Origin: Candidatus Gullanella endobia
GTDB lineage: Bacteria > Pseudomonadota > Gammaproteobacteria > Enterobacterales > Enterobacteriaceae
DNA length: 64,000 bases
Reading direction: 5' to 3'
Assembly (NCBI RefSeq): GCF_900048035.1
Contig: NZ_LN999832.1
Span: 186,001-250,000, forward strand
Shown here: one piece after another, positions 1-64,000 of the stretch
Position numbering within the stretch: position 1 is the stretch's first letter
Layout: each line of letters starts with the position of its first letter
Program-made: the position numbers and the translations under genes
The notes under the pieces: generated by a model
Told to the model about the DNA's origin: nothing
Database searches by the model: none
What the model saw: only the letters and a program-made list of their open reading frames with translations

Positions 1-622
1 GTTTTCTAGAATGATATTGAATATGAGTAAACCAATCGTTTAATTTTTGTTTTAGTTTATTTATTCCTATTTTTTTTAGTGATGAAAAAATCTCAACCTG
101 AATATCGCCTATAAAGCTCAGTACTATTTTACGCACTTGATTTAACTGAGTTTTACATGCAAAAGAAGATAACTTATCAGATTTAGTAAGTAAAATTAAT
201 ACTGGAATATTAATATCTATCGCTAATTGAACTATTTTCTGATCGAGATCTTTCATCGGATAACGAATATCCATTAGTATTACTAGTCCTTTAAGATTTT
301 TACGCATTTTCAAGTATTTGACTAGGACATAATGCCAATTTCGTTTTAATTTTTGAGGTACTTTAGCATAACCATAACCTGGTAGATCTATTAGTCGAAT
401 ACCGGATTTTACTTCAAATATGTTTATTAACTGAGTACATCCTGGAATTTTACTAGTTCTAGCTAGATTTTTTTTATTAGTTAAGGCGTTGATTGCACTA
501 GATTTTCCAGCGTTAGATCGCCCCGAGAAAGCAATTTCAATCCCACTATCACTTGGAAAAGAGTGAATGTCTGTTTTACTAGATACAAAATGAGTTAACT
601 GATAATTATAAAATTTTTTCAA
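1..622 (-). CDS. engB: Ribosome biogenesis GTP-binding protein EngB/YsxC (YihA), 3' end cut by window edge
   Basis: Essential TRAFAC-class GTPase that helps assemble the 50S subunit in the cytoplasm. The frame opens with a TTG codon at 622 (Met-Lys-Lys-Phe-Tyr) and runs uninterrupted to base 1, giving 207 codons against 210 residues in E. coli, so only the last few are missing. Visible motifs: P-loop GRSNAGKSS at about residues 34-42, the G3 motif DLPGYGYA at about 79-86, the G4 motif TKSD at about 146-149 and a G5-like SSLKK near 180. I chose TTG because the frame upstream holds no better start, the N-terminus lines up with E. coli, and a weak AAGAGAT lies upstream. In E. coli the gene also points away from hemN, glnA and typA, as here. 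Identification is secure; the exact start is less so. Confidence 0.93.
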
Positions 623-831
623 AGTATTCTATCTCTTGATTGAAGTTAATATACTAATAGTAACTATAATAGCTATTATCCGGAATTTATTTTTAGACTT
701 ATTCTTAGCATAAGGGTATATGTTATTTTATAATTTTATAATAAATTCTGCTAAGATAATAAAAATAATTACCATTGTCTAAGAGAAAATATTATTCATT
801 TTTTAGACTAATATGTAAAAGTTTTATAAAG

Positions 832-850
832 CTTTTACTGTAAGTAAAAG
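832..850. repeat. Small hairpin, 8-bp stem
   Basis: Inverted repeat CTTTTACT (832-839) and AGTAAAAG (843-850) with a 3-base loop. The same stem sequence recurs, longer, at 52228-52254. It may be a relic terminator; no adjacent gene needs it now. Confidence 0.35.
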
Positions 851-2065
851 AAATAGTAAAAAACCTAAAATGGTTAAATTTCGATCGAGTAATGAAATAA
901 TAAGTAGTAAAAACACCAATTTGGTAGTAATAAATTTATGATGATAACATTGTAAATAAGAATAGTAATATAACAAAAAATCGACTTTTAAGATTGAGGT
1001 TTTTATCGGTATAGATCATCTTGTTAAGAAAAATGATAAACTAATATTGAAGTTAATAGTATGTTAACTAAATCTATTTAATATTAAACTTTTTTATAAT
1101 TAATATTATTAAAATTATTATGTTTAAAGTTATAATTTTAGACGAATCTATTACGATAATGTAAAATTACAAGATTATGACCTTATCATGTAAGGTATAG
1201 CGTTAAATTATGAACATAATTTCACTTCGTAATTTCAGTAAATCTATGATTTTAATTTTTCTTAATAACTTTATCATTAAAATATACTATATTACTCTAT
1301 AATTACTTATTGAAAAATTTAGAAAAAGATATCACTATCTAATAGTGAACTAGTTAATGATAATTAATATAGGTATATTGAAGTAACTTACTAAAGATTA
1401 TCTGCTTATAAAATATCTATTTTTTATAAACAGTCATAAAACTTAATTCCTAAATAATATGAATAATTCTTTTTCGTTATCAAATAAAACAAATGTCATA
1501 GAGGTGATCAAAATGATAATTATTTCAATGTATTAATAAATAGATTATATAGCTACTATCAATATTTTTTAGGATATACAAAAAAAGATAACTACATTTA
1601 ATTTAAATATTATATACTTGATGAGTATTTTCAATATAAGTTTTTCTTTACATAAATAAAAATACTAATAAGTATAATATATAATTTATATTCATTACGG
1701 TTAATACATTTCTATAGAATAGAAAAATTAAAGCGATTTCTTCCTCTCTAATGCAGATTTTTCTTTTTTTTAATATATAATTCTATGTAATAGAGTTATA
1801 AGTTTTATATTCATAGCGATAATAATAAGTGCATCTAGTTTAAAAAAAGAAATAACCTATTAAAACAGTAAAACTAGCTATCCAGTAGTCTATTTAATAG
1901 AATAGATTTATATCTAATATATATATTTCTGATTTTATATAACATATAAAATTGATCTAATTGAGATATTTAAAATAACTTTTTAACTAATGTACTAACT
2001 CATTATAGTAAACAATACAAAAATCAGTTTGGTAAAAATACGTGTTATACTACTAATGATAGTAG

Positions 2066-2113
2066 TATTATTCTTCACTGCCTAATATTTGCGATGAATT
2101 TTAATATAATCTT
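2066..2113 (+). pseudogene. hemN: Probable hemN 3'-end fossil
   Basis: A plus-strand reading around 2084-2113 gives N-I-C-D-E-F-stop-x-x-L. This matches the C-terminal NICMCFDTYL of E. coli HemN, the oxygen-independent coproporphyrinogen III oxidase, at N, I, C, F and L with the right spacing. The position also fits: hemN lies between engB and glnG in E. coli, reads in this direction, and ends just before the inverted repeat at 2124. Internal stops show it is dead. The match is short, so this is a positional inference supported by a weak alignment. Confidence 0.4.
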
Positions 2114-2123
2114 ATAAAAATAA

Positions 2124-2159
2124 AACCTGTTTATCTAAATTAATTTAGATAAACAGGTT
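2124..2159. terminator. Perfect 36-bp palindrome, probable relic bidirectional terminator
   Basis: The left arm AACCTGTTTATCTAAATT (2124-2141) is exactly complementary to 2142-2159, giving an 18-bp stem with no designed loop. It is symmetric and could act on both strands. In E. coli this point lies between convergent hemN and glnG, both missing here. The arm is too long to be chance alone, although AT-rich DNA raises the background. Confidence 0.5.
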
Positions 2160-4281
2160 AAAATTAAAATTTTAAACAAAACTGACGTTCTTTATAATTT
2201 AATATAAATTTAAAAATTGAATAATCTTTTGTAAGTTTTATTAGATATGTTAATCTAACATGCATATATGGTATATATATAACTTATTATATTTTAATAA
2301 AATTATAAACAACATATAAAATTTTAAAACTAATCGGCTTGTTTAATAACAAATTCAATATACTTATTAAAGTAATAATAAAAGGTAATTTTTTAAAAAA
2401 CACTATTCAATTATGATAGAACATAACCTTTTCATTCTACTAAATTAGTAGATTACTCGATAAGTTGTTCTTCTAAATTGAGATCATTTCTTATTAGCTC
2501 GACTTTAATTAGAAATTAGTAGTATTATTCAACTAGAAATAAATTGCTGAATATTATACAAAAATTTATACTAGTTAATTATGAAATGCTTGATTAAAAT
2601 CATACACTATTAAATGCCAATTTAGAACTAGAATGTTAATAATTAACAAATTATATTAGTTAACAGCAATTGATTTTATTAAAAATAAATAGATAAGAAA
2701 AATTTTAAAGATATTAAAATTTGTATAATTAAATAATATAATAAAATTAAAACTTTAATAGATGTAATATAATACACATAATTATTTGATACTATTCAAA
2801 ACGTGATATAGTATAAAATTTTTATTTATAGTATTGCTTTGGTAGATTTTTTAATAACGCTCTCTAAATTAGCTATAAAATTTAGAAAATACTAGATATG
2901 TTTTTATAGTTAGATCTAGTAAATATACTCCGATAAAAATTTATTTTTTTTGAATTTAGATCAAACTATTGTAATATGAAAATAGAGCTCTTGTTCTTAT
3001 AGACAGAATAAACGATAAGATTTAACAGTTCTACATAATATGTAACTAAATACTTTTACAATTCTTAATTGTATATATTATTATTTTTAATCTCTCTCTG
3101 AAATAGAAGATATTTCTTTATAAGAGCTACTTTATTTAAAAGTAAAGATTTTTATTTCTTATCAAAAATATATAATATTGCTTAATAGAAGTATTTTTGC
3201 TTAAATTAGTTTAATAATGAAAATTACAGTTTTTATAAAAACTTTAGCAAAATTATAACTAGCCTATTTATAAATGTTAATTTATTATTTTTCTAAACAA
3301 AGAACTAATAGTAGGGTAACTATTATTTTTTAACTAATAATTATTACTTTGTATTAATATTTTATAAAAAATCTAGGTTTTATAAGTAATTAATGAGTAA
3401 AACATCAAATAAAAATTCTACTATCTGTACAGTAGTAATTTTTTATCGTTTTTAAATTTTTTTACTAGTATTCTAAATTGATCTAAGATCATTGATCATG
3501 ATATTTAAATTAGAAATTTAGGTTTTAAAACATATATCGTCGAACAAGAAGAACTCAGAGAACAAGAAAAAATTAAATTTTTAGTTTAAAAAAAATTTAA
3601 TCAGAAATATTAGAAAATTTCGAAAAAACTTCTAATACATTTATTGATTGATGTAAGATATACAATTGTAGTATTATTATAATTAAAAATTAAAGAATAT
3701 CGCAATGAATTATAAGTATTAATTTTCTATAAATAGATCTACTACAATAGGTAGTATATTAAATATCATAGCACTATATTATATATATTAATGTTCTTAG
3801 TTACTAGAAGAATTAGTTAATATTCTCTTTTGTAAAGAGAATACTAAACTAATTTTTTAACCTTTTCTTTAATTAAAGAAGAAATTATAATATGCTATTA
3901 TTTATATTTCATATTAGTGACAAATAATTCTCTAAGTTTTTATTCTTCTCTATAAAATAAATAGAATTTTTTCTTAATTAAGGTTTAAAAATAAAATTAT
4001 AATAATTTTATTAAACTAACTCACAAAACATAGCTACTAACTTTTATAATACATCAGAATTTGTTAAGTTAGCTAGATTGAATTATAGCAATATATTTAC
4101 GATAAGATAAATATAATATTTAATGTATTTCTACATGTACAACGTAGAAGAAAAATTATATTATATCTTAGATTCATAAACGTCAAAAAAAAGAAAATTA
4201 ATAAAAATGATTAATTCTATTTATTTTTCACCTATAATAAATAGAGTACAATACATTATTTTTAATGCCTGGAATTAAGTT

Positions 4282-6087
4282 GTGATTGGAAATTTTCGTA
4301 ATATCGCTATCATCGCGCATATAGATCATGGTAAAACCACTTTAATTGATAAATTATTACAACAATCCGGTATGTTAGATGACCGTAATAATGTAAGAGA
4401 ACGCGTGATGGACTCTAATGATTTAGAGAAAGAACGTGGAATTACTATTTTTGCTAAAAATGCTTCTATCAAATGGCATAATTACATTATCAATATTATT
4501 GATACACCGGGACATTCTGATTTTGGTGGGGAAGTTGAGCGAGCAATGTCAATGGTTGATTCAGTATTGTTACTGGTTGATGCCACGGATGGTCCTATGC
4601 CCCAAACTCGTTTCGTAACGCAAAAAGCATTCAGTTATGGCCTGAAACCGATTGTAGTTATCAATAAAATTGACCGTTATGGTATGCGCCCTAACTGGGT
4701 AGTAGATCAGATCTTCGATCTATTTGTTAATTTAGGCGCTACCGATGAGCAGCTTAATTTTCCGATTATTTATACGTCAGCATTAAATGGTATTGCTGGC
4801 TTAGAATATGAAAATATGGCTGATGATATGACGCCACTTTTTGAGTCTATTATAAAAAATACTAAGACACCGAGCATCAGTGGTTCTTTTCAGATGCAGA
4901 TTTCCCAGTTAGAATATAACAACTATGTTGGTATTACTGGTATCGGACGAATTAAACGCGGCTCAGCAAAACCAAATCAAAACGTAACTATAGTAGATCG
5001 TGAAGGTAAGGTTCGTAATGGTAAAATTGGACAAATTTTAAGCTATATTGGCCTACAGCGTATTGAATCTAAGCTAGCTGAAGCTGGCGATATCATCGCA
5101 ATTACCGGTTTAGATAAGTTAAATATTTCTGATACTATTTGTGATCCACTTTATGTGGAAGCATTACCACCACTAATGGTCGATCAGCCGACCATTTCTA
5201 TGTTATTTAGTGTAAACACTTCACCGTTTTGCGGTAAAGAAGGAAGATATATCACTTCACGACAGATCTTAGAACGCCTAAAAAAAGAGTTAATTCATAA
5301 CGTAGCATTAAGGGTAGAAGAAACTGAAGATCCAGATACCTTTAGCGTTCTTGGCCGCGGCGAACTGCATCTATCAGTTCTTATCGAAAGTATGCGTCGT
5401 GAGGGATTTGAAATTGCTGTTTCTCGTCAAAGAGCTATTTTTCGTACCTTTAATGGTATTAAACAGGAACCTTTCAAATCAGTTATATTGGATATTGAAG
5501 AACAGCATCAAGGACAGGTCATGCAAGCAATGAATATCCGTCAGGGCGAATTAAGCGATATGTTATCAGATAAAAAAGGTCGTATCCGTCTAAATTATAT
5601 AATCCCAAGCCGAGGCTTAATTGGTTTTCATACGAATTTTATGACCATAACCTCAGGAAGCGGTCTTTTATATTCTACATTTAGTCATTATGATGACGTG
5701 CGTCCCGGTAAGATTAGCCAACGCCAAAACGGAGTTTTAATTTCTAATGGTCAGGGTAAGGCTTTAGCCTACGCCTTATATAATCTACAGAATCGTAGTC
5801 GTTTGTTAATAGATCATGGATCAGAAGTGTATGAAGGCCAAATTATCGGTATCCATACTCGCTCTAACGATCTGACTGTGAATTGTTTAACAGGAAAGAA
5901 GTTAACAAACATGCGTGCATCTGGTACAGATGAAGCGATAACGTTAATACCAGCAATAAAAATGTCTCTAGAGCAGGCATTAGAATTTATCAATGATGAT
6001 GAATTAGTAGAAGTGACGCCAAAGTCTATCCGTTTACGAAAGCGGTATCTTACTGAAAATGAACGTAAATGTGCTAATCGTTCGTAA
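4282..6087 (+). CDS. typA: Ribosome-associated translational GTPase TypA/BipA
   Basis: TypA (BipA) is an EF-G-like GTPase that binds ribosomes and aids 50S assembly and stress translation. The product is 601 residues (607 in E. coli), starting at GTG 4282 eight bases after a GGAA ribosome binding site at 4271. Visible: the P-loop around AHIDHGKTT (12-20), switch I with the ERGIT signature (51-55), DTPGH (74-78) and NKID near 129, followed by the EF-Tu-like domain 2 and the C-terminal BipA-specific half with [10 protein letters not shown]. The acidic/basic C-terminal tail of E. coli is trimmed by a few residues. It stands alone, convergent with ychF. Identification is certain by near full-length similarity. 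Confidence 0.97.
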
Positions 6088-6214
6088 AAACAGATATACA
6101 GATATAATGGTGATTGTAATATTAGGTGGTATTTCAATATATTAACATTCATCGTTTAGCATGTATTTTGATGTCAGTTTTAATATTAATATTGATTATG
6201 TATATTAATCGCAA

Positions 6215-6234
6215 TACTACCAAAATCCGTAGTA
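6215..6234. terminator. Weak hairpin between convergent typA and ychF
   Basis: TACTAC (6215-6220) pairs with GTAGTA (6229-6234) around an 8-base loop in the 200-bp space between two converging genes. The stem is short and there is no strong T-run on either side. Confidence 0.25.
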
Positions 6235-6287
6235 CCCTTATAAAGGAAGTTTAGTTCTGTATTTATTATAGAAGGTATCTATTATTA

Positions 6288-7394
6288 TCAAACGTTAAAT
6301 AAAAAATTTATTACATCTCCATCTTTCATTATATAATCTTTTCCTTCATAACGCATTTTTCCGGCTACTTTTGCACCCTGCTCTCCTTCATAGGTAATAA
6401 AATCATCAAAAGAAATAGTCTGTGCACGAATAAATCCCTTTTCAAAATCAGTATGAATTTTTCTAGCCGCCTGCAATGCGGTAGCACCAATTGGGATAGT
6501 CCAGGCACGTACTTCTTTAATTCCGGCGGTAAAATAGGTCTGTAAATTAAGAAGTTTATAGCTGGTACGAATAATACGACTTAAACTTGACTCTTCAATT
6601 CCTAACTCCGCCATGAATTCTTTACGCTCCTCTTCATCATCAAGTTTAGCAATATCAGATTCTACTTTAGCACAGACCGAAATTACTGGTGATCCCTCAG
6701 CTTCAGCAATAGCACACACTTTAAATAAATAAGAATTTTTCTCAAAGTTGTTTTCGAAGTCATCTTCATTGATATTAGCGATATACATTGTTGGTTTTAG
6801 TGTCAATAAATTAAGATACCGAATAATCATTTTTTCTTCGCTTGATAAATCAAGCGTGCGTAAAATACCGTCATTACTTAAATGAGATATACATTTTTCT
6901 AGCGTAGACAACTCTAGTTTAATATCTTTATCACCGCTTTTTGTCTGTTTTTTTAACCGGTAAATAGCACGATTACACACTTCTAAATCAGATAAAGCTA
7001 GTTCAGTATTGATAATATTAATATCATCAGTCGGACTAACTTTTCCCGCTATATGAATAATATTATCATTTTTAAAACAGCGTACAACATGATTAATGGC
7101 CTCAGTCTCACGGATATTACTTAAAAATTGATTGCCTAGACCTTCTCCTTTAGCTGAACCTTTTACTAGTCCAGCAATATCGACAAACTCCATAGTCGTC
7201 GGTATAGTACGCAGTGGCTTGACGATTTTTGCCAATTGATCTATACGTAAATCGGGTATTGTTACTACACTACTATTTGGCTTAATAGTACAAAATGGGA
7301 AATTTTCTACTTTAGCATTAGCCATAGTTAATGCATTAAACAAAGTTGATTTGCCTACATTAGGTAATCCGACAATACCACATTTAAAACTCAT
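6288..7394 (-). CDS. ychF: Redox/ribosome-associated P-loop ATPase YchF (Obg family)
   Basis: YchF is a universal Obg-family NTPase that binds 50S and 70S ribosomes. Unlike its relatives it prefers ATP, because the usual NKxD motif is replaced. The 368-residue product (363 in E. coli) shows GLPNVGKST (about 9-17), the switch region [14 protein letters not shown], the altered base-recognition motif ANINED in place of NKxD, and a C-terminal TGS domain ending in [13 protein letters not shown] at 7394 gives the family N-terminus (SFKCGIVG). In E. coli it lies next to pth in the same order and orientation, as here, with 124 bp between. All hallmark residues are intact. Confidence 0.97.
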
Positions 7395-7518
7395 AACTAT
7401 TTGACTTTAAATAGTTTTATTGTAAAAATATTAATTTTTATTCTCATTATAAAATTATCCTAAGTATTTATTATGTATAGAATACTATCATTATTTGATA
7501 TCTGTTATTCAATTAGAA

Positions 7519-8100
7519 CTAACTATGAGGTGTATGCAAGCTGTTCATAGCCTTTATATTATCTTTTATCACGAGAAGCTCTGTACAACGTACAGCTTTA
7601 TCAATAGCACTATGTATCAACTGGTATTCTGCATTAGACGGTTTACTCAATACAAAATTAATAACTTTATCTTTGTTTCCCGGATGTCCAATACCAATTC
7701 GTAAGCGGTTAAATTTAGAATTTCTCCCTAGGAGATTAATAATATTTTTTATACCATTATGCCCACCATGACCGCCTCCTAGCTTTAGTCGTGCGCTACC
7801 TGGCAATAAATTTAGTTCATCGTGCGCAATTAGAATATCATTAGGCTCAATGTGGTAAAATGAGGCTATTGCTACTACTGCTTTTCCGCTAAGATTCATA
7901 AAAGTAGTTGGTACTAATAACCAGATATCTTGATTACAAAGGGTTAAATGACTAGTATAACCATAGAATTTACTTTCTTCTTTTAGGGTTTTTTGGTAAC
8001 GCTCTACAAGCGACTTAATATACCAAGCGCCTACGTTATGGCGGGTAGCAACGTATTTAACACCAGGATTACCTAAACCTACAATTAATTTAATCGTCAT
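7519..8100 (-). CDS. pth: Peptidyl-tRNA hydrolase
   Basis: Pth cleaves the ester bond of peptidyl-tRNAs that drop off ribosomes, releasing tRNA for reuse; it is essential in bacteria. The product is 193 residues (194 in E. coli). The active-site set is visible: Asn11 in GLGNPG, the catalytic His21 in TRHNVG, Asn in TFMNLSGK near 69, and Asp in IAHDELNL near 94. The [11 protein letters not shown] loop is also present. The start ATG 8100 gives the usual [13 protein letters not shown]. It shares a strand with ychF and prs; ychH and dauA, which sit between pth and prs in E. coli, are gone, leaving only 199 bp. Confidence 0.97.
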
Positions 8101-8299
8101 ATATTACTTTCATTAGTAATTTGAATCTTAGCTTGTTCTATACGAGAAAAAATTAAATTCAAAGAAAAACTCTAATTATTTAGTTGATATCGAACTTAAG
8201 TTTTTTTATAGATCATAATACAGAATTAATTCTAGATAACTAAGTTTTTTAAGTTTTATGCTATAACGAAAAAACTTATATCAATATTATCTGTATTAT

Positions 8300-9250
8300 T
8301 TATATATACTTAAACATAGCTGATATAGATTCTTCGTTACTAATACGACGAATTGCTTCCGCTAACATCTCGGACAGCGTTAACATACGCACATTAGGTA
8401 ATGTTTTTATAGCCGCATTTAATGGAATAGTATCACAAACGATTACTTGATCAATAATAGAGTTATTAATGTTTTCATAGGCATTTCCTGAAAAGATTGG
8501 ATGTGTAGCATAAGCGAATACCCGATTGGCACCGCGTTCTTTTAAAGCTTCAGCAGCCTTGTATAAGGTGCTACCAGTATCAATCATATCATCGATAAGA
8601 ACACAATCGCGACCTGATACATCGCCTATAATATGCATAATCTCAGAAACGTTAGCACGTGGACGGCGTTTGTCAATAATCGCCATATCGGTATCATTAA
8701 TTAGCTTAGCTATTGCACGTGCACGTACAATTCCACCGATATCAGGCGAAACAACAATCGGATTCTTTAAATCCTGTTGAAGGATATCTTCTATTAAAAT
8801 GGCGCTACCAAACACATTATCCACTGGAATATCAAAGAATCCTTGGATCTGTTCAGTATGCAAGTCAACTGTTAGCACGTGATCAACACCAACGTTTGAT
8901 AAAAAATCCGCTATAACTTTAGCAGTAATAGGAACTCGAGTAGAACGGACACGGCGATCCTGACGTGCATAACCAAAATAAGGGATAACAGCGGTAATAC
9001 GACCAGCGGAAGCACGAAGTAGCGCATCTACCATAACTACTAGTTCCATAAGATTATCATTAGTGGGTTTGCAGGTAGACTGGATAATAAAAACATCACT
9101 ACCGCGAACATTTTCGTTTATTTCTACACTGATCTCTCCGTCACTAAAACGACCAACGGTAATATTACCGAGACTGGTATGTAAACGGTTAGCAATACGT
9201 TCCGCCAATTCTGGGATGGCGTTTCCAGCAAAAAGCTTCATATCAGTCAC
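8300..9250 (-). CDS. prs: Ribose-phosphate pyrophosphokinase (PRPP synthetase)
   Basis: Converts ribose-5-phosphate and ATP to PRPP, the precursor for purines, pyrimidines, NAD, histidine and tryptophan. The 316-residue product matches the E. coli enzyme (315) along its whole length: the flexible-loop motif YARQDRR near 98, the catalytic [11 protein letters not shown] near 130, and the PRPP-binding loop [13 protein letters not shown] near 215-227. The start is GTG 9250, giving Val/Met-Thr-Asp-Met-Lys-Leu-Phe; E. coli prs has the same offset, although ATG at 9241 is possible. In E. coli it is the last gene of lolB-ispE-prs. Here ispE has decayed between lolB and prs. Confidence 0.97.
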
Positions 9251-9839
9251 GAAAATAACCTCGGTTTTCTTTAAAAGATATTATAAGTATATTATTGTTA
9301 GATAATTAATTTTTATATAATACATTCTATAACAGAAAAATGTAATATCTTGCATCAAATTTAATAACAAGCATTTTACCTATTAACTATAATTTATAGT
9401 TAAAATTAATATTATTTTAAATAGAAAAAATGAGATACTGTTTCTATTAATTTAATTAGTTTTAAATATCTATAAAAAGTAAAGGTAAACACTATTTTGT
9501 TATAAACTAACAAGTATATCGATAATAGGCAATACTACATTTAATCAATAGCATTATTAAATGTTAAACAATATAAATATGTTTATTTTATTTAGAAAAT
9601 AGTACATTAGATTTAATCTTGTTATCAGAAATTTCTCCAATTAATATTTAATTCTAATATTTATTAAATATACTATAAGTATAGTAGTATTATACTATAC
9701 CTAATAACATATAAAATAAAGTATTTTTATGATACACTAGTTATGCTTAATTTATCTAATGCTTAATTTATCCAATAAACAAATATGGATATCGACGATA
9801 GAAGCAATAATTAACATATCGTTATAAATTTATAAACTG
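9251..9839. other. Gene-free region, body of the decayed ispE
   Basis: Together with the fossil at 9840-9920 this interval occupies the place of ispE (about 850 bp in E. coli), and it has shrunk to under 700 bp. I could align only the 5' end; the remainder is saturated with stops in all frames. Confidence 0.6.
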
Positions 9840-9920
9840 AAATATATTTCGTGTATAATAAATGATAATCATTATTATATCGTCGGTTAACATATAAAAA
9901 ATAGATCAAATTTATCTAGA
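9840..9920 (-). pseudogene. ispE: ispE fossil (CDP-ME kinase, N-terminal part)
   Basis: Reading the minus strand from 9913 gives K-F-D-L-F-F, matching KLNLFL of E. coli IspE. After a one-base shift at 9895 it continues Y-V-N-R-R-Y-N-N-D-Y-H-L-L-Y-T, matching YITGQRADGYHTLQT with an exact Y-x-x-x-x-x-x-x-x-Y-H-x-L-x-T register. It starts about 20 bp after the lolB stop, in the order and orientation of the E. coli lolB-ispE-prs operon. The frameshift and the stop-filled continuation show it is dead. IspE phosphorylates CDP-methylerythritol in isoprenoid synthesis, so its loss implies the MEP pathway is broken or bypassed. Confidence 0.65.
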
Positions 9921-9939
9921 ATCAATACCTAATAAATCA

Positions 9940-10567
9940 TTATAAATTCCATTTATCAATTCTCAATTTAATTTGAATATCACACTGATATAACTCTAAA
10001 TTTGACGGTAATGCCGGATCAATATCATCATAATAACTTTTGTAAATAACAGTCCAGCATTGTCCATTATAATTATAATTTAAAGCATGTAGATATCCGT
10101 TGGAATCTAAGTCAAAATTAGTAGCATCGCCGGGCAAACCGAGCATCCACTGCCGCAAGTTAATAAGTGGAATAGATATACCAGATAGTTTCTGAATGAT
10201 CATTTCCGCATCTTTTTCAGTATAGCATTTTCCATGATTGTCGATAAGTTTAGCTGAACCCGACTGAATATCTAAATTTATTTCTGTTTTGCCGAGTGGA
10301 TTAGTTAGAATTAACTGGCAACGATCTGAGCTAATTTGTTTCCAATTAAAGCGAGCATAAATTTTTTTTTGATTGGAAAAATAGGCGAAAGCACCATGTG
10401 CCTGATAACAACTGAATGCAGAAAGCAATTTCTGGTGAAGTCGCCATTCTGACAATGTTTTTTTTTAGTATAACGGAAGGTATATGAACACTACAAGAGG
10501 CTAGTAGTAGACTAGAAAATAACAGAAAAACAGAATACTGCATAATTATGCTAAAGCATAACTTCAT
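9940..10567 (-). CDS. lolB: Outer-membrane lipoprotein LolB, split by a +1 frameshift in an A9 tract
   Basis: LolB receives lipoproteins from LolA and inserts them into the outer membrane. The N-terminal frame, from ATG 10567 (10591 is possible), has a lipoprotein signal: Lys, a hydrophobic run FLLFSSLLL and the lipobox LLASC. It shifts out of frame at a run of nine A on the coding strand (10458-10466). The next frame continues as TLSEWRLHQ, then GAFAYFSNQKKIYARF, LLTNPLGKTE, GKCYTEKDAE and LRQWMLGLPGDAT, all as in E. coli LolB. Joined, the two parts make about 208 residues (207 in E. coli). Eight A in the transcript would restore the frame, so polymerase slippage could keep the gene alive. 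It is either a rescued gene or a very young pseudogene; nothing else in the gene is damaged. Confidence 0.8.
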
Positions 10568-10799
10568 CTTCTTTTTTTCGAATAATTTCATTTTTACGCT
10601 AATAGCTCGTATCATTATAGTTAATTACTTTAATAGTTTAATTTAATATTTTTATAAGTTGTATTTTTAAAAGATAAAGAAAAGTAGTTTTACTTTTCTT
10701 AAACCCATCTATAAAACATAATATATAAAGATAATAATCATACAATGTTATACCATTCTATGATCTTAATCTAAGATATTTCTTGAATCTAGTATTAAT

Positions 10800-11890
10800 T
10801 GAAAACACTGCTAATTCTTAGGAATTAGTTATTTTCTTAATTTTTAAATATACTAAATAGTTTGCTTGACAAATTCTAATTCATAAAATCTTTATTATTG
10901 TTCCTAATTATAATTTTATATAGCAATATTTTATTATTAAATAATAGACTAATTTTAAGAAAAGTATTAGTTTAAAAATGAAAAGATATCACAAAGTTTT
11001 TTATTGGTATCTAAGTGAAGATAAATTTATCAGCTATTTAAACATACGTTATTAAAAATCTAGAATTATTGATACATAGTGAACTGCAAACTTTCGTGTA
11101 ATTAAAAGTTTTTATTGAGTATTACTGATAGTAAAATTTGTCAGTAGATCTAAAGCAATTTTGGTTAAAAACAGGCCAATACCAAAAATGAGATTGTTTT
11201 TTCATATAGCGTCGGTAATATTTTTTTAGTCTTTACATTCAAAGAACAGATTTTAAAATTTCTTTAATCATATACAGTACTACTAATAAATATAAGCGAA
11301 GCAATTGATCTAGATCTCACTGTTTATCTATTCAAATTTAGAATTAATTGCTTGATTATCACTAATTACATCTGCAATTAAGCATAAAAACTATCGGAAT
11401 ACACCAATGATAATATTATTAGTCTAATATTAATAAAATATTGGTTCAGTTAGTACTGAAATAGCATTTCATCAGCTTATATTATTTATTATATAATCCT
11501 ATTTACACAATATCAAATCAAAGGTAAAAATTAATATAAGAACAAAAATAAAACCTTGATAGCATTAAGAATACATTTTGATATCTACCTTAATTTATCT
11601 TTGTTAATAAAAAAGAACATTATATGCTGCAATTTCATAGATAACAGCAATCGATTTGAGTTGACAGATATTAATTTATATACAATAGATGTACCTTCTG
11701 TATATTTTAAAAGTCTATCTCTTCGTAAATATTCCGTAATACTAGCACAAACTATTGTTATGTATGAGAATATATTCTGTTCTTAACTAAGAAACTAATC
11801 GGAATATTAAAGTGATGTATGATTACTATCTGAAGGCAGTATAGCCTATGGTAAAATTTTAAGCCCATTTATATTCGTACTGCACTTTAG
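10800..11890 (+). pseudogene. hemA: hemA fossil (glutamyl-tRNA reductase)
   Basis: Several islands match E. coli HemA in order on the plus strand, just upstream of prfA as in E. coli. At about 10804-10840, N-T-A-N-S-stop-E-L matches STCNRTEL. At 10993-11055, K-V-F-Y-W-Y-L-S-E-D...S-Y-L matches KSLYWHQDND..SHL. In the open stretch 11556-11786, KKN..FIDN matches RRN..LVDI, LYTID matches LYSVD, LSLRK matches LAQRK, and TIVMYE matches TIVAQE. At about 11850-11890, VKF-stop-AHLYSYCTLV matches WKLTNRLIHAPTKSL. Internal stops and frameshifts make it non-functional. HemA makes glutamate-1-semialdehyde, the first committed heme precursor. The stretch at 11556-11786 could be mistaken for a 76-residue hypothetical gene. 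Confidence 0.75.
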
Positions 11891-11922
11891 TTTAACTCTA
11901 AGCAAAAGGTAAACTACTACAT

Positions 11923-13005
11923 ATGAAGTCTTCAATAATCACTAAATTAGAAATATTACAAAAGCGTCACAAAGAAGTTGAAGCTTTGCTTAGTGATCCT
12001 GATCTGATATCTGATCAGCTCCGTTTTCGCGTATTATCAAAAGAGTACGCACAGTTGTCTAATATCACTTGCTGTTTTCAACATTGGCAACAGGTAAAAG
12101 AAGATATAAACACTGCAGAATATTTGCTACAGTATCCAGAAATGCGTGATATGGCTCAAAAGGAGCTGTTGACATCCCGCACTAGTCTAGAACAACTTGA
12201 ACAACAATTGCAGGTACTATTATTACCAAAGGATCCTGATGACGAACGTGGCTGTTTTTTAGAAATACGTGCCGGAACCGGTGGTGATGAAGCAGCGCTA
12301 TTCGCAGGTGATCTATTTCGTATGTACAGTCGTTTTGCTGAAACCAAACGCTGGAAAGTAGAAATCATTAGTGTTAGTGATGCTGAACATGGCGGATTTA
12401 AAGAAATCATTGCTAAGATTTCTAATGAAGGAGTATACGGATTATTGAAATTTGAATCTGGTGGCCATCGCGTACAACGTGTACCAGAAACTGAATCTCA
12501 GGGTCGCATTCACACTTCTTCTTGTACTGTGGCAGTAATGCCAGAAATCCCAGAGTCGGAATTACCGGAAATCAACTCTAGTGATCTGCGTATTGATACA
12601 TTCCGCTCTTCTGGTGCGGGTGGTCAACATGTTAATACTACTGACTCAGCTATTCGCATTACTCATCTTCCCAGTGGACTAGTAGTAGAATGCCAAGATG
12701 AACGCTCTCAACATAAGAATAAAGCAAGGGCCTTAGCAGTATTAGGTGCACGTTTACGTGCTGCTGAAATCCAACGTCGGCAGAAAAAAGAATCTTCCAC
12801 GCGCCGTAATCTCCTTGGTAGCGGTGATCGATCCGATCGTATTAGAACTTATAATTTTCCCCAAGGACGAGTGACAGATCACCGCATCGGCTTGATACTT
12901 TATAGATTAGATGAAATTATCGAAGGCAAACTCGAGATGTTAATTCAACCTATTATACAGGAATATCAAACCGATCAACTTGCTACATTATCCGAGATAC
13001 TTTAA
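11923..13005 (+). CDS. prfA: Peptide chain release factor 1
   Basis: RF1 recognises UAA and UAG in the ribosomal A site and triggers peptide release. The product has 360 residues, the same as E. coli. Visible: the PxT codon-recognition tripeptide Pro-Glu-Thr at 188-190, the catalytic GGQ at 233-235 within [15 protein letters not shown], and the conserved [13 protein letters not shown] segment near 116-128. The ATG at 11923 follows an AAAGG site about 14 bases upstream. It overlaps prmC by one base (TAATG), so the methylase that modifies the GGQ glutamine is translationally coupled to its substrate. In E. coli hemA lies immediately upstream; here only its fossil remains. Confidence 0.98.
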
Positions 13006-13862
13006 TGACCTGGAAACAATGGTTGGTTCATTCTGTTTTTCGGCTGAGTAGGTCTTATAGTCCTAGTGCAAAGCAAGATGCTGAAATTTTACTAGCACAA
13101 GTAACTAATACAACGCGTACTCATCTGTTAGCTTTCAGCGAAACTCCATTAACAAAAACAGAGCAAGCTAAGCTTGAAATACTATTATCTCGTCGGGAAT
13201 GTGGTGAACCAATAGCTTATTTAATAGGTGAGCATGAATTCTGGTCTTTACCATTGCGTGTATCGACCGATACACTTATTCCACGTCCAGATACTGAATG
13301 CTTGGTTCAGCGTGCACTAGATCTTCTTTTACCAAGTTGTGCCAATGTTCTAGACTTAGGTACTGGTAGTGGCGCTATTGCACTTGCATTAGCCTCGGAG
13401 CGTCCTAAATGGCAGGTAACTGGCATTGATCGTCTACCAAACGTTGTAATGCTTGCCCGTAATAATGCTAAACGCCTTGGGTTAAAAAATATACAATTCT
13501 TAGAAGGTAATTGGTTTGAACCAATACAAACAAAACGTTATCATCTTATTGTAAGTAATCCACCTTATATTGAGATAAATGATCCTCATCTCATGCAAGG
13601 CGATGTGCGTTTTGAACCGCATAGCGCTTTGGTTTCAGGAGAGGATGGACTACAGGATCTATCGGCAATTTGCCGTGATGTTTTGGCATACTTAGAGCCA
13701 GATGGATGGCTTTTATTAGAGCACGGCTGGCGACAGGGGCAAGCTGTACGCGATTTAATCATGAATGCTGGTTTTATTCAAGTAGAAACAATACGTGATT
13801 ATTGTAAAAATGAACGTATTAGTCAAGGGCTATATTCTCAACGAAGATATAATCAAAATTAA
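13005..13862 (+). CDS. prmC: Release factor glutamine N5-methyltransferase PrmC (HemK)
   Basis: SAM-dependent enzyme that methylates the glutamine of the GGQ motif in RF1 and RF2, raising termination efficiency. The 285-residue product (277 in E. coli) has an N-terminal helical release-factor-binding domain and a Rossmann methyltransferase fold, with SAM motif I VLDLGTGSGAIALAL (about 115-129) and the diagnostic NPPY substrate motif at 185-188. The ATG shares its A with the prfA stop. In E. coli sirB2 and sirB1 separate it from kdsA; here only 130 bp of non-coding sequence remain. Confidence 0.97.
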   Translation: MTWKQWLVHSVFRLSRSYSPSAKQDAEILLAQVTNTTRTHLLAFSETPLTKTEQAKLEILLSRRECGEPIAYLIGEHEFWSLPLRVSTDTLIPRPDTECLVQRALDLLLPSCANVLDLGTGSGAIALALASERPKWQVTGIDRLPNVVMLARNNAKRLGLKNIQFLEGNWFEPIQTKRYHLIVSNPPYIEINDPHLMQGDVRFEPHSALVSGEDGLQDLSAICRDVLAYLEPDGWLLLEHGWRQGQAVRDLIMNAGFIQVETIRDYCKNERISQGLYSQRRYNQN

Positions 13863-13992
13863 TAAAAAAGAAACTATAATAAAAAGACTAAAGTAAGAAT
13901 TTAATTCGATTGAATTTCTATTCATTTTATTAAAAAAATACTAACTAATAGTAATATTCTATAGAATTTTAGATTTAATTAAAAGGTAATAA

Positions 13993-14844
<852 letters not shown>

Positions 14845-14877
14845 TAACTATTTTAAAATAAAGCGGTATTAGCAATC

Positions 14878-14901
14878 TTTTTTAGTTACTGTGCTAAAAA
14901 A
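14878..14901 (+). terminator. Hairpin downstream of kdsA
   Basis: TTTTTTAG (14878-14885) pairs with CTAAAAAA (14894-14901), 33 bp after the kdsA stop. It is made almost only of A-T pairs and is not followed by a T-run, so a terminator role is a guess. Confidence 0.25.
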
Positions 14902-17900
14902 CTTTGTGCATCACCTATTTAAAATAAAATGATAGCTCTAATAAAACAAACTAATAATAAATAGCGTTTTATTAAATATCCATCTAAGGATGGTATTGGT
15001 CTTTGACAATTTTATTAATTAGTACATCAAAAAAAGCTATAAATTACTTTAAATTATTAATATCGGATCAAATTTGGTAGATACTAATAAAGTAGTACTT
15101 AGTTATTTTTACTGGTAATTAGCTGATATTAATAATGATGTTTATTTAATATTTCTAATTACGTATTTAATGATAATTTTTCTATAAATTTTGATAACAA
15201 CTTTATTTTTATCTATTAGCATTATTTCATATAGTTATAATTTATTTTTACTTATTTTAATTTATCAACTAATTTTTTTACAATAATAAATAGAACTTTA
15301 TTCTAACGATCAGCTACGATTTTCATATTTTTGTTTGCTAAATTAATAAAGATGTACATTATGTTATTAAATATACGATTTTTAATATACTTATTGAGAT
15401 ATTTCACGATTTATTATCTTTAGTTTAATCGCTATTTATGATAATCTTTTTATCATTATTATATAAACTTTTATTTATTAAAAAGATGATTGTAAATACT
15501 TTTAATAGTAATTAATTGATTTTTATCTAGTATCTTATACACTTCTGCATTTTCGTATAATTAAATTATTATACTTATTACCATGTTTAATAGTATAACC
15601 GATAAAAATTAACTTTTCCATGAGATTATTAGATATACTACTAGTAATATGCTTGAGTTATTTTTGGCAGCATTATAGTGATAGCTGCTATCATGGAAAA
15701 GTTCTATTAATACATGATCTAGATTGATTTCCTAAATTTCGATGCTTTTGTATTTCCCATTTTGCATTACCTATTATTGATACTTCTAGTGAAAAATAGT
15801 CATTTTAACAAAAAAATCTGATTTTTCAAAATTACTGTAGACAGTAATTAATGTTAATAAGTTAGAAATTAAATCTATAGTCTAAAAAATTTGATATAAT
15901 CAATTGAATTTAAAATTTTGAAAAGAACACGCTTCTTTTAGCTCATGGTTAATAACAACTAAGTTTTATTTTATTCGATAGATTATCTTCTGACTTAAAA
16001 TAGACTTTTAAGAAAATTATTTATTAAATAATTTTATTTTTATTTGAAGTGTATTGATCACAGTTCGAAACATTTTTGCAACCCAAAGCTAAAATAGTTA
16101 CAAATCGTCACTAAATATACGATCAGTCAAGTTTTTATAGCGAATGTATGGAAGTGATTTACCATACTAGTATATTAGCCATAATTTTATCTTCTCTGAG
16201 AATTTCATCGTTAGTGAACTTAGCTTTGTTATTTAAATATAAATATAGTAGAAAAATTTTTAAGCCAGATATTGTTCTAAAAATCATTGCCGATATTATT
16301 TTTATAGATGATAATATAGAAATTATTGGTATATTATCGTTACAGTAAAAAATTTTAGCTAATCCTAATTAAGGAGCAACCGCTGTTTAAAGTAAAGTGG
16401 CTAATCATCATAATCTATACCACCGGATTTGTAATATTTCCTATGCACAGCATTATTTAATAGAATAATAAAATATTAGATTAATATACTATATTGAATA
16501 CTAAAAATAGTAAGGTGATGCACAATATCATTGTCTATAATTAATTAGATTATTATATTAATATACTAAATTATTTACTAAATTTAGATTTGATGATGTA
16601 CAAGTCTGTTCTCTAATATCTGTATTTGTAAATACTAGTAATTTATATAGATTATCAATAATTATCATTATTGAGTTGTATTTGTTCTCTTTAAGTAGAT
16701 ATCACTTTCTGAATTATGCGCTTTTTTCTAAAATGTTAATTTTATCTTCTGTATTATTTATAAATCATTTTATGAATAATATTCAGTTTTATTTATTTGA
16801 TAGCAGAGTTTATATGCATTGTTATTTTAAATTAATAGTCTAAGTTGTAAAAAAAACTACTCAGAGTAGATAAATTGCTATAAAATGCATCTTTAATATC
16901 TAAAATGTAAGAAAAAATTAACATCAATATAGATATTATCTATACTTTTTAAAAAGTATAATTATTGAATTATATTAATAATTAGATAAAAGATAATAAC
17001 TAGAGAAGTAGTCATACTACTAATAGTAAAAAATTATATATAAAGATGAAAAGCATATTTATATCAATTTTAAAAACTCTAATTTCATTGTAAATGAAAT
17101 TACTATTAAATTATAAATTTAAAAATACGAAAACTGATATGATTTATAATCATATTTTTATTTTCTATTAAAATAAAATTTTTTAAATATTAAAAACTTA
17201 TAATAATAGTTATACTAAAAATAAAAAACTAATACTTAAAAAGTATTATTCATTTATAATAATACACAAATAAATAAAAATAATATTGATTAATAATGAA
17301 ATATTTTATCTTTTCTCTCTTTTAGTAATTCCTTTTGTTTATAGCTATAGCATTTAGAATTATATTAACAGCGATTTGAAGAGGAATAATTAACTTGCTC
17401 TATATTATAGAATTTCAAAAGCAATTAAATTTTTGATAAGTATTTTATAAAAAAATAAGCTATCTCACGTTAACTACTATACTATACACTATATATAGTA
17501 ACTGAACTAATTCAATAGCAATCAGATAGTTATACTATGACCTATAGTCATATTTTTAATATCGTTAAAATAACAAAAAATTTATTGATACATTTATTTT
17601 TAATATAAGAATTTTCGATATTATTAACTGTTTATAGAATATTGCTTGCTTATAAAACTACTAAAAATAGAAATTAATATCTGCACTAGAACTTAGCGTA
17701 AATATGAGTAAGTTAATTTTTAATTTTAAAAGCTGTTTTGATTTGCATAGATAAGTAAAAAGTCATAAAAATTAAATGCATTGATTAAGATTAATGAACA
17801 CATCATTTTATCTGCCTAATTTAACAAATATCTTAAATTCATTAGGATTTTATAATAATTAAATTTATCTTTGTTTAATAAAAAGACGATGACGATTATT

Positions 17901-19928
17901 ATTTTAAGGTTTAATTTTTTGTTAAAATTAAAGTTTTTCGAAAATAAAAAACGACAAGAAAAAATTAATTATTAAATAAATTTCACAAAAATTGGATCTT
18001 CGTCAATTTTATTAAATTTAAAAACCAAGTTAGTAAACTAGATACCTGAAAGTAATTTAATTAAAACTTATATATAATATATAAAGTAATTATTTAAGGA
18101 ACAAATACGATTTTAATTTTAATTTTAATTTTTTAATTAACATTAAAACATAGATTTTATATTAAAAAATTTTTAAAATTTCAACATTGCTTTCATTCAT
18201 TGAAATAATTCTTCAGATAATTAATATATATTTTATAAAAAGTAAGGAACTTTTGATAAAGCACATTACATATATGTTATATATTATATTATATATAACT
18301 AGAACAGTTAGAAGAGATAAACAGTGATATTTATATTATATATAGTCAAGTATATAAGCATAAATAATATACATTTTCCTATGTATTCTAATAATTATTA
18401 GAATATTGGATTATTTATATTTAAATTGTTCTTTAATTTTTTTAAACGTTAATATTGAAATTAAGTATGCTATTTAATTACTAAATTTAGATATAACCTA
18501 CATCTAATAAAAGACTTATTAATTAATCAATAAAATTAATAAACTAGTTTTAATGATACAAGATTTTCATCTATTAATTACAAGAATGATACAAGATTTT
18601 CATCTATTAATTACAAGGTTGATAACCATCATAACGGTCAATTGATATATTAATATTATTAAATACAAACATTTTACTATCAATTGCATTCTCTAAATAA
18701 CAAGTATAAAGTTATTACAGCATAGAAAAAATTTTTATAAAAATTAAGTGTAACTTACAATAGTTCAATCTTTTTCTAAAAACTAATCAGATTTTATCAA
18801 AAAAAATTGATATAATCAATATAAAACAATTCATACGTTAATGTTCTAGCAATAGTAGTAAGCTAACTTGTAGTATGGTTATAAAAACAAGACTAGAAAA
18901 ATGAAGTTTAAAAACTAAGAATATTTTGGTATTGCTTTCCTAGCTAGAGTTTAATAGCAGCATAATAAACTTATTTAGTAACGTTTTGTATAAACGATAA
19001 AATTATGCTAATTATTAAGCATACTAAAATAACAATAACAAAACGATAGTGGTTGTAGAGTAATAAATAAAATTCACTTAACTTGATTCAAAAAATACTA
19101 GGATAGTTTCATTTAGTTTGTAAAAAATAAAAAATAATAGCAATCTCCGAATACCTTAAATAAGCATAAAATATACTAAGATATCTTATTATTTCCGTTT
19201 GTATTATAGTATCTAGTATTTATAGGTGAATATTTTATTTCTATAAAAAACTGATCATAATGAAAGTTTTTTACTAGTCGCCGATTACTTGATATACTAA
19301 AAGTAATATATAGGCAATATCAGTATATTTAGCAAGCAAAATTCTTATCAAGAATAGTATATCTTATCGATAATGATATCACACTTTAATACTATTCACC
19401 TCTAGATCAATGCAATAGTGATAATATAGATTACATATTAAGTATACTTATGTCAATTTAAGATTATCATAATTTTATTATAGTGGTATAGGATTTGAAA
19501 TATCTTGTTTAACTAAGAGTTTCAGTTTATGATTTTGTTGATCACGGTTTTTTATTGTTCTCTTACTGAGAAGCTCTTTCTATATGTAATTAAAATAATT
19601 TTCGGTCTTTTAGTGTCTTTTTCAAAGAATAATATTTTTAGTTTGTGTATAATTTTATAAGCACTAATATATCGGAATTTATTAAATATATAAAAATTGA
19701 ATTTAACATCTACTACTTCAGATGTTTTAAAAAATCTAAAGATAATTTATTACTTATTAGGCTACTAAGTATTAATATCAGGTGCTATATCATATTGAGA
19801 TGTAATAACTTGTTAAATTATTTTATTTATACAAAATATTTCTTGATTTAAAATACTTAAATTCTAGTCTTGATGTTCAATTCATGATCATCGTTAACAT
19901 AACGAGTTCTTGAGATAGCTAAATAAAA
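14902..19928. other. 5 kb gene-free region between kdsA and the thrS operon
   Basis: I see no gene. This is a synteny junction: kdsA and thrS lie far apart in E. coli. Two things stand out: a segment at 16148-16348 that is open on both strands, and a perfect 33-bp tandem duplication at 18552-18617. No tRNA, operon debris or mobile element is visible at the junction. Confidence 0.65.
18552..18617. repeat. Perfect 33-bp direct tandem duplication
   Basis: Two identical 33-bp units, 18552-18584 and 18585-18617, abut without a spacer. The unit begins AATGATACAAG and ends AATTACAAG. Perfect identity in otherwise fast-drifting DNA indicates a recent slippage event. Confidence 0.9.
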
Positions 19929-19954
19929 GAAAGATGAAACGTAAATAATCTTTC
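19929..19954 (+). promoter_or_regulatory. Probable thrS translational operator hairpin (tRNA-Thr anticodon mimic)
   Basis: GAAAGAT (19929-19935) pairs with ATCTTTC (19948-19954) around a 12-base loop that contains ACGTAAA. It lies about 35 bases upstream of the thrS ATG. In E. coli, ThrS represses its own translation by binding leader hairpins that imitate the tRNA-Thr anticodon arm with a CGU triplet. The loop here carries CGU followed by AA, as in the tRNA-Thr(CGU) anticodon loop. I infer that the autoregulatory site is at least partly preserved. Confidence 0.5.
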
Positions 19955-19988
19955 GTATGAATTAGCATTGAAATTTAAGGAAATCCTA

Positions 19989-21911
19989 ATGCCAGTTATA
20001 ACTCTTTCTGATGGCAGTAAACATCAGTTTGCCAATCCTATTTCTCCACTTGATATTGCCTACAATATCAGTCCTAATCTGGCAAAAGCCTGTATTGCTG
20101 GTCGCGTTAATGGGAAAATAGTGGATGCCGTTGATATCATTGATTACGATGCTCAGCTTACCATTATTACTGCTCAAGATGAAACTGGGTTGGAAATTAT
20201 TCGACATTCCTGTGTCCACTTAGTTGGGCATGCTATTAAACAACTTTGGCCAAAAACTAAAATGGCTATCGATCTAGTTACTGACAAAGGCTTCTATTAT
20301 GATATCGACCTCGCTTATACCTTGACGAAGTATGATCTCAATCTACTAGAAAAGAAAATGCATGAATTAGCTGAAAAAAACTATGAGATCATTAAAAAGA
20401 AAGTTAACTGGAAGCAAGCTCGAGATATCTTTATAACACGCGGTGAAGATTATAAAGTTGCTATATTAGACGAAAATATTTGCTGTGATGATCATCTTAA
20501 ACTTTGTTATCATGAAGAATATATCGATATATGTCGCAATCCACATGTTCCCAATACACGCTTTTGTTACTACTTTGCCTTACAAAAAATATCCGGCGCT
20601 TACTGGCGCGGTGACAGAAAAAATAAAATGCTACAGCGTATTCATGGCACCGCTTGGGGTAATAAAAAGCAACTCGATACTTACCTGAAATATCTGGAAG
20701 AGGCATCAGAGCGCGATCATCGTAAAATTGGTAAGAAACTTGACTTATATCATATGCAAGAAGAAGCTCCTGGTATGATATTTTGGCACAATAATGGTTG
20801 GACTCTTTTCCGAGAATTAAAAAATTTTGTGCGTATTAAGCTAAAAGCTTATCAATATCAAGAAGTCAAAGGACCGTTAATGACAGATAAGGTTCTTTGG
20901 GAGAAAACTGGACACTGGGATAATTACGCTGAGCACATGTTTACTACATTATCGGAAAACCGGGAATATTGCATTAAACCAATGAATTGTCCAGGCCATG
21001 TACAGATTTTCAATCAAGGTTTAAAATCTTATCGCGATCTGCCACTACGAATAGCCGAATTTGGTAGTTGCCACCGTAATGAACCATCAGGTTCATTACA
21101 TGGATTAATGCGAGTTCGCGGCTTTACTCAAGACGATGCTCATATCTTTTGTACCGAAAATCAAGTATGTGATGAAGTAAAAAATTGTATTAAAATGGTA
21201 TATGATGTATATAGTGTATTTGGATTCAGGAAAATTCTAGTCAAACTATCTACCCGTCCTGAAAAACGAATTGGAAGCGATGAGGCCTGGGATCGAGCAG
21301 AACAAGATCTAGTTGCTTCACTAGAAGGTATTGCTTTTGAATACCAACTTGGCAAAGGTGCTTTTTATGGTCCTAAAATTGAATTTACACTTTTTGATTG
21401 CCTAGATCGAGCTTGGCAATGTGGAACGGTGCAACTTGATTTATCGCTACCTAGTCGTTTAAATGCTTCTTATATTGGGGAACATAATGAACGTTTAATA
21501 CCTGTTATGATTCATCGTGCTATTCTAGGTTCAATGGAACGTTTTATTGCCATTCTAGCAGAAGAATATGCAGGTTTTTTTCCAACTTGGTTAGCACCGA
21601 TACAAATCGTCGTGATGAGTATTACTGATTATCAGTCAGAATATATTTTAAAATTGACAGAAAAACTGTCTGCAGCAAATATTCGGGTAAAAACAGACTT
21701 GAGAAATGAAAAAATAAGTTTTAAAATCCGAGAACATACTTTACATCGAGTACCTTACATGCTTATCTGTGGAGATAAAGAACTAAAAACAAACACAATT
21801 TCTGTGCGTACATATCGAGGAAAAAACTTAGAAAATATTAATATTAATAAGTTTATTACTAAGCTAAAATATGAAATTAATAGCTGTAGTCTTCATCAAT
21901 TGGAGGAATAA
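19989..21911 (+). CDS. thrS: Threonyl-tRNA synthetase
   Basis: Charges tRNA-Thr and edits mischarged Ser-tRNA. The start ATG 19989 (MPVITLSDG) gives 640 residues (642 in E. coli) and follows a TAAGGA site; the ATG seven codons upstream is not supported by the family. Domains in order: N-terminal TGS, the editing domain with HxxxH in [11 protein letters not shown] and the Cys/His pair in [10 protein letters not shown], then the class II catalytic core. Zinc ligands are visible as Cys in PMNCPGH, His in SGSLHG and His in PVMIHRA; an anticodon-binding domain follows. The stop codon overlaps the infC ribosome binding site region. It leads the translation operon thrS-infC-rpmI-rplT-pheST-ihfA. Confidence 0.98.
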
Positions 21912-21914
21912 AGT

Positions 21915-22454
21915 ATTAAAGTTGGAAAACGAATTCAACCAGCGCGTCTCAATCGCATTAACCGAGAAATCCGTGCTACAGATGTTCGTCTAATGGACAT
22001 CAATGGTGAACAGATTGGCATTGTTAATTTGAATGAAGCGCTTAAAAAATCTGAGGAAGCTGGTGTTGACTTAGTTGAAATTAATTCTAATGCCGAGCCA
22101 CCAATTTGCCGAATTATGGATTACGGCAAATTCCTTTATGAGAAAAGCAAATCTAACAAAGAACAGAAGAAGAAACAGAAAATTATTCAGGTTAAGGAAA
22201 TTAAATTCCGACCTAGTACCGATAAAAATGATTATCAGGTAAAACTACGTAACCTAATTCGTTTTCTTGAGGATGGCGACAAAGTTAAAATCACGCTTCG
22301 GTTCCGTGGGCGTGAAATGGTACATCAACAAATTGGTATTGAAGTGCTTAATCGTGTTCGTGATGACTTAAGTGAGCTTGCAGTAGTGGAATACTTTCCC
22401 TCTAAAATTGAAGGTCGACAAATGATCATGGTGCTCGCACCTAAAAAGAAATAG
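21915..22454 (+). CDS. infC: Translation initiation factor IF-3, with conserved AUU start codon
   Basis: IF-3 binds the 30S subunit, prevents premature 50S joining and rejects non-canonical start codons and initiator tRNAs. I place the start at ATT 21915: the frame there gives I/M-K-V-G-K-R-I-Q, which matches the E. coli N-terminus MKGGKRVQ, and the strong GGAGG at 21902-21906, inside the thrS end, is correctly spaced. The first ATG in frame (21993) would delete 26 conserved residues. The protein is 179 residues (180 in E. coli), with the linker [15 protein letters not shown] and C-terminal domain [16 protein letters not shown] lets IF-3 repress its own translation; that feedback appears retained here. 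Confidence 0.96.
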
Positions 22455-22540
22455 TAAGGTTTAAAAAATAAGATGTCGCTTCGTTATCGCTTTCACCTCA
22501 CTGATTAGTGTTATTAATAATGCAGAGTAGGTATAAATTC

Positions 22541-22738
22541 ATGCCAAAAATAAAGGCGGTACGAGGTGCCGCAAAGCGCTTTAAAAAAACAGCTTCTGGC
22601 GGTTTCAAACATAAACGTGCTTATTTACGTCATATTCTAACTAAAAAATCCACTAAGCGTAAGCGTCATCTACGACCAAAATCTATGGTTTCTAAAGGAG
22701 GATTAAATTTAGTTGTACGTTGTTTGCCTTATGCATAA
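22541..22738 (+). CDS. rpmI: 50S ribosomal protein L35
   Basis: Small, very basic large-subunit protein. Sixty-five residues from ATG 22541 ([17 protein letters not shown]), identical in length to E. coli L35; an ATG 11 codons upstream at 22508 is in frame but unsupported by the family. It carries the conserved [15 protein letters not shown] and ends CLPYA. It lies between infC and rplT. In E. coli L20 represses the rpmI-rplT pair through RNA structures around this start; the 86-bp spacer could hold such a structure but I cannot fold it here. Confidence 0.97.
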
Positions 22739-22791
22739 GCATTATTTTTTAATTAATTTATTAATTTAATAAGATTTTTAGGAGAAAGCAT

Positions 22792-23148
22792 ATGGCTCGC
22801 GTAAAACGCGGTGTATTAGCACATGCACGTCACAAAAAAATTTTGAAACAGGCTAAAGGTTACTATGGTGCTCGTTCTCGCGTTTACCGTGTTGCCTTTC
22901 AATCTGTTATTAAAGCAGGTCAGTACGCTTATCGTGATCGTCGTCAAAAGAAACGTTATTTCCGTCAACTATGGATTACACGTATTAACGCTGCAGCTCG
23001 TCAGAACGGTATTTCTTATAATCAATTCATCCATGGTATAAAAAAAGCTTCTATTAAGATTGACCGTAAAATCTTGGCAGATATCGCTGTATTTAAAAAA
23101 GTAGCTTTTTCTGCTCTGGTTAATAAGGCAAAGAGGACCCTAGTATAA
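22792..23148 (+). CDS. rplT: 50S ribosomal protein L20
   Basis: Early-binding 23S rRNA protein and translational repressor of its own operon in E. coli. The product is 118 residues, exactly the family length, starting at ATG 22792 after an AGGAGA site. The extended, highly basic N-terminal helix ([22 protein letters not shown]) and the globular C-terminal part with [15 protein letters not shown] are complete. Codon use is typical of highly expressed genes in this genome, with CGT for arginine standing out from the AT-rich surroundings. Confidence 0.98.
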
Positions 23149-23155
23149 ACTGATT

Positions 23156-23183
23156 AAAAAAGAGAGATCAGCTCTTCTTTTTT
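23156..23183 (+). terminator. Rho-independent-like terminator after rplT
   Basis: An A-rich stretch plus GAG (23156-23164) faces CTCTT and a T-run (23172-23183) across the loop AGATCAG, seven bases after the rplT stop. It fits an intrinsic terminator separating the ribosomal-protein genes from pheST, as in E. coli, where an attenuator lies in this interval. Confidence 0.5.
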
Positions 23184-23464
23184 GTATTAACATTACGCAC
23201 GATTTTAACTTATTGAAGCAAAGTATTAATCATATATTGAAAATATGAATTCTGATATTTTATTTTTTCTTTTACTTTATTATCTATTTTTATCTTTAGC
23301 ATAAATTATATTAAATCAATAAATAAAATAACGCTAACACCATTATAGAATAAGAGGGTTTTATTTTTGATCATAAGGATGAATACTTTCTGTTCTATTT
23401 AATCAAATAGTCTCTTACTTATTTATGATTAAATCATCTATCTATGGCGAAAAAAAGGAAAGCA
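23184..23464. other. rplT-pheS intergenic leader region
   Basis: In E. coli this interval carries pheM, a Phe-rich leader peptide with an attenuator. Here an ORF of 19 codons (23245-23304) encodes an F/L/Y-rich peptide beginning MNSDILFF. Its position fits, but it has only three Phe and no clear downstream attenuator stem, so I treat it as an unproven candidate. Confidence 0.3.
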
Positions 23465-24448
23465 ATGCTACATCTCGCAGATTTGCTTATGCAAGCTAAA
23501 GCAGATATCGAACAGTCAAAAGATACAGAGGAATTAGAATTAGTTAGAGTTAAATATTTAGGAAAAAAAGGGTATTTTAGCCAGAAAATCTTAGAAATGA
23601 GAAACCTAGAACCAGATGAATGGCCTACTGTAGGTACAGTAATTAATCAGACTAAACAGGATATACAGAAAGCTTTCGCCAAGCAAAAGATGATATTAGA
23701 ATGTGCAGCGCTAAAATCGCAGTTAGAAACTGAAATAATAGATATTTCTCTACCGGGACGCCGAATGGAAAACGGCGGTCTTCATCCAATATCTCATACT
23801 ATCGCACATATTGAAGATTTTTTCGGTAAGTTAGGCTTTTCAGTAGTCACTGGGTTAGAAATCGAAGATGACTACCATAATTTTGATGCTTTAAATATTC
23901 CTGCTTATCATGCTGCACGCACCGATCATGATACCTTCTGGCTTGATGCTACCCGTCTTTTGCGTACGCAAACTTCTAGTGTACAGATTCGCATTATGAA
24001 GACAAAACAACCGCCTATTCGCATTATTTCATCTGGACGAGTATACCGTAATGATTGCGATCAGACTCATACACCGATGTTCCATCAAATAGAAGGGTTG
24101 ATTGTTGATACTAATATTAGTTTCGCTAATCTAAAAGGAATACAGCATGATTTTCTGAACTATTTTTTTAAAAAAGATCTACAGATCCGTTTCCGGCCAT
24201 CTTATTTTCCATTTACTGAACCGTCCGCTGAAATGGATGTAATGGGAGAAAACGGCCATTGGTTAGAAGTACTTGGCTGTGGCATGCTACATCCAAATAT
24301 TTTATACAATGCTGGAATTGATTCGGAAATTTATTCCGGCTTTGCTTTTGGTATAGGTATAGAGCGATTAACAATGCTACGTTATGGTATTACAGATTTG
24401 CGTGCATTTTTTGAAAATGATCTTCGTTTTCTTAAACAATTTAAATAG
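23465..24448 (+). CDS. pheS: Phenylalanyl-tRNA synthetase alpha subunit
   Basis: Catalytic subunit of the (alpha-beta)2 enzyme charging tRNA-Phe. Starting at ATG 23465 (MLHLADLL) gives 327 residues, exactly as in E. coli, behind an AAGGA site; an upstream in-frame ATG at 23444 adds seven unsupported residues. It has the N-terminal coiled coil that binds tRNA, then class II motifs: [18 protein letters not shown] (motif 2) and [15 protein letters not shown] (motif 3). The SAEMDV and GCGM segments form the Phe pocket. pheT follows after 15 bp. Confidence 0.97.
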
Positions 24449-24463
24449 GTTCAGGATTAACAC

Positions 24464-26851
24464 ATGAAATTCAGTGAATTTTGGCTGCGTGAATGGGTGA
24501 ATCTGGAAATCAATAGCGAATTACTAGTAAATCAAATTACTATGTTTGGCCTAGAAGTAGATTATGTAGAACCAGTCGCCGGTGAGTTTAGTGGTATAGT
24601 AGTTGGTCGGATAGTCGAATGTCGACAACATCCTAATGTCAATAAACTATGCATTGTTAAGGTAGATATTGGTAGCGATCGGTTATTAGATATTATCTGC
24701 GATGCACTTAACTGTCATGTTGATCTACTGGTAGCAGTAGCAATAACTGATGCTATTCTGCCAAACGGTTTCAAAGTAAAAGTTACTAAACTACACGGCG
24801 AGCTATCAGAAGGTATGCTTTGCTCATTCTCCGAATTAGGAATCATTAATAATCATGATGGTATCATTGAACTACCTGATGAAGCTCCTATTGGAAAAAA
24901 TATTCGCGATTATTTACATCTCGACGATAAAATAATTAATATCAATGTAACACCAAATCGATCCGATTGTTTAGGTTTATTAGGAATCGCTCGCGATGTA
25001 GCAGCAAAAAATCGACTACCATTAAATATGCCGGTTATCGAGACAGTTATACCTAAAATTAACGATGTAATACCTATCCGAGTTGATGAATACGAAGCAT
25101 GTATACGTTATTTTAGTAGAATAATAAATAATATTAATGTTAACGCTGTTACGCCGCTATGGATGAAGGAAAAATTGCGGCGCTGTGGAATACGTTCAGT
25201 AGATGTTATTGTGGATATCAGTAATTATATACTACTAGAATTAGGACAGCCGATATGCGTCTTTGATCGCGAAAATATTAAAGGTGGTATTATAATACGT
25301 TATGCTAAACATAGTGAAACACTAACTCTGCTCGATGGTAGTATCGTAATGCTTTCACCTGATACGCTAGTAATTTCAGATTATTCTAAAATACTAGCAA
25401 TAGCTGGTATTTTAAATGATTCTTTATCTAAAATTAGCTCAACCACCCGAGATATAGTATTAGAATGTGCGTGTTTTAATCCATTAGCTATTACTGGTCA
25501 AGCTCGTCGTTATGGATTACATAATGATGCATCACATCGATATGAACATGGTGTAGACCCAGAATTGCAATCTCGTGCTATAGAACGAGTGACCACATTG
25601 CTACTAGATATTTGCGGCGGTCAGCCTGGTCCAGTTATCGATGCGACATCTAAATTAACTCAAATTAAACCAATTATAATTACTCTTCGCCGTAAAATGT
25701 TGGATCGTTTGATTGGTTATTTTATCCCAGATAAAGATATAAGCGATATTTTAATTCGTTTGGGTTTTCAGATTAGTCAAACTACAGAGGGATGGCAAGT
25801 TATAGCACCGAGCTGGCGTTTTGATATAGCTATCGAAGCAGATTTAATAGAAGAAGTCGCTCGAATGTATGGCTATGAAGCGATTCCCAATATGCCCGTA
25901 TGTGCTAACCTAGTAATACCATACTGTCGTGAAGTAACAACACCTTTATCACGAGTAAAAACATTACTAGTAGATCGTGGTTATCAAGAAGCAATTACTT
26001 ATAGTTTTGTTGATCCTAAAATACAAGCACTACTGCATCCTCAACAAGCATCTCTAATCTTACCTAGACCGATTTCTCAAAATATGTCTAATATGCGTTT
26101 ATCACTCTGGACCGGTCTTATTAGCACAGCGGTTTATAATCAAAATCGACAGCAGCAACGAGTTCGCTTATTTGAGAGTGGATTGTGTTTTATTCCTGAT
26201 AACAAAGCTGATCTTGGAGTTCGTCAAGATCTTATGCTATCCGGGCTAATTTCTGGTCCACTGTTTGATGAAAATTGGGATCAGCCACGCCAACTGGTAG
26301 ATTTTTATGATGCCAAAGGTGATCTTGAAGCAATACTTGAGCTTACTGGAAAATTAAACAATATTGAGTTTAGAGTACAATCGCATCCTGCTCTACATCC
26401 AGGAAAAAGCGCTGCAATTTATCTTAATAATGAATTTATTGGGTTTATTGGTGTTATTCATCCCTATATTAAATCAAAATTAAATTTAAATAGTTGCATG
26501 CTAGTATTCGAACTACTTTGGGAAAAAATAGCTGAACGTAAAATACCTAAAGTGAATCACGTTTCTCGTTTTCCCGCTAATCGTAGGGATATCGCTGTAG
26601 TAGTATCTGATAATGTAGCTGCAGCAGATGTTATTATAGAGTGTAAAAAAGCTATTAAAAATCATTTAGTTATTGTAAACTTATTTGACGTGTATCGAGG
26701 TAGGGGGATAGAAAAAGGTTTTAAAAGTTTAGCTATTAGCCTAATTTTACAAGATATAACTCATACACTGAAAGAAGAGGAAATCTCCATGATTGTTGCG
26801 AAATGTATAGCGGCACTAAAACAGAAATTTAAAGCATCTTTGAGGGATTAA
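24464..26851 (+). CDS. pheT: Phenylalanyl-tRNA synthetase beta subunit
   Basis: Structural and editing partner of PheS. Its 795 residues equal the E. coli length. Domains in order: an EMAP-II/OB tRNA-binding fold (about 40-150), B1/B3-B4 editing region (about 200-400, hydrolysing Tyr-tRNA-Phe), B5 (about 400-480), a catalytic-like domain, and the C-terminal FDX-ACB anticodon-binding domain in the last 95 residues ([15 protein letters not shown]). ATG 24464 directly follows the pheS stop by 15 bp, and ihfA begins five bases after its stop, so the three are surely co-transcribed. Confidence 0.98.
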
Positions 26852-26855
26852 GTTT

Positions 26856-27158
26856 ATGGCTCTTACTAAAGCTAAAATGTCAGAATATTTATTTAAAAAA
26901 CTTGAACTGAATAAACAGAACTCTAAAGAAATTGTAGAACTATTTTTTAAAGAAATAAGTCTAGCTTTGGAAGGTAAAGAACAAGTAAAAATATCAGGAT
27001 TCGGTAATTTTAATTTGCGTAATAAAAATCAGAGACTAGGACGCAATCCAAAAACTGGTGAAAATATTCCTATTACCGCACGTCGGGTAGTAACATTTCA
27101 TCCAGGACAGAAGCTGAAAAGTCGTGTAGAGACTACTTTACAGAAAGTAGTAGAGTAG
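26856..27158 (+). CDS. ihfA: Integration host factor alpha subunit
   Basis: DNA-bending protein of the HU/IHF family that works as a heterodimer with IhfB in transcription, replication and nucleoid structure. The product is 100 residues (99 in E. coli) with the diagnostic [13 protein letters not shown] start, the KISGFGNF turn and the DNA-inserting arm [12 protein letters not shown], including the intercalating proline. It begins four bases after the pheT stop, keeping the E. coli pheT-ihfA linkage. IHF alpha rather than HU is indicated by this linkage and by the sequence. Confidence 0.96.
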
Positions 27159-28208
27159 TCTAAAAAACTTGTATCATTTTTATTTCCTTATTCTTCTTTT
27201 AATTAAAGAACACAAAATTTTTTATTTTAAAAAACTTATAAGAAAAAGGGATAGCATTATTTTATTACTAAAATACTCATTGAAGAAGGTTTATAGACAA
27301 TTTTAGTTACAAATATGCTAAAAGAAGGGCTTTTCATATTATCATGCATATTATTAATTTTAAGCAGAGATTAAAATAAGCGGTCTTAATCATCATACCT
27401 ATTTGCTAGCTTAAAGAAATAATAATGAAAAATATACCAAACTAAGATCAATTTTAAATTCATAAACTGATATGTAGCTAATAGCATACTATATGCTAGA
27501 TTATCATGTAATATATAAGGAAATCTATATGAAATATTATAAATATTAATAATGGTAGGCATATTTGATATGCATTAGTATTAAATATAGAAAATTCACT
27601 AAATTCATCGTAAGATAGTAATTAGTTACTATCTATTATATAGATAGACGTCAACAATCCTGATTATCGAATATAGGTGTATATTTACATGCTATTAAAA
27701 TTAAATTATCAGATATAAAGATTTTATAGCATAAAATTTCTGATATAATCAATTACTACAATAATAAAAAGTTACGCTTCTAATCGATAGATGTCATATT
27801 GACATAGTTTTTTCTGAGAAAAGTTATTGTTTATTTCTTTTATTTCAATTATCATAATAAATATTGTAATAGAAAAATAAAAATATTACTTTATTTTTCT
27901 ATTATAGTAAAGAAAATGTACAAAGAAAGCTTGTTAAGCAAAAATCTGAAATATTTGAAATATCTAAAATAGTATAAAATGATCTGCAGGTAATTCAGCT
28001 ATAAAAGCTTTTTCAGTTTTAATTCATTGTTATTAAAACAATCTCCTGATTATTTAATAACTTATTTATCATATTAAATAATATTTAAAAAATCTTTCTA
28101 TTCTATATTCAGATTTTAAGTTTCTGCAAGAAAATTTTAATAATTGAAATAAAACTATATCTTTGATATTATTGATGTGTATAATAAACTCGATATAGAA
28201 CAAGATAA
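27159..28208. other. Gene-free region after ihfA
   Basis: In E. coli btuCED and nlpC follow ihfA. Nothing here reads as these genes. A short hairpin (TTCTTT/AAAGAA, about 27193-27209) lies just after the ihfA stop and might end the operon transcript. Confidence 0.5.
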
Positions 28209-28246
28209 ATAACCTGAAATAATATATTGATATTATTTCAGGTTAT
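28209..28246. terminator. 17-bp stem hairpin, stranded terminator-like element
   Basis: ATAACCTGAAATAATAT (28209-28225) pairs perfectly with 28230-28246 around a 4-base loop and is followed by TTTTA. It looks like an intrinsic terminator but lies 1 kb beyond ihfA and 2 kb before sufA, so it may mark a vanished gene. Confidence 0.5.
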
Positions 28247-30319
28247 TTTAGCAATAAAAACTATCGATCGATAGAGACGGAATATCTTTACCTTATAAAA
28301 TATAAAAATCACAGTGGTTATTTAATTTATAAGGTTTATTTTATTAGTAATAATATTTCCTAGATCTAAAAATAGTAATCTAGTAATCGCCAGGAGACTG
28401 ATATAATACCAGATTTAATAATCAGCTTATTATTCTAAAAGTTATTAGAAGAATATTGTCTATAACCGTTACACTTAATAACTCTATAACAATAATATAA
28501 CTACTAGGATGGTACCATCTATCTCGATAAAGCTAGATTATAGCTAGATCAGAACTGGCAAAATAATCTAATTTGGCAATTTATAATATAAATATAATCA
28601 ATATTATTATAGTTACTAATAATAATATTATAGATTACTAGTCTAATACAACCAAGTAAAAACTAGATGATAACAGTTAACACTACACTCGATACGATTA
28701 TTTGAATGACTTTTATTGCAAAAAGATCAACGTTTCAGCGTATTTTAAACTCAGACGAATAATAAAAATGCGGAAATGCCATTCTTACAAGCTCACTATG
28801 AAAATATAGTAAAAATAACAAATAAAATCATCAATACGAATTTGTAGTATTAGAATAAAAATCTTGCCAATATATATAGCTGGCTTTTTCTCATTGTCAA
28901 CGAACTATCTTCGTAAGCTAACAGATTATTAGATGTTGTATAATTTATATCTACCATAGATATATTCTCAATCTAGGTAAAAAATAATAAGATAAATCTA
29001 TTTGTATCGTCCAAATAAATACTAAGAGTACTAATATCGATAATACTACTTAAATTAATATGGAACTATAACCACTACTGTCAACAAGCTCTGTTTTCAG
29101 AACAAGTTCTATATTCATTATAAGTAATGATCAGGTTGCTATTATTGATGCTTATAAAAACCTAGAATAAAAGATTTTAATACTAAGAAGTAGATAAAAG
29201 CTATAAACACAATAAATATCATACTAAATAATATTATAGGCAAATTCCAAATTGGATATTAAAAATTTATAAAATAGCTTCTCCAAAAAAATTGGATTAT
29301 CCACGATATAATAATCACTTATCTTTTAAATGATAATTTAAATTTTATTTAAAAACAAATAAAAGTTTTATTACATTAAAATGATATTTTTATTAAAAAT
29401 AAAAAATTAGTTTATTAGTATCTAACTATACCAAAATTTTAACAATATATAATTAACTGTAATAAAAATTTTTAAGATCTAAAACAAACAATTATTAAAT
29501 AAGAAACTAATGAGTATTACTAATGAGTATTAGTTACATTATTTTAGAAAAATAATTTATTATTTAATTGATATAATCTACTATATAGATAGTAGATTAA
29601 AGATAACAATTGTATTCATTTTTAATGATCTTGATGAAGTTATCAGTATAGTAAAGGTTTATCAGATCTTTTAAATACTAAAAATTCATATTAATTCTAA
29701 TAAGAAAGATTTAAAATTTAAAATTTTATAGTTAAAGTTTAGAAGACTACTAATAATTAAGTAGAAAATATATCTAAAAACTATAAATCTATTCATATTA
29801 CTCTGATATATTGAATAATAAAATATGATTTTACATAATCTTTAATAAGATTTAATAGAAATCATAAAAACTCTGCATAAATCTATTTTATTTTTAAGCA
29901 AAAGCACATTAATTATATGTTTAGCCATAAATCATGAATCACTGAATTCTTTAGTAAGAAAAAGATCTTAAAAGATTAAATGATAGATTTATTTATGATA
30001 TTATTTAAATGTAAAATAGAATAAAATCTTTTTGTTAGAAATTTTTATAAAAATTATTATTAATACAATAGAGTTTATTGTAATTGTAATAATTATTAAA
30101 GCTATTTGGATAATAATTGGCTAAAGTTTAGCTATAATTATAATTATTTTAATTTAAATAGTATAATTATATGTTTATTTTTTCGTATTTATAATTTTTC
30201 CTTTTTAGTTATTTCTAGTACACGATCTGCATTCTTATTAATTTCAAGGTTAAAAAATATAATTTTAACATAAATGAATTATTCCATAAATTAGTTTATG
30301 AAATTATGAGGTAAACTTA
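28247..30319. other. 2 kb gene-free region upstream of sufA
   Basis: No gene is discernible. Several patches are slightly richer in G and C (for example 28381-28560 and 28841-28930) and may be gene debris, but I could not match them to a family. The suf promoter should lie in the last 200 bp; no confident -35/-10 pair, OxyR or IHF site could be assigned. Confidence 0.5.
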
Positions 30320-30706
30320 GTGAAAGTAGATCATAATAAGGTTGAGATTTTTTCTCTTGATAAGAAAATCTGGCGCGGCTTGACAATAACTGATTCCGCT
30401 GCTCGTCAAATTAGGTATCTGTTAAAAAACGAGCCTACTATGCTAGGATTACGACTCAACGTAAAACAGTCTGGCTGTGCTGGATTTAGTTATATATTAG
30501 ATAAAGTCACAAAAACAAATGACAATGATCAGATCTATGAACATGAAGGTGCTCGGCTATATGTACCACTAAAAGCAATGCCATTTATTGATGGAACAGA
30601 ACTAGATTACGTACAAGAAGGGTTAAATTATTTATTTAAATTTAAAAATCCCAAAGCTAAGTATGCTTGCGGATGTGGCGAAAGTTTTTCGCCATTGAGT
30701 GATTAA
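30320..30706 (+). CDS. sufA: Fe-S cluster carrier SufA (A-type)
   Basis: A-type carrier passing Fe-S clusters from the SufBCD scaffold to target proteins. The product is 128 residues (122 in E. coli). The three cluster ligands are in place: Cys53 in KQSGCAGF, and Cys117 and Cys119 in ACGCGESF. The start is GTG 30320 behind a GAGGT site at 30308-30312. It leads an intact sufABCDSE operon; the stop overlaps the sufB start by one base. No isc genes are in the window, so SUF may be the only Fe-S assembly route, as in many reduced endosymbionts (inference). Confidence 0.95.
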
Positions 30707-32217
30707 TGATCATGACAAAAAATAATATTGATATCCACGATGCGATTAACGCAATACAGTTTTGTGTAAAGAAGAATCGTTATAAAGAAGGCTTTTTTAC
30801 TCCATTAGCCACCGAAGAACTAGAAAATGGTATCAATGAAGATACAATTCGCACTATTTCAGCTAAACGTAATGAGCCAGACTGGATGTTAGAGTTTCGT
30901 CTAAACGCCTATCGTGCTTGGCTTAAAATGGATGAACCACATTGGTTAAAAGCCAAGTACAAGCCGCTTAATTATAATGATTATAGTTACTATTCAGCAC
31001 CATTTTGTGGTGCTTATCGTGATGATTTTAGTTCAAAACCAAGTACAATACAACAATCTAAAATTGTAGAAGAAAAAAATTACCTCACTAAGGAGGTTGA
31101 GCAAGCCTTTAATCAACTTGGTATACCAGTACGTGAAGGAAACGAAGTTGCAGTCGATGCAATTTTTGATTCAGTATCTGTTTCTACTACCTATCGTAGT
31201 AAGTTAGCAGAACAGGGTATTGTATTCTGCTCCTTCAATGAAGCTATCCATAATTATCCTGAACTGGTTCGCCAGTATTTAGGTAGTGTAGTACCCGCTA
31301 ACGATAACTTCTTTGCTGCACTTAACTCAGCAGTTGCCTCCGATGGGACATTTGTTTATATACCGAAAGGTGTGCGTTGTACAATGGAGTTGTCAACATA
31401 TTTCCGTATTAACTCTGCTAAAACTGGTCAGTTCGAACGGACTATTTTGATCGCTGATGAAGGTAGTTATGTCAGCTATATTGAAGGTTGTTCAGCACCG
31501 GTACGTGATAGCTATCAACTTCACGCGGCAGTAGTAGAAGTTATTATATTAAAAGACGCAGAAGTAAAGTATTTCACGGTACAAAACTGGTTTTCTGGTA
31601 GTGAATTAGAGGGTGGTATTCTTAATTTTGTTACTAAGCGTGCACTATGTTTGGGTCAAAACGCTAAAATGTCTTGGACGCAGTCCGAAATTGGTTCAGC
31701 TATCACTTGGAAATATCCGAGTATAATTTTATATGGTGATAATTCGATAGGAGAATTTTTTTCGATCGCACTAACTAATGGTTTTCAGCAAGCTGATACT
31801 GGTACTAAGATGATCCATATTGGAAAAAATACCCGTTCGACTATCATCTCAAAGGGAATATCAACCGGTCAAAGTGAAAATACCTATCGTGGGCTCGTAA
31901 AAATTATGCCAACTGCTACTAATGCACGTAATTTTACCCAGTGTGACTCCATACTTATCGGTAGTGAATGTGGTGCACATACATTTCCTTATGTAGAAGC
32001 AAGTAATAATACCGCGCAGTTAGAACACGAAGCAACAACCTCGCGTATTGGTGAAAATCAGTTATTTTATTGTCGCCAGCGCGGGATTAGTGAAGATGAT
32101 GCAATTTCGATGATTGTCAACGGTTTTTGTAGGGATGTATTTTCCCGATTTCCGCTGGAATTTGCAGTAGAAGCGCAAAAACTGATAGCTATGAGTCTTG
32201 AATATAATCTGAACTAA
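30706..32217 (+). CDS. sufB: Fe-S cluster scaffold subunit SufB
   Basis: Core scaffold of the SufBC2D complex on which clusters are built. The product is 503 residues (495 in E. coli). The family core is complete, including [20 protein letters not shown], the beta-helix with [17 protein letters not shown], the C-terminal [14 protein letters not shown] and the active Cys in [11 protein letters not shown]. The extra length lies in the diverged N-terminal 30 residues. ATG 30706 overlaps the sufA stop; ATG 30712 is an alternative. The N-terminal Cys-rich patch of E. coli SufB (CGNCDDTC) is largely lost here, replaced by CGAYRDDF. Confidence 0.96.
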
Positions 32218-32279
32218 GGCTGCGCTACTATATTTCTGCCTTGAGCGACTCATAAGTCGTGTAAAGGAAAAAAATAAAC

Positions 32280-33017
32280 ATGTTATCGATTAAAAATTTA
32301 AACGTTAATGTAGAAGATAATATTATACTCAAAGAGTTAAGTCTAGAGGTGAAATCCGGTGAGATCCATGCCATTATGGGGCCGAATGGATCGGGAAAGA
32401 GTACCTTATCTGCGACGCTTGCTGGGAAAAAAGATTATTCAATCCTCTCCGGTGAGATTTTATTCAAAGGTCGAGATCTTATAAATCTGGAACCAGAAGA
32501 ACGAGCTGGTGAAGGTATATTTATGGCATTCCAATACCCAGTAGAAATTCCAGGTGTTAGCAACCAATTTTTTTTGCAGACGGCTGTAAATGCCGTACGA
32601 AAATATCGCAAACAGCCATTATTAGACCGCTTAGATTTTTCTGACTTTATTAATGATAAGATAAAATTATTGAAAATGCCAGCAGATTTACTGACCAGAT
32701 CAGTAAATGTTGATTTTTCCGGTGGTGAGAAAAAACGTAATGATATTCTGCAAATGGCAGCACTAGAACCAGATTTATGTATTTTAGATGAAACAGATTC
32801 TGGTTTAGATATTGATGCTTTAAAGATTGTTGCTAACAGCATAAATGCTTTACGTGATAGTAAACGTTCTTTTATTATCGTTACTCACTATCAGCGAATT
32901 CTAGACTATATCCAACCGGAACATGTTCATATACTTTATCAAGGTCATATTATAAAATATGGTGACTTTTCCTTGGTAAAACAACTTGAGGAAAAAGGCT
33001 ATGGCTGGCTTATCTAG
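32280..33017 (+). CDS. sufC: Fe-S assembly ATPase SufC
   Basis: ABC-type ATPase that drives conformational change of the SufBD scaffold; it is cytoplasmic and not a transporter. The product is 245 residues (248 in E. coli) with Walker A GPNGSGKST, the signature FSGGEKKRND, Walker B LCILDETDSGLD and the H-loop VTHYQRIL. Starts at ATG 32280 after a GTAAAGGA site. Its last 17 bases overlap the start of sufD, an arrangement also seen in E. coli. Confidence 0.97.
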   Translation: MLSIKNLNVNVEDNIILKELSLEVKSGEIHAIMGPNGSGKSTLSATLAGKKDYSILSGEILFKGRDLINLEPEERAGEGIFMAFQYPVEIPGVSNQFFLQTAVNAVRKYRKQPLLDRLDFSDFINDKIKLLKMPADLLTRSVNVDFSGGEKKRNDILQMAALEPDLCILDETDSGLDIDALKIVANSINALRDSKRSFIIVTHYQRILDYIQPEHVHILYQGHIIKYGDFSLVKQLEEKGYGWLI

Positions 33018-34272
33018 TAATAGTAATGTTCATGTATTAGCTCAATGGCGTCAATTATTTACTCGTCAAAGCTCGGTTCGCTCCGCTCATGCTTATGCTC
33101 ACTGGCGAGATGTTGAACGTCTTGGCTGTCCTGACACCCGAGATAGGCATTGGAAATACACCTCACTTGATAGACTATTAGCACATCATTTTGTACCTTC
33201 CACTACCAGTTCAGTATCTACTGCTATATGTAATGCACTTAGTTTAACATTTAATGCCTATCGATTAGTCTTTATCCATGGTTTTTTTTCACCAACTCTA
33301 AGCGATAGAAATACCGGTTTTTGGAAAATAAAAATAGAGAAAGGGAATAATCGTCTGACACTTCCTGATCCTATTCAATCAGAAGTATTTTTGCATTTAA
33401 CTGAAAGTTTGAGTTGTGAGACTACACGTATCTACCTGCCAGCAGGCAAGATAGCACAGCGCCCACTTTATATATTACATATCAGCCAGGGTGATGAGGA
33501 TAAAAAAACATTAAATATGTTGCATTATCGCCATCATATTGAGATCGAATCCGGTGCAGATGGCCAAATAATAGAACATTTCACTAGCGTTAATAATCAT
33601 GGTTATTTTAGTGGTGCTAGAACTACGATGTCAATCGGTGATAATGCGTATCTAAGCCATATAAAGTTAGCTTTTGAAAATCGTGCTAGTTATCATTTTA
33701 GTCATAATGATATCCATATGGGCCGCAATGTGGTAGTGCGTAGTAATACTTTTATTTTTGGATCGGAATTAACTCGACATCATACTAGCGCAAAATTGAA
33801 TGGCGAAAGTTCCGATATAGCTATAAATAGCTTACTATTACCATCAAATAATAATATTAGTGATACTCATACATACATTGAACATAATAAGGGTCATTGT
33901 ATAAGTCGTCAGTTACATAAAATTATTGCTCGAGATCATGGTAAAGGTATATTTAATGGGCTTATTAAAGTGGTAAAGCATGCACTGAAAACAAATGCTA
34001 AGATGACTAATAATAATTTATTGCTTGATTGTTTATCGGAAATAGATACTACACCGCAGTTAGAAGTTTATGCTGATGACGTAAAATGTAGTCATGGTAT
34101 TACTCTAGGAAAAATCGATGAAGAGAAAATATTTTATCTACGTTCTCGCGGTATTACTAAAAAATATGCTCAAAAAATGATTATTTATGCTTTCGCGTCA
34201 GAAATTATAGAAATGATTAACCACGAAGGAGTAAGAAATACCTTACTGACACATATCACTGATGTTTTATAG
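33001..34272 (+). CDS. sufD: Fe-S cluster scaffold subunit SufD
   Basis: Paralogue of SufB and partner in the SufBC2D complex, needed for iron acquisition and cluster building. From ATG 33001 ([11 protein letters not shown]) it has 423 residues, identical in length to E. coli; a start five codons earlier is not supported. Conserved pieces: [10 protein letters not shown] near the N-terminus, [40 protein letters not shown] and the C-terminal [19 protein letters not shown] with the catalytic His. The first 17 bases lie within the end of sufC, giving translational coupling. sufS follows after 11 bp. Confidence 0.97.
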
Positions 34273-34283
34273 GAAGTGACAAT

Positions 34284-35507
34284 ATGACTTATCCCATTGT
34301 GCAAATCCGATCCGATTTCCCAATTTTGGCGAAGCAGATAAATAATAATCCATTAACCTACCTAGATAGTGCAGCAAGTGCGCAAAAACCTAATGTCGTT
34401 ATCGATTGTGAAAGCGATTATTATCGTCAAGAATATGCTTCGGTTCATCGTAGTATTTATACTTTAAGTAGCAAGGCTACAGTTCGTATGGAGAATGTTC
34501 GTCAACAAGTTATGCATTTTATCCATGCCACTTCAGTAGAAGAAATTGTATTCGTTAAAGGTGCTACTGAAGGTATTAACTTAGTAGCTAATAGCTGGGG
34601 AAGACAATATCTTAAACCCGGTGATAGTATTCTTATTACTGAAATGGAACATCACGCTAATATTGTTCCTTGGCAGATTTTAGCTAAAGAAAAACAACTA
34701 TCACTACGCTATATTCCACTGTTACCTGATGGTACACTCGATATATCTCAACTACCAGCGTTAGTTGATGATAGTACTCGTCTTTTTGCCATTACTCATA
34801 TTTCCAATGTGCTTGGTACTCTCAATCCACTTTCGGAACTTATTGCCAATATACGTGCAGCATGTAACGCAGCAGTGCTAATAGACGGTACGCAAGGTGT
34901 TATACATCAAAAAGTAGATGTACAATCACTGGATTGTGACTTTTATGTTTTTTCAGGTCATAAGCTTTATGGCCCAACAGGTATTGGTGTTCTTTATGTC
35001 AAGAAAGCATTGCTGGATACTATGCCACCTTGGGAAGGTGGTGGTTCTATGATTCGTACTGTTAGTTTAACTGAGGGAACAACCTTTAATGAAGCACCTT
35101 GGCGTTTTGAAGCAGGATCACCTCATAGTGCTGGTATAATAGGACTAGGCGCTGCTATTTCATATATTGAACAAGTAGGACTTGACAATATTCACGCTTA
35201 TGAACATAAGCTCATGCGCTGTATGCTTGAAGAATTACAGCAAGTACCGAATCTAACCTTGTACGGGCCTGATAACCGCATTGGCATTATCGCATTTAAT
35301 TTAGGAAAACACCATGCCTATGATATTGGGAGCTTTCTTGATCAATATGGCATATCTATTCGAACAGGACATCATTGTGCCATGCCGTTAATAGCTTCTT
35401 TTCATGTAACAAGCATGTGCCGTGCATCACTTGGGATGTATACCGATTACAATGATATTAATCGATTAGTAGCTGGTCTGATGCGAATACAACGTTTGCT
35501 ACGTTGA
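34284..35507 (+). CDS. sufS: Cysteine desulfurase SufS
   Basis: PLP-dependent group II desulfurase (also selenocysteine lyase) that removes sulfur from cysteine and passes it to SufE. The product is 407 residues (406 in E. coli). The PLP-binding Lys lies in [10 protein letters not shown] (about 227), the active-site loop is RTGHHCAMP with the persulfide Cys at 365, and [13 protein letters not shown] holds the PLP-stacking His. GGAAGTGAC before ATG 34284 provides the ribosome binding site. Placed between sufD and sufE as in E. coli. Confidence 0.97.
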
Positions 35508-35550
35508 TATATTAAACACTATGTTAACGATTAAAAAAGAACATATAACA

Positions 35551-35967
35551 ATGAAAAATCTACCTAATAGAGATAAATTATTGCAAAATTTTTCCTGTTG
35601 TAATAATTGGGAAGAAAAATATCTGTATATTATTGAACTAGGCAGACAGTTATCTCCACTCGCATCAGAGATGCGAACACCGTATAATCTAATAACCGCC
35701 TGTCAAAGCAGGGTATGGATTGCTATGTTGACACAATCTGATGGCAGCATTCAATTATATGGTGATAGCGACGCTGCTATTGTAAAAGGCCTTATTGCTA
35801 TACTATTTATCCTTTATCATAACCTAAATCCATCGGAGATTATTGCCTATGACGTTCTACCTTTTTTTAACGAACTATCCCTTAGTCAATATTTAACATC
35901 GTCTCGATTGCAAGGATTAGGAGCTATGGTACGCAGTATTCGAGCTCAAGCTGCTTTACGACAGTAA
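35551..35967 (+). CDS. sufE: Cysteine desulfuration protein SufE
   Basis: Accepts persulfide from SufS and delivers it to SufB. Starting at ATG 35551 (MKNLPNRDKLL) gives 138 residues, the same as E. coli, with the acceptor Cys at 51 in TACQSRVW. Other conserved parts: NWEEKYLYIIELG, GDSDAAIVKGLIA and the C-terminal RLQGLGAMVRSIRAQA. An earlier ATG at 35521 would add ten residues but has no ribosome binding site or family support. Last gene of the suf operon; ldtE and lpp, which follow in E. coli, are absent. Confidence 0.95.
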   Translation: MKNLPNRDKLLQNFSCCNNWEEKYLYIIELGRQLSPLASEMRTPYNLITACQSRVWIAMLTQSDGSIQLYGDSDAAIVKGLIAILFILYHNLNPSEIIAYDVLPFFNELSLSQYLTSSRLQGLGAMVRSIRAQAALRQ

Positions 35968-36357
35968 GAACATTCATTATTCTATAATGGGATAGATACT
36001 ACGCTTAAAAACTTCAATAGGTAATACAGTAATGGGATCTTCTCTTAATAAGATATTTATTTTTATTTTTATTTTTTAATAATTTAAGTATTGTGGACAT
36101 AAAGTAACAGTTAATAAAAATTCACTGCTAGTTTTATATAAGCAAACCTAGTGTTCTCATATATTATAATAATAGATAATATACTTGAAAAGTAATGTTA
36201 TCATTTGGAATAAAACTCATCTATATTATTTTCCGATGATATCAAAAATCAATATAAAGAAGAATTACAAACAAATATGAGAATTTTACATAAGATTTGA
36301 CTTTACTATTTTCTAATATAGAAATAGTAGAAAACATATTTATACCTAAGCTAACAT
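35968..36357. other. sufE-pykF intergenic space, ldtE and lpp lost
   Basis: The two converging genes are separated by 390 bp of AT-rich sequence. E. coli has ldtE and lpp in this neighbourhood; I see no lipoprotein signal or repeat of Lpp type. The only structure is the hairpin at 36304-36329. Confidence 0.6.
36304..36329 (-). terminator. Hairpin downstream of pykF
   Basis: On the minus strand TACTATTTC and GAAAATAGTA form a stem with one bulge around a 7-base loop, beginning about 29 bases after the pykF stop. There is no clear T-run after it. Confidence 0.3.
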
Positions 36358-37770
36358 TTATAGCATATGTACTGAAACAGTATTAGTAGTACCGCTCGGT
36401 ACTAGAGCACCAGATACCATGATAATAATATTACCTTTAGTTGCTAAACCAGTTTCTATTGCCATTATCTTACCGATGCGATAGAAATCATCGGTAGAGG
36501 CGATTTCTTTTACAAGTTGGCACGATACTCCCTTGCTTAATAACAGTTGTCTAGCAGTTACAGGATTAGTAGTCAGTGCTAAAATTTCCGCTTTTGGAAA
36601 ATACTTACGTACTGACTTAGCAGATTTTCCGCCCTCTGTCGCAACTACAATTAGAGGCGATTCTAGTTTTTCTGCAGTTTCGACCGCGCTGCGACAAACA
36701 GCTTCTGTAATTCGCAACTTTGGACTGTCGCTTAAACTATCAATACGACTCGATAGCATTTGATCTGTTCGCTGCCCAATTGTTGCCATAATAGTTACAG
36801 CTTCTATTGGATATTTACCTTTTGCGCTCTCGCCAGAGAGCATCACAGCATCTGTACCATCTAGAATAGCATTAGCTACATCGCCAGCTTCCGCACGTGT
36901 CGGGCGTGGATTTTTAATCATAGAGTCAAGCATTTGGGTTGCAGTAATTACTACCTTACGTGCTCGATTACATTTTTCGATTATCATTTTTTGGGCAAAA
37001 ATTACTTCTTCTACTGGAATCTCAACACCAAGATCGCCACGAGCAACCATAATTCCATCGGAAACTTCGAGAATTTCATCAAAATTATTTAAACCTTCTT
37101 GGTTTTCAATTTTAGAAATAATCTGAATATAGCTACCGCCGTGTTGCTCTAGATGTTTTCTGATTTCTAATACATCAGAACGTTTACGAATAAAAGAAGC
37201 AGCAATAAAATCAACACCTTGTTCACATCCGAAAATTAAGTCACGTTTATCTTTTTCTGCCAGTGCGGGTAAAGAAATAGATACACCAGGTAGATTAATT
37301 CCCTTATTTTCACCTAAATCACCATTGTTAAGTACTTTGCATATCACTTGGTCGTGAGTAATACTAGTTACAGTCATACCAATAAGACCATCATCAACTA
37401 ATACAGTATTACCTACATTCAGATTTTTAGTAAACCCAGGATAAGTAACTGCAACAAGCTTACTATTACCAATTACACTCTGATCAGTTGTAAAAGTGAA
37501 GGTTTGACCAGCATGTAACGAAACATCAGTACTATTTTCCAATTTCATGGTGCGAATTTCTGGACCCTTTGTATCAAGCAGAATCGCGGCTTGTTTACCA
37601 GTTTTTTTTAAGACTGAATGCAGATTTTTGATACGCTGACTGTGTTCTTCATAATTACCATGAGAAAAATTGAGACGCATGACATTCATACCTGCATTAA
37701 GCAAGCTGGACAATACTTCTTCGGATTCAGTTTTCGGTCCGATAGTACAAACAATTTTAGTTTTTTTCAT
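36358..37770 (-). CDS. pykF: Pyruvate kinase I
   Basis: Final step of glycolysis: phosphoenolpyruvate plus ADP to pyruvate plus ATP. The 470 residues equal E. coli PykF, and the type I isozyme is indicated by length and sequence. Visible: [13 protein letters not shown] near 32-44, [11 protein letters not shown], the catalytic Lys/Glu segment [10 protein letters not shown], the Mg site [12 protein letters not shown], and [19 protein letters not shown]. It is convergent with the suf operon and lies in the E. coli order suf-pykF-tRNA-Val. It could capture PEP not consumed by the mannose PTS encoded at 53.3-56 kb. Confidence 0.98.
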
Positions 37771-38035
37771 AACGTTTAGTTTTATAAGTTGTGAGAATAA
37801 TAAGATTCCCTATCGCCTAAGTAAGGTATAGATCAAAAAAACACTATCATGTTAAAAACGATGCTATTTATAGTTTTAAAATAAACAGATTCAAAATCTG
37901 ATATATCTTTTAATGCTATGTAGTATAATTTTTATATTACATGATATTTATTTATAGATTTTGATAATGTATTAAAGTTAAATTTAAAAATAAATATTGA
38001 TAAAGAACACAAGAAAGAAAAGTTCAAGTATTATT

Positions 38036-38112
38036 TGGTGCGTCCGAGTGGATTTGAACCACCGATCCCCACCATGTCAAGGTGATACTCTAACCAACTG
38101 AGCTACGGACGC
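38036..38112 (-). tRNA. tRNA-Val(GAC), CCA encoded
   Basis: Read on the minus strand, the 77-base gene starts GCGTCCGTAGCTCAG and ends in an encoded CCA (38038-38036). The 7-bp acceptor stem, the D-arm AGCTCAGTTGG, the anticodon arm with loop TTGACAT giving anticodon GAC, and the T-arm with GGTTCAAATCC are all intact. E. coli has two copies of this tRNA (valV and valW) in this neighbourhood; a single copy remains here. It is the only RNA gene I can recognise in the window. Confidence 0.97.
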
Positions 38113-40359
38113 AAAAATATATTTTTCAACAAAATTAAACTAATTAACCTTATCTTGTCAAGAAAAGATATAAACTAATTTAACTAATAATTTATATTAA
38201 TATCTATTATCTAAATGAAATATTAGCAATACGTATATTAACTATCTTTATCATAATTTTTCAAGAAGGAAACATATTTATTACCTAGATATCTATTTAA
38301 GAGATAAATATTAATCCATTTTGTTGTTAAAGACATATTTGGATTTTATAACGGTATCTAATTTAGAAAATTTGCATAAATTTCTGTCGTTTAGATCAGA
38401 GAATGCTGTATTTTTATTAAAAATATCGTAAAAGATTACGCATATAATAAATTCAAACTGAAAATCGCTATTTCACTATTAATAAATAGATTTAATAAAT
38501 CCGTTTTTGTTAGTATATCGTTAGAACAGTATGTTATTATTGATTACCTAATTAGTAATCAATATGTAATTAAAATCTGCTAGTTTTTATACTAAAATAT
38601 CTAGAAAGCCAACGGTATTAAATACAATTTGAGTATTATACCAATATAGTATCTATACTTCAGTTACATATAATTTGTTTTGATTTAATGAGAGAAATAT
38701 TTGTTTTATTAATTTTTAGTACTTAAAGTTAAAGGATAAAGTCTATCTAGAATAGATAGAAATTCTACAAATAAAACTAATAATTATATCATATTAAATC
38801 ATACTATGTATATACTTAAAGTAAGAATTTTCAATAGAAATGATCGTTATATTTATTATCATCGTGTTAGGATAAGTCTTTGTAAAAATTTTTCTATATA
38901 AAGATTATGTTAGTATTGAAGGTATTAGTTCAAAAACTAGAGAAGTAACGAGAAACTATTTTATATATATCTAATATCTGAGATATTGATATATATTACT
39001 TTTGTACTACTTTTGGTAAAAATAATTTAATAATAGAGTAAATACTGAAATCTAACAAAATATAAAAGTCGTTATCAATAATATTAAAATAGACATTAAT
39101 AGTACGAAAAGATACTTAATACGTGATACGTAAATAATTTTTCCTTATTATTTAAATAATAATCGCCAAGATTGCCTATTACAGGCGTAGAATATACTAG
39201 TATAATCCTAAAAATAATATATAAAATATAGTAAATGTAATATTTTAGATAAAATGCTATCCAACATTGAATGCTCTAAGAGAAGATATTTATAATAGAA
39301 TATAGTTCTATTTTATTATAATTTTATGTAAAACAAATTTCTATTTGAAAATATATATTTTAATACATAAATCAATATTTATATCAATTTTGCCTATGCT
39401 GGTTATAATTAACAAATATCCTATTTTAAAAAATTAAAAACTATACTAAATAATTGAGTAATTTTCAGATTTAATCTATTTAAATATATTTATTGATACA
39501 GTATGCTTAAATTAAATTAATGTTGTGATAAATCTATAGAAGATAGAAGAATTCTGCTCTTCATAGAATTTTATGCCGGTTTTTCTATTTATTATTAATA
39601 TAATAGAGTAGAATTCAATATCTATCTTTTAACAGTTAAAAAATAAGAATTAATAAGATTAATATCTTTTACCTAAAAAACTAAACCAGTAATAAAGCTA
39701 TAAAGAAAATCTATTAATTTAATAGTTTATCTTTGTATATAATATTTAATATATAAAGAGTGAAGTAATTAGTATGTTATCTATAAATAAGTATTATTAC
39801 TTCATATTTGTTTATAATTATCATAGAAATATTTATAGATACTAATCGAATATTATTCGTAGAAAGAATGAATACTATTTTCGCGAATTTTTATAGGCAT
39901 ATCTTATTATTTTAGTACTTTATTGTTAAAGCGGATTTTATGAGTAAGCATAACTAGTAACGGTTTTTATCTAGACTCAGTACTACTGAAAAGATTTTTT
40001 ATCTTAATCGAGTTCATTTTTATAAAAATAGCATAAAAGTTTCTTTTACGTTTTATTTATCACCGGTTTTAACTGCACTAGATCAAGATTTAAATTAATT
40101 AATATTTACTCTCTATGAGGAAAAGAGCAAATGGAATTAATAAAAAATTAAAAAATCATAAAAATGTGTGATTAATTCTCTTTAAATAAAGACCATAGTT
40201 AAAAAGAAAAAATATAAAATGTTTAAATATTGTATTTAATATTATTAATATATAAAGATCTTAAAAAAATTTATTACATCATTATATTATTTATAATAGG
40301 GAAAGTACGGTATAAGATAAATAAAAAAGTCTAACTACTAACTTCCTTAAGGAAAAATG
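38113..40359. other. 2.2 kb gene-free region between tRNA-Val and grxD
   Basis: Where E. coli has, among others, sodB and mepH between tRNA-Val and grxD, I see no gene or recognisable fossil. The sequence is nearly pure A and T with stops in every frame. The last 20 bases contain the grxD ribosome binding site AAGGA. Confidence 0.6.
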
Positions 40360-40695
40360 ATGAATTCAATTATTGAAACAATTCAAAAACAAATCGCTGA
40401 GAATCCAATTCTTCTGTATATGAAAGGCTCACCAAAATTACCTAGCTGCGGTTTTTCTGCTAAGGCAGTACAGATAATATCCGCTTGTAATGAACGTTTT
40501 GCTTATGTTGATGTACTAAGCAATCCAGATATCCGAACGCAACTACCGAAATTTTCTAATTGGCCGACATTTCCCCAATTATGGTTAAATGGTGAGCTTA
40601 TTGGTGGATGTGAAATTATCATCGAAATGTATCAAAATGGTGAACTGCAGTTAATTATCAAGGAAGTTTATAATAAATACAATTTAAAAAATTAG
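40360..40695 (+). CDS. grxD: Monothiol glutaredoxin GrxD
   Basis: CGFS-type glutaredoxin that binds and transfers [2Fe-2S] clusters, often with BolA, linking to the SUF system. The 111-residue product (115 in E. coli) carries the CGFS active site at Cys30 (KLPSCGFS), the cis-Pro loop NWPTFPQLW and the glutathione-binding GGCEIIIEM. I prefer ATG 40360 because the N-terminus then aligns with E. coli and the AAGGA spacing is right; ATG 40357 adds one residue. The acidic C-terminal tail of E. coli is missing. It converges with rnt. Confidence 0.95.
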   Translation: MNSIIETIQKQIAENPILLYMKGSPKLPSCGFSAKAVQIISACNERFAYVDVLSNPDIRTQLPKFSNWPTFPQLWLNGELIGGCEIIIEMYQNGELQLIIKEVYNKYNLKN

Positions 40696-40841
40696 TAACG
40701 CAAGATAATAATAACTTACGGCGGAAAATAGACTATATTATTTTTTGATATAAAATTAGTTATATACAATATAAGTTTTTGCTTGCTTCAAAATTCTTAT
40801 TTTTATTATTTTCTATATCAAAATATCTCAAAACCGAAGTT

Positions 40842-41546
40842 TTATAGATCAAGTTTCGAGTTGAAACAAGTTCTTGTGATGATGGTTTCTTCTTTGATAT
40901 GGCTCGTTGTAGGCATTGTTACTGGCCAACCACCAAGACGCTTCCAACGGTTAACTAATTCACAAAATAATATTGCTGTACGTTCAGTATCATACAATGC
41001 AGAATGTGCTTCGTTGCTTGCAAAAACAATACCAGCTGCTGTACATGCTTTTGCCAGCACAGTTTGTCCAAGAACTAGACCGCTCAGTGCCGCTGTATCA
41101 AAAGTAGCAAAAGGATGAAAAGGATTTTTTTTTAAAGCAACGCGTGAAGCTGCGGCCATCAAAAAACTATGATCAAAAGAAGCGTTATGGGCAACTATAA
41201 TAGCTCGATTACAGTCTTGATCTTTTATTCCTTTACGTACCATTTTGAAAATTTCATGAAGGGCCTCATATTCTCCTACCGCACCCCGTAATGGGTTATA
41301 AGGATCTATACCATTAAAAGCTAACGCTTCCGGTTGTAGTAGTGAGCCAGGAAATGGATTAACATTAAAATGCAGGGTAGAATCAGTTTTTAACCAACCG
41401 TCTTTATCCATTTTTAAGGTCACAACAGCAATTTCTAGTAGAGCATCAGTCTCAGCATTAAATCCTGCAGTTTCAACATCAATAACAACAGGATAGAAAC
41501 CGCGAAAGCGGAGACGGAGGGTAGCCAAATTGTTTTGTTCAGCCAT
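40842..41546 (-). CDS. rnt: Ribonuclease T
   Basis: DEDD-family 3'-5' exoribonuclease that trims tRNA and 23S/5S rRNA 3' ends. The product is 234 residues against 215 in E. coli. The catalytic set is present: Asp and Glu in [11 protein letters not shown], Asp in [10 protein letters not shown], His and Asp in [13 protein letters not shown]. The body ends at the E. coli-like [10 protein letters not shown], after which about 20 unrelated residues follow (ending TCFNSKLDL), apparently a read-through of the ancestral stop into flanking DNA. Start ATG 41546. Confidence 0.95.
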
Positions 41547-44500
41547 ATATATTCTTATATTTAGCGAATTCAGTTATCATTATGGTGAATCTCTATATGT
41601 CTTTTATGATAAATTATACTAATGATTGAAACAATTTTTTATAAACTTTGCAAGATTCATAATCTGTACTATGAAGACAAATTTTTAATTACTTAATTGA
41701 TGCATTTATTCTCAATTAGCTAAGTTTTTAATTATCTGAATATTTAATAAAGATAATAATGATACTACTGTTTTTGACGAGCTGACTTATCCGGATATTC
41801 TCTTAATATTTAGAGAATATTTTTAAAAAATAGTATTTTTATTATTTTCTTCTAACGCAATATATATACACTTTATATATACACTTTCAAGTGTAAACTA
41901 CCTACACTCCAGTGACAAATCAGATCAGTATTTTCTTTTTTGTATTTTTAGTATAACCTAAAATATTGTCGTATATTTATATTAAAATTTTTGATGATAT
42001 TCAAAAGTGAAATTTTAAGTATTTTAATATAAAAATCAATATAATAATATTTTTAATAAAATTTCTTAACTGACTAAATAAGAGTAACTTACTAGCATAG
42101 TAAATACCATTTAAATAAAAAGAAAATATTATAGCAAAATAACTGAAATTTTCAGCTTACTAATTTCTATTACTGGAATAAGAATAAACATCTATTTAAA
42201 TAGAAATAGACGTTTATTCTAGTATTAAAGATGTTTTCATTATATTTTTATTGTAAAACTAATATTTCTTTAAGTTCTTAGTTAAGTTTTTTATCATTAT
42301 TGATTATAATATAATCAAAATTAGATTTTTATTTTTGAGGTTCTTTAATTAGATACTTTTCGGCTTGTTAGCATAAGTTTAACTTGAGTGCTTAACATTA
42401 TGAAATAATTATCTATCATGTCTAAATTATTAAAGTGAATAAATTTCTAAATATATCTAAACAAAATAAGAATACAACCTAAAGGCTAATTAATAACCTT
42501 TGTTCTAATATGTTATAAATTATTTTTTTAACAAAACAGTAAGAGAAAAAAATGCAATTTATTCTTAATAAGAATTAATAAAATTTATCGTAAATAACAC
42601 ATATAAATTATATTATTAATTTTATTAATATAATAATATATCACTTATATAAGTCTCTGCTTAGTAATTGAATAATAATTAATATATTTATAATTTTTTA
42701 GTTCTTCCTATTAGGAATAATTAAATCTAGTAATAAAGTGTAAGAATCAGATTTAACGCGACTTGTTCGCGTATAGCGAACTTTAATTGATTATCGTTTA
42801 TAACCTTTAAAAATTAAACAGATACATTAGATTACTTTATATAAAATTTTCTAATTACTACTAATATAGTCTTAAATGTAAATAGCAAAGCTATTAGTAT
42901 TGAATAGCCTTTATTAGCATGAACACTGGGTTAACTCACAGAAAAGAGATTTTTACTCAGTATACTTGTATAAATAATCGTCGAGTAAAAATAAAACTAA
43001 ACCAATCTGCTAAATCTATTATTAAAGAAATGAATAATATTATTAATTCCATCTTAAATAGAATTTTTCATAGCATTAGTCAAAAAATTTAATCACTGAT
43101 TGATATAATTTATATACTGGAAAAAGATTTTGAATTCTATAATAAGATTTAATATATTAAATCAACGATAATAAAATGATTAAAAATTAATCTTATTTTA
43201 TTAACTCAAATTACAAAAATTAGAGTTAAGCAAAATAAGAATAGCTATTATATAGCGATTATATTTAGTAATAGTTTCAATAATATTATTACTACTACTG
43301 GTAGCGAGTAAAGAACACCCTATTTTAAAAACTCGCTGATACTATTTTAGTTCTTTTTTCCATTAACTATATAAATAACAGATCTTAGTAATTTATTAAA
43401 ATTAAGCTATAATCCTTTTAAAATCTAAAAACTTAGAAATCTAATTATTTTTATTTATATAAAGTACTAAGTTTATTGAAATAAATAATCTTGAAATATT
43501 CATATGAAATTACTTCTATTAATTTCTATTATAGTTATTTATTTAAATAAATAGCAAAGAATTTTTCACTATACTTAGAAAAATAGCGATAGAAACTAGA
43601 TTTTTATTATAACTAAAATTTAAGACAATAACCCTTAATGCTTATCTTTATTCTTTTCTAAAATTTTTATATTAAACTATCGGAATTAAAAAGAATTACG
43701 TTTAAGTATTATTTTTTATTGCGAATATCTTTTTAGCTTTAGTATAATTAAAAATAGAACATACTAGCAATAAGTTAACTCTAGACTTTTCTTCTGAGTA
43801 TGAAAATAAATCTCATAGATTAATTATGATGTGATTAGTAATGATGTAGTAATAATTTATATTTATCTGGTAGGTATTTAGCTTTATTCTGATATATAAG
43901 TAATTTATCTTTAATCATAAGTACTTATAACAAATCTATTTTTTATAGATTTATTTAATAAAAACACTATAATAAAAATTATTTCGGTTAATGAGATAGA
44001 ATTCTTCTTATATTTTCATTTTCATGAATATAGTATATATATAATTAAATATAAAAAATGAGCATCTATATATAATAATCGAATTCATTTTCTTTATTTT
44101 TATCACATGGTTCATACAAAATACTATTATTAACTTTAACACTGAATAATACTATAGAGCTAGTGAATATATTTTTATAGTTATAAATTGAGTTTTTCTT
44201 AGGTCATAAATATTTCCTCATATCTGAGATGATGCTTTTATATAGAGCTATGTATATGAATAATTTGAAATTATTAATGTTACAGCAAATAATAATATCT
44301 TTTATTATCAAATTTGTAGTTATTTATAACTGAATAATTAATTAATATTATCAATAATTGATATTACTACTTTATTTAAAGAAAATATCTATTATAAATA
44401 ACACAATAAGCTTTTATGTACTTTTAATAATATTAAACTAAATTATTGATATCATAGATAAAAACTGTTAAATCTATCAATGGTTTGTAATTTCTTAAAT

Positions 44501-44820
44501 TTTTTAACTATCATAAGAAATAATAGTTATACTAATTTTATAAACTAAAAAATCAAATCTAGCATAAAATCTTCGTATTAACCTTTATTTATTATTAGGT
44601 GTTCGAATAGCACTATCTTTTATTATTTGAATAGTTATACAGTTGTCTGTAAATTAATAAACCGATTTTTATTAGAGTTTTTTATTTTCTTATAAGACAA
44701 AAATTACTAGTTGTATTTATACTAATAAAGTGTTAGAAAATAATTTTTCTATACCTACCTAAATAAAGAATTTTTTAAAGTATAGAGTTTATATTGCTTA
44801 GTTTTTTATTAGGAGTTAAA
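41547..44820. other. 3.3 kb gene-free region between rnt and tyrS
   Basis: E. coli has about 13 kb of genes here. I see no gene. Structures noted are a 17-bp-stem hairpin at 42181-42220 and a GC-rich mini-hairpin at 42765-42781. The 3' end contains a possible pdxH remnant just before tyrS. Confidence 0.55.
42181..42220. repeat. Stranded long hairpin, 17-bp stem
   Basis: AGAATAAACATCTATTT (42181-42197) pairs with 42204-42220 except for one A-C mismatch, which becomes a G-U wobble in a minus-strand transcript. The loop is 6 bases. The wobble suggests that the minus strand is the one that was transcribed; no gene is near enough to use it. Confidence 0.5.
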
Positions 44821-44880
44821 TATACAAAATGCTACTAGAATGGCTAGATACAGTCTATATGAGAATTTTCTCTGCTAGAT
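44820..44880 (+). pseudogene. pdxH: Possible pdxH 3' remnant upstream of tyrS
   Basis: A plus-strand reading L-L-E-W-L-D-T-V-Y-M-R-I-F-S-A-R followed by a stop resembles the C-terminal IEFWQGGEHRLHDRF of PdxH, the pyridoxamine phosphate oxidase encoded just upstream of tyrS in E. coli. The match is short and needs gaps; position is the main support. Confidence 0.25.
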
Positions 44881-44986
44881 AGAAATAATAGTTTACTATG
44901 TTACATAGTTATTATTTCTACTAACTGTGCTCTAAACTAGTAGAAAAATAACGATATTTTTCTTTTATTTGAAAATGGAGTTTTTA

Positions 44987-46264
44987 ATGGCAAATAGCAA
45001 CCTCATACAACAGTTACAGGAACGAGGTTTAATTGCCCAGGTTACGGATGAAAAGGCACTAACTAAACGATTGTCAGCTGGGCCAGTTTCTTTATATTGT
45101 GGCTTTGATCCCACTGCTGATAGTTTACATTTGGGTCATTTGGTACCTTTGTTATGTTTAAGACGTTTTCAACTAGCTGCTCACCGTCCAGTAGCACTAA
45201 TTGGAGGAGCGACAGGTCTTATTGGTGATCCTAGCTTCAAAAATAGCGAGCGTCATCTTAATACGGTAAAAAGTGTTCAGGAATGGCTGGAGAAAATTAA
45301 ACGTCAAGTATCGCTATTTTTAGATTTTAACTGTGGTAAAAATAGTGCGATTATTGTTAATAACTATGACTGGTTTAATTCGATTAATGTGTTAACATTC
45401 CTTCGTGATATTGGAAAACACTTTTCTATCAATCAAATGGTAAATAAAGAAGCAGTAAAACTACGGCTTAATCGTAATAATAGCGGTATTTCATTCACTG
45501 AGTTTTCCTATAATTTATTACAGAGCTATGATTTCGCTTATTTAAATAATCAATATGGTATAGCATTACAGATAGGTGGCTCTGACCAGTGGGGAAATAT
45601 TACCTCTGGTATCGATTTAACACGTAGGCTATATAAAAATACTGTATATGGTCTTACAGTACCATTAATTACAAAATCGGATGGAACTAAATTTTCAAAA
45701 ACTGAAGATATTACTATATGGTTAGATCCTAGTAAAACTAGTCCCTACAAGTTCTATCAGTTTTGGATTAATACTTCTGACAGCGATGTGTATCGTTTTT
45801 TAAAAATTTTTACTTTCCTTGAAATCGCTAAAATAAACAAACTAGAACAAGAGGATCGTACGAATAATAAAAAAAAGAATCGCACTCAATATATTCTTGC
45901 AGAAGAAATAACTCGAATAGTGCACAGCGAGAAGGGCTTGGCAGCAGCTAAACGTATTACTGCTAGTCTTTTTTCAGGCACATTAACAGATTTAACTGAA
46001 GATGATTTTGTTCAGTTAGCGCAGGATGGAATACCGATGGTTAACCTTGAACGCAATGTAGATTTGCAACAGGCATTGATAGCTGCTGAGTTTGTTTCTT
46101 CACGAGGGCAAGCCCGTGCTTTGATACATTCTAATGCTGTATCAGTTAACGGTGAAAAACAAGCTGCAGTGGATTATACATTTAATGATACTGATAGATT
46201 TTATAAGCGTTATACTCTTCTTCGTCGAGGTAAAAAATACTATTGTCTGCTTAATTGGCAATAG
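44987..46264 (+). CDS. tyrS: Tyrosyl-tRNA synthetase
   Basis: Class I synthetase charging tRNA-Tyr. From ATG 44987 ([14 protein letters not shown]) it has 425 residues (424 in E. coli), with a TGGAG site just upstream; the ATG six codons earlier lacks family support. Visible: the [15 protein letters not shown] segment with the HIGH-type [15 protein letters not shown], the Tyr-binding [14 protein letters not shown], the KMSKS-type loop KFSKTED (E. coli KFGKTEG), and the C-terminal S4 RNA-binding domain [19 protein letters not shown]. It stands alone, with pdxY missing downstream. Confidence 0.97.
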
Positions 46265-48099
46265 TGGATTTATAAAAAGCAAAATTTAACCTTTTCAAAG
46301 TCAACAAATTAGTCAAAAGTATAAAAATTCTTGTGAGATATCTTTCTATTTAGTTTAAAATAGTTTATTTTTAAACAATATTTTAAGTATTTTTTATTCA
46401 CCAAATTTATATCAATGTTCTTAATGTAGCTGATTAATACAATTTTAACTATACTCAAAATTATCCATAAATCATTTATGCAATACTTGTGGTATAATTT
46501 TCTAAATATTCGAAAAGGGTATAAAAAATCGACAATTTAAGATCATATTGCATAATTATAAGTACTTATATTGTCATATTAAGTAATGGAATGTATTTCT
46601 TAATCTTATAACAAATTAATAAATAAAAATCTCATTGCTATTTATTTTCTAATTCAATGATATTGAATCGAAATAGAAGCATATTATTATAAATAATATA
46701 TCAAAATCTATTATAAAGCCAATTTTTATATCTGCTTACATTAGTAAGCTAAATTTGGAAGATAATAAAGTACTATGCATATAGTAACATATAGCCTTAT
46801 ATATACAAAATAGTATAAATTAATTATATTAGATGTCGGTGACAAATTATTGAAAATATGGTAAAATCGCCGTTATAGCGATAATTAAAATTAAAACGCT
46901 AATAATAAACTCTATTAAACATTAATAAATAGTTATTAATGAGACAGAACAGTAAAACATATTTGTTTCATTAACAAATATGTTTAAAGTGATAATAGTG
47001 AAAAGTTAGTAAATATAAAATCTTACTAGCAATAACGATCTAAATAGATTCAGTGCTTGAAACTTTTTAAATAAAAGCACTTCTACTAGAAGTAATAATT
47101 TTATTTTTTTTGAATAGCGAAAAAATTGAAAAAGTTACAACTATAGCCATAAAGTATAAATAAGATTCTAGCTTAGAAAATAATTATTAATATATAGCAT
47201 CTTATTATTTTTTCATATAAAACTTTATAAGCAATAAAATATCGAAGAGATTTCTTAATAATTTAAGCATTTAAACATTATAGACCTATAAAATCATTAT
47301 AATAACTAATATAGTCGTTACATATAAAAATTCATTAACATCATAAGCATATCGAAGACTTTAAAAAATATATTATTATAAGTTATAATGTGCAACTAGA
47401 CGGGAGTTATTAATTTCGGAGAAATAAGCTAAAAAATTAATAGTTATGTCATAAATAGCAAAGTCTAATATAAAATAAATATTTTTTATAAAAAAGAAGT
47501 AGTAATCTTACTTATGTTAAGTAAGATAGATTTAAAATAACTTATTTCTTGATTAAGCTGCTAAAGTGTAATTAGTGATAAATATTAAGATATTAAAAAT
47601 ATTATTAGTTTTTAATTAATATAGAGAATTTATTTTTAATATTTTGGTATGAAAATTATATAAATCATAATATAATAGCATTATTATATTTTTTTAAAAA
47701 TGTAAATTATTAAAATAAAATCGAATTTCTATCGTTTAGAATTTTTATTATTACGTTATTATATAATAAATTTAGAATAAGATATAAAAATATAATACAG
47801 TTTTAACATAATTAATTTTTATATTGAAATCTTTATAGTTATTAAAAAATAAAAACAGCTACTATTTTACTAAAATAGTAAAAGTTAAATATTACTTTCT
47901 TTAAAGAAAGAAGAAGATATCTAGATATAGTGTTCTATACTAGGAAATATTTTTTCTCAGTTGAGATATAAAACAGTTGTATATAATCAAAAAATAATTC
48001 CTCTATCTTTAGAAAAGATAGACCTATTTAAAGACAGGAATATCTAATTCTAGAAAAAATTTTTTTCCACGAAAATCTAATAAAATCTTAAAAAAGTTA
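46265..48099. other. 1.8 kb gene-free region between tyrS and nth
   Basis: E. coli has pdxY, gstA and dtpA here. None is recognisable. The region contains an orphan promoter-like sequence at 46839-46867 and small perfect palindromes such as 47870-47890 (TACTATTTTA, C, TAAAATAGTA), about 210 bp downstream of the nth stop. Confidence 0.55.
46839..46867 (+). promoter_or_regulatory. Orphan sigma-70-like promoter
   Basis: GTGACA (46839-46844) and TAAAAT (46862-46867) are separated by exactly 17 bases, each hexamer one or two bases from consensus. A GC-richer initially transcribed segment CGCCGTTATAGCG follows. No intact gene lies downstream on this strand. AT-rich DNA produces TAAAAT often, so chance is possible. 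Confidence 0.3.
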
Positions 48100-48735
48100 T
48101 TATGGATAATATTTTTGTTTACATTCACATAAATTTAAAATTAAACAGGAAGTACAGCGTGCATTGCGGGCAATGCAGGTGTAGCGACCGTGCCAGATGA
48201 ACCAATGATGAAAATTTAATTTAAACTTCTTCGGTACAACTGTCAATAATTTTTTCTCTACTATTGCTACATTTTTACCCACTACGAATCTCGTACGATT
48301 TGCAACGCGAAAAACATGTGTATCAACCGCAATAGTTGGTTGACCGAAAGCAATGTTTAATATTACATTAGCAGTTTTTCGTCCAACGCCTGGTAGCGAT
48401 TCTAGTTCTTTGCGATTTTTTGGAACTTCACCTTTGTGATGTTCTAACAATAATCGGCAAGTATTGATAATGTTCTCTGATTTGCTATTAAAAAGACCAA
48501 TTGATTTAATACAGTTTTTAACACTATCAATACCAAGTGACAATATAGCTTCTGGTGTGTTGGCTAATGAAAATAATAGTTTCGTAGCTTTATTAACACT
48601 GATATTTGTTGTTTTTGCCGAGAGAATTACCGCAATTAATAATTCAAAATGTGAGCAGTATTTTAATTCAGTAATAGGATAAGGATTCTTATCTCTAAGA
48701 CGACATAGAATGGCATAACGCTTGCTTTTATTCAT
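48100..48735 (-). CDS. nth: Endonuclease III
   Basis: Bifunctional DNA glycosylase/AP lyase that removes oxidised pyrimidines in base-excision repair. The 211 residues equal E. coli Nth. The helix-hairpin-helix LPGVGRKTANVIL with the catalytic Lys, the catalytic Asp in AVDTHVFRVANR, and the [4Fe-4S] motif with Cys187, 194, 197 and 203 (C-x6-C-x2-C-x5-C) are all intact. Start ATG 48735. In E. coli nth is the last gene of the rsx operon, which is absent upstream. Its cluster would come from the SUF system. Confidence 0.97.
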   Translation of the reverse strand: MNKSKRYAILCRLRDKNPYPITELKYCSHFELLIAVILSAKTTNISVNKATKLLFSLANTPEAILSLGIDSVKNCIKSIGLFNSKSENIINTCRLLLEHHKGEVPKNRKELESLPGVGRKTANVILNIAFGQPTIAVDTHVFRVANRTRFVVGKNVAIVEKKLLTVVPKKFKLNFHHWFIWHGRYTCIARNARCTSCLILNLCECKQKYYP

Positions 48736-51700
48736 CGATTTATTTCTATTATATATAATACTAATAGTTGAATTATTTTTTTAGATACCGAATTTTTCAT
48801 ATATTGATCAATAAGATATTCTCCCGTTAATATAATTTATAAATTTATAAAAATAGATCAGTAATATAAACATAAAATAGTATTATCAATATTGGAATAT
48901 ATTATTATGTAACATAATTTTAAACACAGTTTATAGAGTACTTATACTACCAGTTAATCGATTTTAATACCACTATTTTCCTTGATAGAATATTTTTATA
49001 ATTATTTAATCGCAATAATTTATCATTGAATATCTAATTTAATTTAATTTAATTTAATTAATAATTGTAGTTCATTTTTCTTTTTAACTTAAAATCTCAT
49101 AATAGAAAGTTATTACCAGCTCTATCAATAAATTTGATTTATATATTTTTGATAGTATTTATTGAATTAATTAAAACAGAATATAATAAAATATTATAGC
49201 ATTATAAAATAAATAAAAAGATAACTAAATTAGTACTTAATAGCAAAATAACGAACTTCTTTTCTAAAATTCTAATAATTATTATATAATGTGATACACA
49301 TACTTATATATATTATAGAATATGGTATTCACATAAGAATCTAGCTGTTTACAGCAATAAAACTCTAAGTTATAGGTTATTAGTATAATGTGCTACCAAA
49401 TTAACTTTTCAGGAAAAGTATTGGATTATCTTAGTTAGGAAAAATTAAAAGTTATCATTTTATCAGAAAAATAATATGTTTTAGCGTACATGATATGCAA
49501 ATTTTTAACGTTAATCCAACAGAGAGAATAGTAAACTACTACATTACAATTCAGTTATAAAGAAAGATATATTACAGAGATTATACATAGTACAAAGATC
49601 TTAAAATCTCCTCTTTAAAAATATCTATACATATGAAAAATTAATCTTTAATCGTTATTTTTAGACATAGCGATTATAATTTTTAATTATTTAAAAAGAG
49701 TATGATCATTTAAGTGATAAAAATTGATGATATAAATCTATCATTAATATAGAAGTACTAATAATAAAGAATAATTCTATTATTTTGTTCTGATAAAATT
49801 ATCAGAGCATTAATAGGACTATGAAAACATTTAAATAAATTAAGAAAAATATGCTTCGGATTAAAGATTGATAGTGAAATATATAGATATAGAAATTGTT
49901 TTAGAGTTTTAATATATCAATATTAAAGTTAGATTAAGAAAATTCTCAAATATAATTAATATTACGATATAAAATATTAAATTATTTACTATTTCTTCAT
50001 AGAATCTTTTAAATTAAATCTCAAAATAAATTCGCATTCTTATATGGTATTTTATAAATTAGTAGAGAAATTCTTAAATAAGAACTATCTTTATCATTAA
50101 TAAAAAATAAAATGAAAATATAATAATTTATAGTAATTACTGTTGTAAATTAACCGATTCTATTTGTACACTATTTACGTAATCTGCTAACAATAGTTAT
50201 TGTTAAATACTTTAATTATCTTTTTATTTAGCTTAGAAAGCTTATATTTTATATTACTATTATCGAATATTTTTATAATATAATCAAAATTAATATTGTT
50301 ATATTATGATATGAGATAAAATAGTTTATAAAAACACTTTACTAATACTTTTTAAGTATTTTATTATATTTTTCGATAGTAGCAATTAATTTCTGCGTAT
50401 ATAGCAGTTGCTAGTAAGTTATAAAATTATTTTTGCTCTGTATTAGATATTTACTAATTGTTCGAATTATAATAATAAAAATAGATTCAATATAGTAATG
50501 GATTATATTTTCTAGAAGTTATTATCTACTAATATATAAAATTTACTACTAATACTTGATAATAATATATATAAACACAGTTATTCATTTCTGCTGTAGT
50601 AATTATTTTTTAATATAGAGAAATTCCTGTCCTATTTATAGAAAAAATAAAAGCCGATTAAGATCGATCTTAATAACTTTCTCAATTAGTCTAAAACGAA
50701 GAAAATATATCAGGATGCAATTGTTCTATTTGTTATATTGTATAGTTTAAACTAGCGTTACTATTAATAAAATTTATTAAAAATGTACTACTTTAGGATA
50801 TAAATCCAATAGAAAATAGAAAGTCAGTATATTAAATATCTATTTAAATAATAATAGTTTCAGTATACTTATATCTCTATAAGCAAAAATCGTTAGGAAT
50901 AATAAGTTTACACTAAGAAAACTTCTCTCTAAATAAGAATTTCTTATGTTGCTTTTTAAAAAATAAATTATAAATATGTATCTATTACCGATTTTCTGTA
51001 TTGAAAATTAATAAAGCTATCAAATAAAAGTAAGAAAAGATAACATATAGAAAACTGTTATAAAAATAATTAAATGAGTATATACACATCTCTTACTAAG
51101 ATATTTTTATAGTACGTATACAATACTGATAATTATATTATGGATATTATAAAAACATAAATACTTTTATTAAAGCTATTATCATGATAGATATTACTAT
51201 AAGCAAAAATAATATTAACTGTACTGATTGTATTATAACATTTAAATAAATGGTAAAGTAGAAGATACTGAATATTAACTTATCTTATAGTTTATATATT
51301 TATATTATCACTAATTCGATCTTAACACAGTTTTCATTGGTAGTTTTTCGACCATAATCTCAATATATTTGATTATAACTATTAATATATCATCAATTTC
51401 GGATATTACATAATTTCTTTTCAAAGAAATACACTTTCCAATAAACTAAATATGTAAAAAATTTAATATACCTTATTCGAGATATAATCTATCTGAAAAG
51501 TAACAGTTTAATCGCTATTGGTATAAACTAGAATAATTGAGTAAGCTGATAATCTTTAAAGATAACAATATTATTAAAATAGATTATAAAAAGTTTCCTG
51601 ACCTAAAAGCATAACTAAACTGGATGTGCTTTAGGATATTAAGATAAGGTATCATGCGTTTAATCTTAAGTATATTGGTAAAAATAAGAAAGAGATTATC

Positions 51701-52095
51701 AATACATTTCATAAACCTTGAAGGTTCGCTATCTATCGTTTAGTAAAAAGTAATAGAGAGGATATATTTTAACTTTTTATGAATATTTCAAATCATGTAA
51801 TAGTAGTAACTTAGCTAAATCTATATTATAACTGGAGATTTTTTATTAAAACGATAAAATATTAATTTTAATTCTTTAATTAAATATAATATATCTAATC
51901 ATAATTAGATTAATTTGCTATGTTATAGAACATTAAATAATTTAGTCGGATAAATTGAGGTATAATTTAATATATGAGTAGTATTTCAATAAAAGTTTTG
52001 CTTATAAAGTTTATAGAATTTAATTTATAGTATGTTTTGATCTATATTTTACTATCTAAAATAGCAAAGACTCTAATTTATATATTTTTATAAAA

Positions 52096-52141
52096 ATCTA
52101 ATATTTTCTAAATTAGATATCTAGTTTAGAAAATATTAGAT
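52096..52141. repeat. 46-bp near-perfect palindrome
   Basis: Outer arms 52096-52112 and 52125-52141 are perfectly complementary over 17 bp. The centre adds TAGATATCTA, giving 22 of 23 paired positions with a single T-G wobble. It lies more than 1 kb from the nearest gene. Confidence 0.55.
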
Positions 52142-52227
52142 ATAAAATAAAGTGGTTTAATTAACTTAAATATTTATTTCATTATTTCGACTAATGATAG
52201 CAAAAATATATAAAGTAATAGTTTTAA

Positions 52228-52254
52228 AATGCTTTTACTGAAAGTAAAAGCATT
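52228..52254. repeat. Hairpin, 12-bp stem and 3-base loop
   Basis: AATGCTTTTACT (52228-52239) pairs perfectly with AGTAAAAGCATT (52243-52254) around the loop GAA. The core is shared with the hairpin at 832-850. Confidence 0.45.
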
Positions 52255-53222
52255 GAAATTAAAATATAGAATACTTAAAAAAAGCTATTAGCAATTAATA
52301 CAATTTTATATAATCTAAAATTATCACAGTTTAGTTATCATTTAGTTGACGGATAGAATTTAAACATTAATATTATTAAATATAAACTTGAAAATTATTC
52401 ATATAATATATCTCTCTATTGCTATAGAGACTATCTGATGTAATATTATATTCTTCTATATTTTCAAATTAGAAAAATATCTACTTTATGAAAATATCTA
52501 CTTTATAAGTAAATATTTTTTGGTAAACGTCCTAATATATTAAATGATATAACATACTATTAATAGTAGTATTCGTTTTGATGAATAAAAGGTAATATAT
52601 ATTTAAAAATTATTTGTAGTTTAAATTTTTTATCAGAAAAGACTTTTAATAAATCTAATTCAAATACAATAAATCTTACGTCGAAATTTTATGGTATAGA
52701 TTTTACTAAAAATATAGAATTCATAAATCTTATAAAAAATTAAAGATAGATCCGCTATCAATTTTAATTGATAGTAAAGAATGCTATTTATTAATACATT
52801 TACATATACTTTTAATTGAAACATACGATACATTTAAAATTGAAATAAAAATTCAAACTTTTATCTCGTTAAAATAACTAACACTTTACTATCTTCTACT
52901 AAAATAGTAATATAGAATATATGTTATTAATATAATCAAATTAGAAAACGTTATTTCTATCTACATAGTTAGAAATAACCATATAGATATATTGTATTTT
53001 AAAAAAAAAGATAATAGCATATAAAAATCTTACCGTAAAAATCTCCTTTTTTTTTAAATAATATTTTTAGATAGCTAATATAAGTCAATAATCTAAATAG
53101 ATTAATATTATCACTAAATCGTTGAATAACAAGCAGTAAAATAGTAAAAATAAGCTCGGATAGAGTCGTATTAACACTATTTTCTGCTATTAGTTATTAA
53201 TAATGGTTAGAAATATACCCTA

Positions 53223-53251
53223 AAAACCGAAAAGTTAACATCCCCGGTTTT
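53223..53251 (-). terminator. Terminator of manXYZ
   Basis: On the minus strand AAAACCG and CGGTTTT (53251-53245 and 53229-53223) form a 7-bp stem around a 15-base loop, starting 9 bases after the manZ stop and ending in a T-run. The position and T-run fit intrinsic termination. Confidence 0.55.
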
Positions 53252-53259
53252 AAAAAAAC

Positions 53260-54108
53260 TTACAACCCTAATAAACTAGTCCAGTAACCGATAATACCTA
53301 TAACAAAAAAACCCATAATTATCCATAAAGCATTTACCTTGTGGCGTAAAAGCCACATACATCCGAAAGTTAACAGCAATGGTACTAAACCTGGCATTAG
53401 TTGATCTAGAATTGTCTGAACAGTAGTAATGGTAGTTTGTCCATTAATGTTAGTAACACGAGATAACACAAAGGGAATATTAACATGGGTCCATTTATTA
53501 AGCAAAGCTCCCATTACAAATAATCCGAGAATAGATGCTCCTTCAGTCAATTTCTGCAAAAAACCACTACTCATATCGTTAATGATATTAACACCTTTAC
53601 GATAGCCATATACTAAGCCATAATATCGGGTCAATATACGTATCAAATTAAATAAAATAAAAAACAACAGAGGACCGAGTAAACTACCACTCATAGCAAT
53701 ACTAGCGCCAAGAGCAGCGAAAACCGGTCTTATAGTACCCCAAAAAATTGGATCACCGACTCCTGCCAATGGCCCCATTAAACCAACTTTGATACCATTG
53801 ATAGCAGCATCATCAATAGGTGCACCATTAGCGCGTTTTTCTTCCATAGCAATGGTAACACCCAATACTGGCGCGGCTACATAAGGGTGAGTATTAAAAA
53901 ACTCCAAATGACGTTTTATCGCTTGTTTACGTTCACTAGTTTTTTTCGAATATAAACGACGAATCACTGGTAGCATGGAGAAACAAAATCCAAGAGCTTG
54001 CATACGTTCAAAATTCCAGGAACCTTGGAAAAAGTTCGAGCGAATAAAAACACTAAGCATATCGCTAGAAGTTAGTTTCTTTTTTTCTATAACTTTATTA
54101 TTAATCAT
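53260..54108 (-). CDS. manZ: Mannose-family PTS, membrane subunit IID
   Basis: IID component of the mannose/glucose permease; with ManY it forms the inner-membrane channel that phosphorylates incoming hexoses. The product is 282 residues (about 283-286 in E. coli) and keeps RSNFFQGSWNFERMQALGF at the N-terminus, MEEKRANGAPIDDAAINGIKVGLMGPLAGVGDP in the middle, and a hydrophobic C-terminal helix region ending YWTSLLGL. Begins 7 bp after manY. Mannose-class permeases usually also take glucose and glucosamine (family knowledge). Confidence 0.97.
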   Translation of the reverse strand: MINNKVIEKKKLTSSDMLSVFIRSNFFQGSWNFERMQALGFCFSMLPVIRRLYSKKTSERKQAIKRHLEFFNTHPYVAAPVLGVTIAMEEKRANGAPIDDAAINGIKVGLMGPLAGVGDPIFWGTIRPVFAALGASIAMSGSLLGPLLFFILFNLIRILTRYYGLVYGYRKGVNIINDMSSGFLQKLTEGASILGLFVMGALLNKWTHVNIPFVLSRVTNINGQTTITTVQTILDQLMPGLVPLLLTFGCMWLLRHKVNALWIIMGFFVIGIIGYWTSLLGL

Positions 54109-54115
54109 ATTTTAT

Positions 54116-54922
54116 TTATTCATCCTCTAGTTCATTATCAAGATCGCTAATACCTAGTATTGGTGAAGATTTTACTGCGGTTCTGTTATATCGTGGATTA
54201 AGCTGAATATATAGTATGGCCATGACTACACCGATAATACCCAGTGCTACTAAGTTAAAACTACTAAAAGCCGCAGTGACGAAACCAAGATAAAAGAACG
54301 GCATCAAATAATTTGCACGCATCATGTTGATTACCATCGCATAACCGACTACTACGATCATACCACCAGCGATATTCAACCCATTAGTAACAAATTCCGG
54401 AATTGATCTTAACATATTATGCACAATATCAGTATTGACTGATACAGTCATAATAACAGCTGGAATAGCAATACGCATAGCTTGAAGAACTAGCGCTGAA
54501 ATATGAATCCAACTTAACATCTTTAGATTATCACGCTCGGCAGCACTGTCGGCAGCATGTTGAAAAGCAACAGTAATAGTACGTACAATTATAGTCAGTA
54601 CCTGTCCAGCAGCAGCTAATGGAATTGCTAACGCGATACCAGTACCAATACTTTGGTTACCAGAAATAACTAGAATCGTTGAAATGATAGACGCTAGAGC
54701 GGAATCAGGCGCAACTGCAGCTCCAACATTCATCCAACCTAGTGCAATCATTTCCAAAGTTCCACCAATGATGATACCAGTTTTGATATCGCCAAGAACA
54801 AAACCGATTAAAGTACAAGCGATTAGTGGACGATGTAACTGAAATTCGTCGAGAATTGACCCCATACCTACAATACAGGAGACGATAAATATCAGTAAAA
54901 TTTGAAGCGTAGCGATCTCCAT
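54116..54922 (-). CDS. manY: Mannose-family PTS, membrane subunit IIC
   Basis: IIC component, the main sugar-translocating membrane protein. The product is 268 residues (266 in E. coli) with multiple hydrophobic segments and the family signatures MEIATLQILLIF, GTLEMIALGWMNVGAAVAPD and the C-terminal acidic tail ISDLDNELEDE. Start ATG 54922 behind a GGAGAA site (E. coli-like). It lies 85 bp after manX and 7 bp before manZ in one operon. Confidence 0.97.
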   Translation of the reverse strand: MEIATLQILLIFIVSCIVGMGSILDEFQLHRPLIACTLIGFVLGDIKTGIIIGGTLEMIALGWMNVGAAVAPDSALASIISTILVISGNQSIGTGIALAIPLAAAGQVLTIIVRTITVAFQHAADSAAERDNLKMLSWIHISALVLQAMRIAIPAVIMTVSVNTDIVHNMLRSIPEFVTNGLNIAGGMIVVVGYAMVINMMRANYLMPFFYLGFVTAAFSSFNLVALGIIGVVMAILYIQLNPRYNRTAVKSSPILGISDLDNELEDE

Positions 54923-55007
54923 TATATTTCTCCTCTTTCCTTGATAAAGAATAAATCCATTTTTAAATAAACTTACATCCTTTAAGGATAAAAATCTAGA
55001 CTAGAGT

Positions 55008-55970
55008 TTAATTACTGAGTTTTTTAATTAAATCCATCATTTTAAGAGGAGGATCACTAAATACTTTACGTACTTCTAGTTCAACACCACGAGCATTGAG
55101 TTTTTTAAATGCCTCGATATCTTTTTCATCTATTGATATAGCATTATTAATCTGATTTTTACCTTTACGAAAAGCCATACCGCCAATATTAACCGAAGTA
55201 ATTGTAACACCTCCTTCAATAAGACGCACTACATCAGTTGGGTTATTAAATAATAACATAACGCGATCATTGGCATATTTTGGATTATTATAAACACGGA
55301 TAGCCTTTGCTATATCAATCACATGAGCTGTAATACCTGGTGGTGCTACCTGGGTAAGAATAGTTTTACGAATAACATCTGCAGCTACTTCATCGCTAAC
55401 TACGATGATACGTTTAATTTTACTCTCTTTTGTCCAACTAGTAGTTACCTGACCATGTATCAAACGGTCGTCGATTCGAGCTAAAGCGATAATCATATGG
55501 CCACTCTGATTCTTATCTACCGATGTAATTTTCGAGACTGGTGTTGTAGCAAGAAGCATAGTATGCTCTAGTTCGGAAGTTTTAAGTGCTTTTATACCGA
55601 TTCGTCCAGTTTTTATTGCAATTCCAACTAGTTCTTGAAAAGTTAAATTATCATCACGTGCCATGAAAATTTCAGCCAGCATAGGAATATTAACACCGGT
55701 AACAATTTCATAATTTTCTTTATTGATGACAAGCTGACTAGCAGCATTAAACGGGCTTCCTCCCCAAGTATCGACAAGAAACAATACACCTGTTGTAGTA
55801 TCAAGACATGCTAAACAATTTTTATATTTTTCAATTAATGTTTCAGCATTTTCACCTGAAACGAAATCAATACATGCAACGTTATTCTGTATACCTAAAA
55901 TCATTTCAGTTGTCTTCAATAATTGTTCGCTAACTAACCCGTGAGATCCAATAACAATAGCAATACTCAC
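55008..55970 (-). CDS. manX: Mannose-family PTS, soluble subunit IIAB
   Basis: Cytoplasmic phosphocarrier taking phosphate from HPr to the sugar. The product has 320 residues (323 in E. coli). Phosphorylation sites are intact: His10 in the IIA domain (IVIGSHG) and His172 in the IIB domain (RIDDRLIHGQV). The Ala/Pro-rich linker of E. coli is replaced by an unrelated stretch at about 131-157. The start is GTG 55970 preceded by GAGGAGATATCTA, which closely resembles the E. coli manX leader. It needs PtsH and PtsI from outside this window. Confidence 0.97.
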   Translation of the reverse strand: MSIAIVIGSHGLVSEQLLKTTEMILGIQNNVACIDFVSGENAETLIEKYKNCLACLDTTTGVLFLVDTWGGSPFNAASQLVINKENYEIVTGVNIPMLAEIFMARDDNLTFQELVGIAIKTGRIGIKALKTSELEHTMLLATTPVSKITSVDKNQSGHMIIALARIDDRLIHGQVTTSWTKESKIKRIIVVSDEVAADVIRKTILTQVAPPGITAHVIDIAKAIRVYNNPKYANDRVMLLFNNPTDVVRLIEGGVTITSVNIGGMAFRKGKNQINNAISIDEKDIEAFKKLNARGVELEVRKVFSDPPLKMMDLIKKLSN

Positions 55971-56559
55971 TAGATATCTCCTCTGTTAAAAAATAGGTTT
56001 TGAGCTATGCATAAATATATGTTAATAATTCTAACTTTTTACTAACGTAAATAAAAAAATCAAAAAAATAATATCTAATATAAACGATGTTCAGATTATC
56101 GGTTGATTTATTTTATATATTGCTTTAGAAGAACATAATTAAACATAATTCATTTTAATATAAAAAATGAAAATTGTGATAGCACTCATTTATTTTTTAT
56201 ATTTTTATTGCTAAGTTTATTATAAACACATAAAAAACATGTCTGAAAATGAATAAACAATGTGAAGTGAAAAAGTTTTGTATCTAAAGGGGTATCCCTG
56301 ATACAGTAAAGTCTTTTGGCTTATGTATAAAGGAGAAAGTAACCTTCTAATGAACTGCCATCGAAGTCGTTTTGTTAATTGTAATCCGCTTACGCGGCCA
56401 TTCTTGTTTTTTATTGATATCTCGAACTGGATCTTTTTTCATATTTGATCCTGCTCCTAAAAACATTAATATCTTGGATATTTATCTCTGCGTATTTTTA
56501 AAAAAAATGCGATTTAATCATGTCATAACTACAGCCTGAATATTTTTACGGAGCTTGTG
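55971..56559. promoter_or_regulatory. Divergent manX-yoaE control region
   Basis: The 589-bp space between divergent manX and yoaE must hold both promoters. It is unlike other gaps: the stretch 56281-56460 is clearly richer in G and C. It contains an AAGGAG at 56330-56335 and two small open frames on opposite strands, described separately. No CRP or Mlc site could be fixed by eye. Confidence 0.5.
56323..56448 (+). other. Candidate leader ORF (41 codons) in the manX-yoaE island
   Basis: ATG 56323 opens a 41-codon frame beginning MYKGESNLLMNCHRSRFVNC and ending NWIFFHI; an inner ATG at 56350 follows AAGGAG by 14 bases. The opposite strand carries a lysine/arginine-rich 31-codon frame (56440 to 56345, beginning MKKDPVRDINKKQ) behind an AGGAG. 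Only one, or neither, can be real. The island's composition argues for selection in a genome where idle DNA drifts to A and T. From memory, unverified, a small upstream ORF has been reported before yoaE in E. coli. Confidence 0.3.
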
Positions 56560-58113
56560 ATGGAATTTTTAGTTGACCCATCAATTTTAGTAGGATTGCT
56601 GACCCTAATCGTATTAGAAATTGTTCTTGGTATAGATAATATAATCTTTATTGCTATTCTAGCAGATAAACTACCGCCTAAAAAGCGCGATAGCGCTCGG
56701 GTTATAGGTCTTTCGCTAGCGCTTATAATGCGTCTTGCCCTATTGTCACTCATATCATGGATCGTTACGCTAAGACAATCATTATTCACTGTGGGAGAAT
56801 TTTCTTTCTCCTGCCGTGATCTAATTTTGCTTCTTGGTGGAATTTTTCTATTATTTAAAGCTACTACAGAACTACATGAACGTCTTGAAAATAAGGAAAA
56901 TGATAGCAACGCAGGCCGTGGTTATGCTAGTTTTTTAGCTGTAGTAGTACAAATTGTCATACTTGATGCAGTATTTTCCCTTGATGCGGTTATCACAGCT
57001 GTAGGAATAGTTAATAATCTTCCTGTAATGATGACCGCAGTAATCATTGCTATGGCGATCATGTTAATAGCATCCCGCTCATTAACCCATTTTGTTAAAT
57101 ATCATCAGACCGTAGTAGTATTATGTCTTAGTTTTTTACTTATGATAGGTCTTAGCCTGATTTCTGAAGGATTTGGTTTTCATATTCCAAAAAGTTACCT
57201 CTATGCTGCTATTGGATTCTCAATTCTCATTGAGATGTTAAACCAGATAGGTCGCTATAATTTTATTAAAAATCAATCCAATAAGCCGATGCGAGAACGT
57301 ACAGCAGAAGCAATTATTCGGTTGATGGGCGGTAGAACTCAGCGTGAAACCGACGAAGATGATATATCTGAAACCCTAAAACAAGTTCATTTTGTCGAAA
57401 AAGAACGACACATGATTACCGGTGTACTATCATTAGCCTCGCGGACTCTACGTAGTATCATGACTCCACGTAATGAAATTACCTGGCTAGACTGCCAGCA
57501 GTCAGTTTTAGAATTACGTAAAACCTTAATGGATACGCCACATAACATGTTTCCTGTCTGTAACGGTGAATTAGACCAGATTATTGGTATCGTGCGTGCT
57601 AAGGATTTGATGGCAGCTGTAGATAATGGTGAACAGGTTAAGGCTTATGCAACTGCCAATCCAGCTGTTGTGGTTCCAGAAACTCTAGATGTGCTAAAAT
57701 TGTTAGAAGAATTACGTATGGCAAAAGGCAGTATGGTAATCGTATCCAACGAATTTGGTGTTGTACAGGGTTTAGTAACGCCATTGGATCTTCTAGAAGC
57801 GATTGCTGGTGAGTTTCCTGATGAAGATGAAACACCAGAAATCGAAGTTTACGAGGAAGGATGGATGGCAAAAGGCAGTACTGATTTACATGCCTTACAG
57901 CAAGCGTTAGATACACAAATACTAGTACGCGGGAGGGATAATGTTGCCTCACTGGCTGGGTTGATACTTTCACAGTGTGATCAAATGCCAACAGAAGGTA
58001 ATATATTAATCCTTGACGAGTGGAGATTTACTATCCGAAAAATGGTTGAGTATCGTATCGAATTAGTTTGGATTGAACGACTTTTTCTAAATAAAAATAT
58101 GGATAAAGAATAA
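56560..58113 (+). CDS. yoaE: TerC-family membrane protein with CBS and CorC/HlyC domains (YoaE)
   Basis: Inner-membrane protein of the TerC family; E. coli TerC relatives act in manganese export or metal loading of exported proteins, but the substrate here is unknown. ATG 56560 is preferred to the adjacent GTG 56557 because ACGGAG is then well spaced. The product has 517 residues (518 in E. coli). N-terminal half: several membrane segments with [20 protein letters not shown] and the paired [16 protein letters not shown], whose acidic residues in the membrane typify TerC. Then two CBS modules (about 300-420) and a C-terminal CorC-like domain. Divergent from manX exactly as in E. coli. Confidence 0.96.
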
Positions 58114-59799
58114 TCTAAATAGCATTATAACTCTATAAATATTATCATAATGTTTATGGGTTTAAGCGCCCTTCTTGTTAGAAGCATTATGCTTTGATAT
58201 CTTAACTATTGCGTAAAATTTATTGTTTTAATATTTATATTTTTAAGTTTTTCATATGGTTTTATTATAAGTAATGCTTGTTTTTTATTTATACGACTTA
58301 CAGATATGCAAGAGACGTTGATACTTTATAGAAAGATTTAATATTTTATTTCAATTTTAAATTGAATTAGAACAGTTCTAAGCTGATATTATATTCTGTA
58401 ATAATTTATGCCACGTTTTAGATTTATTTTATATCTCTATGTTAGTTTTTTTATTAAAAAGACTCGTTTATCTTATGCAATAACTTGATAAATTTTTACT
58501 AAAAATACTAAAACCAAATATATGGCAAAATAGATTCATAAAATATGTATAGTAACTTATAATTTCAAATATAATACTACAAGTAGTATTAGTAGTATTA
58601 ATTAATATAATATCAATTTTGCATTAACAAATTGACTCTACTATTTGTATATAAACAATAATTGCTAGCTATTATTGTTTTTCTGAGTATGTCGCGGTAC
58701 TAAAGTAACCTTACTATTACACTTTACTATTATATTACAATTAGTATAAGAAATAGATGTCGACAAATTTTTATAGAAAATGTTTTAGATTATTTATTAT
58801 TTACTGTTCTTTATTGGACTATTTTATATAAAAATTAAATGAACTAATATCGATTTTAATATACTAAAATTTTAAATTAAAGTTTATTTCATATTGAATA
58901 TATATCCTATATAGTTTCTATAGCTTGAAGTGTTTTTATTAAAATAAAAAATTTTCTTCCATTAAAGAGAACTAATTTATATTATATCAACTGATATGTT
59001 CTCTAAGAGAAATATCTGCATAATTTACATTTTCTTTCAATAACTTCCTATTTATTTCTAGTAGAATATAATCAAAGCATAACATAAAGTACATTTTTGA
59101 TAAAAATTATAAAATTTTATTAAAATATAACAATCTAATATAATATTCTCTTAAAGATTCAGATATATAATCATGCTAATAAAAACAGTAGTAATATGGT
59201 TTTAGCTAAGGTAGCTTTATATTCTATTTCTTCATTATTATCAATAATAAGACTATCTTTAATATAGCAGCAAATGCATTGGTTTTATACTAACAGTATT
59301 CGAGCAGTGATATTGATATCTATCATGCCGCAGAAATTGATATAGCTAATACTGTTACACTAGATACTGCGACTCTGTAGTTTTAGTTTTTTAATAATTA
59401 TTATAGCCATGCCTTGAGAACATCGGCAATAGATCCGTCTAAAAAGCAAGTATACAAAAGATTATACCTAAGTAATCTATAGGTAAAATAGTTAAATGGT
59501 ATTAATATTATTAACCATATGATACACTGTTGCAAATATTTCTATAGCAAATACAACGATATGTGTATCTTGTTAGAATTAGTCATATAATCAATATTAT
59601 TACGTAATAGATACACTATCATCAAATTCTATGATCGATATTTATTAGAGTTAACTAACTGTAATAACCTTTATCAATTTATTTTAGTATCTATATACTA
59701 GAGGAAAGGTAATTTGTTTTTATTAGACCTGTTTATATTTTATTGTTTAGAAAATATAATAAATGCTATAATGATAAATTAAGTGTTATCTAGCCACTA
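58114..59799. other. 1.7 kb gene-free region after yoaE
   Basis: E. coli has yoaD, sdaA, nudL, pabB, yoaH, yoaC and yoaB between yoaE and yoaA. None is recognisable. A small hairpin CTTCT-TGTT-AGAAG (58171-58184), 58 bp after the yoaE stop, is a weak terminator candidate. Confidence 0.5.
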
Positions 59800-61790
59800 G
59801 ATATAAAAACGCCGAAATAGAATCTATTATGTCTAGCAAGAGTCGGAAAAACAAGTTATATATCACTACTAAAAGTAATAGTGAAACGTTGTAATAAACA
59901 AATTTGATAGCAGTTGCTTGATAGAAGGTATTGCTATAACTAATAGAATTTATTATCGTAGTTGGTTTGGATTATATTAGCACGTCAAAAGTCGAATAAA
60001 TAAAATAACGTGGTTGATATAATTATAATTACAGTTAATTAGGCGAATAAAAGTATAGCATCATCGTGAATGATCAATGTTACTATACCGTTTTAATGGT
60101 TTGTTACTTTTTTGCTAAACGATAAATTTCAATCGCCATATTTAGAAATAAGAATCCTCCTGTGCTAATACTGAAAAGATTTCGATACTACGAAAAAATT
60201 ATAACTAAAATATTAATTTATTTTCTCTAGAAAAGTAATTTTGTACTTAAGAATACAATCATGACTATTTTTAATTATTATTGAATTAACAAAAATAGAT
60301 CATTTTCGGATATTGTGTACTTTTAAAGTATGGTTTAGTAATACCATTAAACATAACAAATATTACTAAAAGAAATCATACCAGGATATCCTAACGGTTA
60401 TTAGGATAGTTACTATAAATAAAATGCAATAACATAGACTAGAACAGATTAGTGCAAGAGACAAATAATCTAGAACAACATTGATAAGATATAATAATAT
60501 TATTAGTTTTAGCTTCACATTTAAAGATTTTATCAATTAATATGGATTTATAATACTACTTGCATGCTTAGCGAGTGATAAAATCACAATAATATACTAT
60601 TTTGACTTAAAAGAAGTCAAAGAAAAATTGATAGTGTTATAAAATAGTTATAAGAAATCCTCTTTTTCTAAAGAGAACTATTATAAATGATATATCTATA
60701 CCAATTTATGAACAGTAGTAATTAGCTGTAGAGTAGATCCAGTTATTAATAGATAAAAGTATGAATATTAGTAAAACAATAGCAAATATAGTATATGAGT
60801 TATGTATTCATCACGCTGATAAAATAATTATTTTGTGCTAGAAAAAGAATATCAAGTATTTAATGCCCTAGTGTAATTATTGAGATAAATCTTTATAAGA
60901 ACGAAAGTAATAATTAAAAATTAAACTCTCTATTGTAACAATGCGATAATGCTACTACTCTTGAGAGTATTAATCAGGAAACTATCAAACAGAGTTTTTC
61001 AGTATTTTAGTCGAAAATATAATATTAATTACAATAATTATACTGAAATATAGTCAGTTATGTTTTCATAAAACTTAGCATATAAGATTATATTAATATA
61101 ATAAGATAGTTAGGATTTGTTTAGAATCACTATATTATAGCATAATAGCGTTAGTATAAAAATTTTATTTTAATAAACTAAGAATAGTGATATTTATAAC
61201 TATTAGTTTTCTAATTAAAAAAGCAGTTTCGATTAATTATATCTTATTATATAAAATTAAAGTTTTTAACGAAGTTTATTATCTAATAGATATAGATAGC
61301 TAATATTATGTTTAGCATATACTATTATAGTAATAATCTATCATGCCGATTTATGCAGTAAATATAAGATAATTTTTAAAAAACTCCGATTAATTTTTGT
61401 TATATACTAAAATACTACTTAGTAATGCTTAATTTTTTTATATATAGCAGAAATACAGCTTTTGCTATGACTATACTATTAGTTGAGAATGATCATTCTG
61501 GTTTACTTAATACTAATATACAGTATTTTAATAGAAATTTTCTAAGATAAGATCTCTGAAATTATTAAACTCAGAATAGAGCATTTGGCTGATTAATATA
61601 TGACAGAAACAACTGTAATATATTTGCTATCTACGATTAGCAGTCAATAATTAACTATGAAAAGTTTATCAGAAACACACCATACCTTTATGTTCTACCA
61701 TTAAATTTATGAGTAATATTTAAGCATATCTACTTTTAAAGTAGATATACTTCATAAGTATTTATTAAAATTTATTTAATTTCATACTAA
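59800..61790 (+). pseudogene. yoaA: yoaA fossil (DinG/XPD-like helicase)
   Basis: Near 59835-59920 the plus strand reads L-A-R-V-G-K-T-S-Y, matching the Walker A region EAGTGTGKTYAY of YoaA. It continues K-V-I-V-K-R-C-N-K-Q-I, two stops, then Q-L-L-D-R, matching KKVIISTGSKALQDQLYSRD residue for residue apart from one short gap. E. coli yoaA (636 residues) lies directly upstream of tsaB; the Walker A should be about 1.8 kb before tsaB and is 1.96 kb here. Boundaries beyond the matched segment are inferred from that spacing. YoaA acts in repair of replication-blocking damage with HolC. Confidence 0.6.
61727..61747. repeat. 21-bp palindrome just upstream of tsaB
   Basis: TATCTACTTT (61727-61736), one central T, then AAAGTAGATA (61738-61747). 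It lies 50 bp before the tsaB start and could be the terminator of the former yoaA or an operator-like site. No evidence separates these. Confidence 0.3.
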
Positions 61791-61798
61791 GGTTTTGA

Positions 61799-62500
61799 AT
61801 GTCTACTCGTATATTAGCTATTGATACAGCAACAGAAGCATGTTCTGTTGCACTGATGCTCGATAATGATTTATTATTAGAGCGTTTTATCTTTGCCCCA
61901 CGTAAACATACACAGTATGTTCTACCAATGGTAGATGATCTTCTAGCAGAAGCTAATATAACGCTTAAAAACCTTGATGCATTAGCATTTAGTAGTGGTC
62001 CTGGTAGTTTTACTGGTATTCGTATTGGTATTGGTATTGCTCAGGGATTAGCGTTAGGGGCTAATTTACCACTTATCAGTGTATCTACTTTAGTCGCATT
62101 AGCAGAAGGCGCTTGGCGCCAAACCGGTATTTATCAGGTATTAACTGCCATAGATGCACGTATGGGCGAAGTGTATTGGGCACCATATCAACGTCAAGCG
62201 GGCGTTTGGTTAACTAAGGAACGTGAAGCTATAATGGCACCCGAAGCTCTTTCAACTCTAAGCAAAAATCTATCAGGTTGCTGGGCTACCGCTGGTACTG
62301 GATGGCAAACTTATCCGAATCTCCTTCATCATGAAGGGTTAACACTAATTTCGGGAAATACGTTATTTTCGAACGCACGAGATATTTTATCGATAGCACT
62401 ACATTATTATCACCATGGTAGCATTCAACCAGTAACACTTGTTGAACCAACTTATTTACATGACAAAGTAGCATGGAAAAAATTATCAGACCGGGTTTAA
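61799..62500 (+). CDS. tsaB: tRNA t6A37 threonylcarbamoyltransferase subunit TsaB
   Basis: Non-catalytic partner of TsaD in making threonylcarbamoyladenosine at position 37 of ANN-decoding tRNAs, together with TsaC and TsaE. The product is 233 residues (231 in E. coli) with the ASKHA-type N-terminus ILAIDTATEACSVAL, the loop FSSGPGSFTGIRIGIGIAQGL, and ATG 61799 after AAGGTTTTGA. Its retention fits the pattern of keeping core translation-quality functions. In E. coli yoaA is upstream and yeaY, fadD and rnd are downstream; all are lost or decayed here. Confidence 0.96.
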   Translation: MSTRILAIDTATEACSVALMLDNDLLLERFIFAPRKHTQYVLPMVDDLLAEANITLKNLDALAFSSGPGSFTGIRIGIGIAQGLALGANLPLISVSTLVALAEGAWRQTGIYQVLTAIDARMGEVYWAPYQRQAGVWLTKEREAIMAPEALSTLSKNLSGCWATAGTGWQTYPNLLHHEGLTLISGNTLFSNARDILSIALHYYHHGSIQPVTLVEPTYLHDKVAWKKLSDRV

Positions 62501-63902
62501 AGGTTAAATTTATTCGATCGATAAAAAATAAAGTATTAGATTCATTAATGAATTTATATATTATATTTAACTTAAAGCTTTACTTAAATATCGATTGCAT
62601 GAATTTAATACGACCGATTTTATTTTAATAATTATTGCTTTTAACATTATAATACTAATCTAATCCATTTAGATATTTTCCAAATTCTAGAGTATTATTT
62701 TATGTATGTGATGCACGCCACATAGTTTTTCTATTTAATAAAAAATTTTATCAATAAATAATTTAAATGATCAATAATAAAATGAAAGTTTTCAAACAAG
62801 AATTATTAAAATTTCACTTTAATTAAATTATGATATAATACTCATTAATATAAGCTATCTATAGAAATATAGATACATTTTAATAAAAATTAATGAACTT
62901 AATAATCTATTATATTTAATAATACAACAGATAATTCTTATTGACTATTTTAATATTTTGATTATAAATGCAAAAAATATATTAAAATGACAAATTTTTT
63001 ACTTATACAGAATTATAAGCATATAATTATAAATACTTATAACTGATACATTAAGCTGCATCAGTTATAAAAAAATATATTTAAATTCATTAGACTATAA
63101 TTATTTTTATAGTTTATTTTTATAGCCTATATGTTACTGGATCTATTTTAATAGAAATATATTACTATACTAGTAAATACTTTATTATTAGATTTTTGTT
63201 TCTTTAACTTTATTTGCATTTATGAATTTATTTAAGCAGAGATATAAAATAGTCAATCTGAAAAAATAATTGTAACCATTTTATTTACTCATAATAGTAA
63301 TACACCTTATCTTATATAATTTATCTAGTACTACGTAAACCCATTTAAGTAAGTTTTTTCTAATTTCTCAATAAAAGAGAAAAGGAGAAGAGAACAATAA
63401 TAAATTATTAATCTGTTACTATGTATAAGGTATTTATGTATAATAAATACTAAAAATCCACATCAGCATTGATATATAATGATAGATACTAATTTTTATA
63501 TCCGTATTTGTTATTTTAATCTTGTTTGATGCCATATTTTCATTGTATGATTTTTAAATTTACTAACGTACTTTTGCTTTAGATTAATAGCTTTTAATTT
63601 CCCCCCCACACTTCCTTGCAGATTATTAGATTCTTTAATTATTAGATATCTTCAGAGAAGATTTAGAAATGCTTTGATATAAAATTACTATGTAATCGAT
63701 AGCTAATAATTAGCTTATTGAATAATAATAAAAAATTAAGAGCTAATAGCAAATAATACTTTCATGGCTAAATATTATTGTTAATATCAGTTCTCCGTTT
63801 TTTAGAAAAACTACTAATTACTAATCTATCGTGTTATCAATTTATTTATAATTTTCAATAACTACCTTGTTGATTAGTTTCAAATGCATTAAATATCGAT
63901 TC
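62501..63902. other. 1.4 kb gene-free region between tsaB and minE
   Basis: This would correspond to yeaY-fadD-rnd in enterobacteria where rnd adjoins min. I could not align any fragment of FadD or Rnd. A run of seven C at 63601-63607 is exceptional in this sequence. Confidence 0.55.
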
Positions 63903-64000
63903 TTATTCTATGCTTTCTTCTGTTTCTAATAAAGCTATGTTTAGTTCAAGAATTGAGATATTTCCATCTTTTTCCAGCTGCATCGAGAGCATTTTAGAAT
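63903..64000 (-). CDS. minE: Cell-division topological specificity factor MinE, C-terminal end only
   Basis: The last 31 codons, ending at a TAA at 63903-63905, read S-K-M-L-S-M-Q-L-E-K-D-G-N-I-S-I-L-E-L-N-I-A-L-L-E-T-E-E-S-I-E. This matches the E. coli MinE C-terminus [24 protein letters not shown]. It belongs to the topological-specificity domain that dimerises and counters MinC/D at midcell. The 5' part lies beyond the window. Retention implies that the Min system is kept in this organism. Confidence 0.9.
   Translation of the reverse strand, partial: SKMLSMQLEKDGNISILELNIALLETEESIE

Follow-up and report, generated by a model that had tools for sequence, protein, structure and literature searches.

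A single break at a nine-adenine tract in lolB of Candidatus Gullanella endobia: a candidate for rescue by transcriptional slippage

The slippage-rescued genes of Buchnera and Blochmannia (Tamas 2008 and Wernegreen 2010, as reported in the accessible parts of PMC3017870, PMC4389277, and PMC5009743) are the nearest known systems to the locus described here. According to the accessible text of PMC5009743, bacterial slippage occurs on runs of nine A or T, and correction reaches 12-50% of the transcripts from frameshifted genes in two symbionts, one of an aphid and one of an ant. In the available sections of PMC3017870 eight B. vafer genes broken at such runs are thought to be correctable and are counted as intact, and the same practice is followed in those of PMC4389277. 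For the trp genes of a scale-insect symbiont slippage was weighed against loss, and loss was favored (accessible part of PMC10689751). The word "slippage" is absent from the main text of a study of mealybug-symbiont pseudogenes (PMC13345370).

The dnaX gene of Thermus thermophilus resembles the proposed lolB case in that RNA polymerase slips on nine A or T. However, both dnaX products are used by the cell, while the lolB break is presumably an accident with one useful product (PMC5009743, accessible text). In E. coli, lolB itself undergoes +1 frameshifting at a CCC-C motif, and there too LolB output hinges on the frame near the N-terminus. That event is ribosomal, takes place at codon 2, and lowers LolB, whereas the case presented here would restore it (PMC7803779, accessible text).

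As far as they are described in the accessible parts of the three papers above, the Buchnera and Blochmannia cases share several features with lolB of Ca. Gullanella endobia (genome G000): an AT-rich reduced symbiont, one indel that falls within a long A/T run, two parts that are otherwise open, and a function that is expected to be needed. The lolB case differs in lineage and gene, in its accelerated evolution, and in a second A9 tract within the gene. Since slippage rescue has been reported for Blochmannia and Buchnera, lolB is a candidate further instance of a known phenomenon and would call for no new mechanism. The case is absent from the accessible portions of the literature on LolB in endosymbionts and on slippage (PMC3246468, PMC7803779).

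The window is the whole 64,000-base stretch that was analyzed (C1:186001-250000 of this single-contig genome of 938,041 bases). Within it lolB is split between two frames (Table 1). The nine T on the + strand at 10458-10466 are nine A on the lolB coding strand. The lipoprotein signal and lipobox lie in a different DNA frame from the mature LolB domain, with the junction at this A9 tract. The original prediction had placed the signal and lipobox in one frame and the rest of LolB in the adjacent one, meeting at the nine A, and the sequence, the open reading frames (ORFs), and the profiles all confirm this. The upstream ORF contains MKLCFSIIMQYSVFLLFSSLLLASC; its lipobox is LASC, with a serine at +2, and the ORF also crosses the second A9 tract before its stop at 10346. 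On its upstream side the mature frame is shut by a TAA that overlaps the start of the A9 tract. Its 171 codons contain neither a stop nor a second indel, and the break at A9 is the lone lesion. The gene thus carries a single indel in a long A/T homopolymer and its remainder is open.

Table 1. Features of the split lolB gene and its neighbors (window coordinates)
Feature	Coordinates	Strand	Basis
Upstream ORF, 89 aa: LolB signal peptide, lipobox, linker, then out-of-frame residues	10346..10615	-	ORF list and sequence
Lipoprotein signal peptide, ATG (10567) to lipobox Cys codon (10495-10493)	10493..10567	-	Start codon is the authors' choice, likely
A9 tract, site of the lolB frame break; A8 or A11 would fuse the frames	10458..10466	-	Sequence; scripted tract variation
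Mature LolB domain, 171 codons open from TTG	9940..10455	-	ORF and profile matches
Second lolB A9 tract (..N Q K K I Y..), in frame for the mature domain	10362..10370	-	Sequence
Presumed prs homologue	8300..9250	-	ORF; aligned without lesion
Presumed prfA homologue	11923..13005	+	ORF; aligned without lesion

The length of the tract was varied by script, with the start at the ATG of 10567. A8 gives a protein of 208 aa, in agreement with the earlier estimate of about 208 residues for eight A, and A11 gives 209 aa, while A6, A7, A9, A10, and A12 give only 72-85 aa. Because A11 also joins the frames, a two-base gain would serve as well as a one-base loss. The spacing from the cysteine to a conserved tryptophan in the A11 product equals that of the protein of a relative with a contig of 4,709,528 bases (G004); the A8 product is one residue shorter. 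The 676 bases of lolB contain two runs of nine, which is unusual given that clean genes totalling 131 kb have six (Poisson p 0.0005, for a gene picked post hoc).

The downstream ORF matches the LolB profiles PF03550 (E 4.6e-37; 127.8 bits, curated cut-off 23.7) and TIGR00548 (E 1e-47; 162.3 bits, cut-off 59.6; profile positions 34-201 of 202), as well as the solved LolB structure 1iwm (E 3.6e-53). The comparison took in one genome of the genus, G000 itself, and a scan of genome contigs with the protein confirmed no relative. Among LolB-matched genomes the closest twelve are at 55-66% identity and include G004 and the reduced genome G145 (contig of 834,734 bases). In all 55 relatives' loci that were fetched (rows judged by eye) a continuous frame leads from a lipobox-like cysteine into the mature domain, and the split of lolB is therefore not a chance arrangement. 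Both halves had been described as well conserved. This holds for the mature domain, which is 61% identical to the G004 reference, but in the signal half it is the character (hydrophobic core, LASC) that is conserved and not the sequence. The aligner put a second shift in the signal half, at reference residue 10; we read it as an alignment artefact, because the ATG and the open frame run straight to the tract.

The GC content of lolB by codon position is 0.41/0.33/0.28, compared with a mean of 0.49, 0.36, and 0.25 in 112 clean genes and with 0.20 in sequence outside open stretches of 60 codons. The gene has retained its coding composition and does not show the multiple lesions that mark a pseudogene of the decayed type. 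Conservation was scored with 39 of the 55 relatives, after 16 below 45% identity had been dropped. In 56 conserved columns (from 35 reference rows) lolB has 9 altered, and four reduced relatives with a continuous frame have 5, 6, 6, and 9; in 36 invariant columns the counts are 5 in lolB and 1, 2, 5, and 7 in these relatives. Under simulated neutral decay, with an assumed mutation model and assumed indel rates, the lolB frame stays stop-free with a probability of 0.41 at 0.02 substitutions per site, 0.125 at 0.05, and 0.017 at 0.1, before indels are counted. Any neutrality of lolB is consequently recent.

The rate of change tells against full rescue, as lolB evolved fast on the G000 branch. 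In a three-taxon comparison of G000, G145, and G004 its branch is 0.38 to G000, a length that also spans time before the indel, and 0.11 to G145. The ratio of 3.18 ranks second among 41 reciprocal-best genes, whose median is 1.46 (surA, gmk, and recX gave no row), and the top row looks to us like a mispaired gene. The long branch points to weaker or altered constraint on lolB in this lineage. Unlike lolB, four cases found in B. vafer only had a fold of 1-1.5 in an acceleration check (accessible part of PMC3017870).

Other breaks at homopolymer runs were sought in 464 kb of the genome (49%) by frameshift-aware alignment, with open frames taken from portions of G145 and G004 as references; further broken genes may be missed where these gave no cover. 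Of 171 loci found, 153 cover at least 80% of the reference and were sorted by lesion (the other 18 rows were set aside), and 132 of them have none. These lesion-free loci, which are clean by selection, contain 26 A/T runs of eight and six of nine. Runs of nine or more are broken in 2 of 9 instances, with the second lolB tract counted as intact, and runs of eight in 0 of 26 (p 0.06). There is no match to mutL in G000, while MutS is full length; in G145 mutL is present only as fragments, four of six with stops. The lack of a mutL match makes errors in run length expected and would explain the instability of long runs.

Four of the 21 loci with lesions (lolB, surA, gmk, and recX) were judged to have frames that are good apart from their indels. 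Like lolB, surA is an envelope gene interrupted once, at a long run. It is broken at a T10 run (genome 413923-413932; L065, G000:C1:410001-430000) inside the signal peptide, and past the break the frame is open for 418 codons from the signal's end. With T8 or T11 it would encode 431 or 432 residues, as calculated by script. gmk (genome about 622423-623057; L075, G000:C1:610001-630000) has two indels at T5 runs and is otherwise conserved, and a family search found no second copy in G000. Guanylate kinase, the gmk product, is essential in E. coli; the lesions are either assembly errors or an odd loss. recX (genome about 384624-385087; L063, G000:C1:370001-390000) has two indels at runs of four in frames that are otherwise good.

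LolB is essential in E. coli. In G000 the proteins LolA, two of LolC/E type, Lnt, BamD, and Pal are all present with no internal stop (LolD, Lgt, and LspA were outside the tested set). With one query sequence, which a fast-evolving LolB may escape, 55 of the 295 family genomes sampled gave no LolB match. LolA was sought in a hand-picked, non-random set whose genomes are not independent. It comprised 20 of these 55 genomes, the ones listed, and 12 LolB-positive genomes taken from the 29 listed with a size of up to 1.0 Mb. Of the small LolB-positive genomes, 9 of 12 gave a LolA match, which in one case contains an internal TGA; of the LolB-negative genomes, 2 of 20 did (Fisher p 0.0003), and one of these two has 2.4 Mb. 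In the relatives tested LolA and LolB are mostly kept or lost together. Some Buchnera, however, lack LolA and LolB and yet have parts of LolC/D/E (PMC3246468, accessible text). These partial systems, together with the two LolB-negative relatives with LolA, indicate that pathway members can outlast LolB.

By analogy with these symbionts, the likeliest of the readings considered, at a little less than even odds, is that lolB still works at reduced output through slippage of RNA polymerase on the A9 tract. With mismatch repair lost (mutL not found) and a bias towards AT, a change in A-run length would have become likely, and this change would have set the export and lipidation part and the mature part in separate frames. 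The polymerase would slip on A9 during transcription and may thereby yield enough LolB. Transcripts one A shorter would encode the lipoprotein of 208 residues and those two A longer one of 209, while unslipped transcripts would give a product of 73 residues. As the junction sits in the linker past the lipidated cysteine, one residue more or less should be tolerated. The single lesion, the pathway and client lipoproteins kept alongside, and a run length for which slippage is reported all support rescue. Slippage at the second A9 tract would ruin a share of the corrected transcripts. It is doubtful that slippage at two steps at once, SurA (T10, signal peptide) and LolB (A9, linker), runs outer-membrane assembly; in that event both breaks would fall in tolerant N-terminal export segments, and polymerase error would set the levels of envelope biogenesis factors.

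The original prediction was that lolB is either dependent on slippage or dying now. These are the right two alternatives, with the intact frame, the kept pathway, and the precedents on the side of rescue, and the acceleration and the partial Lol systems of Buchnera on the side of decay. As a very young pseudogene, lolB would carry the indel as its first lesion, with secondary decay yet to appear. We consider this somewhat unlikely, although the accelerated branch (second of 41) is consistent with it and other G000 loci are plainly decayed, such as the spoT-like one (7 shifts, 9 stops). Loss of LolB also looks common from the 55 of 295 family genomes with no match to the one query sequence, Buchnera has partial Lol systems without it (PMC3246468, accessible text), and the frame could have escaped stops by chance over 0.02-0.05 neutral substitutions per site (probability 0.41-0.13). 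Recent death of the gene fits less well with the retention of LolA, two LolC/E-type proteins, Lnt, and the clients BamD and Pal, with the pairing of LolB absence mostly with LolA absence (18 of 20 relatives tested), and with conserved columns that are eroded no more than in relatives with a continuous frame.

Several sequencing platforms are prone to errors in homopolymers of 9-10, and the two breaks at T5 runs in the only gmk found may be a sign of indel errors in this assembly. That the A9 is an error of assembly or sequencing and the genome tract is in frame is nevertheless unlikely, as indels are few: 132 of 153 loci are clean, and by our sorting just 4 of the remaining 21 combine an indel with an otherwise good frame. 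Widespread homopolymer error as the sole cause was rejected because the sample contains no more than a few indels, with the caveat that clean genes are clean by selection. Such symbionts are probably polyploid, and without MutL chromosomes with A8 and A9 might coexist, the A8 copies supplying LolB. The missing mutL match and the breaks at 2 of 9 runs of nine or more versus 0 of 26 of eight (p 0.06) agree with such a polymorphism, but the A9 consensus implies that A9 is in the majority, and we regard it as very improbable. The second A9 tract, the surA break, the missing mutL, and the A8/A9 polymorphism as a third source of LolB all go beyond the original prediction. It is hardly conceivable that ribosomal frameshifting or internal initiation, instead of polymerase slippage, restores LolB. 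Ribosomes can slip on an A run as well, as at the E. coli dnaX site A AAA AAG (PMC5009743, accessible text). By frame arithmetic, however, the shift required here is +1 or -2 and the usual one is -1, which disfavors the ribosomal route; the lolB target frame is not the one reached by programmed -1 frameshifting, and there is no Rfam match in 9000-12500. Internal initiation would use a TTG that sits past the signal peptide with no visible Shine-Dalgarno sequence, and from that start the LolB product would remain cytoplasmic.

If slippage on the A9 tract is real, RNA polymerase error would sustain a gene that is essential in E. coli in one more symbiont lineage, and the phenomenon of Buchnera and Blochmannia would extend to lipoprotein sorting. 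A "pseudogene" of a reduced genome that has one indel, at an A/T run, should then not be counted as a loss without RNA data. If it is not real, lolB catches the first step in the loss of the Lol pathway. The added interest of the lolB case lies in its pairing with the surA break.

Among the remaining lesioned rows two are degraded loci: a match in the window to the G004 frame a_35394, and the locus of G000 that we take to be spoT-like, with the lesions given above. At 42749-43146 in the window there is a degraded locus resembling a G004 frame of 162 aa, with 2 frameshifts and 5 stops. Nine of the 21 rows (a_81505, a_77109, a_51560, a_51408, d_272221, q145_386327, q145_281317, b_81102, and b_258575) were dismissed as shadow frames or over-long reference starts because they overlap a lesion-free gene. 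On reading, no break was visible in a pdxA fragment and def, and b_81561 was judged to be an over-long frame across an rpmH-like gene. The rest are d_231596, q145_194045, and the C-terminus of rlmE. In d_231596 (a G004 frame of 351 aa; genome about 373430-374448, L063) a shift and a stop are confined to the first 21 residues, and this could be an over-long start or another N-terminal break. A reference-free search for lolB-like architecture, begun on 302 run-strand combinations with runs of eight or more, returned three rows in its final form. Two of them are lolB, one for each of its tracts, and the third is a T9 run upstream of a start that is presumably that of a tpiA-like gene, which we judged to be chance. 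surA escapes this search because its downstream frame is open too far ahead of the run for the settings.

The spacers on either side of lolB, 9251-9939 and 10616-11922, have 18% and 23% GC, and by E. coli gene order would presumably be occupied by ispE and hemA. A promoter scan of 9200-12000 gave 25 hits and 24.7 in shuffles, with no excess, and a terminator scan of the same interval found 0. The only ORF of at least 40 aa wholly within these spacers lies at 11556-11786 (+) and encodes 76 aa.
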